From an uncultured Myxococcales bacterium (GTDB taxonomy: Bacteria; Myxococcota_A; Polyangia; Polyangiales; Polyangiaceae), in NCBI GenBank assembly GCA_937902985.1, contig CALFNG010000478.1:1-57942 (forward strand): a DNA stretch of 57,942 nt. Direction: 5' to 3'. Below, piece by piece: positions 1 through 57,942 of the stretch (positions are counted from its first letter, which is position 1; every line of letters begins with the position of its first letter). The notes beneath the pieces were generated by a model. The model saw only the letters and a program-made list of their open reading frames with translations, made no database searches and had not been told where the DNA came from. The position numbers and the translations under genes are program-made.

Positions 1-73
1 CGGAAACGCACTTCCTGTGCGTTGAGCACGGCGAGCGTCGAGACGGGCCCGTTCCACGACGCTGGCGTTGGCT
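1..73 (-). other. left edge of window, possible gene start running off the edge
   Basis: This short stretch lies downstream of nadA on the minus strand. Read leftward it stays open in one frame and looks weakly coding (a segment reading PVSTLAVLNAQEVRF), so a minus-strand gene may continue past the edge. No clear start codon with a ribosome site is visible, so no product is proposed. Confidence 0.2.
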
Positions 74-1012
<939 letters not shown>

Positions 1013-1115
1013 ACGCGAGAAGGTAGGTCCGCGGCTCGGATGGGTAAAGGTACGGTCCGCCTCGCTCTTGGCCTGCTTGGCCTGGCCAGCGCGCGGGGGG
1101 CCCGGCTCGGGGGCG

Positions 1116-1565
1116 TCAGCGGTTTCGGAGCAGCTTCGCCGTCACGTGACTCCCGAGCTTCTCGGACATGAGCTTGGCCACGAAATGTTCGAGCTGCCGC
1201 AGCTCTTCCGCGTCTGCGAACTTGAACCGGATGCCCATGCCGGCCGGGTGCTCTTCCGTGGCACCGACGTCATCGACGGTCCACATCACCTGCCCGAGTA
1301 GCTGCAACTGATCCGGCTGGCCTGGAATCGAAAGAACGAAGACGAACTCGGTGCCCGCTTCGAGCGGCTTGCTCGTGCGAATGAACGTGCCGCCTTTGGA
1401 GATGTTCTTCGCGTAGTCGGCGAAGAACGTGTTCATTCGCTTGTAGTCGACGCGGAGGGTGATCGCATGCCGGGGAAAACGCCGCCGATCGGCGCCGCTC
1501 GAGGCGCTTCCACCGGGCTCGACCTCTTCTACCGAGGAGAAGTCGTCGTCCTTGTTCGTCGGCAT
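1116..1565 (-). CDS. PilZ-like domain protein
   Basis: 149-residue protein with one PilZ-like domain. The pattern [16 protein letters not shown] at about residues 27-42, then NISKGGTFI, matches the PilZ-type domain expanded into many paralogues in myxobacteria. The RxxxR and (D/N)xSxxG elements are those that bind cyclic di-GMP in true PilZ domains; here RRFPR and NISKGG are present, so nucleotide binding is possible but unproven. The first 25 residues are acidic and probably disordered. I chose the ATG at 1565 because AGGA sits about 6 bases upstream; an open frame extends 13 codons further but lacks a site. It is divergent from the acyl-CoA synthetase with 71 bp between them, so promoters for both must lie there. 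Target or partner unknown. Confidence 0.85.
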
Positions 1566-1636
1566 CACCGTCCTAAAAGTGTCCCCCAGAACGATATCAC
1601 ACACGAGCCCATTCTCGCACGTTACTATCCCGACAG

Positions 1637-3415
1637 ATGGGCACGTCGCTCCCTGACAAGATCAAAGCTCTCGCCACACCTGACAGTTCCGGGCCGCTTT
1701 CGTCGTTCGCGGCGGCGGTCGCCGCCCGCGCCGCCGAGATTGCGCAGGTCCCCGACCGTGCACGCACCTTTGCTCGCGTCGCAACGCAGAGTGGGATGCT
1801 CTTCGATTTCAGCCTCGCGGGCCTGCGTTTCGGGCTCGAGGCGCTGTCGAAGGGCAGGCGCAACCCGTCGCTCATCTTCGCGCTCCATGCGGTCAACAAC
1901 CCGAACAGGCCCGCGATCATCTGGCGAGACCGCACCCTCACCTACGTCGAGCTCGACGAGCGGATGAACCGCGCCGCGGCCGGCCTCCAGCACCGCGGGT
2001 TCCGGCGGAACACGAGCGTCGTCATCATGATGCGAAACCGGCCCGAGTTCCTCGAGGTGCAGGCCGGAGCCGGGCGCCTCGGGGCCGCCGCGGTCAGCGT
2101 GTCGTGGCGGTCCACTGCGGCGGAGCTCGTGTACCTCGCCCAGCACTGCGGCGCGAAGGCGATTGTCTTCGAGGCCGACCTCTGGCACGTGGTCGAGCAA
2201 GCCAAGAAGAGCCTCCCGCAGCTGGCTGCCCGTGACTTCATCGCCGTGGGCGGCGACCCGCCCGGCTGCAGCCGCTACGAAGAAGACTTCCTCGCACGCC
2301 CGGGCGCCGCGATCGCGCAGACCGACGGAAACGTCGAAGAGGACGCGTCCGTCGTCATCTACACCTCGGGCACCACGGGCAAGCCGAAGGGCGCGGTTCG
2401 CAAGTTTCCGAAGGACGCGCTGTACGCCAGCATGCAGTTCATCGGCGAGACGCCCATGCGCTTCGACGACGTGCACCTCGTGACCTGCCCGCTTTACCAC
2501 TCCACGGCGTTCGGTTTTCTCGCGTGGAACGCCCTCCTCGGCGGTACCGCGGTGTTGATGGACGAGTTCAAGCCGGAGCTCTTTCTCGAGCTGGTCGAGC
2601 GCCACGCCGTGACCACGACGGCCGTCGTTCCGACGATCTTGCACCGCGTGATGGCGCTCGGCGCGGGCATCCTCGACAAGTACGACGTGCGCTCGGTGCG
2701 GGGCATCTTCACCGTCGGCGCCCCGCTCCCGGGGCCGCTGGGCTCGCAGCTCATGGACCGCTTCGGCGACGTGCTCTTCAACTGCTACGGGGCCACCGAG
2801 ACGGGCCTGGTCACGATGGCCAAGCCGGCCGACCTTCGCGCCGCCCCCGGCTGCATCGGCAAGGCCCTCCCGGGCAACGAGGTCCGCCTGCTCGACGACC
2901 GCGGGGTCGAGGTCGGGCCCGGCGAGGTCGGCGAGCTCTATGCGCGAAACAAGATGCTCGTCGCAGACTACCACAACGACTCCGACGCCATCCGTCAGAG
3001 CATGAAAGACGGCTTCTTCAGCGTGGGCGATCTCGCGCGCCGCGACCGCGACGGGCGTTTCTTCATCGAGGGCCGCAAGCGCGACATGATCATCTCCGGC
3101 GGGGTGAACGTGTACCCCGCCGAAGTCGAGGGCGTTCTCGAGGCCAACCCCGAGGTCGCCGAAGTGGCGGTGGTCGGGGTCGAGGATCCGGAGTGGGGGG
3201 AGCGCGTGCGCGCGTTCGTCGTCAAGCGTCCGGGCAGCGCAGTCGACGACGGGGACCTGAAGCTCTGGTGCCGAGAGCGCCTGGGCGGAGCCAAAGTCCC
3301 CCGCGACTTCGTCTTCCTCGAGGCGCTGCCGCGCAATCCCACCGGCAAGGTCCTCAAGCGCGAGCTCCGCCTCGCCTCGCCGCCCTCCGCGGCGACGACC
3401 ACCCATCCTCACTAG
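1637..3415 (+). CDS. AMP-binding acyl-CoA synthetase (FadD/FadK-like)
   Basis: 592-residue member of the adenylate-forming enzyme family, expected to activate a carboxylic acid as acyl-AMP and transfer it to CoA. The ATP-binding loop YTSGTTGKPKG is at about residues 242-252, YGATETG at 384-390, the ribose-binding Asp in SVGDLARRD at about 465, the hinge GRKRDMIISGG near 479-489, and the C-terminal catalytic Lys in NPTGKVLKREL at about 571. Every catalytic element is intact. An N-terminal extension of about 70 residues precedes the core, as in long-chain or carrier-like fatty-acid synthetases. Substrate cannot be read from sequence; medium or long fatty acid is the best guess. Its 3' end faces the LTXXQ gene across an inverted repeat that probably terminates both. 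Confidence 0.9.
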   Translation: MGTSLPDKIKALATPDSSGPLSSFAAAVAARAAEIAQVPDRARTFARVATQSGMLFDFSLAGLRFGLEALSKGRRNPSLIFALHAVNNPNRPAIIWRDRTLTYVELDERMNRAAAGLQHRGFRRNTSVVIMMRNRPEFLEVQAGAGRLGAAAVSVSWRSTAAELVYLAQHCGAKAIVFEADLWHVVEQAKKSLPQLAARDFIAVGGDPPGCSRYEEDFLARPGAAIAQTDGNVEEDASVVIYTSGTTGKPKGAVRKFPKDALYASMQFIGETPMRFDDVHLVTCPLYHSTAFGFLAWNALLGGTAVLMDEFKPELFLELVERHAVTTTAVVPTILHRVMALGAGILDKYDVRSVRGIFTVGAPLPGPLGSQLMDRFGDVLFNCYGATETGLVTMAKPADLRAAPGCIGKALPGNEVRLLDDRGVEVGPGEVGELYARNKMLVADYHNDSDAIRQSMKDGFFSVGDLARRDRDGRFFIEGRKRDMIISGGVNVYPAEVEGVLEANPEVAEVAVVGVEDPEWGERVRAFVVKRPGSAVDDGDLKLWCRERLGGAKVPRDFVFLEALPRNPTGKVLKRELRLASPPSAATTTHPH

Positions 3416-3430
3416 TCCTCGCTCGTCGCT

Positions 3431-3537
3431 CCGAGACAAGAGGACCCGCAAAGACGCGAAAACGCGGAGAGTCAGGGGTTTTCACGCCCCCCTGATCTCC
3501 GCGTCCTCTGTGCCTCAGCGGCCAGTCTCGTCTTACC
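3431..3537. repeat. imperfect inverted repeat between convergent genes (GCAGAGGACGCGGAG-type family)
   Basis: Two imperfect arms read GCAAAGACGCGAAAACGCGGAG on the left and, as reverse complement, CACAGAGGACGCGGAGATCAG on the right. The core arms (3463-3478 and 3488-3503) pair around a short loop holding TTTT. It sits exactly between two convergent genes, so a bidirectional transcription terminator is the simplest role. Similar sequence recurs at 33906-34040 and 35061-35090. Confidence 0.7.
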
Positions 3538-3560
3538 GAGCGCCTTGGAGCGACCCGCGA

Positions 3561-4394
3561 CTAGGTGTGAGCCTGCGCTTCGTGGGCGGCGCGGGCTCGG
3601 AGGTGGCTCGCGACCTGAGCGCGCTGAGCCGGCGTGAGGACCGGCACCGCGGCGGTCAGGAGGGCCTCCATACGCTCGCCACGCCCGCCCATCTGCGGCT
3701 GGTTGGCCGCCGAGGCGCTCGCGTTGAACGTGTCGCCACGGAACGACTCGACCCACGCCTTGCCCGCGCCGGGGTTGTGCGGAGCCCGAGCCGGCTCTGC
3801 CGCCCGTTCGGCCTTGAGGTTGGCGAAGATCTGCTGCTTCTGCTGGTCGGTCAGGCCGAGCTTCTTCGCGATCATGCCGAGGCGACCGTTGTGACCGTCG
3901 GCGCCGGGGCCCGCGTCGCCCTTGCCGGGGCCTTGACCCTGGAAGTGGGCCTCGATGCCGTCGACGAGCTGAGCGCGCTGGGCGGTCGTGAGCAGGTCGT
4001 GCAGCTTCTGCAGGGTGTCCAGGTCGACGTTGCGGGCAGCCGCCGCGGCGGCTTCTTTCGCGCCAACCGTGGGGGCCAGCGCCTGCTTGTTGATCGAAGC
4101 TTGCTCGACCTGTTGCGCGAGGACCGTGAGCACCTGTGCGTCGGCCTGACGCACGGGGACCTCGGCGGCCTTGCGCGTCTGCGCGAGTTGCTCGATCGCC
4201 GTGCGCTGCGCGGGCGTCAGCGAGTCGAGCTTGAGCGCGTCGCCGATGAGGCCCATGCGGTGTCCGTGATGGCCGTGGTGCGCTGCCGCGTCGGCGGGCG
4301 CGCCTTGCTGCGCGTAAGCGACCCCGGCGGGCACGAGCGCGACGGCGCCGGCGAGAGAGGCGAACGTGACGACCTTGGTAATCCAGCGGTTCAT
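3561..4394 (-). CDS. periplasmic LTXXQ-motif (Spy/CpxP-like) protein
   Basis: 277-residue exported protein. Residues 1-28 form a Sec signal peptide ending in VAYAQQ. A His-rich stretch HHGHHGHR follows at about 39-46. Four copies of an LTxxQ-type motif are spread through the mature chain: LTPAQRTAI, LTTAQRAQL, LTDQQKQQI and LTPAQRAQV. This is the hallmark of Spy/CpxP-like helical periplasmic proteins, which in other bacteria act as chaperones or metal-stress sensors. The His cluster could bind metal ions, but that is inference. Twice the length of Spy suggests a duplicated unit. The start at 4394 has GAAAGGG upstream. The 220-bp region upstream of the start presumably holds the promoter. No two-component partner is adjacent. 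Confidence 0.75.
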   Translation of the reverse strand: MNRWITKVVTFASLAGAVALVPAGVAYAQQGAPADAAAHHGHHGHRMGLIGDALKLDSLTPAQRTAIEQLAQTRKAAEVPVRQADAQVLTVLAQQVEQASINKQALAPTVGAKEAAAAAARNVDLDTLQKLHDLLTTAQRAQLVDGIEAHFQGQGPGKGDAGPGADGHNGRLGMIAKKLGLTDQQKQQIFANLKAERAAEPARAPHNPGAGKAWVESFRGDTFNASASAANQPQMGGRGERMEALLTAAVPVLTPAQRAQVASHLRARAAHEAQAHT

Positions 4395-4615
4395 GACTTT
4401 TCCCTTTCGTATCGGTTCGCACTGATCGACGGCCCGCGCCTGCGAAATATCCCCGTCCGGGGGGTAAAGAAGCGTAAATGCTCGTTAACGTTCGTGACAA
4501 AGGACTGAAATGCCGACGGAAAGCCCGCTCTCGCGGCGGCGCTCGACGGCCGCACGAGGGGGCAGGGGGGACCGACCGACCGCCCGCTCGCGGAGGGCAT
4601 CGCCGGCCGCGCGAA

Positions 4616-6028
4616 TCAGCCCAGCACGTGCACGCGGATGCTGTTGGTGCTGCCGCTCACGCCCAGTGGCGACCCGAAGACGATGACGACGCGCTCGCCG
4701 GGAGACCCGTAGCCCGCGGCCAGCAGATCCCCGGTGCACCAGTCGACGAGCTGGTCGCTGTCGTGCATCGCGGGCATCTCGCGCGGGACCACGCCCCAGT
4801 AGAGCGCCATGCGCCTTCGCGTCTTGGCGTTGGGCGAGTACGCGATGATCGGCACGTCGGGCCGGGCGAGGCTCACCGTCATCGCGCTCGACCCACTCTC
4901 GGTGAACGCCACGATGTACTTTGCGCCGATCTCGCGGGCCGTGTTGCAGGCGCCGCGCGCGATCGCCTCCGCGACGCTCGTCGCTCGGGACAGGTACGGA
5001 GGCTGCTCGAAGAAGGGGCTCTCCTCGGCCTCGGTGGCGATGCGGCTCATCATCGAGCAGGCAAGCGTCGGGTGATCGCCCGTCGCGGTCTCGCCCGAGA
5101 GCATGAGGCAGTCGGTGCCCGAGTAGACGGCATTCGCGACGTCGCTCGCTTCGGCGCGCGTAGGCCGCGTCGAATTCGTCATCGACTGCAGCATCTCGGT
5201 CGCCACGATGACCGGCCTTCGCACCCGCCGGGCGACGCCGAGGATCTGCCGCTGGATGACGGGCACGCGCTCGGGCGGGAACTCGACCCCGAGGTCACCG
5301 CGCGCCACCATTACCCCGTCGCTCGCGGCGACGACGCTCTCGAGATTCTCGACCGCATCGGGCGTCTCGATCTTGGCGACGACCGGCGTCGGCGCGCCCC
5401 AAGCGTTGCAGATCTCGCGGATCTGCAGGATGTCTTCGGCGCGCCGCACGAAGCTCATCGCGATGTAGTCGACGCCGCTCGAGAGACCGAAGGCCAGGTC
5501 TTCCTTGTCTTTCTCGGTCAGCGCCGAGATGCGCATCGTCTTGCTGGGGAGGTGGACCCCGACGTTGTCACGCATGCCCCCGCCCTGCTCGACGCGCGCT
5601 TTCACCTTCTCGCCCTCGACGGTCACCACCAGGAGAACCAGGCGGCCGTCGTCGAAGAGGATGCGATCGCCCACGCGCACATCGGACGCGAGCCCCTCGT
5701 AGTGGATCGGGATGATCCGCTCGTCGGTCGAGGAGTCTCCCTCGATCAGCGTGACGTCGGCGCCCGTGGGCAGCTCGAACCGGCGAGGGAACGTTCCAGT
5801 CCGGATCTTGGGCCCGCAGAGGTCTTGCAGGACCGCGACGGACTTGCGCTCGAGCTCCGTGGCCTGCCGGAGCCGCGCGAGCCGCGCCCCCTGCTCCGCC
5901 TGCGTCCCGTGAGAAAAATTGAGGCGGGCCACGTCCATGCCGGCGACGATGAGGCTCCGCAGGCCTTCCAACGAGTCGCACGCAGGGCCGAGCGTGCAAA
6001 CCACCTTCGCGCGTCGCAATCCAGACAT
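4616..6028 (-). CDS. pyk: pyruvate kinase
   Basis: 470-residue glycolytic enzyme converting phosphoenolpyruvate and ADP to pyruvate and ATP. The N-terminus RRAKVVCTLGPACDS and DVARLNFSHG are diagnostic. The active-site stretch VMVARGDLGVEFPPERVP, the catalytic-domain motif VIVATEMLQSM and LSGETATGDHP are all present, followed by a C-terminal regulatory domain. I chose the ATG at 6028, with CAGGG five bases upstream, over the GTG at 6034, which directly abuts that site. It is divergent from lysA with 87 bp between starts. No second glycolytic gene is adjacent. A long open frame on the opposite strand is a GC-rich shadow. Confidence 0.96.
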   Translation of the reverse strand: MSGLRRAKVVCTLGPACDSLEGLRSLIVAGMDVARLNFSHGTQAEQGARLARLRQATELERKSVAVLQDLCGPKIRTGTFPRRFELPTGADVTLIEGDSSTDERIIPIHYEGLASDVRVGDRILFDDGRLVLLVVTVEGEKVKARVEQGGGMRDNVGVHLPSKTMRISALTEKDKEDLAFGLSSGVDYIAMSFVRRAEDILQIREICNAWGAPTPVVAKIETPDAVENLESVVAASDGVMVARGDLGVEFPPERVPVIQRQILGVARRVRRPVIVATEMLQSMTNSTRPTRAEASDVANAVYSGTDCLMLSGETATGDHPTLACSMMSRIATEAEESPFFEQPPYLSRATSVAEAIARGACNTAREIGAKYIVAFTESGSSAMTVSLARPDVPIIAYSPNAKTRRRMALYWGVVPREMPAMHDSDQLVDWCTGDLLAAGYGSPGERVVIVFGSPLGVSGSTNSIRVHVLG

Positions 6029-6115
6029 GGGCACCCTGAGAATAGTCGCTCTTGCTCCTCTCGCACCATCGACGCTAGAGAAGGCCGACGGTTTCCGGGG
6101 AATTCCAAGACAAGC

Positions 6116-7420
6116 ATGAGCATTTCGCGTGATTCGTCCGGTACTTTGCGGCTCGCCGGGGTCTCCCTTTCAGAGGTGACCGCCGTCACGGGCACGCCGG
6201 CCTACGCCTATGACCTCGGCGCCATGGCCGCCGGGGCGCGCTCGCTGAAGGACGCCTTCGACGGCCGGCCGCACCTCGTTGCCTATGCGCTCAAGGCGAA
6301 CACGGCCGGGGCCGTCGTGCGGGCGTTCGCGGCAGAAGGGTGCGGGGCCGACGTGGTAAGTGGCGCGGAGCTGCTCGTCGCGCTGGCGTGCGGCATCGCG
6401 CCCGACCACGTCGTTTACAACGGCGTCGCGAAGCTCGACGGCGAGATCGACCAAGCGCTCTCGACCGGCCCGCGCGGTATCGGCGCCATCCTCATCGAGA
6501 GCGTCGAGGAGATCCCTCGCATCGAGGCACGTGCGCTCGCGGCGGGCCGGGTGGCGCGGGTCGGCGTGCGCCTCAACCCGAGCCTCGATCTCGTGGGCGC
6601 CACGCACGCGCACATCGCCACGGGCCACGATCGCGCGAAGTTCGGGGTCCCGAGGGCCGATGCCGCGCGCGCTGTGGAGCTCGTCGAGGCCTCGCCGCGT
6701 CTCGAGCTCGTGGGCATGACGGCGCACGTCGGGTCGCACTTCACGACGGCGCAGCCCTACGTCGACTCGGCGCGCGTGCTCTTCGGTCTGGTTCAGTCGC
6801 TGCGTACCGCGGGTCGCGCGCGTTCTCTCCGATTCGTCGACACCGGAGGCGGCTTCGGCGTCGACTACCGAGGCGGCGAGGGCAGCGAAGGGGCCAGCGC
6901 GGTGCCCCAGCCTGCCGACTTCGTGCGCGCTGCGCGAGCCGCGCAGCAGGAGTTCGGCCTCGACGACCTCGCGCTCTACGTCGAGCCGGGGCGCTGCCTC
7001 GTCGCCCCGCACGGCGTGCTCCTCGCGCGCGTCATCCAGACGAAGGTCACGGCGACGGGGCGATGGCTCATGATCGACGCGGGAATGAACGATCTCCTGC
7101 GGCCTGCGCTCTACCAGGCGCACCATCGGATCGTGGCTCTCGAGGGCGCCGTCGATCCGGCGACGGCGATCCCATGGCGCGTCGTTGGCCCCGTGTGCGA
7201 GAGCAGCGACGACTTCGGCGAGCACATGCTACCGCGGGAGCCACCGAGCCAGGTGGCGATCCTCGACGGCGGGGCCTACGGCTTCACGATGGCGAGTGAA
7301 TACAACGGGCGCCAGCTCCCGGTCGAAGCGTTCTTGCGCGATGGACGCATCCTCGGCCAGACGCGCCGCGCTGCCGTGGCGTCGTGGGTCGAAGAGCGCG
7401 TGCGCGCCGGCGAGCGCTAG
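6116..7420 (+). CDS. lysA: diaminopimelate decarboxylase
   Basis: 434-residue PLP enzyme of fold type III that decarboxylates meso-diaminopimelate to L-lysine, the last step of lysine synthesis. The PLP Lys lies in VAYALKAN (about residue 60). The His of VGSH, the glycine-rich phosphate loop TGGGFGVDY, EPGRCLVA, and the second active-site Cys in GPVCESSDDFGE are all visible. YGFTMASEYNGR near the end is also typical. The true start is the ATG at 6116: the frame stays open far upstream, but that part overlaps pyk antisense and has no homology. The ribosome site is weak. It converges on the following lipoprotein gene. Other lysine-pathway genes are not in the window. Confidence 0.95.
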   Translation: MSISRDSSGTLRLAGVSLSEVTAVTGTPAYAYDLGAMAAGARSLKDAFDGRPHLVAYALKANTAGAVVRAFAAEGCGADVVSGAELLVALACGIAPDHVVYNGVAKLDGEIDQALSTGPRGIGAILIESVEEIPRIEARALAAGRVARVGVRLNPSLDLVGATHAHIATGHDRAKFGVPRADAARAVELVEASPRLELVGMTAHVGSHFTTAQPYVDSARVLFGLVQSLRTAGRARSLRFVDTGGGFGVDYRGGEGSEGASAVPQPADFVRAARAAQQEFGLDDLALYVEPGRCLVAPHGVLLARVIQTKVTATGRWLMIDAGMNDLLRPALYQAHHRIVALEGAVDPATAIPWRVVGPVCESSDDFGEHMLPREPPSQVAILDGGAYGFTMASEYNGRQLPVEAFLRDGRILGQTRRAAVASWVEERVRAGER

Positions 7421-7505
7421 GATGCGCGTAGGCGCGGATGCGCTCTGGAAGCATTGATTTCACGACGGCGACCGTGGCAATCAACTGAACCCGTCGGCGC
7501 GCACG

Positions 7506-8993
7506 TCATTCGCAGGACACGGTTGCCGGCGCCGCGATGACTTGAACGCTGCCTCCGCCGCCTCCGCCACCGGAGCCGTCGGGAGGCGAGACCGTGGTGT
7601 GCGATCCGTTGGCTCCCGTCGCGGACGTGGCGCAGGTCGTCGCGGTCCCCGCGCACAGGCCGCCGGCGGCCCCCGGGGCGCCGCCGACGTCCGGAGCGGC
7701 GCCGCCCATGGCGGGCGTGTTCGTCGTCATCGAGCCGTTGCTCCCTTTGTTCGCGCTCGAGGAGAGCCCGCGCCCCGAGCTGGAGCCGCCTCCGTGCGCC
7801 CGTGCGACGCTGCCGCTGGCGAACGTCGCCGCCACGGGCGAGGCCAGCAAGATCCCCCCGCCGCTCCCCGCCCCGCCGCTGCCGTTGCTCTCGACGGAGG
7901 TCGAGGCGGTGGGCGAGTATCCCCCCGCCGCGCTCAGATAGGCCGCGCTCGTCGGGCCGACGCGGATGGTGCCCGAAGCGCTGATCTCGAAGGCGCCGCC
8001 TCCCGCGCCGCCTGGGTTGGCTGTGCTCCCACCTCCCGTGCCACCGGCGCAGCCGCCGCGTAGGGGCTCCAGGCCCAGGCTGGCGGCCACCGCGCCGGCC
8101 GCGCTCCCGTTGGCGCCGCTCGAGGTCGCGCCGTAGCCGCCGGCAGTGCCGAAGCTCCCTCCGCCCCCGCCCGTGGCCGTGTCGGTCGAGCTGGTCCCGG
8201 TGGACGCTCCGCAGGCGCTGCTGTCGCCGCCCGGCCCGGGAGTCGCTCCGTTCGCGCTCGCGTCGATCGTGCCGCCCGAGTCGACCGTGACGTCGCCCTT
8301 CACCAGGAAGGCGACCGGCTCGGTCCCCGCGAGCTCGATCCTGTGGCCACCCGTCACGGTCAAGCCGCTCAGGCGAATGACCAGCACGCTCGGGCCCCCC
8401 GTCGTCTGCACGAAGGCGTTGCTGATGTCGGCGAGCGTCGCCGAGCCGCCGCAATCGTCGCCAGTGAGCGAGGCACCGCTCGCGCTGGCCGTGACCGTCG
8501 TCGTGGCGCTGGTGGTGCAGTTCCAGGTCGGCGAGGCGGCGAAGTCCCACTGGGCTGCGTTGACGTTGATCGAGGGCGGCAGGTCGACGGCGGTGCAGCC
8601 CGCCTCCGGGTTGCCTGCGACGCAGACTCCGCCCTGGCACTGCTCGCCGGCAAGGCAGGCGATGCCGCTCGAGCAACCGCCGTCTGCCCTCGCCCCAGGG
8701 GAATCGTCACCCGAATCCGCGGCGCTCTCGCCTGAGTCTGCGCCGCCGCTGTCCTCTGCGGAGTTCTGCTCCGAGGCGTCGCTCGACTCCGCCGGGGCGT
8801 CCGGTGACGTGGCGTCACCGCCGGTTGCGCCGTACCGGCCGGAGCCGCCGCCGTCGGACGCGGCGACCCCCGTGGAGCTGTATTCGCTCAGACCGGAGAT
8901 CTGGCCGCAAGCCCCCGCCGCGGCGGCGAGGACGCAAAATGGGAGCGCCGCCCGCGCGACGCGAATCGACCGACGGAGTGACTCCACCTTCAT
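7506..8993 (-). CDS. Gly/Ser-rich surface lipoprotein
   Basis: 495-residue predicted lipoprotein. The N-terminus is a signal peptide with lipobox LAAAAGAC (Cys about residue 29), then CGQISGLSEYSSTG, a style common in Polyangiales lipoproteins. A Ser/Asp/Ala-rich linker spans about residues 40-100, followed by a Cys-bearing knot (CSSGIACLAGEQCQGGVC) at about 107-124. The rest is a glycine-rich beta-type region with VTVDSGGTIDASANG and GGAFEISASGTIRVG, suggesting a repetitive beta-helix. Function unknown; a surface or adhesive role is a guess. Two 11-bp direct repeats lie upstream of its start. It is convergent with lysA. Confidence 0.75.
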   Translation of the reverse strand: MKVESLRRSIRVARAALPFCVLAAAAGACGQISGLSEYSSTGVAASDGGGSGRYGATGGDATSPDAPAESSDASEQNSAEDSGGADSGESAADSGDDSPGARADGGCSSGIACLAGEQCQGGVCVAGNPEAGCTAVDLPPSINVNAAQWDFAASPTWNCTTSATTTVTASASGASLTGDDCGGSATLADISNAFVQTTGGPSVLVIRLSGLTVTGGHRIELAGTEPVAFLVKGDVTVDSGGTIDASANGATPGPGGDSSACGASTGTSSTDTATGGGGGSFGTAGGYGATSSGANGSAAGAVAASLGLEPLRGGCAGGTGGGSTANPGGAGGGAFEISASGTIRVGPTSAAYLSAAGGYSPTASTSVESNGSGGAGSGGGILLASPVAATFASGSVARAHGGGSSSGRGLSSSANKGSNGSMTTNTPAMGGAAPDVGGAPGAAGGLCAGTATTCATSATGANGSHTTVSPPDGSGGGGGGGSVQVIAAPATVSCE

Positions 8994-9324
8994 GTCCGTC
9001 CCCCGCCCCTTTCGTCATATCGCGAAATTCCGACGCAGGACCCGATTGGCCTCAAATGTACATCGATTGGCCTCGAAGGGGGGGGCGCCGTCGCTGCAAC
9101 GACGATCAGGAGGCTGCGAGCACGCACGACGGCTGGCTTGGAGAGGAGGTCCTGAAAGATTGAGACGGCGACGCTCACGGCGCTTCATACGGGCCGTCGG
9201 TCGTAAGAAGGCCGTTTTGGGCACGGTTAGTAATAGGTCAAGAAATGACGGCATCCGAAACCCGCCGGACATTATCGCAGGCCCGCACCTAAACTAAGTT
9301 CACCCACGTTACACAGGAGCACCT
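8994..9324. promoter_or_regulatory. divergent upstream region with two 21-bp-spaced direct repeats
   Basis: 331 bp between the lipoprotein start (minus) and a SnoaL-like remnant (plus). On the plus strand CGATTGGCCTC occurs at 9043-9053 and again at 9064-9074, exactly 21 bp apart, or two helical turns. They lie 50-80 bp upstream of the lipoprotein start. This is the geometry of a direct-repeat activator site, but no regulator can be named. An AGGAG site precedes the remnant's ATG at 9325. I see no other gene here. Confidence 0.4.
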
Positions 9325-9626
9325 ATGAGCCAATCGAACAAAGACATCGTCATGGCCGTGTGGCGCGTCTTTTCGACACGCGACGCCGCGCCGATCGAGG
9401 CCTGTTTCACTGAAGACTTCATGTGGCTCGCGCCGCCGCGGAACGCGATCTGGCGATCGGTGACGGAACGAACCACATGAGCCGCAAACAAGTCGCCGAC
9501 TTCATCGCCCACGATTGCGGGCGCTTCTTCGTGGCCGACGTGAACATCGAATTCACGGGCGTATATGGCGATGGCGACACGGTCGTCGTTGAAGAGCGCA
9601 CGCGCCGAGCAATGCGGACTAACTAA
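9325..9626 (+). pseudogene. frameshifted and truncated SnoaL-like/NTF2-fold protein
   Basis: An ATG at 9325 with a good AGGAG site begins MSQSNKDIVMAVWRVFSTRD and continues through EACFTEDFMWLAPPRN, then hits a premature stop at about 9480. The reading is recovered in another frame from about 9445 as LAIGDGTNHMSRKQVADFIA, then FFVADVNIEFTGVYGDGDTV and VVVEERTR, before stopping at 9626. Together the two halves look like a SnoaL-like (ketosteroid-isomerase-related) protein of about 130 residues that has lost its C-terminal third. So there is one frameshift and one truncation. The good ribosome site implies a recent loss. It marks the left border of the uronate locus. Confidence 0.75.
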
Positions 9627-9752
9627 ACGCTCTGTACGATCGCGATCTAGGCTCCGCCTGCGCCGATCGCTTCGCGGACCACCTGCTCGGCCTCTGCGGG
9701 TCCCCGACCCGCGTCCACGCAACGCGCGGGCGCCGGTCTCCGCGTCTCGCCG

Positions 9753-11186
9753 TCATGGGGTGGGTTCGAGCTTGTACGCGCGCCGGGCGAGACTGTAGGC
9801 GAGGTCCACGGCCAGCTCGGCGGCCTCGTCTTCTTCCAGGCGGTGCTCGGCCACCCAGCGCGCGAGGAAGGCGCAGTCGACCCGGCGGGCGACGTCGTGA
9901 CGGGCCGGGATGGAGAGAAAGGCGCGCGTGTCGTCGTTGAATCCTACGGTGTTGTAGAAGCCGGCCGTCTCGCTGACCTGCTCGCGGTAGCGCCGCATGC
10001 CCTCCGGGCTATCGAAGAACCACCACGCCGGACCGAGCTTCAACGCCGGGTAATGTCCGGCGAGCGGCGCCAGCTCGCGGGAGTACGTGGTCTCGTCGAG
10101 AGTGAAGACGATGAGCGACAGGCGTGGATCGTTGCCGAATCGGTCGAGCAGCGGCTTCAGCGCGCGCACGTATTCGGTGGGCGTGGGAATGTCGGCGCCC
10201 TTGTCGCGACCGAACCTGGCGAAGATCGTGGGATTGTGGTTCCGGCACGAGCCCGGGTGAATCTGCATGACGAGCCCGTCGTCGACGCTCATCCGCGCCA
10301 TTTCCGTAAGCATCTGACCGCGGAACCGCTCCGCCTGAGCGGGCGAAGCGTCGGCCCTCAGGGCGGCGCGAAAGAGCGCCTCGCACTCGAGCCTGGGAAG
10401 GTCGAACGTGGCGGCCGAGGCGTGCCCGTGATCGGTCGACGTCGCGCCCAGCGACGCAAAGAACCTGCGCCGGCTGGCCAGCGCTTGCAGGTAGCCGGGC
10501 CAGGTCTGCGTGTCTTCGCCGGTGAGCTCCCCCAGCTTGGCCACGTTCGCCGCGAACCCCTCGTACTCCGGGTCGACCACCGGGTCCGGCCGAAAGGCCG
10601 TGATCACGCGCCCGCGCCAGCCCGACTGGCGGAGCGCACGGTGGTGCAGCAGCCCGTCGAGCGGCGATTCGGTGGTGGCCAGCACCTCGATGTTGAACTG
10701 CTCGAAGAGCGCGCGCGGAAAAAACTCGGGACGATGCAGGCAATCCGCAATGCGGTCGTACATCCGGTCAGCCGATTCGGGCGTCAGCCGCTCGTCCACG
10801 CCGAAGACCTCGCTCAGCGCATGCGTCAGCCACATCCGCGACGGGGTCCCGCGAAAGAGGTGCCAGTTCCGCGCCAGCAGTCGCCATATCTTGCGCGCGT
10901 CCTGTTCCACGGGAGCGCCGTCGACACGCGGTACCCCCAGCGACTCCAGCGGGACGCCCTGGCTGTAGAGCATCCGATAAATGTAGTGGTCCGGAATGAC
11001 CAGCAAGGACGACGGATCGGCAAAGGGCTTGTTCTCCGCGAACCACGCCGGGTCGGTGTGACCGTGCGGGCTCACGATGGGGAGCGAGCGCACCTCGGCG
11101 TAAAGACGCCGCGCGATCCCTCGTACGGAGGGTTCCGGCGGGAACAGGCGGTCCTCGGAAAGCGGGTGAGCGTGCGTCATCTTCAT
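9753..11186 (-). CDS. uxaC: glucuronate/galacturonate isomerase UxaC
   Basis: 477-residue uronate isomerase of the amidohydrolase-related superfamily, interconverting D-glucuronate with D-fructuronate and D-galacturonate with D-tagaturonate. Supporting segments are LPIVSPHGHTDPAWFAENKP near the N-terminus (metal His pair), EVLATTESPLDG, VITAFRPDPVVDP, MQIHPGSCRNHN, and the C-terminal DLAYSLARRAYKL. Length is normal. The start ATG at 11186 overlaps the stop of the GntR gene (TGATG), so the two are translationally coupled; a second ATG lies two codons in. It is the last gene of the minus-strand uronate operon. Confidence is high. Confidence 0.94.
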   Translation of the reverse strand: MKMTHAHPLSEDRLFPPEPSVRGIARRLYAEVRSLPIVSPHGHTDPAWFAENKPFADPSSLLVIPDHYIYRMLYSQGVPLESLGVPRVDGAPVEQDARKIWRLLARNWHLFRGTPSRMWLTHALSEVFGVDERLTPESADRMYDRIADCLHRPEFFPRALFEQFNIEVLATTESPLDGLLHHRALRQSGWRGRVITAFRPDPVVDPEYEGFAANVAKLGELTGEDTQTWPGYLQALASRRRFFASLGATSTDHGHASAATFDLPRLECEALFRAALRADASPAQAERFRGQMLTEMARMSVDDGLVMQIHPGSCRNHNPTIFARFGRDKGADIPTPTEYVRALKPLLDRFGNDPRLSLIVFTLDETTYSRELAPLAGHYPALKLGPAWWFFDSPEGMRRYREQVSETAGFYNTVGFNDDTRAFLSIPARHDVARRVDCAFLARWVAEHRLEEDEAAELAVDLAYSLARRAYKLEPTP

Positions 11187-11962
11187 CACCCGACGCGCGC
11201 CCGGCGCTTGCTCGCGGGCCCGGCGGAGGCGGCCCCTTCGCGCGGATTCGCCTGAGCGCGCTCCTTGAGGAGATCCCACCCGCGCTCGAACTCCCGATCG
11301 ACGCGCTCCAGGTGTCCGCGCATGGCGGCGCGGGCTCCGCTTCCGTCGCGACCTTCGAGCGCCGTGAGGATGGCCCGATGCTCGCCGAGCGCGGCGGCCC
11401 GCATCTCCGGCGTCTGAAAGTGGCGCTCCATCCGCTTCCAGATGGCGCCACGCCCCTGGTCCCAAAGGTTGCGGACCACGGATACGAGCGCGCTGTTGTG
11501 CGTGGCCTTGGCCACTCCGAGGTGGAAGTCGCGATCGGCCAAGTCCGCGTTCCGTTGCTGGCGCTGAAGACGTTGCATCTCGGCCACCGCCGCGCGCACG
11601 ACCACCAGATCCTCGGGGATGGCGTGCAGCGCCGCCTCCATCGCAATCTCCCCCTCCACCAGACGGCGTGCCCGGAGAAGCTCGAACGGCCCATGCCCCT
11701 CGCTGGTCGGATCGGCCACGACCGTCGGCCTTCGCGCGGCGACGAACACCCCCGCCCCCACCCGAACAGCCACCTTTCCGGCCAGTTCGAGGGCGATCAG
11801 CGCTTCGCGTACCGAGGGCCGCGAAACTCCGAGCTGCGCCGCAAGCTCGCGCTCGGACGGCAAGCGGGCACCTTCTGCAAACTCGCCCGACGCGATCAGC
11901 GCGGACAGTTGCTCCGCAATCTGGCGATAGAGTCGATTGGTTCCAATGATCTGTATGGGCAT
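11186..11962 (-). CDS. FadR-subfamily GntR transcriptional regulator (ExuR/UxuR-like)
   Basis: 258-residue regulator with an N-terminal winged helix (about residues 8-75; LPSERELAAQLGVSRPSVRE is the recognition region) and a C-terminal all-helical FCD ligand domain (about 90-225). The FCD metal ligands are visible as DRDFHLGVAKATHN, EHRAILTALEGRD and MRGHLERV. FadR-type regulators next to uxaC usually respond to uronates such as fructuronate or tagaturonate and repress the pathway; that role is inferred from context. Its stop overlaps the uxaC start. A 135-bp gap separates it from uxaE upstream, where two GAGAATAGG repeats (minus-strand reading) may be promoter or operator sequence. Confidence 0.9.
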   Translation of the reverse strand: MPIQIIGTNRLYRQIAEQLSALIASGEFAEGARLPSERELAAQLGVSRPSVREALIALELAGKVAVRVGAGVFVAARRPTVVADPTSEGHGPFELLRARRLVEGEIAMEAALHAIPEDLVVVRAAVAEMQRLQRQQRNADLADRDFHLGVAKATHNSALVSVVRNLWDQGRGAIWKRMERHFQTPEMRAAALGEHRAILTALEGRDGSGARAAMRGHLERVDREFERGWDLLKERAQANPREGAASAGPASKRRARVG

Positions 11963-12097
11963 GTTGAGCTGCTCCGAGGGCCCGCGACGCTTCTCGATCC
12001 AGCCACGCAGGTCGCCGCTTGTTGAGTCGATGTCCCTATTCTCGCGCTGCCTATTCTCCGGTGGACACGTCGTTGAACTGCAGATGACCCTGGTGCC

Positions 12098-13348
12098 TCA
12101 ATCCCCCACGAAGAGCGGCCGGATGTGCCTCTCGTAGAGGTTCTCCGTCACGCAGGTGCCCGCGATCTCGCGTGCGTCGTCGAGGGCATCGCGGAACTCG
12201 GCGCCCATTTCCGCCGCGACCTTGAAGGCCACGTGCATCAGCTGCCTTACGTCGACGCTGAAATCGGGACAGGCCGGGTCGTGACGGATTCGCCTCACGA
12301 ACTGGTCTGCCGTCCAGGACTCCACATCTCCTGGCCTGGGGAGCCGGGGGCGATCGATCTCCACCACCGTAGCGTACGGCTTGCAGAGCTCGTCGAACCG
12401 CGCGTGAGCTCTCGAATAGATGTGCTTGGCGATTCCCAGACCTTTTTCACCCGACAGGGCGATACCGATGACCTCCTCCAACCACGTGGTCCCGGCAGTC
12501 TTCAGGTGAAGACCGACGTCGCGTCGCTCCAGGGGCCGCCGCATGGAAGGGTAGAGAGAGAACTTGTCGCTTCCCGTGTGAACACTGACCTTCAACGACG
12601 CAGGCAAGCCGAAGACACGTTTGGCATGCTCGATGACCAGCAAATCGGTGTCGAATTCTCGCTCGAACTTGAGGATGTCTCCGACGTAGTCGATGCCTTT
12701 GAGAAACTTGCCGGAGAATTTCGGGGCGATGGTCTGTGCCGGAACGCCCTCGTGCGCGAGAGCGCCGAGAATGAAGAACAGCTCGAGGGGAAGTTGCGGA
12801 TCGGGCGCCTCGTCGGTCGACACCTCGACGACGAAGGCGTTTTCCCCCTTTGCCGCCAGGACGTGGCGATAGATACGTCCCGCCTCACTCACCGCATTCA
12901 GATATTGTCGGCCAATCTTCGTCAACACCTCGGACGTCACCTCGAAGGGTGCATCCATTCCGGGGATGCGCAAGACGCCGAGAAACGGAGCCATTTCGCG
13001 GACGAAGGATGCGACCACGCCATCCGGCGAGGAGACGCCGATGAAGTCGGCAACGTCGAGCGTGAAGAAGTCGCTTGCCTTCAGGAACCCGTCCACATTC
13101 TTGATGCCGACGTGGTCCGCATCGACGTAGTAGGCACGCTTCCATCCGGCTTCCCGTACGGCCTCGTTTGCCTCGGCGCGGACGTCGTCGGGCGTCGTGC
13201 CGATGAGCGAATGCTCGCGGAACGACTTGTTCCATACCGGCACGGGAGCTGCGCGGCTGCCGCTCGCCTTCTGGAGAGCCCGGAGCTGCGCAAGCCCTTC
13301 TTTTCCGAAGCGATCGCCGATTCCGATGGAGTATTTCTCGATATTCAT
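12098..13348 (-). CDS. uxaE: tagaturonate epimerase family protein (UxaE)
   Basis: 416-residue protein matching the UxaE family described from Thermotoga, which interconverts D-tagaturonate and D-fructuronate and so lets galacturonate enter the glucuronate branch. Recognisable blocks are SIGIGDRFGKEGLAQLRA at the N-terminus, YYVDADHVG, ADFIGV, VSTDEAPDPQ, IAPKFSGKF, KVSVHTGSDKFSLYP and LHLKTAGTTWLEEVI. The many conserved Asp, His and Glu residues suggest a metal site. I chose the ATG at 13348, which has AAGGGG upstream, rather than the 20-codon-longer open frame. It follows kdgK by 56 bp in the same operon. Confident at family level. Confidence 0.88.
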   Translation of the reverse strand: MNIEKYSIGIGDRFGKEGLAQLRALQKASGSRAAPVPVWNKSFREHSLIGTTPDDVRAEANEAVREAGWKRAYYVDADHVGIKNVDGFLKASDFFTLDVADFIGVSSPDGVVASFVREMAPFLGVLRIPGMDAPFEVTSEVLTKIGRQYLNAVSEAGRIYRHVLAAKGENAFVVEVSTDEAPDPQLPLELFFILGALAHEGVPAQTIAPKFSGKFLKGIDYVGDILKFEREFDTDLLVIEHAKRVFGLPASLKVSVHTGSDKFSLYPSMRRPLERRDVGLHLKTAGTTWLEEVIGIALSGEKGLGIAKHIYSRAHARFDELCKPYATVVEIDRPRLPRPGDVESWTADQFVRRIRHDPACPDFSVDVRQLMHVAFKVAAEMGAEFRDALDDAREIAGTCVTENLYERHIRPLFVGD

Positions 13349-13404
13349 GTCACGCCCCTTCGGACGCGGATCTTGCGGGACATTCAAACGAACCCACGAG
13401 GGAA

Positions 13405-14487
13405 TCAACGTTGAATTCGAGCGGAGCCCCCCTCTGCCAAGGCCCTGACTTGCTGCACAGTGGCCATGGTGGTGTCACCCGGAAAGGTGGTCAAAAGGGC
13501 ACCATGGGCCCAACCCAGATTGACGGCTGCCTCCGGCGTCTCGCCGGCGAGCAGACCATAGAAGAAGCCCGCGGCGAATCCATCGCCCCCGCCCACCCGG
13601 TCGAAGACTTCGAGCTCGCGGATGGGAGCGTTGCAAGTCTTGCCGTCGACCCATGCGACTGCGCTCCAGCCGTGTCGGTTGGCCGAGTGAACCTCGCGCA
13701 GCGTCGTCGCGACGCCCTTCACGTTCGGGTACCTGTCGCGAACGCGAGCGATCATGTCGAGGAAAGCGGCCGGATCGAGCTTCGACCGCGACGCCACCTC
13801 GGGACCTGAAATTCCGAGGCCGTTCTGCAGATCTTCTTCGTTTCCCACGAGAACGTCGACATGCTGCACGATGGTGTCGAGGACGCTGACGGCCTTGGCG
13901 CGGCCGCCCCACACGTTCCAGAGCTTTTCCCGGAAATTGAGATCGAAGCTTATCACCGCCCCCAAGGCCTTGGCCGCTTGGATGCCCTCCAGGATGAGCC
14001 GTCCGGTGGTCTCCGAGAGGGACGCGAAGATACCCCCGCTGTGAAACCAGCGGACCCCGCCGGCAAAGACGTGAGCCCAGTCGAAGTCGCCTGGTTTCAG
14101 ACGAGAGGCTGCCTCGTTCGATCGATTGTAGAACACCACGGGCGGCCGACTGTCGAAGCCCCGGTCGCTGTAGACGGTGGCGAGGTTCGGACCATTGACC
14201 CCGTCGTGCGTGAAGTGCTTGTAAAAAGGCCGCACACCCATGGCGCGTACCCGCTCTGCCACGAGATCGCCGATGGGGTACTCCACCATCGCGCTCACGA
14301 TACCCGTCTTCAAGCGAAAACAGTCGGCCAGGTTGGCCGCGACGTTGAACTCGCCACCGCTCACGTGGACGTCGAATCGGTTGGCCTTGCGAAACGGCAC
14401 CACCCCCGGGTCCAGGCGATGGACCAGCGCCCCCAGACTCACGAAATCGAGGGCGCCCGTCGGGCGAATGGTCAGTGGCGCGGTCAT
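13405..14487 (-). CDS. kdgK: PfkB-family sugar kinase, probable 2-keto-3-deoxygluconate kinase
   Basis: 360-residue ribokinase/PfkB-family kinase. The family signatures are the N-terminal GGEFNVAANLADCF (substrate glycine-rich strand) and the C-terminal DRVGGGDGFAAGF, which supplies the catalytic Asp and anion hole. SFDLNFREKLW and VGNEEDLQNGLG also fit KdgK-type sequences. In a uronate operon the likely reaction is ATP-dependent phosphorylation of 2-keto-3-deoxygluconate to KDPG; the aldolase that splits KDPG is not in the window. The ATG at 14487 overlaps the larA-family stop (ATGA), with a G-run upstream as ribosome site, so an open frame running further upstream is not used. Substrate is inferred from context. 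Confidence 0.85.
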   Translation of the reverse strand: MTAPLTIRPTGALDFVSLGALVHRLDPGVVPFRKANRFDVHVSGGEFNVAANLADCFRLKTGIVSAMVEYPIGDLVAERVRAMGVRPFYKHFTHDGVNGPNLATVYSDRGFDSRPPVVFYNRSNEAASRLKPGDFDWAHVFAGGVRWFHSGGIFASLSETTGRLILEGIQAAKALGAVISFDLNFREKLWNVWGGRAKAVSVLDTIVQHVDVLVGNEEDLQNGLGISGPEVASRSKLDPAAFLDMIARVRDRYPNVKGVATTLREVHSANRHGWSAVAWVDGKTCNAPIRELEVFDRVGGGDGFAAGFFYGLLAGETPEAAVNLGWAHGALLTTFPGDTTMATVQQVRALAEGGSARIQR

Positions 14488-15803
14488 CCGTACCCCCCGG
14501 TACCGAGGGGGAGACCACTCGATGGCTTCGCACGTCGAGGCGAGCCTTCCTTCAGTCGATACAAAGTCTCGCCGGCTTTTGGAACATACAGAACGCCGGG
14601 CTTCTTTTCGTTCTTCCAGCTGTCGAGGTCCATGGTTCGATAGTCCCGATAGCCGAGGTTGATGGCCTGGCATTCGGCCCGGCTGATCTGGGTCGCGAGC
14701 ACGACGTTGATGCGCGGACGCTCGACTCCCCGCTCGTACGTGCCGACGCCCTTCACGTGCGTCGAGTGCGCCATGACTCCTCGCGGGACTCCTGCGAAGC
14801 GGTCGGGCTGCTTCACGAAGTAATCCCGCACGTGATAGCCGATGCGCCGAATGGCCTCGCCATGCACCGTCGAAATGCGCGAAAGGTGCGGCGCGTAGAT
14901 GATGAGCTCACCGCCGTCGGCAACGACCGGTTCGAGCTTGTAGGCGCACTTGCCGCCGACCCAGAGCTCGTCGTACATCGCCGGAGCGCAGCTCAATACC
15001 GAATGAAACGGTTTCTCTTCGTGGATGACATGAACTTCGTTCGACAGGTCCGCGGCCGCCGACCATGCTTCCTCCGGCGAACCCGCGTAGAGTCCCACCA
15101 ACTCGCCGCCCTGCACTACCAGGCTCACGCATTTGCGCGGCACCGGTACCATGGCCGCGGCGCGATCCACGACGTCCCGCACGGGCGTGTACTTCTTTCC
15201 AATGATCTCCGGATTGGTGATCAACGCGCCCAGCCAGTGAAACATGTCGATGATCTCTTTGCCCGAGACCCCCGGGAAAAGGTACTTGTTCCCTCCCGAG
15301 AATCCTGCCACTTCGTGCGGGAAGGTCGGCCCGACGATGAGAATCAGGTCGTAGTCGAGCACCAGCTTGTTGATGGTCACGTCGACCGCTTCGCGCATCA
15401 GGCCGTCCGAGATGGATTCGACCTCTGCCTCGGAAAGGGCGCCGATTGAAACGAGCTGCGCCGGGTCGTCCCAGCGGTGGTTCAGAAACCTCGTTTTGCC
15501 GTACCTATGGCTGCGCTGGTAAGTCGTCAGCTCGAAGCGAGCGTTGATGGCTTCTTCGCTCATGGGGGGGTGCGTCCCGAGCGCAATCAGAACGTCGAAG
15601 TTCGCCGCTTCCTTTGCTATCAGCTCGTGCAGGATTCGGAACATCATGCCCATCGGGGCGGTCCGCGTCCCGTCGGGCACCACCGCGAGAATCCGTTTCC
15701 CGGCCACGCTCCAGCGCGCTATCTCGGTCGCGCAGAGGTCACGAATGGCGGGTTCGCTCAACGCCGTGCCTTTGCTGCCCGCGCCGATCGTCATCGAAAG
15801 CAT
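14484..15803 (-). CDS. LarA-family nickel-pincer hydroxyacid racemase/epimerase
   Basis: 439-residue LarA homologue (lactate racemase superfamily, DUF2088 N-terminal domain). The residues that matter in LarA are all visible: DGTRT at about 44-48, the catalytic His in LGTHPP (about 78), the second catalytic His in FPHEVAGFSGG (about 163), the Lys that carries the nickel-pincer nucleotide in GGNKYLFPG (about 173), and a Ni-ligand His in MFHW (about 189). The His-Lys-His spacing of 10 and 16 equals that of lactate racemase. The protein is therefore probably active but need not act on lactate; several LarA homologues racemise or epimerise other 2-hydroxyacids, including gluconate. The cofactor genes larB, larC and larE are absent here. 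The start could be 15803 or the ATG at 15794. Confidence 0.85.
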   Translation of the reverse strand: MLSMTIGAGSKGTALSEPAIRDLCATEIARWSVAGKRILAVVPDGTRTAPMGMMFRILHELIAKEAANFDVLIALGTHPPMSEEAINARFELTTYQRSHRYGKTRFLNHRWDDPAQLVSIGALSEAEVESISDGLMREAVDVTINKLVLDYDLILIVGPTFPHEVAGFSGGNKYLFPGVSGKEIIDMFHWLGALITNPEIIGKKYTPVRDVVDRAAAMVPVPRKCVSLVVQGGELVGLYAGSPEEAWSAAADLSNEVHVIHEEKPFHSVLSCAPAMYDELWVGGKCAYKLEPVVADGGELIIYAPHLSRISTVHGEAIRRIGYHVRDYFVKQPDRFAGVPRGVMAHSTHVKGVGTYERGVERPRINVVLATQISRAECQAINLGYRDYRTMDLDSWKNEKKPGVLYVPKAGETLYRLKEGSPRRAKPSSGLPLGTGGYG

Positions 15804-15965
15804 AACTCTACGCTGCGGTGGTCTTGTCGTCAAGGGGCCTTACCAGCCGAGACCCGTTCGCTCCCCCCTCTTCTCTTCTTCGGGCTCTTCTTCACTCACC
15901 TCGCGGTCACGGAAAAAAGGTCACCGAAAACGGAGACGATAACTCAGTAGGTGCGGTCGAGTGGA

Positions 15966-16742
15966 TCACTGATTGACGCCGCTCGCCAGAAACCCCCCGT
16001 CCACCACCAGGACGGCGCCATTCACGTAGCTGGCCGCGTCCGATGCGAGAAATACCGCCGCTCCCGAAAGCTCCTCGATGCGTCCGAACCGCTTCATTGG
16101 AGAGCGCAGCAAGAGCTCGCGTCCCCGAGCGGTCCCGTCGAGCAACTCGGCGTTGAGCTCCGTTCGGAAGATGCCTGGCGCGATGGCGTTGACGCAAACG
16201 CCCCGTGCACCCCATTCCACAGCCAATGATCGTGTGAGCGCGGTCACCCCCGCCTTGCTCGCGCCATAAGCTGCTACCTCGTGAAGGGCCACGAACGAGT
16301 TGAGCGATGCAATGTTGACGATCCGACCGTACCCTCGCTGGAGCATGTGCCGCCCGAAGACCTGACAGCCCCGGAGAGTGCCCGTCAGGTTGGTGTCGAT
16401 GATCTCGGTCCACTCTTTCTCGCCGAAGTCGAGCGTTGCGGCGCGCCGTATCCGGCCGGCACAGTTCACCAGGATATCGACGTGGCCCAGCGAGGAGAGA
16501 ACTCCCTCGAGCAGGCGGTCGAGCGAGGCTCGATCGGTCACGTCCGAGGCCAGGCGCACGGTGCGCCGGCCGAGTCGTTCCAGCTCACCGGCGACTTCTT
16601 CGACTTGCTCGCGACGTCGGGCGGAGGCGACGACGTCTGCTCCGGCTTGCGCGAGGCCCAGGCTCAATGCCCTGCCGATTCCGGTAGTCCCACCGAGAAC
16701 GACGGCGACGCGGCCTTCCAGAGAGAACGCCGGGAGCGTCAT
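15966..16742 (-). CDS. short-chain dehydrogenase/reductase, candidate uronate or aldonate oxidoreductase
   Basis: 258-residue classical SDR with a Rossmann fold. The cofactor loop is LGGTTGIGRA (about residues 17-26), NCAG at about 93-96 is the second motif, and the catalytic set is Ser about 146, Tyr 159 and Lys 163 (AYGASK). The C-terminus VNGAVLVVDGGF is typical. Overall it resembles gluconate 5-dehydrogenase and KduD-type enzymes. In this operon it is the only gene that could reduce a keto-uronate, so fructuronate or tagaturonate reduction is a reasonable but unproven role. I chose the ATG at 16742, which has GAGGT six bases upstream. It is the first gene of the minus-strand operon; the promoter must lie within 16743-17228. 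Confidence 0.88.
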   Translation of the reverse strand: MTLPAFSLEGRVAVVLGGTTGIGRALSLGLAQAGADVVASARRREQVEEVAGELERLGRRTVRLASDVTDRASLDRLLEGVLSSLGHVDILVNCAGRIRRAATLDFGEKEWTEIIDTNLTGTLRGCQVFGRHMLQRGYGRIVNIASLNSFVALHEVAAYGASKAGVTALTRSLAVEWGARGVCVNAIAPGIFRTELNAELLDGTARGRELLLRSPMKRFGRIEELSGAAVFLASDAASYVNGAVLVVDGGFLASGVNQ

Positions 16743-16947
16743 GATTCGACCTCGCAGCAAATCGATTCGGGGGGGGGTGCCCCGGGACACTGCATGCGCG
16801 CACGTCCCATTTTCGTCGAGTGCATTCGCTCCTCCATTTGGATGTGCCCCGGATGTTTCTGCCGGACTCCTAGCTTGAGATGCCGGGGCCTGTCCAACGT
16901 GATTGAAGGGGACACCCTCGGATCCCGCGCGACGAAGTCAGGCCCCC

Positions 16948-17125
16948 AGCCCGGATGATTCACGGCCGCAGGAGACATGGCGTGAGTCCGCGGCGATTTT
17001 CGGGCAGATCGTCGTTGAGCGCGCGCAGCAAAACTTGCCGTCTTGCGAGCACGATCGACGGCGAGATGCTCGGAAGTCGCAGCGGAATCGCGCCATGCTC
17101 GACAAGGCCGTGAATCATCCGGGCT
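16948..17125. repeat. 178-bp palindromic element with 20-bp perfect terminal inverted repeats
   Basis: The ends 16948-16967 (AGCCCGGATGATTCACGGCC) and 17106-17125 are perfect inverted copies. The interior is also imperfectly palindromic, so both strands translate to similar peptides: each gives PDDSRP, then W-R-x-SAA, ARKS, and AVNHPG at the end. This means a long imperfect hairpin rather than two genes. No target-site duplication or transposase is visible. It could be a MITE-like or BIME-like repeat. It lies in the 486-bp gap between the SDR start and the HAD remnant; the rest of that gap shows no gene. Confidence 0.8.
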
Positions 17126-17228
17126 AGCGCCTGCTCGCCATGCAAGGCGACCTGCCCATGCGAGGAGCGAAGACGTCAAAGCGTTCGAACCTTGCGGGGT
17201 GCCGCTCTAGGCGTGAGCCGCCGCCGAA

Positions 17229-17445
17229 ATGACCACGATGGGACGACCTCACGGAGTCGCGTTCGACCTGGACGGGACGCTCATCGATTCGCGCCTCGAC
17301 ATCGTCGCGGCCTGCAATCACGTCCTCGTCGGCGCTGGACGAACGCCGCTCGCGCCGGAGGTCATCGCTACCTTCATCGGCGACGGCGTGCGCGCCCTCG
17401 TGGCAAAGGCGTTCGGGCTGCCGCCGGGTGCCGCCAGCGGGGTGG
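17229..17445 (+). pseudogene. truncated HAD phosphatase (Gph-like N-terminal fragment)
   Basis: From an ATG at 17229 the frame reads a clear HAD-hydrolase start: GVAFDLDGTLIDSRLDIV (nucleophile Asp motif DxDGT), then NHVLVGAGRTPLAPEVI, FIGDGVRALVAKAFGLP. After about 70 residues homology stops and the frame runs into low-information sequence ending at 17582. Phosphoglycolate phosphatases are about 220 residues, so two thirds, including motifs II-IV, are missing. It cannot be active. It is a remnant between the two arms of the uronate locus and suggests rearrangement there. Confidence 0.75.
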
Positions 17446-17891
17446 TCGCCCTGATTGGGGTGTCGCTCACCGCATCGAACGAGGGCCCAAATGCGGGCCC
17501 AAAAACGGGCGTCGTCACAAGAGTAAAGCGAGCAAAAGCGGTCCCGAAGAACGGTCCCGAAGAAATCGATCAGTCCACTTGACAGCATGGCCACCGGACA
17601 TGTAGCCCTTGTACCGGGTCGAAGTGCGAGTCGACCCGGGGATCGTAGAAGATAGGAGCGGGGCCACCGCGAAGGAGTCTCCCGCGGTCGTTCCCGCTGT
17701 TGGTTCTCGCCGGGCGTGGATTGCGTATGGAGCTGACAGTCAGGCTGGAAGCTGTCGGCGCGCCCGATCCAAGCAGCAAGGAGGCCCAGCCGCCGACGCC
17801 AGATCCGCTGGGAATCCGGGGGGTCCAGCGAGCAAGCTCCGGAGGGCATCCACGCCCTTCTCGCCCCTCACTCGACCCCCGTGAACCTCCC
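17446..17891. other. intergenic region upstream of the ABC operon, with a hairpin
   Basis: About 450 bp between the HAD remnant and the binding-protein gene. A strong inverted repeat, CCGGGTCGA at 17614-17622 and TCGACCCGG at 17631-17639 with an 8-base loop, could terminate or attenuate transcription. An open frame runs into the binding-protein gene from 17700 but has no recognisable protein, so it is leader sequence. The promoter for the ABC operon presumably lies here; I cannot place it with confidence. Confidence 0.35.
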
Positions 17892-19109
17892 ATGCAAGAT
17901 CAACGCGCTCGATTCGGATTCTGGAGATGCCTGTACAGCCTCGGTGTCCTCGCCAGCCTGGCGTCGACCGGATGCTCGAAGACTCCAACCCCGGGTAGCT
18001 CCCCGACCGACACACCGGCGCCCAAAGCGCCCGTCACCCTGAATGTCGTCGACGTCGCCGGTTCGCTCGCTCTTCTCCAGGACGCGATCTCGCTTTACGC
18101 CACGAAAAATCCCAACCTCGTCGACAAGGTGAACTTCACCAAGGCTCCCGCACCCGAGCTTCCGGGCAAGCTCAAAGCCATGCAGGCCGCGGGACGGAGT
18201 GACATCGATCTGGTGCTGGGCGGCACCGACATCCTGGCTGCCGGCGTCGAGCAAGGGCTCTGGACCCCGATGTTGCCCGACCACGCCGATGCGTTCCCCG
18301 GGGTCCTCGATGGATACCGCCCGCAGGCCCTGGAAATGCAGAAGCTCGCTCAAGGGCAGGCGCTGGCGGTCGTCTACATGCCGGCCGGTCCGCTCATCGA
18401 ATACAACCCGGCCAAGGTGAGCATGCCGCCCCATACGCCGGCGGAGCTGCTGGCGTGGTGCAAGGCGCACCCGAAGCGCTTCATTTACGCGCGGCCCTCC
18501 AACTCGGGACCGGGTCGTACGTTTCTGATGGGTCTTCCGTATCTGTTGCACGACTCCGATCCCAAGGACCCCATCCACGGCTGGGACAAGAGCTGGGCGT
18601 TTCTCAAAGAGCTCAATTCCTGCATCGAGTACTATCCGACCGGCACGAGCGCGACGATGAAGGAGTTTGGCGAGGGATCACGCGACATGACCGTGACTGT
18701 CCCCGGCTGGGACATCAACCCGCGTGCGCTCGGGATCGTGCCGAAGGCGTACCAGGTGGCCGCCTTTCAGGGGATGACGTGGGTGGACGACACGCAATAC
18801 CTCATGGTGCCCAAGGCGATTCCTGCCGACCGGCTCTCGGTCATCCTGGGTCTGATGAAGTTCTTGCTCGAACCTGCTCAGCAGGCGCTGACCTACGACA
18901 AGGGATATTTCTACCCCGGCCCCGCCGTCAAAGACGTCCCGCTTACGATGGCACCGCAGGCAAGTCAGGACGTTCTGCGCGAGTTTGGTCGCCCTGAATA
19001 CGATCAGTGGATGCAGCAATTCCCGCATGTGCAGCCGCTCGAGGCCAAGATGTTGGTGGCAGCTTTCCAGCACTGGGACCAGGAAATCGGTGCCCAGAGA
19101 ACCAAGTGA
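17892..19109 (+). CDS. ABC transporter substrate-binding lipoprotein
   Basis: 405-residue extracytoplasmic solute-binding protein. The signal peptide ends in a lipobox LASTGC (Cys about residue 28), then a Thr/Pro linker. The mature part resembles the spermidine/putrescine and iron-type binding proteins, closest in style to YnjB of the uncharacterised YnjBCD system: IDLVLGGTDILAAGVEQGLW, the Ala/Trp-rich TPAELLAWCKAHPKRFIY, and YQVAAFQGMTWVDDTQYLMVPK. The start ATG at 17892 gives a proper lipoprotein leader; the longer open frame does not. It is followed after 2 bases by the ATPase gene. Context with UxaC, GH79 and a porin suggests that the cargo is a uronate or uronate-containing sugar. Ligand not readable from sequence. 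Confidence 0.85.
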   Translation: MQDQRARFGFWRCLYSLGVLASLASTGCSKTPTPGSSPTDTPAPKAPVTLNVVDVAGSLALLQDAISLYATKNPNLVDKVNFTKAPAPELPGKLKAMQAAGRSDIDLVLGGTDILAAGVEQGLWTPMLPDHADAFPGVLDGYRPQALEMQKLAQGQALAVVYMPAGPLIEYNPAKVSMPPHTPAELLAWCKAHPKRFIYARPSNSGPGRTFLMGLPYLLHDSDPKDPIHGWDKSWAFLKELNSCIEYYPTGTSATMKEFGEGSRDMTVTVPGWDINPRALGIVPKAYQVAAFQGMTWVDDTQYLMVPKAIPADRLSVILGLMKFLLEPAQQALTYDKGYFYPGPAVKDVPLTMAPQASQDVLREFGRPEYDQWMQQFPHVQPLEAKMLVAAFQHWDQEIGAQRTK

Positions 19110-19111
19110 GG

Positions 19112-20296
19112 ATGAACTTGGCGCTTTCGGAGGCCAACCCCGTTGCGATGAGGACGGGCGTCGTGCAGCGGCTGGGGTCCTGGTGGACGGGCATGAACTC
19201 GGTACGCTCCGCGGTGGGCGGCGACTTCGAGGAGTTGCGTCTGGTGGGGCTCAGCCGCCACTACGGAGGAGCTCTGGCAGGACGGGTGGCAGCGCTCGAC
19301 CGGCTGACCATCACCGTTCGACGCGGCGAGTTCATCGCGCTGCTGGGCCCATCGGGCTGCGGAAAATCGACGGCCTTGAACCTGATCGCGGGCCTTCTGC
19401 AGCCCACCGGTGGCGGCATCTGGCTCGACGAAACACGGATCGACGTCCTTCCGCCCGAGCAGCGTGGCTTCGGGATGGTGTTCCAGAATTACGCTCTCTT
19501 CCCTCATCTGTCGGTCCGTCGGAACGTGGGGTTTGGATTGCTCATGCGCGGCGTTCGACGTTCCGAGGCCGATCGTCGCGTCGACCGCGCATTGGCTCTC
19601 GTCCAGCTGCACGGCCACGGCGACAAGCTTCCGGGTCAGCTATCGGGAGGACAACAGCAACGCGTCGCCATCGCCCGGGCGATCGTGGTCGAGCCACCCT
19701 TGGTCCTCATGGACGAGCCGCTGTCCAATCTCGACGCCAAGCTCCGCATCGAGACCCGCGCCGAGATCCGGCGCATTCACCGTGAACTCGGGCGTTCGAC
19801 CATCTACGTGACCCACGATCAGGACGAGGCGCTATCACTGGCCGACCGCATCGTCGTCATGCGTGCCGGCGTGGCCCAGCAGATTGCTCCGCCGCATGAG
19901 GTCTACGCGCACCCGGCCAACCTCCACGTCGCACGCTTCATGGGGTATCGCAACGTGATTGAGTTCGCCAGCGCGCCAAGGGCCCTAGGCGATCAGGTCG
20001 TGCTCGCGCGCCCCGGCCTGACATTGACGGGCACCGTTCGTCAGGACATTCAGGGACCTCGCGCGTTCGCGGCCATTCGTCCCGACGAGCTCGTCGCCCG
20101 GCGGATGCCGTCGACCGGCTCGCTCGCCGGCATCGTGGAGGGCTTCGAATACTGCGGGCGCGATTCGCTCGTCGACCTGGCCGTTGCCGATGGGGTTCGC
20201 TTGCACGTGCGCACCGACCTCCCCGTGTCCGCCGGCGATCGCCTGTACGTGACCGCACCCCCCGAGCGCGTGCTCGTCTATCCGCCGGAAGCCTAG
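19112..20296 (+). CDS. ABC transporter ATP-binding protein (MalK/PotA type)
   Basis: 394-residue ATPase of a binding-protein-dependent importer. Walker [10 protein letters not shown] is at about residues 79-87, Q-loop FQNYALFP about 124-131, signature LSGGQQQR 177-184, Walker B LVLMDEP about 197-203, and switch His in VTHDQDEA 235. A C-terminal domain of about 120 residues resembles the TOBE/OB regulatory domain of MalK- and PotA-type ATPases. An N-terminal extension of about 40 residues before the core is unusual; a later start, for example at 19148, cannot be excluded. The ATG at 19112 lies two bases after the binding-protein stop, implying one transcript. It energises the two permeases that follow. 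Confidence 0.9.
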
Positions 20297-20304
20297 CGGG
20301 TGAC

Positions 20305-21201
20305 GTGAGCATCTCGACCTCGGCTGACTCGTTGCCCGCTCGTTCGATGAAACGCTGGCGGATCGACCCGGTCGTGATGCTGGTCGCGCCGGCCACCGCG
20401 TTCCTCGTCCTCGTCTTCGCGTACCCGTTTCTTTACGGCCTCCTGCTGTCGTTTCGGCCGCTCGAGGGCGGTTGGAACGCCAACTACGTACGTTTCTTCT
20501 CCAGCGACCGTCTGTTCCCCACCATCGGGACGACTCTCGAGCTCGCGCTGCCGGCGACCGTCATCAACCTGCTCCTCGCGCTGCCCCTCGCGTATCGAAT
20601 GCGTGTCACCTCCCGCTATCAGAAGTGGGTGGCGAGCCTTCTGGTGATCCCGATCTCGCTCGGCACCGTGATGATTGCCGATGGAATGTTGACGTACCTG
20701 GGTCCCAAGGGCTGGCTTTCCCAGGTGCTGCAGGCCCTGCACCTCTACGACGGACCGATTCACCTCACGCACAACTATGCGGGGGTGCTCCTCTCGCTCA
20801 TCATCTCCGGATTTCCCTTCGTGTTTCTGCTGGTGCTGTCGTACGTGACAGGGATCGATCCCGTCCTGCCGAAGGCCGCGGCAACGCTGGGGGCCAATCC
20901 CTGGCAGCAATTTCGTCACGTGTACCTTCCGCTTCTTTCTCCGGGGCTGGCGATGGCCTTTTGCCTCGCCTTCGTGCAGGCGTTCTCGGTGTTTCCCTCG
21001 GCGGTTCTCCTGGGCGCTCCGGCGGGTCCGACGCGGGTCATCTCGATCGCAGCGTACGAGGCGGCTTTCGAGCAATACGACGACTCGATGGCGGCCTGCG
21101 CCGCCATGGTGATGGGCCTCGTGCAGCTCGCGGTGGTTTCCGCCGCGCTCTTCGCGAGACGGCTCTTTTACCGAGGCCCGGTCGTCGGAGGCAAGGGATG
21201 A
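20305..21201 (+). CDS. ABC transporter permease, first subunit
   Basis: 298-residue inner-membrane permease (BPD_transp_1 type) with six predicted helices. The first is LVAPATAFLVLVFAYPFLYG, typical of PotB/UgpA-like permeases. The coupling EAA-type loop is KAAATLGANPWQQFRHVYLPLLSPG at about 195-219, where the ATPase docks. The start is probably GTG at 20305, eight bases after the ATPase stop. Its TGA overlaps the ATG of the second permease (ATGA). Cargo is unknown but is expected to follow the binding protein. Confidence 0.9.
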   Translation: MSISTSADSLPARSMKRWRIDPVVMLVAPATAFLVLVFAYPFLYGLLLSFRPLEGGWNANYVRFFSSDRLFPTIGTTLELALPATVINLLLALPLAYRMRVTSRYQKWVASLLVIPISLGTVMIADGMLTYLGPKGWLSQVLQALHLYDGPIHLTHNYAGVLLSLIISGFPFVFLLVLSYVTGIDPVLPKAAATLGANPWQQFRHVYLPLLSPGLAMAFCLAFVQAFSVFPSAVLLGAPAGPTRVISIAAYEAAFEQYDDSMAACAAMVMGLVQLAVVSAALFARRLFYRGPVVGGKG

Positions 21202-22064
21202 GCGCAACACCTGCACCCACCCTCGTGGTCTCCAGCGGCTGGGCGATGCGCGCGTGGGGCTTCTTGCTGAACGTCATTCTCGCGTTCTTCATCGCCAACG
21301 TCGGTCTCATCGTTCTGGTGGTGGTGGTCAACTCGGTCGCGCAGCGCTGGCTCGGCACGTGGCTGCCGGAGGGGTGGACGACGGAGTGGTACACCTCCGC
21401 GTGGAAGGAGTTTCAGCTGGGGTCGGTCCTCACCGTCACGTTCGAAGTGGTGGTGATGGTGGTGGCGGTCTCCGTCGTCCTCGGAGTGCCCGCCGCCTAC
21501 GCGCTGGCGAGGCGCGAATTTCCGGGCAAACGCGCGGTCATGCTCCTCTTCCTGCTGCCGCTGATGGTCCCGCCCATGACCTACGGCCTTCCGCTGGCCA
21601 CGGTGATGTACAAAGTGGGATTGGCGGGGACCACGGCCGGAGTCGTCGTGGCAAATCTGATTCCGACGGTGCCGTTCGTCATACTCGTCATGACGCCGTT
21701 CATCGAACAGATCGACCCCAACCTGGAGTCGGCGGCACGCGTCTTCGGCGCGGGGACCGGGCGGGTGTTCCTCCATGTGCTCGTGCCGCTGCTGGCGCCG
21801 GGGATCCTGGCCGCGTCCCTTCTGGTGCTGGTACGCACCATGGCCATGTTCGAGCTCACCTTCCTCGTTGCCGGCTCGGGCTCGCAGACGCTGGTCGTCG
21901 CGCTCTACTATGCGGTCTTCGCAGCCGGAGTTCGCGCCCCGCAGTCGGTCGATGCCATGGCCGTGATTTACATGGTCCTCTCGCTCTTATGGCTGGGAAC
22001 GGCCTTGCGCTTCGTGAATCCCACGCAGCTCGTCTCGCGCGTCAAAGAGCACAAGGCGACTTGA
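21198..22064 (+). CDS. ABC transporter permease, second subunit
   Basis: 288-residue inner-membrane permease pairing with the preceding one. It shows an N-terminal helix, a periplasmic segment EGWTTEWYTSAW, then the usual helices and the coupling loop ESAARVFGAGTGRVFLHVLV. The FELTFLVAGSGSQTLVVALYYAVF region is typical of PotC-like subunits. The ATG at 21198 overlaps the stop of the first permease, so the two are translationally coupled; an open frame running much further upstream is a shadow. This closes the four-gene import operon. Confidence 0.9.
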   Translation: MSATPAPTLVVSSGWAMRAWGFLLNVILAFFIANVGLIVLVVVVNSVAQRWLGTWLPEGWTTEWYTSAWKEFQLGSVLTVTFEVVVMVVAVSVVLGVPAAYALARREFPGKRAVMLLFLLPLMVPPMTYGLPLATVMYKVGLAGTTAGVVVANLIPTVPFVILVMTPFIEQIDPNLESAARVFGAGTGRVFLHVLVPLLAPGILAASLLVLVRTMAMFELTFLVAGSGSQTLVVALYYAVFAAGVRAPQSVDAMAVIYMVLSLLWLGTALRFVNPTQLVSRVKEHKAT

Positions 22065-22137
22065 TGCGGTGCGTGCAAGGGGCCCGCCGAGGAAGATAGT
22101 CGCCGCCCGGAGGCCGGCAGTACGTGCCGTTCGACCC

Positions 22138-22156
22138 GGGGCGGGTGCCCCGCCCC
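22138..22156. terminator. GC hairpin after the ABC operon
   Basis: Arms GGGGCGGG and CCCGCCCC with a three-base loop TGC lie 74 bp after the permease stop. There is no T-tract, so it is a terminator-like hairpin rather than a textbook intrinsic terminator. It separates the ABC operon from the porin gene. Confidence 0.45.
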
Positions 22157-22408
22157 TCGGGGATGATGTAGTCCGACCAGCCCCGCTCCCAGCGAGGCGC
22201 CTGTTTTGTCTGCCAAGCGGCGGCCACCGCCTCTTTGTGTCCGCGAGCGTCGTGTCCTGAAACCACGTGGTTAGGCCACTTGACCCCCCCCGGCCACTTG
22301 CGGTACGGCTAGGGCGGATAAGGTTGTCGCGCGGGGCCCGGAGGGGGCGGGCGACGACTATCTCCCTGACAAAAGCATATTTTGCGCCTTGAAAAAGGAG
22401 TTTTGGCC
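22157..22408 (+). promoter_or_regulatory. porin upstream region with CAAAA-N5-TTTTG palindrome
   Basis: The lowest-GC spot in the gap holds CAAAAGCATATTTTG at 22370-22384, a 5-bp-arm inverted repeat that ends 24 bp before the porin ATG. It could be an operator or a start-proximal structure. A strong AAGGAG ribosome site follows at about 22395-22400. A minus-strand open frame at 22042-22266 has odd, non-homologous content and is not called. The GntR-family regulator of the locus is a candidate to bind here, but that is only inference. Confidence 0.35.
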
Positions 22409-23971
22409 ATGTCCGTAAAGCTTTTGCGAATCCTGATGGTCGCCCCGGCGGTACTCGTTGCATCCGCCGCTCACGCGCAGTCGAGCGACAAACCGCCTGC
22501 GGAAACCACTGACAAGCTGGCCGCGGAGCCGCCTCCCGCGGAGCCTACGGACAAGCCGGCCGAGTCTCGCGCAGAGGAACGGTCCAAGGAACTGACTCCC
22601 CCCCTCACCCAGCCCGCGCGACTGACTACGCTTGCAGCTCCGGTGAACCCATGGTTCGTCCGACCCTCCTTCGTCCTCAGCGCCGGCGATGCCGCGCCTT
22701 GGAAGCTGACCATCTACGGCTTCGCCGAGGGCGACATGATGGGAGACTCCACCCGTAGCTTCAACGACGGATTGAACAGCAACGTCCTCGCTCACAACGG
22801 GACGCAAGCCGGCGACAACGCGCGCCTGCAGTTCACCGCCCGAAATAGCCGCGTCGGCTTCAAGGCGAACGCACCGGAAATCGGCGGCATCCGCTCGTCG
22901 GGGGTGCTCGAGTTCGACTTGTTCGGCAATCAGCCCACCATCAACGGCGCCGGGGGCGCGGGCAATACCACCGAGGCCGCGTACTTCAACAATGCGGCGT
23001 TCCGCGTGCGGCACGCGTACGTGAGGCTGGAGGATGACTACGTCGATGTCGTGGCCGGCCAGGCCTACCACCTGCTGGGGTGGCAAAATTATTTCTTCGG
23101 AGCCACCTGCGCGTTCCTCGGCCTGCCGAACGAGTTGTTCAATCGAACGATACAGCTTCGATTGAGCCACACCTTCGGATCGGATCCGGTCAACTTCGAC
23201 GTGGCGGCCGCCGCGTTCCGTTCGGTCCAGCGCGATTCGGCGATCCCGGACTTCGAAGGCGGCCTGCGACTCGCCTTCAACAAATGGAAGGGAATCACCA
23301 CTCCGGGAAGCGGCGGGACGGGCGCATTGCCGGCCGCCATCGGATTGTCGGCTCTGGCGCGCGCATTCAAGGTGAATCAATACAATGCCGCGGCGCAGGC
23401 CCCCGGTCTGACCGCCATGGGATGGGCGGCCGCAGGTGACGTTCTCATTCCCATCATTCCGGTGATGGATAGCACCGACCGCGGCAACGCGCTGACCCTG
23501 ACGGGGGAGGGCGTGATCGGCCAGGGCGATGCGGATCAGTACACGGGCATGACCGCCGGCGCGAACGTGCCGGCGAACCTGCCGGCGCCTGCCGGCTCCG
23601 CCGCCGGTACCACCGGTGCGGCGTACACCCCGGATATCGACCCCGGACTCGTGGCATTCACCCCGAGCGGAGGCATCCAGCCCATCAAGTGGAAGTCGTT
23701 CCTCGTCGGCCTGCAGTACTACTTGCCCCCCACCGGCCGCGTCTTCGTCTCCGGGAACTTCAGCGAGGGCCACTCCGACAACATCGCGAGCCTCTTTCCG
23801 GGTTCGACGAAGGTGTTCCAGTCGTCGCTATACGCCGACGGGAATATCTTCTACGACATCACGCCGGCCGCTCGTGTTGGCGTGTCGTATCAATATGTCA
23901 AACAGACCTTCACCGACAACACCAGCGCGTACAACAATCGCTTCGAAATGACCTGGCTCTACTTCCTCTAG
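22409..23971 (+). CDS. DcaP-like outer-membrane porin
   Basis: 520-residue exported protein with a Sec signal peptide (MSVKLLRILMVAPAVLVASA, cleaved near AHAQ). A Pro/Glu-rich linker follows at about residues 25-75. The rest is an outer-membrane beta-barrel pattern of alternating hydrophobic strands starting WKLTIYGFAEGDMMGDSTRS and ending in aromatic FEMTWLYFL, the usual C-terminal barrel strand. The YGFAEGDMM and NSRVGFKANAPEIGG parts resemble DcaP-type trimeric porins for organic acids. The ATG at 22409 has AAGGAG eight bases upstream; an upstream TTG in frame is not used. Placed between the ABC importer and GH79 genes, it is probably the outer-membrane channel for the same substrate. Cargo is inferred. 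Confidence 0.75.
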   Translation: MSVKLLRILMVAPAVLVASAAHAQSSDKPPAETTDKLAAEPPPAEPTDKPAESRAEERSKELTPPLTQPARLTTLAAPVNPWFVRPSFVLSAGDAAPWKLTIYGFAEGDMMGDSTRSFNDGLNSNVLAHNGTQAGDNARLQFTARNSRVGFKANAPEIGGIRSSGVLEFDLFGNQPTINGAGGAGNTTEAAYFNNAAFRVRHAYVRLEDDYVDVVAGQAYHLLGWQNYFFGATCAFLGLPNELFNRTIQLRLSHTFGSDPVNFDVAAAAFRSVQRDSAIPDFEGGLRLAFNKWKGITTPGSGGTGALPAAIGLSALARAFKVNQYNAAAQAPGLTAMGWAAAGDVLIPIIPVMDSTDRGNALTLTGEGVIGQGDADQYTGMTAGANVPANLPAPAGSAAGTTGAAYTPDIDPGLVAFTPSGGIQPIKWKSFLVGLQYYLPPTGRVFVSGNFSEGHSDNIASLFPGSTKVFQSSLYADGNIFYDITPAARVGVSYQYVKQTFTDNTSAYNNRFEMTWLYFL

Positions 23972-23984
23972 GCGGCGGCCACCA

Positions 23985-24560
23985 GCAACAACCTTCGCTA
24001 CGGCTATCGCTGGGCGGAGCAGAACAGCTTCTACAACCACCGGGCAAGCGGGCGTGAGCAACATGCTGGCGTCGGCCCTTTGGGGCGTTCAGAACATGTT
24101 CCAGGAAGCCGAGAACGGGGCGGGCGGCTGCAACTTCCACGGCGGTGGCCAGAATCAGGACCGCAACACGTGCAACAACGGACCCTCGTCGTGCACGCTT
24201 CCCTTCCGTCTATTCCCCCATCGACGAGGTGAATAGCCAGGTCACTGCGGCGGCAGCCCTCTACTACGCGATGCTTCTGATGTCGCGTGCAGGCACCGGC
24301 ACTCTCATGTCGACTTCCGTCTCCAGCGGTGGCCTGAACGTCTTCGCGCACTCACTGCAGCTCGCGGACGGATCCACCATCGTGATCATCGTGAACAACA
24401 ACGCCAACACCGGCTTCGATGCCAAGATCAATGTCGGCACCACCGTCACTTCGGGTCTCGCCGTCTACCTGCGAGGCCCTTCCCTGGCGGCGACGACCGG
24501 AACGACGAGCGCGGCAGCCGCACCGACGTCCCGGCGCTCCAGCGACTGCGCGGCCCCCAG
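23985..24560 (+). pseudogene. GH79-like C-terminal remnant, frameshifted
   Basis: Right after the porin stop, pieces in three frames resemble the C-terminal half of the next gene. The pieces are RWAEQNSFYNH, then (shift near 24046) VSNMLASALWGVQNMFQEAEN with NFHGGG, then (shift near 24200) SVYSPIDEVNSQVTAAAALYY and LNVFAHSLQLADGSTIVIIVNN. The intact paralogue reads RLAEANSYFAHG, SALWAIDFLFDNAEN, NFHGGG, YTPINEA and SVSDGSTNVVLVNK. No start codon or catalytic acid/base region remains. It is a decayed duplicate, probably from a tandem or dispersed copy. Its limits are approximate. Confidence 0.75.
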
Positions 24561-24657
24561 GGCATCGGCGAACATGGCGAGGACGGGTCATGGGCGCATA
24601 TCTGTGCAAGCAAGGTTTTCAGTCGACCACCCCTTGTGTGTAGGTGGATCACCGTCA

Positions 24658-26325
24658 ATGACGCGTCGACTCTCCGCTTCCGCTCTCGTCACCGCGTTTG
24701 TTCTCGGCAGCGTCGCCTGCGGCGGAGGCAACTCCGGTTCCACCGAGGCCACCGAATCGGGAGCGCCGAACGGGGGCGGCTCGGGCTCCGTGGCGGCCTT
24801 CGACGCGGCGTCCCCCACCATGGGCGATTCGAGCTCTCCCCCCGTGGACGATGACGCGGGCGGCTCCGGCAGCGGTACCGACGCGGCCAGCGGCAGCGGT
24901 ACCGGGAGCGACGCGTCCAGTCCCCCCCCGGTCGGCGCGGGACTCTGGTCCAACGTGAGCAACAGTGGGCCTCCCGCCTTTTCCGGCTCGACCGTCAACG
25001 TGGACGTCACCGTGACTCCGGGGAACCCCGTCGGTCAGCTGGGCCAGGGCTTCGTCGGGCTCAGCTACGAAAAGTCCCACATGACGGACCAGTTTTTCAC
25101 GGGAACCAACGCCCCGCTGATCGCGCTGTGCAAATTGCTCGGGCCAAGCGTGGTGCGCATCGGCGGCAACTCCGTCGACAGGACCACCTGGCAGCCGACG
25201 GCGCCTGCCGCCGCCGTGAGCGCTCTCTCCAGCAGCATCGGAACCGCCGACGTGGACGGGCTCGCGAGCTTCCTGCAGGCCAGCGGGTGGAAGGTCGTTT
25301 ACGGCCTGAACTTGAAGACCTCGACGGCTCAGCTTGCCGCCGCAGAGGCCACCTACGCCGCGGCCCACATCGGCTCGAATGTCGAAGCCTTCGAGATTGG
25401 CAACGAGCCCGACCTGTACGGGACCACTTATGCGGCCTGGTCCGCCAAGTGGGATTCGTTCGGGAGCGCCATCCAGAGCTCCGTGCCGAAAGCGCCTCTG
25501 GCGGGACCTGCAACGGCCGGCGGCGGCGTCTCTGCGGCCGTGAACCTGGCGCACGACGAGGCGAGTCGCCTGACGCTCTTGACCCAGCACTACTACCGAG
25601 GGACCGGCAAGACGACGGCCGCGACCAGCGTGACCATGGCTTCGCTGGTGTCCCCCGATCCGGGATTGATCAGTGTGCTGAAGCAGCTCAGCGGGGCCGT
25701 GACCTCGAACAAGACTCCGGATGGGTTCCGGCTGGCCGAAGCGAATTCCTATTTTGCGCACGGCGCCCCCGGCGTAAGCGACGCGTTCGGGTCCGCGCTC
25801 TGGGCCATCGATTTTCTCTTCGACAACGCCGAGAACGGGTCGAGTGGAGTCAACTTTCACGGAGGCGGCGCGGGGCAGGACGGTTCGGGCCCGTTCATTT
25901 ACACGCCGATCAACGAGGCCGCCGGAGTGGTCACGGGCGCCCAGCCCATCTTTTACGGGATGCTCCTGGTCACCAGCGCCGGCCCGGGGCCGGTGCTCGA
26001 GACGGCGGTCGGGAACACGAGCCTCAATTTCACTGCCTACGCGGTGAGCGTATCGGACGGCTCGACCAATGTGGTGCTCGTGAACAAGGACGGTACGAAT
26101 GGCGTCAAGGCCAGCGTGAGTATGGGCAAATCCGCGTCGACCGCTGCCGCTGTATTCCTTGATGGCGCATCGCTCCTCGCAACTTCGGGCGTCACCTTCG
26201 CCGGCGCTCCGATCTCTCCGGCAGGCGCCTGGACGCCGACACCCGCGTGGACCGTCCCCGTCTCCGGCGAGGTGGTGTCGATCGTCGTTCCGCCGGCCAG
26301 TGCTGCCCTCGTTCATGTCGACTAG
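24658..26325 (+). CDS. GH79-like glycoside hydrolase lipoprotein (beta-glucuronidase-type)
   Basis: 555-residue predicted lipoprotein: signal peptide with lipobox GSVAC (Cys about 21), then a Ser/Gly/Asp/Pro-rich linker to about residue 95. The catalytic part is a TIM-barrel glycosidase resembling GH79 (heparanase/beta-glucuronidase). VVRIGGNSVDRTTW is near 165-178, the acid/base motif FEIGNEPD has Glu about 250, and the candidate nucleophile lies in RLAEANSYF, Glu about 361. A C-terminal beta domain follows (VSDGSTNVVLVNKDG). GH79 enzymes release glucuronic acid or 4-O-methyl-glucuronic acid, which fits the neighbouring uxaC operon and importer. Secretion and the lipid anchor imply surface action. 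A decayed copy lies just upstream. Confidence 0.75.
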   Translation: MTRRLSASALVTAFVLGSVACGGGNSGSTEATESGAPNGGGSGSVAAFDAASPTMGDSSSPPVDDDAGGSGSGTDAASGSGTGSDASSPPPVGAGLWSNVSNSGPPAFSGSTVNVDVTVTPGNPVGQLGQGFVGLSYEKSHMTDQFFTGTNAPLIALCKLLGPSVVRIGGNSVDRTTWQPTAPAAAVSALSSSIGTADVDGLASFLQASGWKVVYGLNLKTSTAQLAAAEATYAAAHIGSNVEAFEIGNEPDLYGTTYAAWSAKWDSFGSAIQSSVPKAPLAGPATAGGGVSAAVNLAHDEASRLTLLTQHYYRGTGKTTAATSVTMASLVSPDPGLISVLKQLSGAVTSNKTPDGFRLAEANSYFAHGAPGVSDAFGSALWAIDFLFDNAENGSSGVNFHGGGAGQDGSGPFIYTPINEAAGVVTGAQPIFYGMLLVTSAGPGPVLETAVGNTSLNFTAYAVSVSDGSTNVVLVNKDGTNGVKASVSMGKSASTAAAVFLDGASLLATSGVTFAGAPISPAGAWTPTPAWTVPVSGEVVSIVVPPASAALVHVD

Positions 26326-26460
26326 TGCACCGATTCTACGGGAGTGACGGGTAGAGACGGTGGAGCTTGATCAGGTGCGTCTGAAATTGGTCAATCAGGT
26401 CGGCTGCTTGTCACAGACCGTCCAGCGCCTCTCGAGCCGCTCGAGGGGCCCGCCGCGCTA

Positions 26461-26496
26461 GGAGTTCCTATGCTCCTTGGAGTTCCTACGCTCCAC
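26461..26496. repeat. two tandem 18-bp repeats (GGAGTTCCTAYGCTCC)
   Basis: GGAGTTCCTATGCTCC at 26461-26476 repeats with one change at 26479-26494. Each unit begins GGAG and ends CTCC, so each can form a small hairpin. It lies between the ends of the convergent GH79 and histidine kinase genes. No gene is seen in the surrounding 250 bp. Confidence 0.6.
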
Positions 26497-26575
26497 ACCG
26501 TCCCTTGTGACACGTTGAGCGGCCTTTTGCGCCGTTTTGCGGGCGTCCAGCGCAAGGACCGCCCTTAAGGCGCCT

Positions 26576-28006
26576 CTAGGCGACGGAGGCACGGCGGGGC
26601 AGCCGCACCGTGAAGGTCGAGCCGCGTCCGGGGCCCTCGCTCTCGGCGCTGATCGCGCCGCCGTGGAGCTCGACGAGGTGCCGCGCGACTCCCAGGCCGA
26701 CGCGCAGGCCGTTGGGGCGCGTCGCGGCCTGGCCGCCCACCTGGGTGAGGCGATCGAAGACGTGAGGGAGCGCCGCGGCCGTCATGCCGCGCCCGTTGTC
26801 TCGCACCGTGAACTCGATCTCGTTGTCGCGCCGGGCGAGCGCGACGGACACTCGGCCGCTCTCGTTCGTGAACTGGATGGCGTTCGATAGCAGGTTCGAG
26901 AAGACCTGCTGGATGCGGCGCGCGTCGGCATGACCGAGGCAGGGATCGCTCTCGATCGAGAGCCCGATCGTGATGTCTTTCGTCATCGCAGCGTTCGAGA
27001 CGGCCTCGACCGCGGCTCGCAACACGAACGCGAGATCGACAGGCCCGAGGCGCAGGCGGAGCGTCCCGCCGACGACGCGGGAGGCGTCGGTCAGGTCGTC
27101 GAGCAGCTGATACTGGTCGTGCGCGCTGAGCTCGATCGCTTCGGCCGCTTCGAGCACGTCGATCGGCTGCGCCGACCGCAGGAGCGAGCTCCAGCTCACG
27201 ATCGCCTTCAGCGGACGCCGGAGCTCCTGCGAAACAGCCGCGAGGAGCATGTCGCGCACGCGACTCGTGTGCTCGGCGCGCTGCTGCTCGCGCAGCGCCC
27301 TCTGGTAAGAACGCTCGAGGACCTCGTACTTCTTGGCCTCGCCCTTCAGAAACTGCGCGCGCTGCTGGAGCCGGGCGATCTCGCGCCTCAACTCGACCGG
27401 ATCGTCGGTGGGAGCGGAGCTCTCGGCCGGAATGACCAGGTCGTGCTGCTCGCAGACCTCGTCGAAGCGCGCGCCATCTTCTTCGCACGCGAAGCCCGAC
27501 ATGGCGTAGCCGCAGAACACGGAGAGGTCGTGGATCTGAGCGACTCGATTCCAGAGCTTCTCGATCCGCACCGCGGCGTGATGGCGCCCGTCGCGGCACA
27601 AGACGTCGACCATCTCGCCGAAGGCGCGCACGCGCCCCCGCTGGTCCGCGGTCGTGCGCCGTGATTCGCCGGCCCGGACGCAGCGCTCGACGGCGCGCTC
27701 GACGGTGCGTTCGAATCGCGTCAAGTCGGGGACGCCATCGACGGTGATCTCCGAGAGCGTCTCGTTCGCGTCGAGCAGCATCGCGCGACCCGAGCTGACG
27801 GCCTCGCGAAGCGCGGACCCGCGGAATCGCGACGCGACCGCGTCGAGATGCGGGCGCGTCGCCACGAGGACGACGCCGTCGCCGGCGCGGAGCCCGTCGT
27901 CGGCGAAGCGCACGACCGCATCGATGAGGAATTCTTCGCCCTCATAGAACTGAGCAACGTGGCGACGCTTCGGCGCTTCGAGCCATTCGGCGAAGACGTT
28001 GGACAT
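26576..28006 (-). CDS. MEDS-domain sensor protein with degenerate histidine kinase core
   Basis: 476 residues. The N-terminus (about 14-170) is an MEDS domain (HVAQFYEGEEFLIDAVVRF), a sensor module of unknown ligand named from methanogen and methylotroph proteins. A coiled coil at about 205-250 leads to a kinase core. The dimerisation box reads LLAAVSQELRRPLKAI, where the phosphoacceptor His of the usual SHELRTPL is Gln (about residue 260). The ATPase domain is intact: N-box NLLSNAIQF (371-379), G1 DNGRGM (403-408), G2 GLGVARHLVELHGG. So it may bind ATP but cannot be a standard autophosphorylating kinase; phosphatase or allosteric roles are possible. Start at 28006, preceded by GGGGGAAA. There is no response regulator beside it. 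Confidence 0.85.
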   Translation of the reverse strand: MSNVFAEWLEAPKRRHVAQFYEGEEFLIDAVVRFADDGLRAGDGVVLVATRPHLDAVASRFRGSALREAVSSGRAMLLDANETLSEITVDGVPDLTRFERTVERAVERCVRAGESRRTTADQRGRVRAFGEMVDVLCRDGRHHAAVRIEKLWNRVAQIHDLSVFCGYAMSGFACEEDGARFDEVCEQHDLVIPAESSAPTDDPVELRREIARLQQRAQFLKGEAKKYEVLERSYQRALREQQRAEHTSRVRDMLLAAVSQELRRPLKAIVSWSSLLRSAQPIDVLEAAEAIELSAHDQYQLLDDLTDASRVVGGTLRLRLGPVDLAFVLRAAVEAVSNAAMTKDITIGLSIESDPCLGHADARRIQQVFSNLLSNAIQFTNESGRVSVALARRDNEIEFTVRDNGRGMTAAALPHVFDRLTQVGGQAATRPNGLRVGLGVARHLVELHGGAISAESEGPGRGSTFTVRLPRRASVA

Positions 28007-28077
28007 CGAGTTTCCCCCCTCTACACTCAGCCCCAATCCTCAGGCTGCGCGTGAACCGGGCCGGGCGTCAAGCCCGC

Positions 28078-28113
28078 GAAGCGCTCTCAGCCACAGGAAC
28101 CCGCTCAAAGAGC
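28078..28113. terminator. inverted repeat between the helicase-associated gene and the kinase
   Basis: AGCGCTCT and AGAGCGCT form perfect 8-bp arms separated by about 21 bases. It lies between the start of the MEDS kinase and the stop of the upstream minus-strand gene, so it could separate the two transcripts. There is no T-tract, so the terminator assignment is tentative. Confidence 0.35.
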
Positions 28114-28132
28114 GCTCCCGTTCCCCATCGAC

Positions 28133-30307
28133 TCAGGACTTGTCGGCCTTCTGCGTGCCGCGTCCGGGCGTCAGGCGCGGGGGTGGGACCGACTTCGACG
28201 AGGGCGGCGGGAGCGTGCGCGCGCGCACGACCTGCCCGTCGACCAAGATCTCGACCCCGATCGTCCGACACCGACGCGCGAGGCGGTCGAGGTCGACGCC
28301 GGCGGTCACCAGCAAGCCGCCGGGAGGAGAGGGATCGACGAAGAGCTCCTGGGTCGCGCGCCGCGTGCGAAGCATCTCGCGAATGTTCGCGTCTTCGACC
28401 CAGAGGAGCCCCGATGCCGGCACCCACGCCGTCCTCCCGACGACGACGCTCGCCTGTGCGAGCGTTCGCGCGAGAGCCTCGGGCAGGGGAGCGATCGCTT
28501 CGATGCGCGCACGAAGCACGTCGGCCTCGAGGCCGGCCGAAAGCGCGCGCGCCAGGGTCTGCGGAGCGATGATGAGATCGAGGGTCTCGGCCGCCCGACC
28601 GATCTCGACGAACGACGCGATCGCCAGGATCGCGCCCACGCGCGCCTGCATGCCCACGCGGAGCACGTGCGTGTCGAGGAACTTCGAGGGCTCGCCATCC
28701 CCCGGGGGCGGCTTGTCGGCGAGGAGCGCGCGCCCCCGCGCCGTGAGGCGCAGAGCGACCGGGGGCCCTTCGCCGTCGACCGCGGGATCGTGGGGCAGGT
28801 CTTCGTCTTCGCCGAGGTCGACGATGCCGAGCGCGGGCAAGCTGTCATGCACGATGCGTCGCGCGACCTCGATGGGGTCGACCGGCTCGGCCCCCACGCG
28901 CTCGGCCCACCGGCGTAGGAGACGCGACAGGCCCGGCACCATATGATCGCTGCGCAGCCAGCCGGCCAGCGACGACCACGGCACCCAGCGGCCCTCGCCC
29001 AGTTCTTTCAACGCCTCGAGGACCATCTCGCGGACAACGCCGGCGGGGCTCGAGTCGCGCGACTCCGGCGCGAGCCTGAGCACCTCTGGTTCGGTGCGCG
29101 CTTCGTCCCACGCGCCGCCGCGGCGCCAAGTCACGAAGAGGAGGCGCGTCAGCTCTTGCAGCGTGGCGCTGCCCGGCGGCGCCGCGAGGTTCATTGCCAT
29201 CGGCTCCCACAGGCCGGTCGCTCGAGATAGCGCGACGACGAGCGCCACGTGCGAAGGCTCGCGCCCGAAGCGCGCCGCCAGCTTCTGCACCAGCGACTTG
29301 GGCGTCCCGACACCGGGCCGCACGTCGGCGAAGGCTCCCGACTGGGTGCGCCCCTCGGGGTTGCGCGTCGAGGACTCGCGCGCGGCGACGGCGACGCTCA
29401 TGGCGAGCGACGACGGGTCGAGCGAGAAGCGGGCACGCCGGGGCGCGTGATCGCCCGAAGCGACGAAGCTCTTCACCTCGGCGCGCTGCGCAGCCCTTTC
29501 GCTGTGGTGCGCCGCGCCGATGATCGCGCTCACCTCGGTGGGCACGACGTGACGGTTCGGGTGAACGGGAATGAGCAGCGCGCGTCGTTCGAGCGAGAAC
29601 CCGACGCCGCGCCGCGACGGGGCGGCTCCCGTTGCAGTGCGCATGCGAAGCGGCTCGCGTTCGAGCTCGAGCAGCTCTTCGGTGTCGACCTCGCCCCCCT
29701 CGGCCTCGACCCCTTCGAGCACGCGCCGCTCGGTGGGCGAGAGCTTCGCGATCTCCTCGGCCAATTTCTGCGGATGGCCGAGCACGTCCCACGCCGACTC
29801 GAGGGACAGCGCGAGAGGCGGGGTAGCAGGGCGACCGAGGTAATGGGACGCGATCGCGCTCATGGTCTCGAATTGCGCTTGCGAGAGGAGCGCGCGCATG
29901 CCGCGCGGGTCTTCGCCCTCCCAGGCCTTGAGCTGCACCAGGTACGCGGCCGGCAAGATGAGCTCGACGCTGGTTCCGCTCGATCGAGCGAACATGAGTC
30001 CCCGCGCCAGGAGCGGCTCGAGGCCCGGGGGCACCGAGGCGACCAGGAGCGACCCGCGGGCTTCCGCGACGCGGTGCATGAGCTCCCCGCAGGCCGGATT
30101 GAGCCGCGAGGCGTCGCGTAGCTCGGGTAGCGAGACGAGGGCACGCGCCACCTGCGAGGGGACGTCGATCCGCTTGGCGGGATCGATCCGGATCGCCAGC
30201 CGATCGATGAGCCCATCGAGCTCACCCTGCGGCAAGGCGCGAAGGATATCGGTGAGCCTATTGGCCGCTTCCGGAATACGTGAGGTCGGCACGGGGAGGT
30301 ATGACAC
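28133..30307 (-). CDS. helicase-associated XPB/Ssl2 N-terminal-like protein
   Basis: 724-residue cytoplasmic protein without helicase motifs. The N-terminal region has helical leader segments (RLTDILRALPQGELDGLIDRL) and winged-helix-like parts (ELTRLLFVTWRRGGAWDEA). The C-terminus (about 590-690) reads ASVVVGRTAWVPASGLLWVE and GVDLDRLARRCRTIGVEIL, matching the helicase-associated domain 3 found N-terminal to, or beside, XPB-type helicases. In actinobacteria such proteins lie next to an XPB helicase; none is adjacent here. Function is unknown; a DNA repair accessory role is inferred. The start is GTG at 30307. It is divergent from a DNA methyltransferase only 49 bp away, suggesting shared control. 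Confidence 0.65.
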   Translation of the reverse strand: MSYLPVPTSRIPEAANRLTDILRALPQGELDGLIDRLAIRIDPAKRIDVPSQVARALVSLPELRDASRLNPACGELMHRVAEARGSLLVASVPPGLEPLLARGLMFARSSGTSVELILPAAYLVQLKAWEGEDPRGMRALLSQAQFETMSAIASHYLGRPATPPLALSLESAWDVLGHPQKLAEEIAKLSPTERRVLEGVEAEGGEVDTEELLELEREPLRMRTATGAAPSRRGVGFSLERRALLIPVHPNRHVVPTEVSAIIGAAHHSERAAQRAEVKSFVASGDHAPRRARFSLDPSSLAMSVAVAARESSTRNPEGRTQSGAFADVRPGVGTPKSLVQKLAARFGREPSHVALVVALSRATGLWEPMAMNLAAPPGSATLQELTRLLFVTWRRGGAWDEARTEPEVLRLAPESRDSSPAGVVREMVLEALKELGEGRWVPWSSLAGWLRSDHMVPGLSRLLRRWAERVGAEPVDPIEVARRIVHDSLPALGIVDLGEDEDLPHDPAVDGEGPPVALRLTARGRALLADKPPPGDGEPSKFLDTHVLRVGMQARVGAILAIASFVEIGRAAETLDLIIAPQTLARALSAGLEADVLRARIEAIAPLPEALARTLAQASVVVGRTAWVPASGLLWVEDANIREMLRTRRATQELFVDPSPPGGLLVTAGVDLDRLARRCRTIGVEILVDGQVVRARTLPPPSSKSVPPPRLTPGRGTQKADKS

Positions 30308-30356
30308 TGGAGACTAGCTCTAGAAATGCGGAGATCCAAAAGGAGGGTGCGGTAAG

Positions 30357-31967
30357 TTGAACTCCCCCCGCGAGATGTTTCCCCCGTTCAGGCCGCCACC
30401 GACGCCCTTGCCGGCCGTGCACCCGCCACAATCGAGCATCGGTTCGCCGACGCCCACGACGGCGCGCTCGCTTTCGCCCCCGCCGGCGCCCTCGCCTTCT
30501 TCGCCCCCGCCAGTCTTTTCGCCCATGCCCTCGATTTCGCGCGCGGTGCCGGCGCGCCTTCGCCTCGACTGGCCCGGCCGCGACTGGGAGCCGGCTCGCG
30601 ACCGGTTCGACAAGCCCGGAGACCTGCGCACCCCGCGCATCTCGGTGGCCGAAACGTTCGGCTCTGCCACGGCCGCGGCCGCCGGGGTAGACGCTCGGAG
30701 CGGCCGCCTCGTCGAGGGCGACGCGCTCGACGTGGCGCGGGCCCTCGCCGCCGAGGGGTTGCAGGCGAAGGTCGATCTCGTTTACGTCGATCCGCCCTTT
30801 GCCTCGCAAATGGCCTACGTGCACGAGGCCCGCCTCGACGGCCCGGCCGACGGTCGGGTCGTTCGCACGACCGCCTACGATGACCGCTGGGAGCGCGACG
30901 GCATCGGCAGCTATCTTGATATGCTGGCTCCCCGGCTCGAGGCCCTGGTGGGGCTCCTCGCCCCCGCCGGATCGCTCTGGGTGCACGTTGACTGGCGCGC
31001 CTCGTATCTCGTGCGGGTCCTCCTCGACGAGCTGATGGGGCGCGAGGCGTTCGTCAACGAGATTGTCTGGCGCCGGGCGCCGAACCTCGGGCGGCAAGCC
31101 GCGAGTCACCAGTTCGGTCGCACCCTCGACACGCTCGTCGTCTACGGAAAGCCGCGGGCGAAGCTCGTTCCTCCGACACGCCTCGAGCCCATCGATCGCG
31201 GGGCGGTTCGCTGGGACGACAAGGGCCGCCCCTTCACCACCGCCCCACGCGGCGACTACACCGACGAGTCGATCGCCCGGCTCGACGCCGAAGGTCGGGT
31301 CCACCGGACGGCGAGCGGCCGCGTCTACGTGAAATACTTCCTCGTCGAGAACGCCGACGGCACGCATGGCCGCGAGCGAAGGGTCGACGCCTTGTGGACC
31401 GACGTGCCTCCGCTTCGCCATTCGCGCTCCGGCGAGCGAACCGGATACCCCACGCAGAAGCCTCGGGCGCTCCTCGATCGGGTCATCGCGTCCGGCTCCC
31501 CGGCGGGCGGGCTGGTCGTGGATCTCTTCGGAGGGAGCGGCACGACGGGCGAAAGCGCGCACTCCCTAGGGCGCCGATTCGTGGTCGGCGACGCTTCGCC
31601 GCTCGCCATTGGAACGGCGCGTGCTCGCCTGTTGCGCGCTGGAGCCCCGTTCGTCGTAGAACGGTGTGGTCCGGCGCGACCCCGAGAGCGCGCCGACGCG
31701 GCGGCGGGCGCGCAAGTGAGCGTAGCCGCCGAGGGGGACCCCGTCAGGGTGGCCCTCGACGCGCCGCGAGAGCCTCTCGCGTGGGCCATCGATGTCGCGC
31801 ACGATCCGGGTCGCCCCTTCTGCAGCGCATGGCACTCCGAGCGCACCCCCGGCGTCCGCGTTCGCGGGGTCGCCCGCGAGGCCACTGTCGGCCGCGGGGC
31901 CGGCCCGCTCGCCGTCCGCATCTGGTACGACGACGGCGGCATCGAGACGCTCGTGGTGCCGTCTTGA
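30357..31967 (+). CDS. site-specific DNA methyltransferase (N4/N6, beta class)
   Basis: 536-residue amino-methyltransferase (DNA_methylase N-4/N-6 type). Motif IV is DPPF (VYVDPPFASQM, about residue 145) and the AdoMet motif I DLFGGSGTTGES comes about 250 residues later (390s), the order of beta-class enzymes. YPTQKP, just before motif I, is the typical motif X region. The first 55 residues are Pro/Ser-rich and probably disordered. The start is uncertain: TTG at 30357 has AGGAGG ten bases upstream; ATG at 30375 and 30525 are alternatives. No restriction endonuclease is adjacent. Its stop overlaps the HD gene start. It could be an orphan epigenetic methylase or part of a defence module. Confidence 0.85.
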   Translation: MNSPREMFPPFRPPPTPLPAVHPPQSSIGSPTPTTARSLSPPPAPSPSSPPPVFSPMPSISRAVPARLRLDWPGRDWEPARDRFDKPGDLRTPRISVAETFGSATAAAAGVDARSGRLVEGDALDVARALAAEGLQAKVDLVYVDPPFASQMAYVHEARLDGPADGRVVRTTAYDDRWERDGIGSYLDMLAPRLEALVGLLAPAGSLWVHVDWRASYLVRVLLDELMGREAFVNEIVWRRAPNLGRQAASHQFGRTLDTLVVYGKPRAKLVPPTRLEPIDRGAVRWDDKGRPFTTAPRGDYTDESIARLDAEGRVHRTASGRVYVKYFLVENADGTHGRERRVDALWTDVPPLRHSRSGERTGYPTQKPRALLDRVIASGSPAGGLVVDLFGGSGTTGESAHSLGRRFVVGDASPLAIGTARARLLRAGAPFVVERCGPARPRERADAAAGAQVSVAAEGDPVRVALDAPREPLAWAIDVAHDPGRPFCSAWHSERTPGVRVRGVAREATVGRGAGPLAVRIWYDDGGIETLVVPS

Positions 31968-33259
31968 TCCTGCGGGACCCGGTGCACGGCCTGGTCGCCT
32001 TCGAGGGCGACGAGGAGAGCATCGTCGAGCGCCTGCTCGACACCCCCGAGGTGCAGCGTTTGCGGCGCGTGCGCCAGCTCGGCGTGACGTCGCTGGTGTT
32101 CCCCGGCGCGGAGCAGACCCGGTTCGCGCACGCACTCGGTGCGGCGTTCGTGATGAAGCTCCTGCTCGCGCGTCTCCGCGCGATTCACGGGGTCCTGCCG
32201 GCCGCCCAGCGGGTCACGCCCGAGCGAGCGCGCGAGTCGCTCGCGGCGGCGCTCGTGCACGACCTCGGTCATGGTCCGCTCTCGCACCTCTTCGAGGACG
32301 CCATGCCCGGGGCGCCACCGCACGAGACGTGGACCGAGCGCATTGTCCTCGACCCGGCCACGGGCGTGAACGCGGTGCTCGCTTCGATCGATCGCGCGCT
32401 TCCCGGCCGGGTGGTCGATCTCGTGCACGGCAGGCACGAGCTCCCGTACCTCGCGCGGGCGGTGAGCGGCGAGCTCGACGTCGACCGGTGCGATTACCTC
32501 TTGCGCGACGCCCACGCGACCGGCGTTCGCTACGGCCTCTACGACCTCGACTGGCTGCTTCGCAGTCTGCGCTTCTCGCCGGCGCCTGCCGGCGAGAGCG
32601 GGGCCCCGGCGCTCGCCATCGACGGCTCCAAGGGCCTCCGTGCCATCGAGGCGTTCATCACCGCGCGCCTCTTCATGTTCCAGGAGGTGTACCTGCACAA
32701 GGCGGCGAGGGCCGCCGAGTGGATGATCCGCACTATTCTTGCGCGCGCCGTCCGGGTGCTGCGCGAGGGGGGCACGCTCGGCGCTGTGCCGGCGGCTGTC
32801 GCGTCGGTCGCGCGCGGCGAGCCCATCTCGCTCCACGACTACCTCGAACTCGACGACGGCGTTCTCTGGGGCGCCATGCACACCTGGGAGGCCGCGCCCG
32901 ACAAGCCGCTCGCAGACCTCGCGAAGCGCATCCGAGCGCGGTCGCTCTTCAAGACGCTCGAGCTCTTCGGCGATCAGGCCGTGGGCACCGGAGCGGCGCG
33001 CGCGCTGGCCGTCGCGCGCGACGTGGCTGCGGCGCGGGGTTACGACCCGGAAGCTTACGTGGGTCTCGACGTCGCGGCCGACGAGCCCCTCGCGACCGTC
33101 GAATCTCCGCTCATGGTCGTGTACGCGAGGGGCCCGGCCCGGCCCCTTCATGAAGTGTCGTTCCTGCTCGGAAGGCTCGCCGGGCAAGTGCTCTCGCGAG
33201 TTCGCCTCGTTCTCGCGCCGGAGCTGCGCGAGCCGGTCACGCATGCGCTCGGTCTCTAG
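31964..33259 (+). CDS. HD-domain phosphohydrolase (dNTPase/SAMHD1-like)
   Basis: 431-residue HD-superfamily protein of the COG1078 type. It begins LRDPVHGLVAFEGDEES, then LLDTPEVQRLRRVRQLG and VFPGAEQTRFAHALG, closely matching bacterial SAMHD1/dGTPase-like proteins. Metal ligands are the His in RFAHALG, the His-Asp pair in LVHDLGHGP and the Asp in ELDVDRCDYLL. Such enzymes hydrolyse dNTPs to nucleoside and triphosphate; substrate here is inferred. The start is TTG at 31964, overlapping the methyltransferase stop by four bases (TTGA), so the two are coupled. The frame stays open upstream but that part is antisense shadow. Its 3' end overlaps the next gene by 17 bases. Confidence 0.88.
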   Translation: MILRDPVHGLVAFEGDEESIVERLLDTPEVQRLRRVRQLGVTSLVFPGAEQTRFAHALGAAFVMKLLLARLRAIHGVLPAAQRVTPERARESLAAALVHDLGHGPLSHLFEDAMPGAPPHETWTERIVLDPATGVNAVLASIDRALPGRVVDLVHGRHELPYLARAVSGELDVDRCDYLLRDAHATGVRYGLYDLDWLLRSLRFSPAPAGESGAPALAIDGSKGLRAIEAFITARLFMFQEVYLHKAARAAEWMIRTILARAVRVLREGGTLGAVPAAVASVARGEPISLHDYLELDDGVLWGAMHTWEAAPDKPLADLAKRIRARSLFKTLELFGDQAVGTGAARALAVARDVAAARGYDPEAYVGLDVAADEPLATVESPLMVVYARGPARPLHEVSFLLGRLAGQVLSRVRLVLAPELREPVTHALGL

Positions 33260-33905
33260 AACGACGGGATTTCGAGGAGCGCCTTCCGGCGTCCTCGCGC
33301 TCGCCGCGGTGCTGATCGGGACGGTTGCGCGCGCGGAGGGCGTCGAACCGAGCTACGGCCGGGTCGAGGGCGATGTCGCGGTCGTCGTCGGGGCCGGGGC
33401 CTCGTTCGCCTCGGGAGGCCCGCGCGCCGCAGCCGATCTGCGCGCGCGCTATCTCGAGACGGCCGGGCTCTTCGCGACCTACGAAGACGGCGTGCTCGCG
33501 GGCTCATCGGCCGACCCTCGCCGTATGATCGCGTTCGGACTCGAGCTGCGACCGTTGTTTCTTTACCGCTGGCTCGGCGGCCACGAGACGCATCGCGCCC
33601 GCTGGGACCTCTTGCTCGACTCGTTCGGCCTCGAGTTCGGCATGACCTGGCCGGCCTCCCCGCACGGCGACGGCTTCGCTGCCCATCCGGGCATCGAGAC
33701 GGGCGTCGGCCTCGAGCTCCCGATCCTTCCCGACGCCACCGGTCTCTGGCTCGCCGTCCACGGCGGCGTTCGGTGGAGCGACGACGCCCTCGCCTCGGGC
33801 CCGGTGCACCCGAGCGACCGCGAAGCGTACCTCGCCGTCACCCTCGCATGGCACCAGGTCGTCTCGACTCACCTCGTCGACATCGGCGACCGACCCCCCC
33901 GGTAG
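33243..33905 (+). CDS. exported protein, probable outer-membrane beta-rich protein
   Basis: 220-residue protein starting at ATG 33243, inside the last codons of the HD gene. Residues 15-35 (PSGVLALAAVLIGTVARAEG) form a signal peptide. The mature part has alternating beta-like strands (GDVAVVVGAGASF, LELRPLFLYRW, GVGLELPILP, YLAVTLAWHQVV), consistent with a small outer-membrane barrel. I do not recognise the family. Overlap with the HD gene suggests cotranscription, though a functional link is not obvious. It ends next to an inverted repeat shared with the opposite gene. Confidence 0.65.
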   Translation: MRSVSRTTGFRGAPSGVLALAAVLIGTVARAEGVEPSYGRVEGDVAVVVGAGASFASGGPRAAADLRARYLETAGLFATYEDGVLAGSSADPRRMIAFGLELRPLFLYRWLGGHETHRARWDLLLDSFGLEFGMTWPASPHGDGFAAHPGIETGVGLELPILPDATGLWLAVHGGVRWSDDALASGPVHPSDREAYLAVTLAWHQVVSTHLVDIGDRPPR

Positions 33906-34040
33906 GCGAGAGAGAAACCGCAAAGGCGCGAAGCCGCCAAGTATTGGGATTTGTGCCGGGCGACGTCGATGCCTGCGCTCGGTTAGCTGGGTACCCACCC
34001 AATACTTGGCGTCTTTGCGGTTCCTCTCCCTCTCGCCTTG
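33906..34040. repeat. inverted repeat between convergent genes (CGCCAAGTATTGGG arms)
   Basis: CGCCAAGTATTGGG at 33935-33948 is repeated inverted at 33998-34011, inside longer imperfect arms containing AACCGCAAAG and GCGAGAG on both sides. It lies exactly between convergent stops at 33905 and 34052, so it can act as a bidirectional terminator. The arms resemble the repeat at 3431-3537 (CGCAAAGACGCGAA), indicating one dispersed family. Confidence 0.75.
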
Positions 34041-34051
34041 CGTGACCGCAG

Positions 34052-35029
34052 CTAGTGAGCGCGAAGGGATGCGTCGACGAGGTTGGCCAGGGCGCAGTTG
34101 TTGGCCTGGCGCTGCAGGGCGTCTTTGGTTTCGTCGTCGCTGATGGCTCGCTCGCCGGCCTGGATGAACCGACCGCCGCCGGAGCGGCGCAAACGAACGA
34201 GGGGCTTGTTGTCTTTGAGCTCGAAGACGAAGACGCGCGCGGGGTGCGGCACGAGCTGCAACGCCGCCTCGGTCATCGGGCCGCCATCGACGAACTCCGC
34301 CGCTTCCGGCACGTCTTCGTCGAGCACAAGCAAGAAGAACTGCGCTCGCTTCACGACGTCGATGGCGATCGGGATCTCGTCGCGGATCGCCTTGTCGTAC
34401 TGCTGTACGAACACCCGTAGGCGAAGGTCGTCATCGGCGTCCTTCACGTCGGTGACCCACTCGTCGGTCAGGATTCGCGTCGCCGCGTAAGCCTGGCCGA
34501 GGTTCCACGGCTGCTCGGCGAAGGCGCCGCCGTCGATCTCGCCCCGCAGCCCGCGCTCGTTGGTCTCCCGCAGCAGGCAGGCCGCGAAGCCGTCGCGCTT
34601 CGCGTCGGCCGCGATCGCGCGAATGCTCTTCGGGGTCGTTGCGTCGGCCAGGCGCATGCGGAGGTAGATCCCCGGCTGCGACCGAAAGTCGGACGTGCGA
34701 GCCGCCGGCGCGATGTCGTCGCCTGGGTAGTCGCCCTTGCCGTCGGCCCCGGCCGCGTCGAGCACGTCGTGCTCCAGGTTGTCACGCAGGGGAAGCCACT
34801 CGGTTCCCAACGTTGCCACGACGGCGCGTTGCTTCGAGAGCAGCGCTTGCCGGCCGGTGTTGAGCTCGTGCTCGCTGACGAACTTGTGCGCGATGAGCCC
34901 CGCGATGACCGCTCCGCCGGCGACGAGCCCCGCCTGCGCGGTCCACCGCGTCTCGCCTCGCGCCCGAGCGTCTCGAGCCTGGGCGATGCTCCCGAGGCCG
35001 CGAGGGCCTTTGCGTCTCAGATCAGCCAT
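34052..35029 (-). CDS. membrane-anchored protein of unknown function
   Basis: 325 residues. After a basic N-terminus a single hydrophobic helix (AGLVAGGAVIAGLIAHKFV, about 33-51) would anchor it with the rest outside the cytoplasm. The soluble part has charged helices and beta segments (PGIYLRMRLAD, DLRLRVFVQQYD, ARVFVFELKDN) but no family I recognise. No Cys cluster or catalytic triad stands out. It is read in the same direction as the ExbD/TolQ triad, 118 bp downstream of it, and could be an accessory part of that envelope complex. The gap between them holds a single-arm copy of the dispersed repeat. Confidence 0.65.
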   Translation of the reverse strand: MADLRRKGPRGLGSIAQARDARARGETRWTAQAGLVAGGAVIAGLIAHKFVSEHELNTGRQALLSKQRAVVATLGTEWLPLRDNLEHDVLDAAGADGKGDYPGDDIAPAARTSDFRSQPGIYLRMRLADATTPKSIRAIAADAKRDGFAACLLRETNERGLRGEIDGGAFAEQPWNLGQAYAATRILTDEWVTDVKDADDDLRLRVFVQQYDKAIRDEIPIAIDVVKRAQFFLLVLDEDVPEAAEFVDGGPMTEAALQLVPHPARVFVFELKDNKPLVRLRRSGGGRFIQAGERAISDDETKDALQRQANNCALANLVDASLRAH

Positions 35030-35060
35030 GAAGCCCGGCGCGCCCTTCGAGGCGAAGAGA

Positions 35061-35090
35061 GATTAGCCGCAGAGGCGCAGAGAACGCGGA
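35061..35090. repeat. single-arm copy of the dispersed GCAGAGGCGCAGAG repeat
   Basis: The stretch GATTAGCCGCAGAGGCGCAG followed by AGAACGCGGA matches the right arm of the 3431-3537 repeat in reverse complement. No inverted partner is visible nearby. It lies between two same-direction minus-strand genes. Confidence 0.5.
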
Positions 35091-35147
35091 CGGGTTCGAG
35101 AGTCAGCCCCGGCGCCCCGGAGGCGCCAGACGGCCCCAAACGAAACC

Positions 35148-35693
35148 TCAGTGCGCCGCGCTCTTCGGAAGGTTGTTCACCATGAAGCTCACGTTCGGGA
35201 AGCCCGCGAACGCCGCCGTCTGGAACACGCTCTTCACGATGACGGCTTTGACTTCCTGGTCGATCTGCAAGAGCACCACGCCCGGAAAGTCCTTGGTCGG
35301 GTGGGTCTGCTTCCAGAGCTCGCGCTTGGCCTTCAGGAGATTGAAGAGCTCGTCGATGCGCTGCATCCGGTCCGACTCTTCGATCGGCCGGGTGTTCCCC
35401 GCCGGCCCGCCGTCGACCAGGATCTGGCTGCCCACGACCACGACGATGGGCGCGTCGATCATGTCGAGCGTGTTCTCGGCCTTGGGCATGTTGAGGCCCT
35501 TGGCAACGGGGGTCTCGCCGCTGGCGCTGAACGTCATCAGGAGAAAAACGACGGTCACGACGAGGAAGTCGATCATGCTCGTCAGCGACAGACCCGCCGC
35601 AAGCGGGCGCTTGCCGTGGCCCTGGATCTTCTTCTCTACGAACTCGAGCCCCACGTGATGCATGAGGCGACGGGTGGGCGCTGTAATGGCCAT
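35148..35693 (-). CDS. ExbD/TolR-family protein (AglS/AglQ-like stator subunit)
   Basis: 181-residue biopolymer-transport protein. A single N-terminal helix SLTSMIDFLVVTVVFLLMTF carries the family's essential proton-binding Asp at about 42, followed by a periplasmic domain of about 115 residues (QIDQEVKAVIVKSVFQTA is the typical ExbD strand pair). It lacks a peptidoglycan-binding OmpA-like domain. It is the third gene of a minus-strand TolQ-ExbD-ExbD set. Two ExbD genes with one TolQ is the arrangement of the Myxococcus AglRQS gliding motor, which is my reason for suggesting that family. TolR-type use cannot be excluded. Confidence 0.85.
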   Translation of the reverse strand: MAITAPTRRLMHHVGLEFVEKKIQGHGKRPLAAGLSLTSMIDFLVVTVVFLLMTFSASGETPVAKGLNMPKAENTLDMIDAPIVVVVGSQILVDGGPAGNTRPIEESDRMQRIDELFNLLKAKRELWKQTHPTKDFPGVVLLQIDQEVKAVIVKSVFQTAAFAGFPNVSFMVNNLPKSAAH

Positions 35694-35705
35694 GGTCGTC
35701 TGCTC

Positions 35706-36281
35706 TCAGTTCACGGCGAAGGTGATGTTGAACGCGGGCAGCTTTTCGGTCTTGGGGCCGAGCTGTATGTCGCGGTGAGTGCCATACACCGCGTCGATGA
35801 CGCCGATGATGTACTTGAACTCGGTCTTGTTGTCGGTGTGCAGGATCGCCTGATCGAGCTTGCGGTCGGTCGGATTCGAATGCTGGCCCTTGGCCTTCCA
35901 CTCGCTCGCCACCTTGTCCGCCAGGTCGGGGAATCGCACGACTTCGACGGCGCCCTCTTGGGTCACCACGTCTTTGCGGGGCACGTCGATCGAGTCGACC
36001 GTGGTGCTCCCTTGCTTCCAGACGAGCACGAACTTCTCTTCCTCGCGCATCTCGATGTGGAGCTGCTTCTCGGGCTCGGTCTTCTCTTGTTCGACGTCAG
36101 GGCGCGGGGGACCTGGCACCTGCGCGTCGGCGTTGATGCGCGCCATGTGCGTCCAGACCGCCGTGATCAGCAGGAACGAGATGGTAACCATCAAGAGATC
36201 GATCATCGGGATCATGTTGATCTCCGAGTCGAGCGACTTTCGCTTGCCGCCACCGCCGCCGCCAACGTCAACGCCACCCAT
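35706..36281 (-). CDS. ExbD/TolR-family protein (AglQ-like stator subunit)
   Basis: 191-residue ExbD-family protein. After a Gly-rich N-terminus, EINMIPMIDLLMVTISFLLI is the membrane helix with the proton-carrying Asp at residue 28. The periplasmic part is rich in charged residues and ends in a beta domain (FKYIIGVIDAVYG, LPAFNITFAVN). Twelve bases separate it from the next ExbD gene and 110 bases from the TolQ gene, so all three are probably one operon. Its sequence differs from its neighbour, suggesting a hetero-dimeric stator pair. Confidence 0.85.
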   Translation of the reverse strand: MGGVDVGGGGGGKRKSLDSEINMIPMIDLLMVTISFLLITAVWTHMARINADAQVPGPPRPDVEQEKTEPEKQLHIEMREEEKFVLVWKQGSTTVDSIDVPRKDVVTQEGAVEVVRFPDLADKVASEWKAKGQHSNPTDRKLDQAILHTDNKTEFKYIIGVIDAVYGTHRDIQLGPKTEKLPAFNITFAVN

Positions 36282-36391
36282 GTGCTGCTCCGTGTGTTCT
36301 CAACGTCGAGTCTTCACCGCCGCGGAGCTCGCACTCGTTGCGAGCCCCGCGACGTTTCTGATTGGAGGTCCTGGCCCTGCTCGAAGTTCCC

Positions 36392-37045
36392 TCAGCCGCC
36401 GATGCCGGCCATATTGACCTTCTGCCGGTTGGTGACGACCAGGTTGAGGACCTGGACGCTCGCCTCGTTGATGTCGTCTTCGAGCCCCTGCGTCTTGCCG
36501 TTGAGAACGGCGAAGGCGACGAGCGCGATGATGGCGACGATCAACCCGAAGGCCGTGCAGTTCATGGCCTCGGAGATGCCCTCGGCGAGGATTCTCGCCT
36601 TCTGGCTCGGGTCGACGCTCTCGCCGGAGACCGCGCCGAAGCTCGTAATCAGACCGGCCACGGTACCGAGGAGACCGCTGAGCATCGCTAGGTTCGCGAG
36701 CAAAGCGAGGTAACCCGTTCGCTTCGCGATCTTCGGGATCTCCCGAAGCGCTGCCTCATCCATGGCCGCCTGAACTTCTTCGTCCGGACGGTTCACCTTG
36801 ACGAGACCTGCCTGAACGATCCGCGCGAGCGGCGCGTTCGCGGCCGAACACATCTTCACAGCCTTGGCGATGTCGCCCGCGAGAATGCACTTCTGCATCG
36901 TCGCGAGGAACACGTCCTTGTTAATCGAGGAGCCATACAAGTAGAGGGCACGCTCGACGATCACGCCGATCTCCATGATCGACCAGAAGAGGATGATGTA
37001 CATCCCCCATCCGCCTTCTTTGAAATGCTTCCACGCAGCAGCCAT
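36392..37045 (-). CDS. MotA/TolQ/ExbB-family proton channel protein (AglR-like)
   Basis: 217-residue inner-membrane protein with three predicted helices: GMYIILFWSIMEIGVIVERAL (about 14-34), YLALLANLAMLSGLLGTVAGL (about 115-135) and AFGLIVAIIALVAFAVL (about 165-181). The LLGTVAGLI and EGISEAMNCTAFGL patterns are the TolQ/ExbB channel signatures. It forms the proton path with the two ExbD proteins. I placed the start at the ATG 37045 because GGAGG lies eight bases upstream; the longer open frame upstream is Arg-rich and lacks a site. It resembles AglR of Myxococcus in gene order; TolQ or ExbB function is possible. Confidence 0.87.
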   Translation of the reverse strand: MAAAWKHFKEGGWGMYIILFWSIMEIGVIVERALYLYGSSINKDVFLATMQKCILAGDIAKAVKMCSAANAPLARIVQAGLVKVNRPDEEVQAAMDEAALREIPKIAKRTGYLALLANLAMLSGLLGTVAGLITSFGAVSGESVDPSQKARILAEGISEAMNCTAFGLIVAIIALVAFAVLNGKTQGLEDDINEASVQVLNLVVTNRQKVNMAGIGG

Positions 37046-38405
37046 CGAACCGTCCTCCGTCAGGTTTTTTCGTCGACCGACCCACGCCGCCCTCCGTTGT
37101 TCGGGGAGCGTTGATTTGCGAGAGGCGCCGGCGGTTTTGTGAGCTTGCGAGCAGCGAGCTGAAGACCTCGAGCGATGCCGTCCGGCAACGCGTTTGCGTC
37201 GCGCCTGTCGAGCGAGCCGCGGCGACACGTTATCTGAACGAATCCGTTCGAAGCAAGCGACTCACGTCAAGGGCTACGAACATCACGAGCGTGACAGGTG
37301 AGACCAAAGCCCGTCAAGCGAGTTTGGGGGTCGGACCCCGTCGGAGACGTTCTCGAGAGGTCACGAAAGAACACAAAATTCAATGTGTTAACGAATGTTC
37401 TTGTGATGGTGTAATCCTTAGGACCGGCATTCGCGGCCGCTCTCTTCACCAAGCGAACGTTGCCAAGGTCGCCGACGTCATACCAGCGCGCCAGGGTACG
37501 CTTGCTGGGTTCCGAACAGTTCTGAAGCATCTGAAGCAGGGGAGGCGCGAGAGCCTCGGCGTGTTCGAGGTCGGGGGCGCTTTCCTCGACGCATCGACGC
37601 AGCGCCGCGACGCCGCCGGATAGTGCGTGACCCGCGGGGCACGCATTCGGTTCCGGTCCCGCGCCCGCGTTTCGGGGTGATCCATTTCGGCGGCGGCCGC
37701 TACCGGTGAGTGGTGCCCGGTGCGCTTAGTGAGAGGCGGCCGGAGGGCGGATCGAGTCGATGGCCAAGGTAGACCGTAAGAAGGGTGGCGAGCGCGTTGC
37801 CGCGGCGAGCGGGGGGCGATTGTGGATCGTGGCTCGTGCTCGTGATCGTGATCATGCTCGGGCTCGTGATCGCGATTGCGACCACGAGCCTGCTCGGGCT
37901 CGCTCGCCGCAGTCGTTTTGGTGGAAAGAGACAATCGACACGGGTGGCGGTTTGTGGTGCAGTAGCCTGCTGCGGCGTGGCCTGTTTCGAGAGCTCGTCG
38001 CTCTCGGGAGGCTTCACGCTCCCCTCTTCAAAGTGCACGCGACCTTCACCGACGCCGAGGCCAGGTTGACCCGAAGTGGAGCCGAGCGCGGGCAACGGCA
38101 ACGTGACCCGGACGGAACGGTGGGCGCGGCGCAACAGGGCTCGAAGAGCCGCCCGAGAGCGAATGTGAAGGCGAGCGCCAAGGCGAGCGCCAAGGCGAGC
38201 GCCAAGGCGAGCGCCAAGGCGACAGTGTGCGTGCCAACGAACGAAGTACGCGACCGATTTCCCTTTTTCAAAGCGCGTCCCGCTATACTGGCGCGCGGTC
38301 GATCGAGTTGAGCAGGTCGAGCGAGTCTGAGCGAGCGTCCCGCAACCTGAGCGGCGGCAGCGAGCGGTCAGCGGATCCAAAGAATTCAGAAAGGAGCGTC
38401 GGGGA
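37046..38405. promoter_or_regulatory. 1.36-kb divergent intergenic region between two motor operons
   Basis: No convincing gene. It holds a low-GC patch at 37365-37415 with the inverted repeat AACACA-N8-TGTGTT at 37370-37389, a good operator candidate, and a small GC hairpin GGGGTC-ACCCC near 37326. At 37829-37905 is a degenerate CTCGTGATCGTGATC-type repeat, and at 38170-38222 a 12-bp tandem array. AAAGGAG just before 38406 is the ribosome site for the plus-strand triad. Several open frames here have low-complexity, Ala/Leu- or His-rich translations and are not called. Such a long divergent gap suggests dedicated control of both operons. Confidence 0.45.
38170..38222. repeat. 12-bp tandem repeat, GGCGAGCGCCAA, 4.4 copies
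   Basis: Four perfect copies of GGCGAGCGCCAA run from 38170 to 38217, then a partial copy. The unit is a multiple of three and self-complementary in part (GGCG/CGCC), so it reads as Ala-Ser-Ala-Lys on one strand and Ala-Leu on the other. It lies 180 bp upstream of the plus-strand TolQ gene. Confidence 0.8.
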
Positions 38406-39095
38406 ATGTTGGTGGTCCTAGTTGCGGAGCAGGCGGCGCAGGCGGCGAGCGGGAGCTCGGGCCTGATGGGCGCCTTCAAAGAGCGCCCGACATTCCTGGT
38501 CGCCAACCTCGTGGTGAGCGCGGTCGTCGTCGCGATGATCGTCGAGCGCGTCGCGTTCCAGCTCTCGAAATACAGTGTCAACTCGAAAGAGTTCTTCGCG
38601 CAGATCAAGAAGCTCGTCACGGCCGGCAACATCGACCGCGCGATCAAGCTTTGCGACGCGGGCGACTATCCGACACTCCAGCTCGTGAAAGCCGGGCTGA
38701 CCCACGCGAACAAGGGACCCGACGAGATCGACGCCGCCATGAGCGAGAAGATGGGCGAGCTCCGGCCGGCCGTCGAGAAGCGCGTCGGGTCGCTCTGGTC
38801 GCTCGCCAACATCGCGACCCTCATCGGTCTCATCGGAACGGTCGTCGGTTTGATCACGACCTTCAGCGCCGTGTCGGATCCGCGACTCTCGGCGGCGCAG
38901 CGCCAGGCGCAGCTGTCGCTCGGCATCTCGGAGGCCATGTACAACACGGCCTTCGGTCTCGGCATCGCCGTGACCTGCATGATCGCGCACCTCTTCTTGC
39001 ACCAGCGCGCGAAGAACATTCAGCACGACCTGGACGCGACGCAGGAGCGTGTTTTCAACCTGCTCACGATCCAAACCCGTCCCGGCGGCTACTGA
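38406..39095 (+). CDS. MotA/TolQ/ExbB-family proton channel protein (second, AglR-like)
   Basis: 229-residue inner-membrane channel protein, the plus-strand counterpart of the TolQ gene at 36392-37045. Helices lie at about 28-48 (RPTFLVANLVVSAVVVAMIV), 135-160 (ANIATLIGLIGTVVGLITTF) and 185-205 (FGLGIAVTCMIAHLFL). The pattern GLIGTVVGLITTFSAV and LGISEAMYNTAFGL is diagnostic. AAAGGAG lies nine bases before the ATG. Two ExbD genes follow. The two TolQ proteins are similar but not identical, so they probably serve separate or nested motors. Exact partner system unknown. Confidence 0.88.
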   Translation: MLVVLVAEQAAQAASGSSGLMGAFKERPTFLVANLVVSAVVVAMIVERVAFQLSKYSVNSKEFFAQIKKLVTAGNIDRAIKLCDAGDYPTLQLVKAGLTHANKGPDEIDAAMSEKMGELRPAVEKRVGSLWSLANIATLIGLIGTVVGLITTFSAVSDPRLSAAQRQAQLSLGISEAMYNTAFGLGIAVTCMIAHLFLHQRAKNIQHDLDATQERVFNLLTIQTRPGGY

Positions 39096-39113
39096 TCGGG
39101 GACGGAGCCGCAG

Positions 39114-39680
39114 ATGCCGGAGCCCGTCGAGAAGCTCAGCGCAGCGCAGCGAAGCAGGATCCGCCGCCTGTCGATGCCGAAGGAGCTCGCGCCCGATGAA
39201 GAGGGCGGCGAGCTCAACATCATCCCGTTCCTCGACATCATCACCAACGTGTTGATGTTCGTCCTCGCGACGATTTCGGTCACGTTCACCACGATGATCG
39301 ACTCCGAGCCGCCGCGCGCCGGTGGTTCGAGCGCCCGGGCTCCCACGAAGCCGACCCTGTCGCTCAACATCATCGTCGTCGACAAGGGGTTCATCGTGTC
39401 GGCGTTCGGCCAGCGCATCGGCGAAGGCTGCACGGGGCCCGGGTCGGGAACCGCTGTCGGCCTCGTCTCTGGCAGCACCAACTACGACTTCCCCGCCCTC
39501 ACCGCGTGCGCCAAGCGCCTGAAGAACCAGGTGCCCGAAGCGGCCGACGAGACCGCGGCGACGCTGACCGCCAACAAGGACATCCCCTACCAGGTCATCA
39601 TCGGCACCATCGACGCGATCCGAAAGGGCGACGACGGGCAGGAGCTCTTCCCCGACATCAACTTCGGAGTTCCCAAGTGA
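39114..39680 (+). CDS. ExbD/TolR-family protein (third)
   Basis: 188 residues. A basic leader (about 1-35) precedes the helix LNIIPFLDIITNVLMFVLAT, with the essential Asp at about 41. The periplasmic part has a Gly/Ser/Ala spacer, then beta strands with SLNIIVVDKGFIVSAFG and PYQVIIGTIDAIRKGDDG. It starts 18 bp after the TolQ stop, with GGGGACGGAG as a likely ribosome site. Its stop overlaps the start of the next ExbD gene (GTGA), so the two are coupled and are expected in equal amounts. It has no OmpA-like peptidoglycan domain. Confidence 0.87.
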   Translation: MPEPVEKLSAAQRSRIRRLSMPKELAPDEEGGELNIIPFLDIITNVLMFVLATISVTFTTMIDSEPPRAGGSSARAPTKPTLSLNIIVVDKGFIVSAFGQRIGEGCTGPGSGTAVGLVSGSTNYDFPALTACAKRLKNQVPEAADETAATLTANKDIPYQVIIGTIDAIRKGDDGQELFPDINFGVPK

Positions 39681-40327
39681 ACCAGCCGCCGGTCGATCAG
39701 CCGCCGACAGGTCCGGTCGGGCCGGCGCGCCCGCCGCAGAAGCCTGCGAGCATGGTGACTTACAAGCGCGAGCTCCGGAAGGCGATCGCGAAGAACAAGG
39801 TCGAGCCGGAGATCACGTTCCTCAACATCACCGCGATGATGGACATGATGACCATCATCCTGGTGTTCTTGCTCAAGAGCCTGAGCAACTCGCCGGCGTC
39901 GCTGCCGCAGTCGCAAGACCTGCAGCTGCCGAAGAGTATCCTGACCACGGAGCCGGACAGCGAGCCCGAGGGCCTCGCGGTCATCGTCTCGAAGTCGCAG
40001 CTCATCGTCGGCGAGACGGTCGTCTGCCCGGTGCCTCCCGACGCGGCGCAGTACGGCGTCGAGGCCAAGTACAAGCGCGGCTCCCGCAACGACTACTTCA
40101 TCGTGCCCCTCGGCAGCTCGCTCCAGTCGTGGCGCGACTCGGACAAGCGAATCCGCATGGCCACGGGCAAGGACCCGACCCACAGCGAAGCCATAATCAT
40201 CGCAGACTCGTTCACCCCCTACCGCCTCCTCACCGAGGTCATGTACACGCTGGGCCAGACCGAGTTCTCGAAGTTCCACATGATGGTCCTTCAGGGCGGC
40301 GGCAAGATGGGAACGCCGACTCCCTAG
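39677..40327 (+). CDS. ExbD/TolR-family protein (fourth)
   Basis: 216 residues starting at GTG 39677, inside the preceding stop. A Pro-rich leader (VNQPPVDQPPTGPVGPARPP) is followed by a basic segment and the helix ITFLNITAMMDMMTIILVFL with its Asp at about 56. The periplasmic domain contains GLAVIVSKSQLIVGETVVC and ends with AIIIADSFTPYRLLTEVMYT. The longer open frame upstream is a shadow of the previous gene. Second ExbD of this triad; same hetero-pair logic as the minus-strand set. It ends inside a perfect palindrome. Confidence 0.86.
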   Translation: MNQPPVDQPPTGPVGPARPPQKPASMVTYKRELRKAIAKNKVEPEITFLNITAMMDMMTIILVFLLKSLSNSPASLPQSQDLQLPKSILTTEPDSEPEGLAVIVSKSQLIVGETVVCPVPPDAAQYGVEAKYKRGSRNDYFIVPLGSSLQSWRDSDKRIRMATGKDPTHSEAIIIADSFTPYRLLTEVMYTLGQTEFSKFHMMVLQGGGKMGTPTP

Positions 40328-40345
40328 AGCCGGCGCCGGCTCTAG
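40324..40345. terminator. 22-bp perfect palindrome at the end of the motor operon
   Basis: CTAGAGCCGGC directly followed by GCCGGCTCTAG makes a perfect 22-bp palindrome. The stop codon TAG at 40325-40327 is part of the left arm. It is placed to act as a terminator for the plus-strand triad, though no T-run follows. Confidence 0.6.
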
Positions 40346-40426
40346 CCGAGCGCGTGCACCGGGTCCCCCCGGCGCTTCGGGATTGATCGAGGACGAGCAT
40401 CGGTCTCGTCCGACGCTATGCGGCGT

Positions 40427-40645
40427 CTAGGGCTTCTCGTGCTCGTGCTCTCGGCCGCCGTCTCCGCGCTCGTGCTCGTGCTCTCGCTTCTCTCCACTGG
40501 CCCCCGTCGCCGCGGTTCCTTCTGCGGGGGCGGCGGTCGTCTCTGCGGGGACGGCGTCGTCCTTCTTGCTACACGCGGGCAGAAGGAGGAAGGCAGCGGC
40601 GAGCAGGGCGGTGCAGCGGGGGCCGATGAAAAAATTCTTCTCCAT
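40427..40645 (-). CDS. small His/Glu-rich lipoprotein
   Basis: 72-residue predicted lipoprotein. The leader MEKNFFIGPRCTALLAAAFL ends in the lipobox LLPAC (Cys about 25), then KKDDAVPAETTAAPAEG. The C-terminus is strikingly His/Glu/Arg-rich (REHEHERGDGGREHEHEKP), which could bind divalent metals. I chose the ATG at 40645; a GTG 11 codons upstream is possible. No family recognised. The His/Glu tail is encoded by a CTCGTGCTC-type repeat, so part of the composition may reflect sequence drift. Confidence 0.5.
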   Translation of the reverse strand: MEKNFFIGPRCTALLAAAFLLLPACSKKDDAVPAETTAAPAEGTAATGASGEKREHEHERGDGGREHEHEKP

Positions 40646-40795
40646 CTTGCCGGAGTACGAGAACGTCCCTGGCACCACAAGAACGCTCCGCTCCTATCCG
40701 ACGAGCGGTCGCATCCCGCCGCCGAGCCGGCGATCGAGGCCGACCGATTGCCGCCTCGCATTGGCGCCTCGCGGGCGCAGTGGCACGCCGGCGCC

Positions 40796-41956
40796 TCACA
40801 ATCCGAGCCGCTGCGTCGTGCGGCTCGGCGAGGCGTAGAAGCGGCGCATCGAGACGTTCATCACGAGGCCGACCCCCAGCAAGACAGTCATGACGCTCGA
40901 CCCGCCGTACGAGAAGAGAGGCAGCGTCACGCCGACGATGGGCAAGAGGCCCGTGGCCATGCCCAGGTTGAACACGGCGTGCCAGAAGATGATGCTCCCG
41001 ACGCCGACCGCGAGCACGGCACCGAACCGATCCTTCGCCATCGAGGCGACCCGGAGGCACCAGAGAACGAGCAGGCCGTAGAGGCCGACGAGCAGGAGGC
41101 TGCCCGCGAAGCCCCACTCTTCGGCGAAGACGGGGAAGGGGAAGTCGCTGTGCTGTTCGTGCAAGAACATGAACTGGTTCTGGGAGCCGCGCATGAAGCC
41201 CTGCCCGAACCAGCCGCCATTTCCGACGGCGATGCGCGCCTGGTGCGGGTCCCAGTTGAACCCGAGCACGTTCACGTTCGGGTTGAGCCACGCGTTGATG
41301 CGCTCGTTCTGGTAGCCGCGCAGGCCATAGCTCCAGAACACGGGCGCCAGGATCAGTCCGACGACGCCGAGCCAGATCAGGCTCCGCGTCTGCACGCGCG
41401 TGAGCGCGCAGATCGACAGGAACACGAGCACGAGGATCAGGCCCGTCCCGAGGTCGGGCTGGAGCATGACGAGCGCCGTCGGCACCGCCGCGATGACCGC
41501 GGGCACGGCGAGGTCCTTCAGCGTGCGCCCCTCGCTCTTCGGATCGTCGTGCAGGTACTTGGCCAGCGCGATCACGAGGAAGAGCTTCATGAACTCGCTC
41601 GGCTGAAAGCTGTACGAGCCGATGTAGATCCAGCGCGAGCTCCCGCGGATCTCGCGCCCGAGGATGAAGACGAGGAGCAAGAGCACGACGCCGACCGCGT
41701 AGACCGCGTAGCCGAGGCGCTCGTAATGGCGGTAGTCGATCACGGCGGCGACGGTGGCGAGGATGCCGCCGCCCACGAGCCAGTAGATCTGCTGGATGTA
41801 GTCCTCGGCGTGGGCGCCGCGGGCGACGCTCGTGGCCGAGTACAGGTTGATGACGCCGATGACGGCGAGGGTGGCGACCGTGATGAAGAGCAGCCAGTCG
41901 AAGTGCTCGCGCGCCCGCCCCAGCAGGCCGCCGCCGTCGTCGAGACGAAGGGTCAT
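40796..41956 (-). CDS. rodA: RodA, SEDS peptidoglycan polymerase
   Basis: 386-residue polytopic membrane protein of the SEDS family, which polymerises glycan strands from lipid II during cell elongation together with PBP2. Diagnostic parts are SSRWIYIGSYSFQPSEFMKL, QPDLGTGLILVLVFL, FGQGFMRGSQNQFMFLHEQH, DFPFPVFAEEWGFAGSLLL, and TGLLPIVGVTLPLFSYGGSS. The ATG at 41956 overlaps the mrdA stop (ATGA). Last gene of the mreBCD-mrdA-rodA cluster. Highly secure. Confidence 0.95.
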   Translation of the reverse strand: MTLRLDDGGGLLGRAREHFDWLLFITVATLAVIGVINLYSATSVARGAHAEDYIQQIYWLVGGGILATVAAVIDYRHYERLGYAVYAVGVVLLLLVFILGREIRGSSRWIYIGSYSFQPSEFMKLFLVIALAKYLHDDPKSEGRTLKDLAVPAVIAAVPTALVMLQPDLGTGLILVLVFLSICALTRVQTRSLIWLGVVGLILAPVFWSYGLRGYQNERINAWLNPNVNVLGFNWDPHQARIAVGNGGWFGQGFMRGSQNQFMFLHEQHSDFPFPVFAEEWGFAGSLLLVGLYGLLVLWCLRVASMAKDRFGAVLAVGVGSIIFWHAVFNLGMATGLLPIVGVTLPLFSYGGSSVMTVLLGVGLVMNVSMRRFYASPSRTTQRLGL

Positions 41957-43992
41957 GGCCGCGGTCCCGGCCTTCCCGGCGGCGACTTGGCCGAAGGAGC
42001 GCGACCGGCGCGGACCGCCTGGAGGCGCTCGTACTCGTGCACGATCTGCATCGCGACCGGCACGGCGACCTCGGGACCGGAGCCGCCGTGCTGCACCAGG
42101 ACCGTGACGGCAATCTCGGGGTTGTGCGCGGGCGCGAAGCTCGAAAACCAGGCGTGGTTCTGCGAGAGGAACCACGCCATCTTGGCGTCGTCTTCCTTCT
42201 TCACGACGTAGCCGGTCTGCGCCGTGCCGGTCTTGCCCGCGACGTCGAGCGTGGGGTCGCGGGCGGGGTAGGCGGTGCCGCTCGGGTCGTTGACCACGTC
42301 GTAGAGGGCATCGGTGACGCGCCGGAGGTTGTCGGGCGCGATCGGTACCTGCCGCCGGATGCGGGGCGGAAACTCTTGCACGACCGCGCCGTCGCTCGTC
42401 TCGACGGCGCGGACGACCTGGGGCTGGTATAGCGTTCCCCCGTTCGCGATCGCCGCGTACGCGGTCGCGAGCTGCAGCGGCGTGACGGTCACGTCGCCCT
42501 CGCCGATGGCCATGTTGAGCGTGAAGCCGACGCGGAACTGTCCGCGGTACCGGAGCGCGTACCACGAGCGCGTGGGGATGCGCCCCGGCGCCTCGGGGTT
42601 GATGCCCAGGCCGGTCTTGTCGCCGAGGCCGAAGGCCTGCGCCACGCGCGCGATCCGGTCCATGCCCACGGTCTCGGCGAGGTGGAAGAAATACACGTTA
42701 CACGATCGCGCGATGGCATCGTGCAGGCGGACCTTGCCGTGCACGTGGCTGCAGCGGAAGACGCGCCGCCCGAAGACGACGTACCCCTCGCACTTCTCGG
42801 TGTGGTCCGGATCGATGACGTGGTCTTCGAGCCCGGCGAGCGCGCTGAAGGGCTTCATCGTCGAGCCGGGCTGGAAGGCGCCGCTCATCGTCTTGTCGAG
42901 CATCGGACGCAGCGGATCGGCGTACATCCGGTTGTACGCCTCGCGAACACGCGCGCGGCCCGCCCCGCCCGAAAGATCGTTGGGGTCGAAGTCGGGCTTC
43001 GAATAGAGGGCGAGCAGGCGCCCCGTACGCACATCGACGACCACGGCCGCGCCGGCCGCGTGGGGGCGCATCGCGCGCTCGATGGCCTGCTCGAGCTCGA
43101 CGTCGATCGAGAGGCGTAGATCGCGCCCGGGGATCGGATCCATGCGCGGCGGCGCGTCGACCAGCTGCTCCGTCTCGGGGCCCGAGCGGTAGCGGCCTCG
43201 CGCGTCGACCACGCGCTTCTCCCAGCCGCGCTGGCCCCGGAGATACGACTCCCACGCGCGCTCGATGCCCGTGGCGCCGACGGTGTCGCCCGCCTCGTAG
43301 CCGAGCGGATTGGCGCGCTGCTGCTCCTCGCGCGCGAGGTCTTCGTAGCCCTTGGGCCGGTACTTGAGGAGCGTCTCGGAGTCGACCTCCGCGACGTACC
43401 CGAGCATGTGCGCCCCGAGGTCCTTGTAAGGATAGAACCGCACCGGGACGCCCACGACGTCGACCCCGGCGAGCTCGTCGTGGTGTTGTTTCAGCTCCGC
43501 CACGATGTCGCGTGAGACGTCTTCGCGTACGAGGATGGGCGTGTGCCAGCAGGGCGATTTGTCTTCGTCGCTCACGCAGGCGGCGCGCACGCGGGCCTCG
43601 AAGGTTCGCTTCTCCTCGGGGTTGAGCCGGAGGACCTCGGCGAGCTTCGGCCACGAGTCGGGATCGCGGGCGACGGGCAGGCCGTTTCGGTAGCGCACCG
43701 GCCGAGCGCTCGGCATGACGCGCCCGGGGACGATCTCGACGTCGTACGAAGGGCGGCTCGACGCGAGCACCTTGCCGTAGGCGTCGCGGATGACGCCGCG
43801 GGTGGTAGGGAGCACGACCCTGCGGATGATGTTCTCGTGAGCGATGGTCGCGTACTCGGCGCCGTCGAGGGCCTGGAGCTGAAACAGCCGGCCGACGATG
43901 ACCACGAACGCGAGGAACGCGCCCAGGGCCATCCACTTGTAGCGCCGGCGAAACTCGCCCACGTCGGAGCGGGGGAGCAGCAGGTTGCTCAT
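41953..43992 (-). CDS. mrdA: penicillin-binding protein 2 (MrdA)
   Basis: 679-residue class B penicillin-binding protein, the elongation transpeptidase that cross-links new peptidoglycan. One N-terminal helix (about 19-38) anchors it. The transpeptidase motifs are intact: GSTMKP with Ser 377 and Lys 380, SCN at 430-432, and KTGT starting at 587. The pedestal region VVLPTTRGVIRDAYGKVLAS is typical. An extra Cys-containing segment (CVSDEDKSPC, about 139-148) is present. The ATG at 43992 overlaps the mreD stop (ATGA). The longer open frame upstream is antisense-type shadow over mreD. Works with RodA. Confidence 0.95.
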   Translation of the reverse strand: MSNLLLPRSDVGEFRRRYKWMALGAFLAFVVIVGRLFQLQALDGAEYATIAHENIIRRVVLPTTRGVIRDAYGKVLASSRPSYDVEIVPGRVMPSARPVRYRNGLPVARDPDSWPKLAEVLRLNPEEKRTFEARVRAACVSDEDKSPCWHTPILVREDVSRDIVAELKQHHDELAGVDVVGVPVRFYPYKDLGAHMLGYVAEVDSETLLKYRPKGYEDLAREEQQRANPLGYEAGDTVGATGIERAWESYLRGQRGWEKRVVDARGRYRSGPETEQLVDAPPRMDPIPGRDLRLSIDVELEQAIERAMRPHAAGAAVVVDVRTGRLLALYSKPDFDPNDLSGGAGRARVREAYNRMYADPLRPMLDKTMSGAFQPGSTMKPFSALAGLEDHVIDPDHTEKCEGYVVFGRRVFRCSHVHGKVRLHDAIARSCNVYFFHLAETVGMDRIARVAQAFGLGDKTGLGINPEAPGRIPTRSWYALRYRGQFRVGFTLNMAIGEGDVTVTPLQLATAYAAIANGGTLYQPQVVRAVETSDGAVVQEFPPRIRRQVPIAPDNLRRVTDALYDVVNDPSGTAYPARDPTLDVAGKTGTAQTGYVVKKEDDAKMAWFLSQNHAWFSSFAPAHNPEIAVTVLVQHGGSGPEVAVPVAMQIVHEYERLQAVRAGRAPSAKSPPGRPGPRP

Positions 43993-44696
43993 GACATCGC
44001 CCCGGCCTCGGCGCGCGGGCTGTTGCCGGTCGCCACGTGCAGCGCTTGCGCGAAGCGGAAGACGATGGGCGCGACGGCCGCGGTCGCGACCGCGTGCGGC
44101 AAGGTGAGCGGATAGAGCGAGCGGGGCACCCACGCGTCGCGCCCGAAGATCGCGAGGAGCACCAGCACCATCGTGCTCTGCAAGACGGCGAAGGCGCCCA
44201 CGAGGAGCACCTGCATCCACGTGGTCTGGGCCGCGAGCCGCACGCCCGCCGCGCGCGCGAGCACGAACGTGGCCACGTACGTGAACGTGTAGAGGCCCAC
44301 CGGGGCGATGCCGATGACGTCCGTGGCGTAGCCGAGGACGAAGGCCACCGCGGCGCCGCGGGCGAGCGAGTACTCGTGCACGCCCATGAAGAGGATGATC
44401 GGCAAGACCAGCGCCGGGATGGGTCGGCCGACCCGCGTATGCCCAAACGCCACGAGGAGCGTGTAGCCGAGGAGCACCGTCGCCGGCAGGACGAGATCGG
44501 GCCGGAAGGCGGCGATGGCGCCGGGGCGACCCGGAGCGCCCCGCATCTGACGGATCATGCTTGCGGCGTCGAGCCCGAGCGCGGCGATCCACACGGCGAC
44601 GGCCACGGCGACGGGGATCCCGTCGAGCGCGCGGAACACGTTCGCCTGGAGCATGAGCAGCCCGAGGCCCAGCGCGAGGAACGCGACGTTGCGCAT
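43989..44696 (-). CDS. mreD: rod shape-determining protein MreD
   Basis: 235-residue integral membrane protein with about five or six helices, part of the elongasome linking MreC to the SEDS/PBP2 enzymes. It lacks strong motifs, as MreD does. Position directly after mreC (start one base past the mreC stop) and before mrdA (ATGA overlap), together with the hydrophobic pattern GYATDVIGIAPVGLYTFTYV, supports the call. A polar loop (GAPGRPGAIAAFRPD) sits in the first third. Identification rests mostly on gene order. Confidence 0.85.
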   Translation of the reverse strand: MRNVAFLALGLGLLMLQANVFRALDGIPVAVAVAVWIAALGLDAASMIRQMRGAPGRPGAIAAFRPDLVLPATVLLGYTLLVAFGHTRVGRPIPALVLPIILFMGVHEYSLARGAAVAFVLGYATDVIGIAPVGLYTFTYVATFVLARAAGVRLAAQTTWMQVLLVGAFAVLQSTMVLVLLAIFGRDAWVPRSLYPLTLPHAVATAAVAPIVFRFAQALHVATGNSPRAEAGAMS

Positions 44697-44697
44697 G

Positions 44698-45600
44698 TCA
44701 CGGCCTGCTGCGGGGGCCGCCCGGAGCCTGGTTCCCTGCGGTGCTGGGGGATAACGACGATCCCTCGTCTCCGGGTGACGTCACGAGGACGAGGACGTCG
44801 TCGAGGCGCGAGAAGTCGACCGTCGGGGCGGCGTCGACGTCCTGGTCGCGCCCGAGCTCCCGCTTGACGACCCTGGTCACGCGCGCAACCGGGATGCCGC
44901 GCGGGAACCAGCGGCCCTTGCCGCTCGTCACGAGGAGATCGCCGATCTCGACGTCGTCGCGCGAGTCGACCATCTCGACTTTGCATCCGTAACGCGCAGG
45001 GTCGCCGGTTCCGCGAACGAAGCCGCGAGCGCGCGTACGCTGGTCTTCGACGTCGACGCCGAAGGCCGCGTCGACCGCGAGCTGCACGTCGACCGTGTCG
45101 CCCGAGACGTGCAGGACGGCCCCGACGACGCCGTCGGGCGCGATCACCGGCATGTGCGAGCGCACGTCCCGCGCGCCCTTGTCGAGCACCATGCGCGTCA
45201 CGCGAAAGAACTCGGTGAAGTCTTTGCCGATGACCTGCGCGCTCACCGCGTCGCCGGGCGTCGAGTCTTTCAGCTGCAAGAGGCGCCGGAGCTGGCGGCT
45301 CTCCACCTGCGCTTGCTCGAGCGAGCGCACCTGCTCGCGGAGGCGCGCGTTGTCGTACGCCAGTCGCTCGTTGTCGTGCTTCACGTCGACCAGGTAGACG
45401 TAGTCGTCCCAGACGTCGCCGACGCCGCGCGCCACCATCGCGACCGCCACCTCGACGGGCGCCGAGATCCGCAAGATCGCCCGGTCCATCGCGCTCTGGT
45501 TCTCGAGCGACTTCATGTTCGCCTTGAGCACGAAGAACGGGACCGCGAGCAGAGCGACGACGATAGCGGCGTCTCGCGCGCGTTTGAGAGTGGGGGACAC
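44698..45600 (-). CDS. mreC: rod shape-determining protein MreC
   Basis: 300-residue bitopic protein: short cytoplasmic N-terminus, one helix (AAIVVALLAVPFFVLKA, about 11-27), then a coiled coil (about 70-105) and a beta-rich periplasmic domain (VSAQVIGKDFTEFFRVTRMV, GVVGAVLHVSGDTVDVQLAV) that bridges to PBP2. The start is GTG at 45600. It follows mreB by 81 bp. The Ser/Pro/Gly-rich tail of about 20 residues is probably unstructured. Secure from motif and order. Confidence 0.92.
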   Translation of the reverse strand: MSPTLKRARDAAIVVALLAVPFFVLKANMKSLENQSAMDRAILRISAPVEVAVAMVARGVGDVWDDYVYLVDVKHDNERLAYDNARLREQVRSLEQAQVESRQLRRLLQLKDSTPGDAVSAQVIGKDFTEFFRVTRMVLDKGARDVRSHMPVIAPDGVVGAVLHVSGDTVDVQLAVDAAFGVDVEDQRTRARGFVRGTGDPARYGCKVEMVDSRDDVEIGDLLVTSGKGRWFPRGIPVARVTRVVKRELGRDQDVDAAPTVDFSRLDDVLVLVTSPGDEGSSLSPSTAGNQAPGGPRSRP

Positions 45601-45681
45601 TGCGCTCTCTACCTCGTCCGCCGTCGCGAGGGCGGGTCGTCGAACGGCCGCGCTCGTCGAACGGCCGCGCTCAAGCGAACG

Positions 45682-46857
<1,176 letters not shown>

Positions 46858-47013
46858 TCAACCCAGGTGGCCGAGCCCGGTTCGGCGACCCATGAAGGGG
46901 CCCCGCCCGCGCGCCCGACTCGCCCGGCGCGCTGGCCGTGGCCAGAGGGGTCAATGCGAGCCGCATCGAAACGGGAAAGCCGAGCCCTCGGGGAAGGCCC
47001 GGCCCGGCGGCCG

Positions 47014-47175
47014 TCAGCCCTTCGAGATCTTGCCTTCTTTGTGCGGGAAGTGTTTTCGACAAACCGGGCAGAACTTCTTGATCTCGAACTTTTCGGACAT
47101 GGTCCGCTTGTTCTTGGTCGTCGTATAGTTCGCGCGGCTGCAATTGCCGCAGGTCATTTTGATGAGGTCGCGCAT
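47014..47175 (-). CDS. rpmG: 50S ribosomal protein L33
   Basis: 53-residue protein translated from a clear ATG at 47175: [20 protein letters not shown], then [19 protein letters not shown] and [14 protein letters not shown]. It has two CxxC pairs (CGNC, CPVC), so it is the zinc-binding form of L33. A large-subunit ribosomal protein. It is not beside secE/nusG or a tRNA here, which is its common neighbourhood, so it stands alone between mreB and the RNA-binding protein. Confidence 0.93.
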
Positions 47176-47284
47176 GAAAAACCTGTCGTTCGCCCGTTGA
47201 GAGGGGGCGGAGATTTGCCCAGCTTAACCATTCCGTCAAGTGGCGCCCGCTCCAGGCCCGCTGGCGGAGCAAGAGGGGAATCAA

Positions 47285-47306
47285 CAGGAAGGCGGCCGCC
47301 TTCCTG
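47285..47306. terminator. 22-bp perfect palindrome downstream of the RRM gene
   Basis: CAGGAAGGCGG joined to CCGCCTTCCTG is a perfect palindrome, placed between the RRM gene stop (47373, minus) and rpmG start. On the minus strand it is followed by TTGATTCCCCTCTT, a weak T-rich tail. A terminator for the RRM gene is the likely role. Confidence 0.55.
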
Positions 47307-47309
47307 ATC

Positions 47310-47356
47310 CTCCCTCTCTCTCGCTCTCTCGCTCTCGCTCTCTCTCTCTCTCTCGC
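47310..47356. repeat. CT/CTCG simple-sequence repeat
   Basis: About 47 bp of CTCTCTCG-type low-complexity repeat just downstream of the RRM gene. On the transcribed strand of that gene it gives a GA-rich 3' end. It is prone to slippage. Confidence 0.8.
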
Positions 47357-47372
47357 GAGCGTGACGGGGACG

Positions 47373-48245
47373 TTACTTGTCGTCGTCGTCGCCGCCGCCG
47401 TAGTCGATGCGGTTATTGGCGCCGCCGCGAACTTCGCGCTCGCCGCGCTTGCCCTTGTTCTTGGGGCCGCCGCCGCCGTCTTCGAAGGTGCGCTTTCGGC
47501 GCTCTTCGTGGGCCGCGGGCTTTCGATGGGTGGGGCTGCTCGGGCCGCCGCCGCCGCCGAACGAGGGTTGGAACGGCGCGCCGCCGCCGCCGCCGCCCCC
47601 ACCGCCACCCGCGTAGCCTCCGCCGCCTTCGCGCGGGGCCGGGCGTTCACCCTTCGGATGGGCCAGGTTGACGATGAGGCGGCGGCCTCGGATGTCGGCT
47701 TGCCGGAGCGCGTCGGCCGCGGTCTTCGCGGCCTCGGGGCTCGCCATCGTCACGAAGCCGAAGCCTCGCTTGCGGCCATCGGGGTCCATGGGCAGGTGCA
47801 CCCGGACCACGCCGTCGGCCACGGCCGCGTTGACGAGCAGCTGCACCTCTTCTTGCGTCGTGTCGTAGGGCAAGTTGCCCACGTAGAGCGTGCGGTCGGG
47901 AGATTGCTGCGGGCCGCCAGGGCCGCGCGGTCCGGGCGGACTTGCCCCCATCGGTCGGGGACCCCCGAGCGCGTCGCGCTTCGGAGGCTCTGCCTGGAAC
48001 GGGCGCACGGAGATCGACTTTCCTGCCTGCATCGAGCCATCGAGCGCGTCGCGCGCGGCCTGCGCCTCTTGGGGCGTAGCCAGCGTGACGAAACCAAACC
48101 CGCGTGGCCGGCCCGTCAGCCGATCTTTCGGCAGACTCACGCCGACGACTTTGCCGCCCGTTGCTTCGAAGAGCTGCTTGAGCACTTCTTCAGAGATGCT
48201 GTCGGGCAATCCCGCCACGAACAGCTTCGCTTCCTCATTCGCCAT
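47373..48245 (-). CDS. RNA-binding protein with two RRM domains and a Gly-rich tail
   Basis: 290 residues. RRM 1 (about 5-85) has RNP2 KLFVAGLP and RNP1 RGFGFVTL; RRM 2 (about 117-197) has RNP2 TLYVGNLP and RNP1 RGFGFVTM. A Pro/Gly linker joins them. The C-terminal 90 residues are Gly-rich and then basic/Asp-rich (GGGGGYAGGGGGGG style and RKRTFEDGGGGPKNK), as in cold-induced RNA-binding proteins. Two complete RRMs in one bacterial protein is less common than one. Likely binds single-stranded RNA in cold or stress response; target unknown. I chose the ATG at 48245; an in-frame extension of 38 codons is not supported. The 213 bp upstream may hold a long 5' UTR. Confidence 0.88.
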   Translation of the reverse strand: MANEEAKLFVAGLPDSISEEVLKQLFEATGGKVVGVSLPKDRLTGRPRGFGFVTLATPQEAQAARDALDGSMQAGKSISVRPFQAEPPKRDALGGPRPMGASPPGPRGPGGPQQSPDRTLYVGNLPYDTTQEEVQLLVNAAVADGVVRVHLPMDPDGRKRGFGFVTMASPEAAKTAADALRQADIRGRRLIVNLAHPKGERPAPREGGGGYAGGGGGGGGGGAPFQPSFGGGGGPSSPTHRKPAAHEERRKRTFEDGGGGPKNKGKRGEREVRGGANNRIDYGGGDDDDK

Positions 48246-48458
48246 GCGAAAACTCACGCGCCTCCGTCTCCAAACCGCTTGCAGGGTCACCACGCAGGGG
48301 CCCGGTGGCGAGCACGAAGGCTTCACCCCGATGCATGACCTGCAAGTTATCGTCCACAATATCTAGCATGAATGCGCCGTCAACCGGCGCCGTTGAACCC
48401 TTCCGAGCGTCGCTTCCGCTGCTTGGAGCAGGACGGTCCCACCAGCCTCCCACCAGCT

Positions 48459-50156
48459 TCAGTCGACCGGGATGGAAATGGCGAAGGTCGAGCCCGGAGA
48501 CCTGGGTGGGGCCTGCGCGGCCGCCGGCCCCTGGACGGCGACGGCGGCGTCGGCCCCGCGGTCGGGCCCGTCGCGTTCGACCCAGGCGCGGCCGCCGTGG
48601 CTCTCGGCGATGTGCTTCACGAGGGCGAGGCCGATGCCGCTGCCCCGCACGCGCCGGCCGTCGCCGCGCCCTTCGGCCGAGCTTCGTGACGTCGAGCCTC
48701 GAACGAAGCGCTCGAAGATGCGTTCGCGCTCGTCGGGCGGGACGCCGGGCCCACGGTCGATGACGCGAACGACTATGGATCCGTTCTCGCGCGTCGCGCG
48801 GACGGTGACGACGCCGGTACCGGGTGCGTACTTGAGCGCGTTGTCGACGAGGTTGATGACCGCGAGCTGGATCGCGCGCTCGTCGATGCGCGTGCGCGGA
48901 AGGTCGCGCTCGATCTCGGCGACGATGCCGATCCCTTCGGACTCGGCGCGGTGCCGGTAGACGCTGACGGCCTGCGAGACCGCGTCGCCCACGCTCCCTT
49001 CAGCGAGTTCGTAGGCCTGGCGGCCGCGCTCCACGCGCGCGAAGTCGAGGACGTTCTCGATGAGCGCCGAGAGGCGCTCGCTCTCGCTCATGATGATGTC
49101 GAGGTACTCCTGCCGCTTGGCCTCGCTCGCGACCCGGCCCGACTGGAGCATCTCGCCGAACATCCTCACGAGCGCCAGCGGCGTCTTGAGCTCGTGGCTG
49201 ACGTTGGCGACGAACTCGCTCTTGAGCGCCGACGTGCGCCGCTCCCTCGCCGTGGCGATGAGGGTCGTCGCGACCCCGAGGACGATGATTCCGCACGACA
49301 GGACGACCATCACGAGCTCGAGGAGCGCACGATTGCGCACGCGGGCGGTGAGCTCGTCGCTGGCGCTCGGCGAGACCTGCAGGCGCCATCCGTAGAGCGT
49401 GGTGGGGAAGCGCACCCCCACCGTGAACTCGCCGCTCCGCAGGGGCGGGCCGAAGATGATGCGCCCGCCCTCGTCGACCACGTTGACCCGGCTCGGCGTC
49501 GCGGCCTCCGAGAAGAGCGACGGCATCGCTTCGCGGACGATGCGTCCGAGGTCGTACCAGGCCACGACGAGGTACCGGTGTGCCCGGGTGGTCTCTGCGA
49601 CGTCGCTCGATTCGGGCGCTTCGCTTTCGGCGTTCGCGGGGCGCGGGGCGGGCGCGACGCGCTGCCAGTAGCTGACGAGGTAGCTCTGTCCTCGATACTC
49701 GTGGTGAAGGTGCCGGAGCTCGTCGGGGGGGAGCTTTCCGAGGTCCATGTCTCCGCACATGCGTTGCACGAGCAGCCTGCGGAAGGCCTCTTCTTCGGCG
49801 AACGCGCCGCCGGCGCGGGACGCGAAGGCGACGACCGTGTGGTTCTCGTCGAGAACGAGCACCGCGCGCACCGTCGGCGTCTCGCGCTGCGCCGTCGGCA
49901 GCCAGCGCTGCGTGAGCTCGGTCAGGCGTGAGGGATCGGCGATCGCGAAGATGACGTCGTCTTGCTCGATGATGCGCTGATCGAGGCGATCGGCCTTCTC
50001 GTTCGCGAGCCCGAGCGTCGCTTCGAGAACGGACTGCTGCCGCAGGCGCTCGACCTGGAGCGTCGTCCGCAACATGAAGTACGCGAGGATACCGACCGCC
50101 ACGAGCACCGCCGGGAGGAGCACGATGCTCGCAAGCCTGTCGCGCCAACGCGCCAT
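48459..50156 (-). CDS. membrane sensor histidine kinase
   Basis: 565 residues. A helix at about 10-30 and another at about 280-302 flank a periplasmic sensor region of roughly 250 residues. The phosphoacceptor box is EFVANVSHELKTPLALV, His about 321, followed by an ATPase domain with N-box NLVDNALKYAP, G1 VIDRGPGVPPDERERIF and G2 GSGIGLALVKHIAESHGG. Between G2 and the end a Pro/Ala-rich insert (AVAVQGPAAAQAPPRSP) is unusual. No response regulator is adjacent. It begins four bases after the stop of the GAF-domain gene, so the two are probably cotranscribed and functionally linked. Confidence 0.9.
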   Translation of the reverse strand: MARWRDRLASIVLLPAVLVAVGILAYFMLRTTLQVERLRQQSVLEATLGLANEKADRLDQRIIEQDDVIFAIADPSRLTELTQRWLPTAQRETPTVRAVLVLDENHTVVAFASRAGGAFAEEEAFRRLLVQRMCGDMDLGKLPPDELRHLHHEYRGQSYLVSYWQRVAPAPRPANAESEAPESSDVAETTRAHRYLVVAWYDLGRIVREAMPSLFSEAATPSRVNVVDEGGRIIFGPPLRSGEFTVGVRFPTTLYGWRLQVSPSASDELTARVRNRALLELVMVVLSCGIIVLGVATTLIATARERRTSALKSEFVANVSHELKTPLALVRMFGEMLQSGRVASEAKRQEYLDIIMSESERLSALIENVLDFARVERGRQAYELAEGSVGDAVSQAVSVYRHRAESEGIGIVAEIERDLPRTRIDERAIQLAVINLVDNALKYAPGTGVVTVRATRENGSIVVRVIDRGPGVPPDERERIFERFVRGSTSRSSAEGRGDGRRVRGSGIGLALVKHIAESHGGRAWVERDGPDRGADAAVAVQGPAAAQAPPRSPGSTFAISIPVD

Positions 50157-50160
50157 GGCA

Positions 50161-52035
50161 CTAGCGCTGCGGGCGCGGGCCGATGCGCTCGGGGTCCGTC
50201 ACCACCCCGCGGTCGGCGACGAACTCCGCCAGCTGCTCGGCGATGTAGCTGACGGCATTGCCGTCGGACTCGGTGAACGGCTCGCCGTCGACGGGGTTCA
50301 CGAGCTCGATGGCGCCGAGGAAACGGCCGGCTTGCATGACGGGCGCGATGATGACGCTCCGCGCGCCGCCGATGGCTACGTAGCGCTCGTTGGTCGCCGC
50401 GTCGCCCTCCAGCGCGTTGCCGATGACGACCGCGCGCCGCTTGCGCATGGCCGCCGCGAGGAGGTTGTCGGTCTCGGGAAAGCGGCGAAGCAGGAGCTTG
50501 TCGGTGCCGTCGCCGCGCGTGTTCGTGACGAGGAACTCGCGGCGGTTGATGTCGTAGACCTGGACGATCCCCGCGAGGGAAGGGAGCTTCGCCATCGCCA
50601 GCGCCAGGCAGAAGTCGCCGCCTTCGACGGCGTCGCGCGAGAAGTGCAGGCCGTGCATCGACTCGAAGAGATCGGCGATGAGATCTTCGCCGTAGATGCG
50701 CTCCGATGGCCCGGCGGGGAGCGCGGGGGCGAACGGAACGGGCTGCACCCCGACCGGCGGACCGAAGGCGGGCGCGGGCGCGAAGGCCGGGGCCGCCGCC
50801 GGAGCGAAAGTCTGCGTGGTCGGCGAGGCTTGCGGGCCCGGGCCGAATACCGGAGGCGGAGAGAACGTCTGCTGCGGGGGCGCGAAGATGGGGTTCTGGG
50901 CCGAGAAGATCGCGGGCGGGGGCGCCGCTGCGAAAGGGTGCATCGGGGCAGGCGCGGGCGCGAAGGGGTTCGCCGGCGCGGGGACCGCCGCGGTCGCCGG
51001 AGCCGGGGCGGGCGCGCCAGCGGGGAGGAAAGGATTCGCGGGCGCTGGGGCCGCCGCGCCCGCGGCGACCCCGGCCGGGACGAACGGGTTCGTAGCGGCT
51101 CCAGGAAACACGGGGGCGGCCACCGGAGGCGGGGCCTGCGTGATCACGAGCGGCGCGAGGAATACGTTGGGAACGGAGGGCGTCAGGGCGGGAGTCGGCT
51201 GCGGTTGCGGCTGCGCAGCCGGCGCCGCGGTCGGGATCATCAGCGGCGCACGCCCCGGCTGGCGCGGGAACGAGACGAGAGCGACCCCGCGCCAGTCCTT
51301 CCACGCGAGCGTCGCGAGGGGAGGGACGGGCGGCCGGCCCTGGAACGTCACGTCGAACACGGCCAGGTTGACGAGTTTGCCGGGAGGCATGCGCTCGAGC
51401 GAATTGCGCACGAGCTCGAGCTGGGATTGGACGAGCGTCGCCGCGGCCATCTCGCTCGACCCCGGAGGGACGACGAAGACGTATTCGCGGTAGGTGAGGG
51501 GAAGCGCTTCGGTCGCGTTTTGCTCGCGCTTGAAGACGATCTGCGACGCCAGGCTCGAGGTGGCGGGTGGGATCGACGCGGGCGCGACCGGCGCGGCGGC
51601 GACCGGCGGGGGGGCCGGAGAGCCGATCATCATCGTGGCCGTGGCCGAGATCTGGGGGCGGGCCGGGAACTGTGATCGCCGGGGCGGCGGTTCGGGCGCC
51701 GCGGGAACGACCGGCGGTGCGGGCGCGACCGCGGGTGTCGGCGCGGGCGGATGGGCCTCGGCAGCGGGCGTCGCCCTCGGGACCGTCGCGACGGGGCGAA
51801 TGGACGGGGCGCGCGCGTCGTCTGGGGCGCGATGCACTTCGTAACTGATGCGCGTCACCGGGTCGACGGCGCGGCATCCCTCCTCGAGGAGCTCGATCGA
51901 GAACCCCGTCATGGGCTCGGTCTCGCCCCGCAGGGTGCGTGCGACGGTGAGCGCCTTCTGCCAGCTGTCGGCATCGACGTAGAGCGAGTCCTTCTCGGTC
52001 CTGCCGAGCGACGTCACCTCTACGAGCCAGCGCAT
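50161..52035 (-). CDS. GAF-domain protein with long Pro/Ala-rich linker
   Basis: 624 residues. The first 70 (MRWLVEVTSLGRTEKDSLYV, ending near YEVHRAP) form a small domain seen at the N-terminus of myxobacterial GAF proteins. A very Pro/Ala-rich, probably disordered linker covers about 75-435, interrupted by a folded part at about 160-255 (LPLTYREYVFVVPPGSSEMA, VNLAVFDVTFQGRPP). The C-terminus (about 445-605) is a GAF domain (DLFESMHGLHFSRDAVEGG, APVMQAGRFLGAIELVNPVDG). GAF domains bind small molecules or mediate dimer contacts; ligand unknown. It directly precedes the histidine kinase. Confidence 0.75.
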   Translation of the reverse strand: MRWLVEVTSLGRTEKDSLYVDADSWQKALTVARTLRGETEPMTGFSIELLEEGCRAVDPVTRISYEVHRAPDDARAPSIRPVATVPRATPAAEAHPPAPTPAVAPAPPVVPAAPEPPPRRSQFPARPQISATATMMIGSPAPPPVAAAPVAPASIPPATSSLASQIVFKREQNATEALPLTYREYVFVVPPGSSEMAAATLVQSQLELVRNSLERMPPGKLVNLAVFDVTFQGRPPVPPLATLAWKDWRGVALVSFPRQPGRAPLMIPTAAPAAQPQPQPTPALTPSVPNVFLAPLVITQAPPPVAAPVFPGAATNPFVPAGVAAGAAAPAPANPFLPAGAPAPAPATAAVPAPANPFAPAPAPMHPFAAAPPPAIFSAQNPIFAPPQQTFSPPPVFGPGPQASPTTQTFAPAAAPAFAPAPAFGPPVGVQPVPFAPALPAGPSERIYGEDLIADLFESMHGLHFSRDAVEGGDFCLALAMAKLPSLAGIVQVYDINRREFLVTNTRGDGTDKLLLRRFPETDNLLAAAMRKRRAVVIGNALEGDAATNERYVAIGGARSVIIAPVMQAGRFLGAIELVNPVDGEPFTESDGNAVSYIAEQLAEFVADRGVVTDPERIGPRPQR

Positions 52036-52133
52036 GCGACGCGTTCTGCCTTTCCGGAGCCCGGCACGTTGTCGTTCTTCACTTGTGCCTCGACGACATT
52101 TATCAGGGCCCCGTCCGGCCGGTCAACGCGACA

Positions 52134-53726
52134 TCATTCGGCACGGAGACCATCCGCCGGCCGGAGCTTCGCGGCATACATCGCTGGAAAGATCGTCGCC
52201 ACGAGGCAAATGGCGATCGCCACGGCCGCGGGAAGCACGAACTCGAGCGGGTGCATCGACACAGGAAGGCGGGAGATGAAGTACACTTTGGGGTCGAGCG
52301 GAAAGCTATAGACGAGCAAGAATCGGCAACAAAGCCACCCGATCGCGATGCCGAGGGCCGTCCCCACCAGGCCGATGATGCCGCCCTGGTAGAGGAAAAT
52401 CATGAGGACTGCGTCGTTCGTGGCGCCGATGGCCTTCAGCACGGCAATCTCTTTCTTCTTCTCGAGCACCACCATGACGATCGTCGCGATGACGGTGCAG
52501 GCCGCGACCAGGATGATGAGCCCGAGCACGAAGCTCATCCCGATCTGCTGGATGAGCAGCGCGGTGAAGAGGCCGTGGTTCAGCTCTCGCCAGTCCATCG
52601 TGTGATAGATGCCGTTGTCGAGGAGCACGTCGATCTTCCTCGCGATGGCGTGCGCGTCGTCGATGTCGGCGACCTTCATCTCCACCCCCGTCACGCTGTC
52701 GCCATACTCGTAGAAGGCCTGGGCCTCGTAGAGATCGGTGTACACGAGCTTCGAGTCGTACTGGTCGAAGCCGGCTTCGAAGACCGAGATGACACGGAAG
52801 CTCTTGGCGATCGGCGCGCGCGTGCCCGACCCGAACGACATGCCGATCTGCGGCGACGTGACCAGGACGCAGTCGCCCAGTCCGACGGCCAGCTGCTTGG
52901 CAAGGGTGCGCCCGATGACGATGCCCGGCATCTTCGCGATCTGTTCGGGGCTCTTGCAGGGGTCGGGATCGACGGAGTCGGGGAGGTCGTCGTCGTCCGG
53001 CAGGCGGCTCTTGTAGCCGCCGCTCGGGGTCACCTCGCCCTGAACGGCGGGACGAGCCGCGCGCGCCGACATCGGATGGGGAGCGGGAGTTGCGGGCGCT
53101 GGCGGCCTTGCCGACGCCGACGCGACCGCCGCCGGCTCGTTCTGCTTTCGCATCTCGGCGTCGACCTCGCGACGCATCAACTTGAGGAGCGATTCGGTCC
53201 CTCCGTCGCGATCGCTGGAGCTGCCGGGCGTCCCGAGGTCGAGCTCTTCGCGAAGAGGATCGCGAAGCACCCCGCCGGGCCGCTCGGGGGGCTGCGCGTC
53301 AGGGCGACGTAGCCCGGCTAGGCTCCCCTCGACGATGTGCTCCGGCAGGTCGAGCACCTTGGGCATCAGCTCCGGGTCGACGCCCTTGAGAAGGACGCCG
53401 GTCGCCGTGCGCTCGGAGTGGGTGACCATCATCGGGTTGATGACGAAGGGAGCGACGCCGACGACGCCGGGGACGCCCTCGATCTTCTTCATCACGTCGC
53501 GGTACTCGCGAAAGTCGATCGAGTACTTGAGGACCAGGACGTGCGCGTTGACGCCCAGCACCTTCTCGCGAAACTGCTCCTGGAACCCGCCGGTTACGCT
53601 CATCACGATCGTGAGCGCGGCGACGCCGAGGAGGACGCCGCCGATCGCGAGCGCCGTGCTGATCGAGATCATGCTTCGCTTCTTCGAAGCGAGGTAACGG
53701 AGCGCGACGGTTAGCGGGTAGCCCAT
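52134..53726 (-). CDS. LolC/LolE-family ABC transporter permease
   Basis: 530-residue inner-membrane protein of the lipoprotein-releasing/MacB-like permease family. One N-terminal helix (about 18-43) with LASKKRSMISISTALAIGGV, a large periplasmic region, and three C-terminal helices (MSFVLGLIILVAACTVIATIV, GIIGLVGTALGIAIGWLCC, VLPAAVAIAICLVATIFPAM). The EKKKEIAVLKAIGATNDAV loop is diagnostic of the FtsX-type domain. The periplasmic region carries an extra Pro/Ser/Asp-rich insert of about 130 residues (about 150-280). A LolD-type ATPase is not adjacent. Lipoprotein sorting is likely but another lipid cargo is possible. The start is the ATG at 53726. Confidence 0.88.
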   Translation of the reverse strand: MGYPLTVALRYLASKKRSMISISTALAIGGVLLGVAALTIVMSVTGGFQEQFREKVLGVNAHVLVLKYSIDFREYRDVMKKIEGVPGVVGVAPFVINPMMVTHSERTATGVLLKGVDPELMPKVLDLPEHIVEGSLAGLRRPDAQPPERPGGVLRDPLREELDLGTPGSSSDRDGGTESLLKLMRREVDAEMRKQNEPAAVASASARPPAPATPAPHPMSARAARPAVQGEVTPSGGYKSRLPDDDDLPDSVDPDPCKSPEQIAKMPGIVIGRTLAKQLAVGLGDCVLVTSPQIGMSFGSGTRAPIAKSFRVISVFEAGFDQYDSKLVYTDLYEAQAFYEYGDSVTGVEMKVADIDDAHAIARKIDVLLDNGIYHTMDWRELNHGLFTALLIQQIGMSFVLGLIILVAACTVIATIVMVVLEKKKEIAVLKAIGATNDAVLMIFLYQGGIIGLVGTALGIAIGWLCCRFLLVYSFPLDPKVYFISRLPVSMHPLEFVLPAAVAIAICLVATIFPAMYAAKLRPADGLRAE

Positions 53727-54244
53727 CGAAGATTCTGTGGCCGGCTCGCGCAGCGAGCGAGCGCGCTCGCCGCGCACACCGGAGCCTCGTACCATGAATG
53801 CCGAGCCGCGCGAGTCGCGCCTTACGGCTGGCTCGCGGCTCCGAGGCGCCGAGACGCCCGGCGATGAGCCCGCCGCGTCGGATACGGCCCGACCGTGAAC
53901 GGCCCTTCCGGTTTGATGGGCGTCCCTGAAAAAGCTGCGGACCGCGGCGGGGGGCCTGGAGGGGGGGCCTGGAGCGGGGCTGGAGCGAGGCATGTGCGAG
54001 GCATGTGCGAGGCATGTGCGAGGGTGCGAGCGGCGACCTGCCCCGTGCACGCTCCGTGGAGGAGCTGCAGGAGCCGGATGCGGATGATGCGGATGATAAG
54101 GAGAGCGAGAGCGGCGAGGCCCAGGCCGAGCTACTCTGGTGTTCGTGGCACCTTTGTCGCATGTCGCACAATCTTCGCGCTGGGGCTCGCTTCTTGCACT
54201 ATTGGCCTTGTGAGATCCCTACTCTCATCGTTCGATGAGGCTTC
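53727..54244. other. 518-bp intergenic region with an 11-bp tandem repeat
   Basis: This divergent gap holds three tandem copies of GAGGCATGTGC at about 53987-54019. G-rich runs lie at 53940-53985 and a short GATGCGGATGATGCGGATGAT repeat near 54075-54096, followed by lower-GC sequence at 54150-54230, which probably contains the kinase promoter. No gene is convincing. A GAGG site lies just before the kinase ATG at 54245. Confidence 0.4.
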
Positions 54245-55876
54245 ATGAGCGACGCCCCGAAGTCTGAGCGACCCACGAGCGTGGCCGACACGGCGTCCTT
54301 GCCCGTCACCATCGGTCTCGTTCCCACGCCGGTGCCGACGCCTCCGGCCGTGTCGCAGGGTCCCGTGCCCGCCGCCGGCGCGGCGGTTTCGACCACGGTG
54401 CCGCCCCCCCCGCCGAAGGTCGACCCCTACGTCGGCAAGACGATCGACGGTCGATACCTGATCGAGCGCGTGCTCGGCGAAGGGGGCATGGGCGTCGTTT
54501 ACGCCGGGCGGCACAAGGTCATCGACAAGCGGGTCGCCATCAAGGTCCTTCGCGGCGAGATGGCGACCGACCAGGAGCTCCTCGAGCGATTCCTGCAGGA
54601 AGCGCGCGCGGCCAGCGCCATCGGCAACCTGCACATCGTCGACATCAGCGACTTCGGGCAGCTCCCCGACGGGTCCACGTACTTCGTGATGGAGTTCCTC
54701 GAAGGCAAGAGTCTCGGGGGGGTGCTGGCCGAGCTCAAGGGTCCGATGCCGGTTCCCCGGCTTTGCCACATCGTCAAGCAGATCGCGCAAGGCCTCCAGG
54801 CCGCGCACGCCGCGAGCATCGTTCACCGCGATCTCAAGCCCGACAACGTCATGGTCGTCACGCGCGGAAAAGAGCGCGACTTCGTGAAGATCCTCGACTT
54901 CGGGATCGCCAAGGTGGGCACGGGCACCAAGAAGATGACGCGCGCGGGGAGCGTCTTTGGAACGCCTCATTACATGAGCCCCGAGCAGGCGGCAGGGGCC
55001 GCCGTCGACCACCGCACGGACATCTACGCGCTCGGCGTCATTCTCTACGAGCTCGCCAGCGGCAAGGTCCCGTTCGACGCCGACAATTTCATGGGGATCT
55101 TGACCCAGCACATGTACAAGGCGCCCGTCCCCATCCGGGCGCTCGTGCCCGAGATCGACGTGCCGCCGGGCCTCGACGCGATCGTCCTCAAGTGCCTGAG
55201 CAAGAAGCCCGAGGGCCGTTACGGCGCGATGGACGAGCTCGTGACCGACCTCGAAAGGCTCGAACGCGGAACGCTTCCCGACGCGGTCGGCGAGATGATG
55301 GCGCGCACGGGCGGCTTCAACGTGCCGGCCGACTACTTCCGCGCGCACGGGATGCCAGCGCCCGTGCCGGCGACTCCCCATGAGCCGAAGAAGCGCTGGC
55401 CGCTCTACGCCACGATCGGAGCGGTAGGCACCCTCGTCGGCATCGTGGCCGTCGTTCTCGCGCGGAGCCCGAGCACACCAGCCCAGACGCCGCTCGCCGC
55501 GCCGGTGGCGCCCCCCGTCGTGACGGCAGCTCTCTCGGCGCCGGCGGCGCCCGTGCCGCTCGCGGCAGCCGCCGTCGTCGCCCCGGCGACGCACGAAATC
55601 CTCGTCAGCGTGACCCCGGCAGACGCGACAATCACCCGCAACGGGAAAGACCAGGGCCCGTCGCCGGTCGTCATGCAGATGACCGAAAACGAGAGCGCCA
55701 CGCTCGTCGTCACGCGCAAGGGCTACAAGGCGAAGACGGCCAAGATCGACGCCTCGAGCGCCAGGCAAACGATCACCCTGGACCCCGCCTGGGGTCCCAC
55801 CGCCAAGCCCACGACCCCGCCTGCTTCAGGCGGCGGCATAGACGACGTCGGCGACCCCTTCGCCAAGAAGCGCTGA
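54245..55876 (+). CDS. Hanks-type Ser/Thr protein kinase with a PEGA-like tail
   Basis: 543 residues. After a Pro/Ala-rich leader (1-60) the kinase domain (about 70-345) shows the Gly-rich loop LGEGGMGVVY, the ATP Lys in VAIK (100), Glu about 119, the catalytic loop HRDLKPDN with Asp 196, DFG with Asp 218, and FGTPHYMSPEQ. Thus it should be active. A single helix follows (WPLYATIGAVGTLVGIVAVV, about 383-402), then an Ala/Pro linker and a PEGA-like beta domain (VSVTPADATITRNGKDQGPS, about 462-481), probably outside the membrane. Typical myxobacterial receptor kinase. Substrate unknown. It converges with the lipoprotein gene 13 bp away. Confidence 0.92.
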   Translation: MSDAPKSERPTSVADTASLPVTIGLVPTPVPTPPAVSQGPVPAAGAAVSTTVPPPPPKVDPYVGKTIDGRYLIERVLGEGGMGVVYAGRHKVIDKRVAIKVLRGEMATDQELLERFLQEARAASAIGNLHIVDISDFGQLPDGSTYFVMEFLEGKSLGGVLAELKGPMPVPRLCHIVKQIAQGLQAAHAASIVHRDLKPDNVMVVTRGKERDFVKILDFGIAKVGTGTKKMTRAGSVFGTPHYMSPEQAAGAAVDHRTDIYALGVILYELASGKVPFDADNFMGILTQHMYKAPVPIRALVPEIDVPPGLDAIVLKCLSKKPEGRYGAMDELVTDLERLERGTLPDAVGEMMARTGGFNVPADYFRAHGMPAPVPATPHEPKKRWPLYATIGAVGTLVGIVAVVLARSPSTPAQTPLAAPVAPPVVTAALSAPAAPVPLAAAAVVAPATHEILVSVTPADATITRNGKDQGPSPVVMQMTENESATLVVTRKGYKAKTAKIDASSARQTITLDPAWGPTAKPTTPPASGGGIDDVGDPFAKKR

Positions 55877-55889
55877 ACCGAGAATTCTC

Positions 55890-57942
55890 TCAGTCCCTGA
55901 GCGGGGCGAAGGCAGAGCCGTTCCAGCGGTAACGAACGTCGTGGATGCCTCCCCAGGGAAGGATGAGGGGCTCGATGTCGCCGCTGCCGGGCTGGTCTTG
56001 CGACCACGGATACGTCTTTTCGGTCCAGCCGGTCGCGCGGCCGGGCGCGGACAGCACGTCGAATTTCTTGTTGCCGGGGGCGGGGATGAACTGCACGAGC
56101 CCTTGCACGCGCTTGTTCCCGCGATCGCGGGCCGTCTCGATCCCGAAGACGCGCGTGATGGCGTCGCCGTTGACCTGGTAAACGAAGAGCACTTCGGAGT
56201 CGACGTTCCCTCCATCGGCGCCCACGTGCCGGACGCCACGTACGACGAGATCGGCCGCCCCGTCGCCGGTGAGGTCGCGCGCGGAGAGCTCGGTGACGTC
56301 GGCCGCGTCGGCGAACTGCGCGAGCGTCACGAAGCTGTACCCGGTGCCGCCCTTGAAGCCGGGACCGAAGACCACGATGTCGCGTCCCACGAGCACTACT
56401 CGTTCGGGTCGTGCATCGCCCGAGACTTGCACCCGTAGATCGGACTTGGGCGCGACGTCTCCGGCGCCGCGGTCCTTGCGGTACTGATCGAGCATCGCCT
56501 CCGAGAGGCTCCCGCCGCGCGCGACCTTCGGCGTGGGGGGTTCGAGGGGGCGGTCCGCGGCATGGGGCGACGGGTGGTCCCCGGTCACGCCCGCGGTGCC
56601 GCCGCCGGGCATCTCTTCGCGCCGCGTGACCTCGCTCGCCTTCTTGAAGTGCGAGCCGTCCCAGCGCCACGTCTCGGAGCGAACGCTGCCCCAGGGGAAC
56701 AAGATCGACGCCACGTCGCTGGCGATCGGCTCCTGGTACGACTGCGCGTCCCACGTCGTCGACGGCTCGACGCTCACGTCGATCTCCCCGCGCGTCAGGC
56801 GGACCGCGTTGTCGATGTGCTTGTCGGACTGGCGCACCTCGATCTCGTGCGTGAACGTGACGCGAGGCTCGTCGGTGTTGCTCATCGCGCTCAGGACCTC
56901 GAGGTACTCGCGCGTCGACCCCCCCACCGTGGCGCGGCGGCGGACGACCACGTCCCCCTTGCCCCGACCGGTGGCGTCGCGCACGTCGAGTCGAACGAGG
57001 TCGCCGCCGAGGTCTCGGTAGAAGAAGCCGGTCCCCCCGAGATACGAGCTGCCGCAGATCGTGAGGAAGTGGTCGAAGACCGCGATGCGCTCGCGGATCC
57101 CGTCGCCGGTGAGGTCGGCGACGGCGTCGAACGAGGGTGCGGTCTTGGTCAGCCCCTTGGGCGCCAGAAACTGCTCGATCATCGAGAGCTCGGGCTCGCT
57201 CGGGATCCACGCCATGGCCGCCGGGTGTTGCGGATCCACGGGTCCGGTGGCTATCTCGGAGTCGCCGTCGACGTAACGCGCGACGCCGTGGATGCCGACC
57301 CGCGTCGTACGCGCGGCCGGCAGCGAGCTCCACGGGATGGACGCTTCGAGCGTGTAGCCGCCCGCCTCTGGAGCCTCGACGATCTTCGCGCCTGGCACGA
57401 TGGCGCGGCTGCCGAAGCGGACGCTCCCTTCGCTATCGCCGGGTTTGCCGGCGAAGAGGCCGAGATCGTAGATCGCGTAGGTGCTGCTCGGGGTCGGGAC
57501 CGCGAGCAGGAGCGACACGTGGTCGTGTCCGACGGCGAACGACGCGTCCTTGATCACGGCCGCGACGTAGAGCTTCGCGTCGTCGTACTGGAGGCCGACC
57601 ATCATCTGCGACTGGGCCGGGCCGCGGATAGTGATCGTGGCCTTCGCGAATGGGGGCCACTCGGTCGGGACGCCGTCGAGCTTGATGGTCTTGTCCTTGT
57701 CGACCGACTCGAGCCGCAGCCCGTCGGCCGTCGCTTCGGGCGCGTCGCCGCCCCCGCCGTTGAGCGTTTGGATGCCATGCGACGCCGCATAGTCTGTGAA
57801 GCCGGGGTCGCCCTGCTCCGAGTCGCCGGCGGGAGCCTTTGCGCCGGGGTCGGTGCCGGCCGCCACGCCTCCGCACCCGGCCCCGAACGTGGCGAACGTG
57901 GCGAACGTGGCGAACGTGGCGAACGTGGCGAACGTGGCGAAC
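55890..57942 (-). CDS. secreted lipoprotein with CBM9-like and FG-GAP-like regions, partial at right edge
   Basis: The frame is open to the window end, so the true start lies beyond it. Visible residues begin FATFATFAT..., continue to FGAGCGGVAAGTDPG (possible lipobox, not canonical), then the main chain. An N-terminal third looks like a CBM9/DOMON-type beta sandwich (IKLDGVPTEWPPFAKATITI, YDDAKLYVAAVIKDASF). Three segments look like FG-GAP/VCBS repeats with calcium-loop style Asp (DLTGDGIRERIAVFDH, DATGRGKGDVVVRRR, DLTGDGAADLVVRG). No catalytic motif is visible. Likely a surface protein binding glycans or minerals; function unknown. At least 683 residues. A GTG at 57866 could be an internal start but the longer frame is better supported. 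Confidence 0.7.
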   Translation of the reverse strand, partial: FATFATFATFATFATFATFGAGCGGVAAGTDPGAKAPAGDSEQGDPGFTDYAASHGIQTLNGGGGDAPEATADGLRLESVDKDKTIKLDGVPTEWPPFAKATITIRGPAQSQMMVGLQYDDAKLYVAAVIKDASFAVGHDHVSLLLAVPTPSSTYAIYDLGLFAGKPGDSEGSVRFGSRAIVPGAKIVEAPEAGGYTLEASIPWSSLPAARTTRVGIHGVARYVDGDSEIATGPVDPQHPAAMAWIPSEPELSMIEQFLAPKGLTKTAPSFDAVADLTGDGIRERIAVFDHFLTICGSSYLGGTGFFYRDLGGDLVRLDVRDATGRGKGDVVVRRRATVGGSTREYLEVLSAMSNTDEPRVTFTHEIEVRQSDKHIDNAVRLTRGEIDVSVEPSTTWDAQSYQEPIASDVASILFPWGSVRSETWRWDGSHFKKASEVTRREEMPGGGTAGVTGDHPSPHAADRPLEPPTPKVARGGSLSEAMLDQYRKDRGAGDVAPKSDLRVQVSGDARPERVVLVGRDIVVFGPGFKGGTGYSFVTLAQFADAADVTELSARDLTGDGAADLVVRGVRHVGADGGNVDSEVLFVYQVNGDAITRVFGIETARDRGNKRVQGLVQFIPAPGNKKFDVLSAPGRATGWTEKTYPWSQDQPGSGDIEPLILPWGGIHDVRYRWNGSAFAPLRD
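57885..57942. repeat. 9-bp tandem repeat (GAACGTGGC), 6.4 copies, at the window edge
   Basis: Six perfect copies of GAACGTGGC plus four bases end exactly at the window edge. On the minus strand each unit encodes Phe-Ala-Thr within the putative signal peptide of the flanking lipoprotein, so copy number changes would lengthen or shorten the hydrophobic leader by three residues without a frameshift. The repeat may also explain why the sequence ends here. Confidence 0.85.

Follow-up and report, generated by a model that had tools for sequence, protein, structure and literature searches.

The window, the whole 57,942-nucleotide stretch of DNA analysed here (an uncultured Myxococcales bacterium, contig CALFNG010000478.1), carries two divergent gene sets, A and B, each with a TolQ-type gene and, after it, two ExbD-type genes that differ from one another. 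Our analysis supports the view that both encode Agl-type motors and are distinct from the Tol, Ton and Mot systems. They are probably two separate motors, B serving a Glt-type machine linked to a Wza-like protein and A serving a gliding-type one.

Results

Set A comprises three genes on the reverse strand (35148-37054) and set B three genes on the forward strand (38406-40327), and a further gene belongs to the left operon. The features are as follows.

34055..35029, reverse strand: fourth A-operon gene, 325-aa product without a Pfam or NCBIfam family
35148..35693, reverse strand: A-type second ExbD, 181 aa (PF02472, E 6e-12; membrane Asp at residue 42)
35706..36281, reverse strand: A-type first ExbD, 191 aa (PF02472, E 3.5e-11; membrane Asp at residue 28)
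36392..37054, reverse strand: A-type TolQ/AglR-like channel protein (PF01618), 220 aa when started at ATG 37054
37055..38405, no strand: shared divergent upstream region of both operons, ∼1.35 kb
38406..39095, forward strand: B-type TolQ/AglR-like channel protein, 229 aa (PF01618, E 1e-23)
39114..39680, forward strand: B-type first ExbD, 188 aa (PF02472, E 1.5e-8; membrane Asp at residue 41)
39677..40327, forward strand: B-type second ExbD, 216 aa (PF02472, E 2e-8; membrane Asp at residue 56)
40796..46716, reverse strand: rod-shape operon mreB-mreC-mreD-PBP2-rodA (PF01098, PF00905), convergent with B

The two mirror-image sets were as the original prediction had described them: all six TolQ and ExbD proteins scored above the Pfam cut-offs, and each of the four ExbDs carries its proposed proton-carrying Asp, at residue numbers (28, 42, 41 and 56) that depend on the start codons chosen in this analysis. 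The predicted lack of a peptidoglycan-binding domain also held, the ExbDs having the ExbD domain alone and no OmpA-type domain. For the A TolQ, the match to PF01618 (E 3e-25) was scored on a 239-aa version, and the start at 37054 agrees with its relatives; longer in-frame versions begin at 37111 or 37228. The start of the B second ExbD overlaps the stop of the first by 4 bases.

The arrangement is conserved across the order (Polyangiales-like) in nearly every relative. Orthologues of the A TolQ, 62–89% identical, occur in every complete Polyangiales genome except one fragmented case; the A triads form a single clade (SH-aLRT 99), and both A ExbDs retain the membrane Asp in 36 of 36 triads. The B TolQ is present in 58 of 58 relatives, mostly head to head with the A TolQ, so the two-set layout is far from chance; both ExbDs of all Polyangiales B triads likewise retain the Asp. 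No conserved gene was seen in the interval that separates the TolQ genes of A and B, which holds a 12-bp tandem repeat of 4.6 copies at 38168-38222.

Overlooked in the original prediction, the fourth A-operon gene immediately follows the A ExbDs in each of the 16 Polyangiales A/B loci that were inspected. Its product has a single membrane helix at the N terminus and an alpha/beta domain in the periplasm (AlphaFold pLDDT 86.7). Searches of Pfam and NCBIfam assigned it to no family, and a Foldseek search of the fold returned nothing below E 0.001. The best VIA-align matches, with Z up to 6.3, were to small envelope lipoproteins and PelC-like domains and lay within background.

MreB has been linked to AglRQS in M. 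xanthus. Here the mre genes adjoin the A/B locus in 5 of the 20 other Polyangiales loci tested, that is, in part of the family only, and because of this count we do not regard the mreBCD-rodA adjacency as a conserved feature and discarded it as a functional hint.

Neither set adjoins TonB, TolA, TolB or Pal genes, as had been predicted, and the genome's own copies are on other contigs: a Tol-Pal set on C370 and Ton sets with TonB genes on C125 and C407; MotAB is on C304. The two TolQs scored 69.9 and 54.5 bits against the NCBIfam tolQ model (cut-off 221) and 50.0 and 30.6 bits against exbB (cut-off 206.2), in both cases under equivalog level. The domains of the six TolQ and ExbD proteins are PF01618 and PF02472 alone, with no OmpA-type or MotA N-terminal domain as in a flagellar stator. 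A and B group with motors borne in Glt operons and separately from this genome's Tol, Ton and other ExbB-type proteins (SH-aLRT 95), in trees that hold no Myxococcia sequences, none having been recognisable among the phylum's 190 genomes of 95% completeness or more. A contig scan yielded mainly Bradymonadia and Nannocystis-type loci. AglX and AglV, which had been put forward for comparison, are the TolQ and TolR of Tol-Pal in M. xanthus (PMC3169522).

Within this tree, B is nested in the clade of Glt-operon-borne motors. In other classes, the operon holding the relatives of B contains gltC-, gltD- and gltE-like genes, gltG, an outer-membrane barrel gene and a Wza-like gene, in the order gltC/gltD/gltE-like, a small gene, TolQ, ExbD, ExbD, GltG and onward. 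The Polyangiales version of this Wza-linked operon, in 17 other Polyangiales loci and on contig C205 of the present genome, lacks exactly the three motor genes. Proteins of C205 matched the NCBIfam models for GltC (2.8e-13), GltE (3.9e-23) and GltG (8.9e-19). A second, gliding-type Glt cluster, spread over C224, C375 and C527, is likewise without motor genes; it encodes a 3798-aa TPR protein and, on C375, a full-length GltG match (8.7e-89). The nesting of B and the presence of two motorless Glt-type machines in the genome that carries A and B support the original proposal of Agl-type motors.

Losses separate the two sets. Two genomes that are 98–100% complete (G006 and G134) lack both B and the operon GltG and keep A, the gliding-type cluster and the fourth A-operon gene; they belong to one genus, so that this co-loss is probably a single event. 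Four congeners have the operon GltG, with A beside B in all three inspected. In two less complete genomes (G003 and G010, 80–83%), the operon GltG is present and B was not found, probably owing to assembly gaps. Two further candidate losses of B (G211 and G045) were dismissed, their contigs stopping at or near the A TolQ.

Rates of evolution gave a similar picture for GltG: that of the operon covaried with B (partial r 0.48) more than with A (0.32), and the FHA-type GltG of the gliding-type cluster with A (0.70) and not with B (−0.49), values that were stable on leaving taxa out. Beyond GltG the results were mixed, the operon barrel and p190 following A, and the positive control, the A TolQ against its own first ExbD, gave −0.35. 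In one genome (G197), the FHA-GltG gene adjoins the A triad. Bradymonadia carry the gliding-type cluster, FHA-GltG included, and no A triad; A is thus not obligatory for that cluster, and we rejected as a rule the idea that FHA-GltG is A's exclusive partner.

The location of a triad is mirrored in its Asp residues. Exactly one membrane Asp is present in 80 of 83 triads inside a Glt operon, and both are present in all 62 triads clearly outside one. Loss affects mostly the first ExbD, and the second in a few; in the operon-borne counterpart of the B first ExbD, the Asp is generally replaced by N, G, S or A. Because this comparison contains only 3 independent pairs, statistical significance of the link is out of reach.

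Discussion

We propose that each motor would consist of a TolQ/AglR-like ring, presumably of 5:2 architecture, around an axle of two different ExbDs, each with a proton-binding Asp. The passage of protons would set the ExbD pair turning or pumping within the ring, and a TonB-like GltG, predicted to contact the motor, would pass the movement to the outer membrane. The two motors would drive different envelope machines of the Glt type, the remaining components of which have their genes at other places in the genome. B is probably the displaced motor of the gltC-gltD-gltE-gltG operon with its outer-membrane barrel and Wza-like lipoprotein, and A most likely drives the cluster with the FHA-type GltG and giant TPR protein, a putative equivalent of the AglRQS-driven machine in M. 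xanthus. The role of A would be gliding, and B would move a surface polymer or export it.

The original prediction left a choice between duplicate motors and a hetero-motor, and separate motors are favored because G006 and G134 lost B alone and kept A intact. Were the A and B subunits (two TolQ and four ExbD kinds) to mix and serve all Glt machines, the divergent upstream region shared order-wide would fit as a means of coordinated expression, and there is a precedent in M. xanthus, where the Glt and Nfs transducer complexes share a single motor (PMC3858216). We consider such mixing unlikely, however, given not only the loss of B but also the identity of only 38% between the two TolQs and the finding that A-type and B-type triads are mostly apart outside the order. 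It had also been suggested that the locus is a version of the focal-adhesion motor; that this applies to both sets is not supported. Only A tracks the gliding-type cluster, and B tracks the Wza-linked operon. The gltC/D/E/G-like genes of the B-linked operon do resemble those of the gliding cluster, and both motors could in principle drive gliding, differing for instance in speed or torque, with another source powering the Wza-linked operon; yet B was lost together with that operon rather than with the gliding-type cluster, and is nested with motors still inside it, making this arrangement distinctly improbable. That A and B belong to transport or envelope-stability systems of the Tol or Ton kind, with no more than a likeness to Agl motors, is more improbable still. 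Among solved relatives, TolQ and ExbB come closest, and TolQ, ExbB and TolR are the top NCBIfam matches, but all of these matches fall far under the curated cut-offs, a complete Tol-Pal set and TonB-linked sets exist elsewhere in the genome, each triad has two dissimilar ExbDs, and B is nested among Glt-operon motors.

The distribution of Asp residues raises a point of mechanism. We tentatively suggest, as a possibility short of an even chance, that Agl-type motors come in two designs: those of Glt operons, with an obligate hetero-axle and one proton-binding ExbD, and free-standing ones, including A and B, with two sites. If true, the ExbD pair would work as a heterodimer, and nature would offer a comparison of one-site and two-site 5:2 motors. 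For the gliding motor, the choice between a heterodimer of its two ExbD-like subunits and a homodimer of each has been described as open (PMC9389320); one-Asp and two-Asp triads allow a direct test, since a homodimer devoid of Asp should be dead.

More broadly, the twin locus would record the splitting of one ancestral motor-plus-transducer operon into machines with separately encoded motors. It also points to the motor to delete first in studies of gliding in Sorangium-type myxobacteria, for which no motor is assigned in the literature that we found.

Comparison with known systems

TolQR of Tol-Pal and ExbBD of Ton belong to the same proton-channel superfamily (PF01618, PF02472) as A and B; they have a single ExbD/TolR and are accompanied by TolA/TolB/Pal or TonB, whereas A and B have two ExbDs each and those partners are elsewhere. 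The closer likeness is to AglRQS of M. xanthus (cluster M1, MXAN_6862-6860), in which a TolQ and two dissimilar ExbDs also lie outside the glt operon, both ExbDs have the Asp, as described for AglQ and AglS (PMC9389320), and glt-type genes are elsewhere in the genome. In length and Asp position, the only features compared, A-type first ExbDs (Asp ∼27–28, with ∼136 residues beyond it outside Polyangiaceae) match AglQ (162 aa, D28). Unlike the single AglRQS triad, two triads are side by side here, the A operon has a fourth gene, and a Wza-linked Glt operon is present without its motor.

Neither motility nor sporulation requires the second Agl-type set of M. xanthus, M2 (MXAN_3003-3005), and MXAN_3003 is reported to bind neither GltG nor NfsG, whereas AglR is reported to bind GltG (PMC3858216). 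Likened from this published description, M2 has traits expected of a B-type motor; no adjacency of M1 and M2 has been reported, whereas A and B are adjacent. Finally, the Agl-Glt core complex of Luciano et al. (2011), with gltD, E, G and C and aglR, Q and S in one region, has the make-up of the operon-borne relatives among which B is nested. Relative to that complex, this order has the three motor genes outside the operon and the Asp on both ExbDs, and the operon adds a barrel and a Wza-like gene.

Results

The six motor genes that the original prediction had placed at this locus were confirmed as two divergent TolQ-ExbD-ExbD triads, A (left) and B (right), and the proton-carrying membrane Asp claimed for each ExbD is present in all four ExbDs of the window.

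Genes of the twin-motor locus
34055-35029, minus strand: fourth A-operon gene, directly after the A triad
35148-35693, minus strand: A second ExbD (ORF listing and Pfam)
35706-36281, minus strand: A first ExbD (ORF listing and Pfam)
36392-37054, minus strand: A TolQ (ORF listing and Pfam; ATG start backed by relatives)
38406-39095, plus strand: B TolQ (ORF listing and Pfam)
39114-39680, plus strand: B first ExbD (ORF listing and Pfam)
39677-40327, plus strand: B second ExbD (ORF listing and Pfam)

All 58 of the 58 relatives have the B TolQ, with the A TolQ divergent and ∼1-2 kb away in nearly all. Of ∼90 genomes at least 95% complete from this family and order, all but one fragmented genome have A. 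Beyond this order, the two types of triad are mostly separate; in G263, a genome of the same class and another order, they too lie head to head. This twin-motor locus of the Agl kind is real and deeply conserved. The fourth A-operon gene occurs in 16 of 16 Polyangiales A/B loci examined, and belongs to no Pfam or NCBIfam family. Its product is periplasmic and anchored in the membrane, and its fold gave no firm lead in structure comparison; it is a candidate for a factor that couples or assembles the A motor specifically.

Between the two operons, a 12-bp unit (AAGGCGAGCGCC) is repeated perfectly in tandem, with 4.6 copies at 38168-38222. A rod-shape operon, mreBCD-PBP2-rodA (40796-46716), adjoins the motor locus, as it does at loci L051, L389, L395, L396, and L398; this adjacency, confined to part of the family and including one B-less genome, is noteworthy given the link between MreB and the Agl motors of M. 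xanthus.

The window's genome carries 7 MotA/TolQ/ExbB-type and 8 ExbD-type genes in total. An OmpA/Pal-like gene, TolQ, TolR, and TolB lie on contig C370, ExbB, ExbD, and a TonB-like protein on C125 and C407, and MotA and MotB on C304, adjoining flagellar rod genes. Because Tol and Ton sets exist elsewhere and the scores of the A and B proteins fall far short of the equivalog cut-offs of TolQ, TolR, ExbB, and ExbD, a Tol/Ton transport identity for A and B does not hold. The presence of MotA and MotB beside flagellar rod genes (L048: 5774-11398) is a surprise in a Polyangiaceae-like myxobacterium.

Searching genome contigs with AglR-like proteins of other classes yielded 80 loci (including Bradymonadia and Nannocystis), from which profiles were built. 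Their operon runs in the order two large TPR proteins, TPR lipoprotein, small gene, TolQ, ExbD, ExbD, GltG-like protein, small protein, barrel, and Wza-like lipoprotein, with counterparts labeled GltC, GltE, and GltG by NCBIfam. Contig C205 of the window's genome bears this Wza-linked Glt operon complete except for the three motor genes between the small gene and gltG, and 17 other Polyangiales loci have the same motorless version. In G167, from another class, a motor is still inside the operon in addition to A and B-like triads; in G065 only a weaker TolQ-like gene is left there. On the tree B is nested among the operon-borne motors, and we conclude that it departed from the Glt operon.

In the motorless operon of two genomes (L294: 9336-10094; L295: 7370-8116), the small gene is separated from gltG by a 249-253-aa frame that resembles TolQ only faintly (25 and 17 bits) and may be what is left of the lost motor gene. 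A third Glt-like cluster of the window's genome (L250, C364: 9252-15744), also without motor genes, comprises TPR, TPR lipoprotein, small gene, and a 490-aa protein with an AgmX/PglI C-terminal domain.

The gliding-type Glt cluster of the window's genome is spread over C224 (gltC, gltD, and gltE-like genes), C375 (an FHA-type GltG with a full-length match to NCBIfam gliding_GltG at 8.7e-89), and C527 (a TPR protein of 3798 aa; GltI of M. xanthus has 4132 aa [PMC3169522]). Across all genomes examined this cluster held no motor genes, and in G197 the A triad adjoins the FHA-type GltG.

Among 83 triads inside the Glt operon, the Asp is kept in the second ExbD only in 76, the first only in 4, both in 3, and neither in 0. 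Both ExbDs have it in 36/36 A triads and in 26/26 B-like triads clearly outside the operon; five further triads, counted apart because they lie near contig ends, include one with both and four with one. Four changes suffice on the tree and only three pairs are independent, so the link between Asp state and operon location is statistically unestablished.

Other arrangements were seen. L189 (7953-11850) has two tandem same-strand triads, Asp in 4/4 ExbDs, and no GltG gene. At L244 (G087 C379: 7700-10179), tandem A-type TolQ genes precede one ExbD pair, a gene order that suggests a mixed TolQ ring. L074 (G263 C717: 7499-8800) is a single 434-aa open frame joining a TolQ-type to an ExbD-type protein, with one ExbD gene and two more genes for A-type TolQ alongside; as a natural fusion of channel and axle, it would constrain stoichiometry.

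Discussion

The Agl family assignment of the original prediction is upheld, with Tol/Ton disfavored and B nested among Glt-operon motors, and A and B are most likely two motors serving two Glt machines. Two genomes of one genus (G006, 98% complete; G134, 100%) have an intact A operon, including its fourth gene, with B absent beside it; their best matches to the operon-type GltG are merely tails of FHA-type GltG, and the gliding-type cluster is retained. In four congeners, by comparison, the operon GltG is present (E 1e-103 to 1e-107); A and B are adjacent in the three of them that were inspected. B was therefore lost together with the Wza-linked operon, while A stayed with the gliding-type cluster. 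The proposal that both sets are focal-adhesion motors is only half supported: A alone goes with the gliding-type cluster. In pairwise-distance correlations, operon GltG covaries with B (partial r 0.48; 0.63 inside the order) and FHA-GltG with A (0.70; 0.71), and both hold on leaving out taxa; further operon genes gave mixed results, and because both B and the operon diverge faster in one family, we regard these correlations as supporting evidence only.

In 5:2 motors, a TolQ-type ring surrounds an ExbD dimer and the proton gradient drives rotation or pumping. The FHA-type GltG machine would receive its force from A, to make the cell glide or to move adhesins on its surface; B would power the Wza-linked machine, whose task is probably to handle or move an exported surface polymer. 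The reciprocal Asp losses suggest that an ExbD pair can work with a single proton site and that both ExbDs sit on one axle; the AglQ/AglS stoichiometry has been stated as unknown (PMC9389320).

In M. xanthus, AglR contacts GltG by two-hybrid and the second motor protein, MXAN_3003, does not (PMC3858216). AglQ has 162 aa with key residue D28 (PMC3169522, PMC3858216); in families other than Polyangiaceae, the first ExbD of A-type triads carries its Asp near residue 27, with ∼136 residues beyond, whereas B-type and operon-borne first ExbDs do not match these numbers. This suggests, but does not prove, that A is the counterpart of the AglRQS gliding motor.
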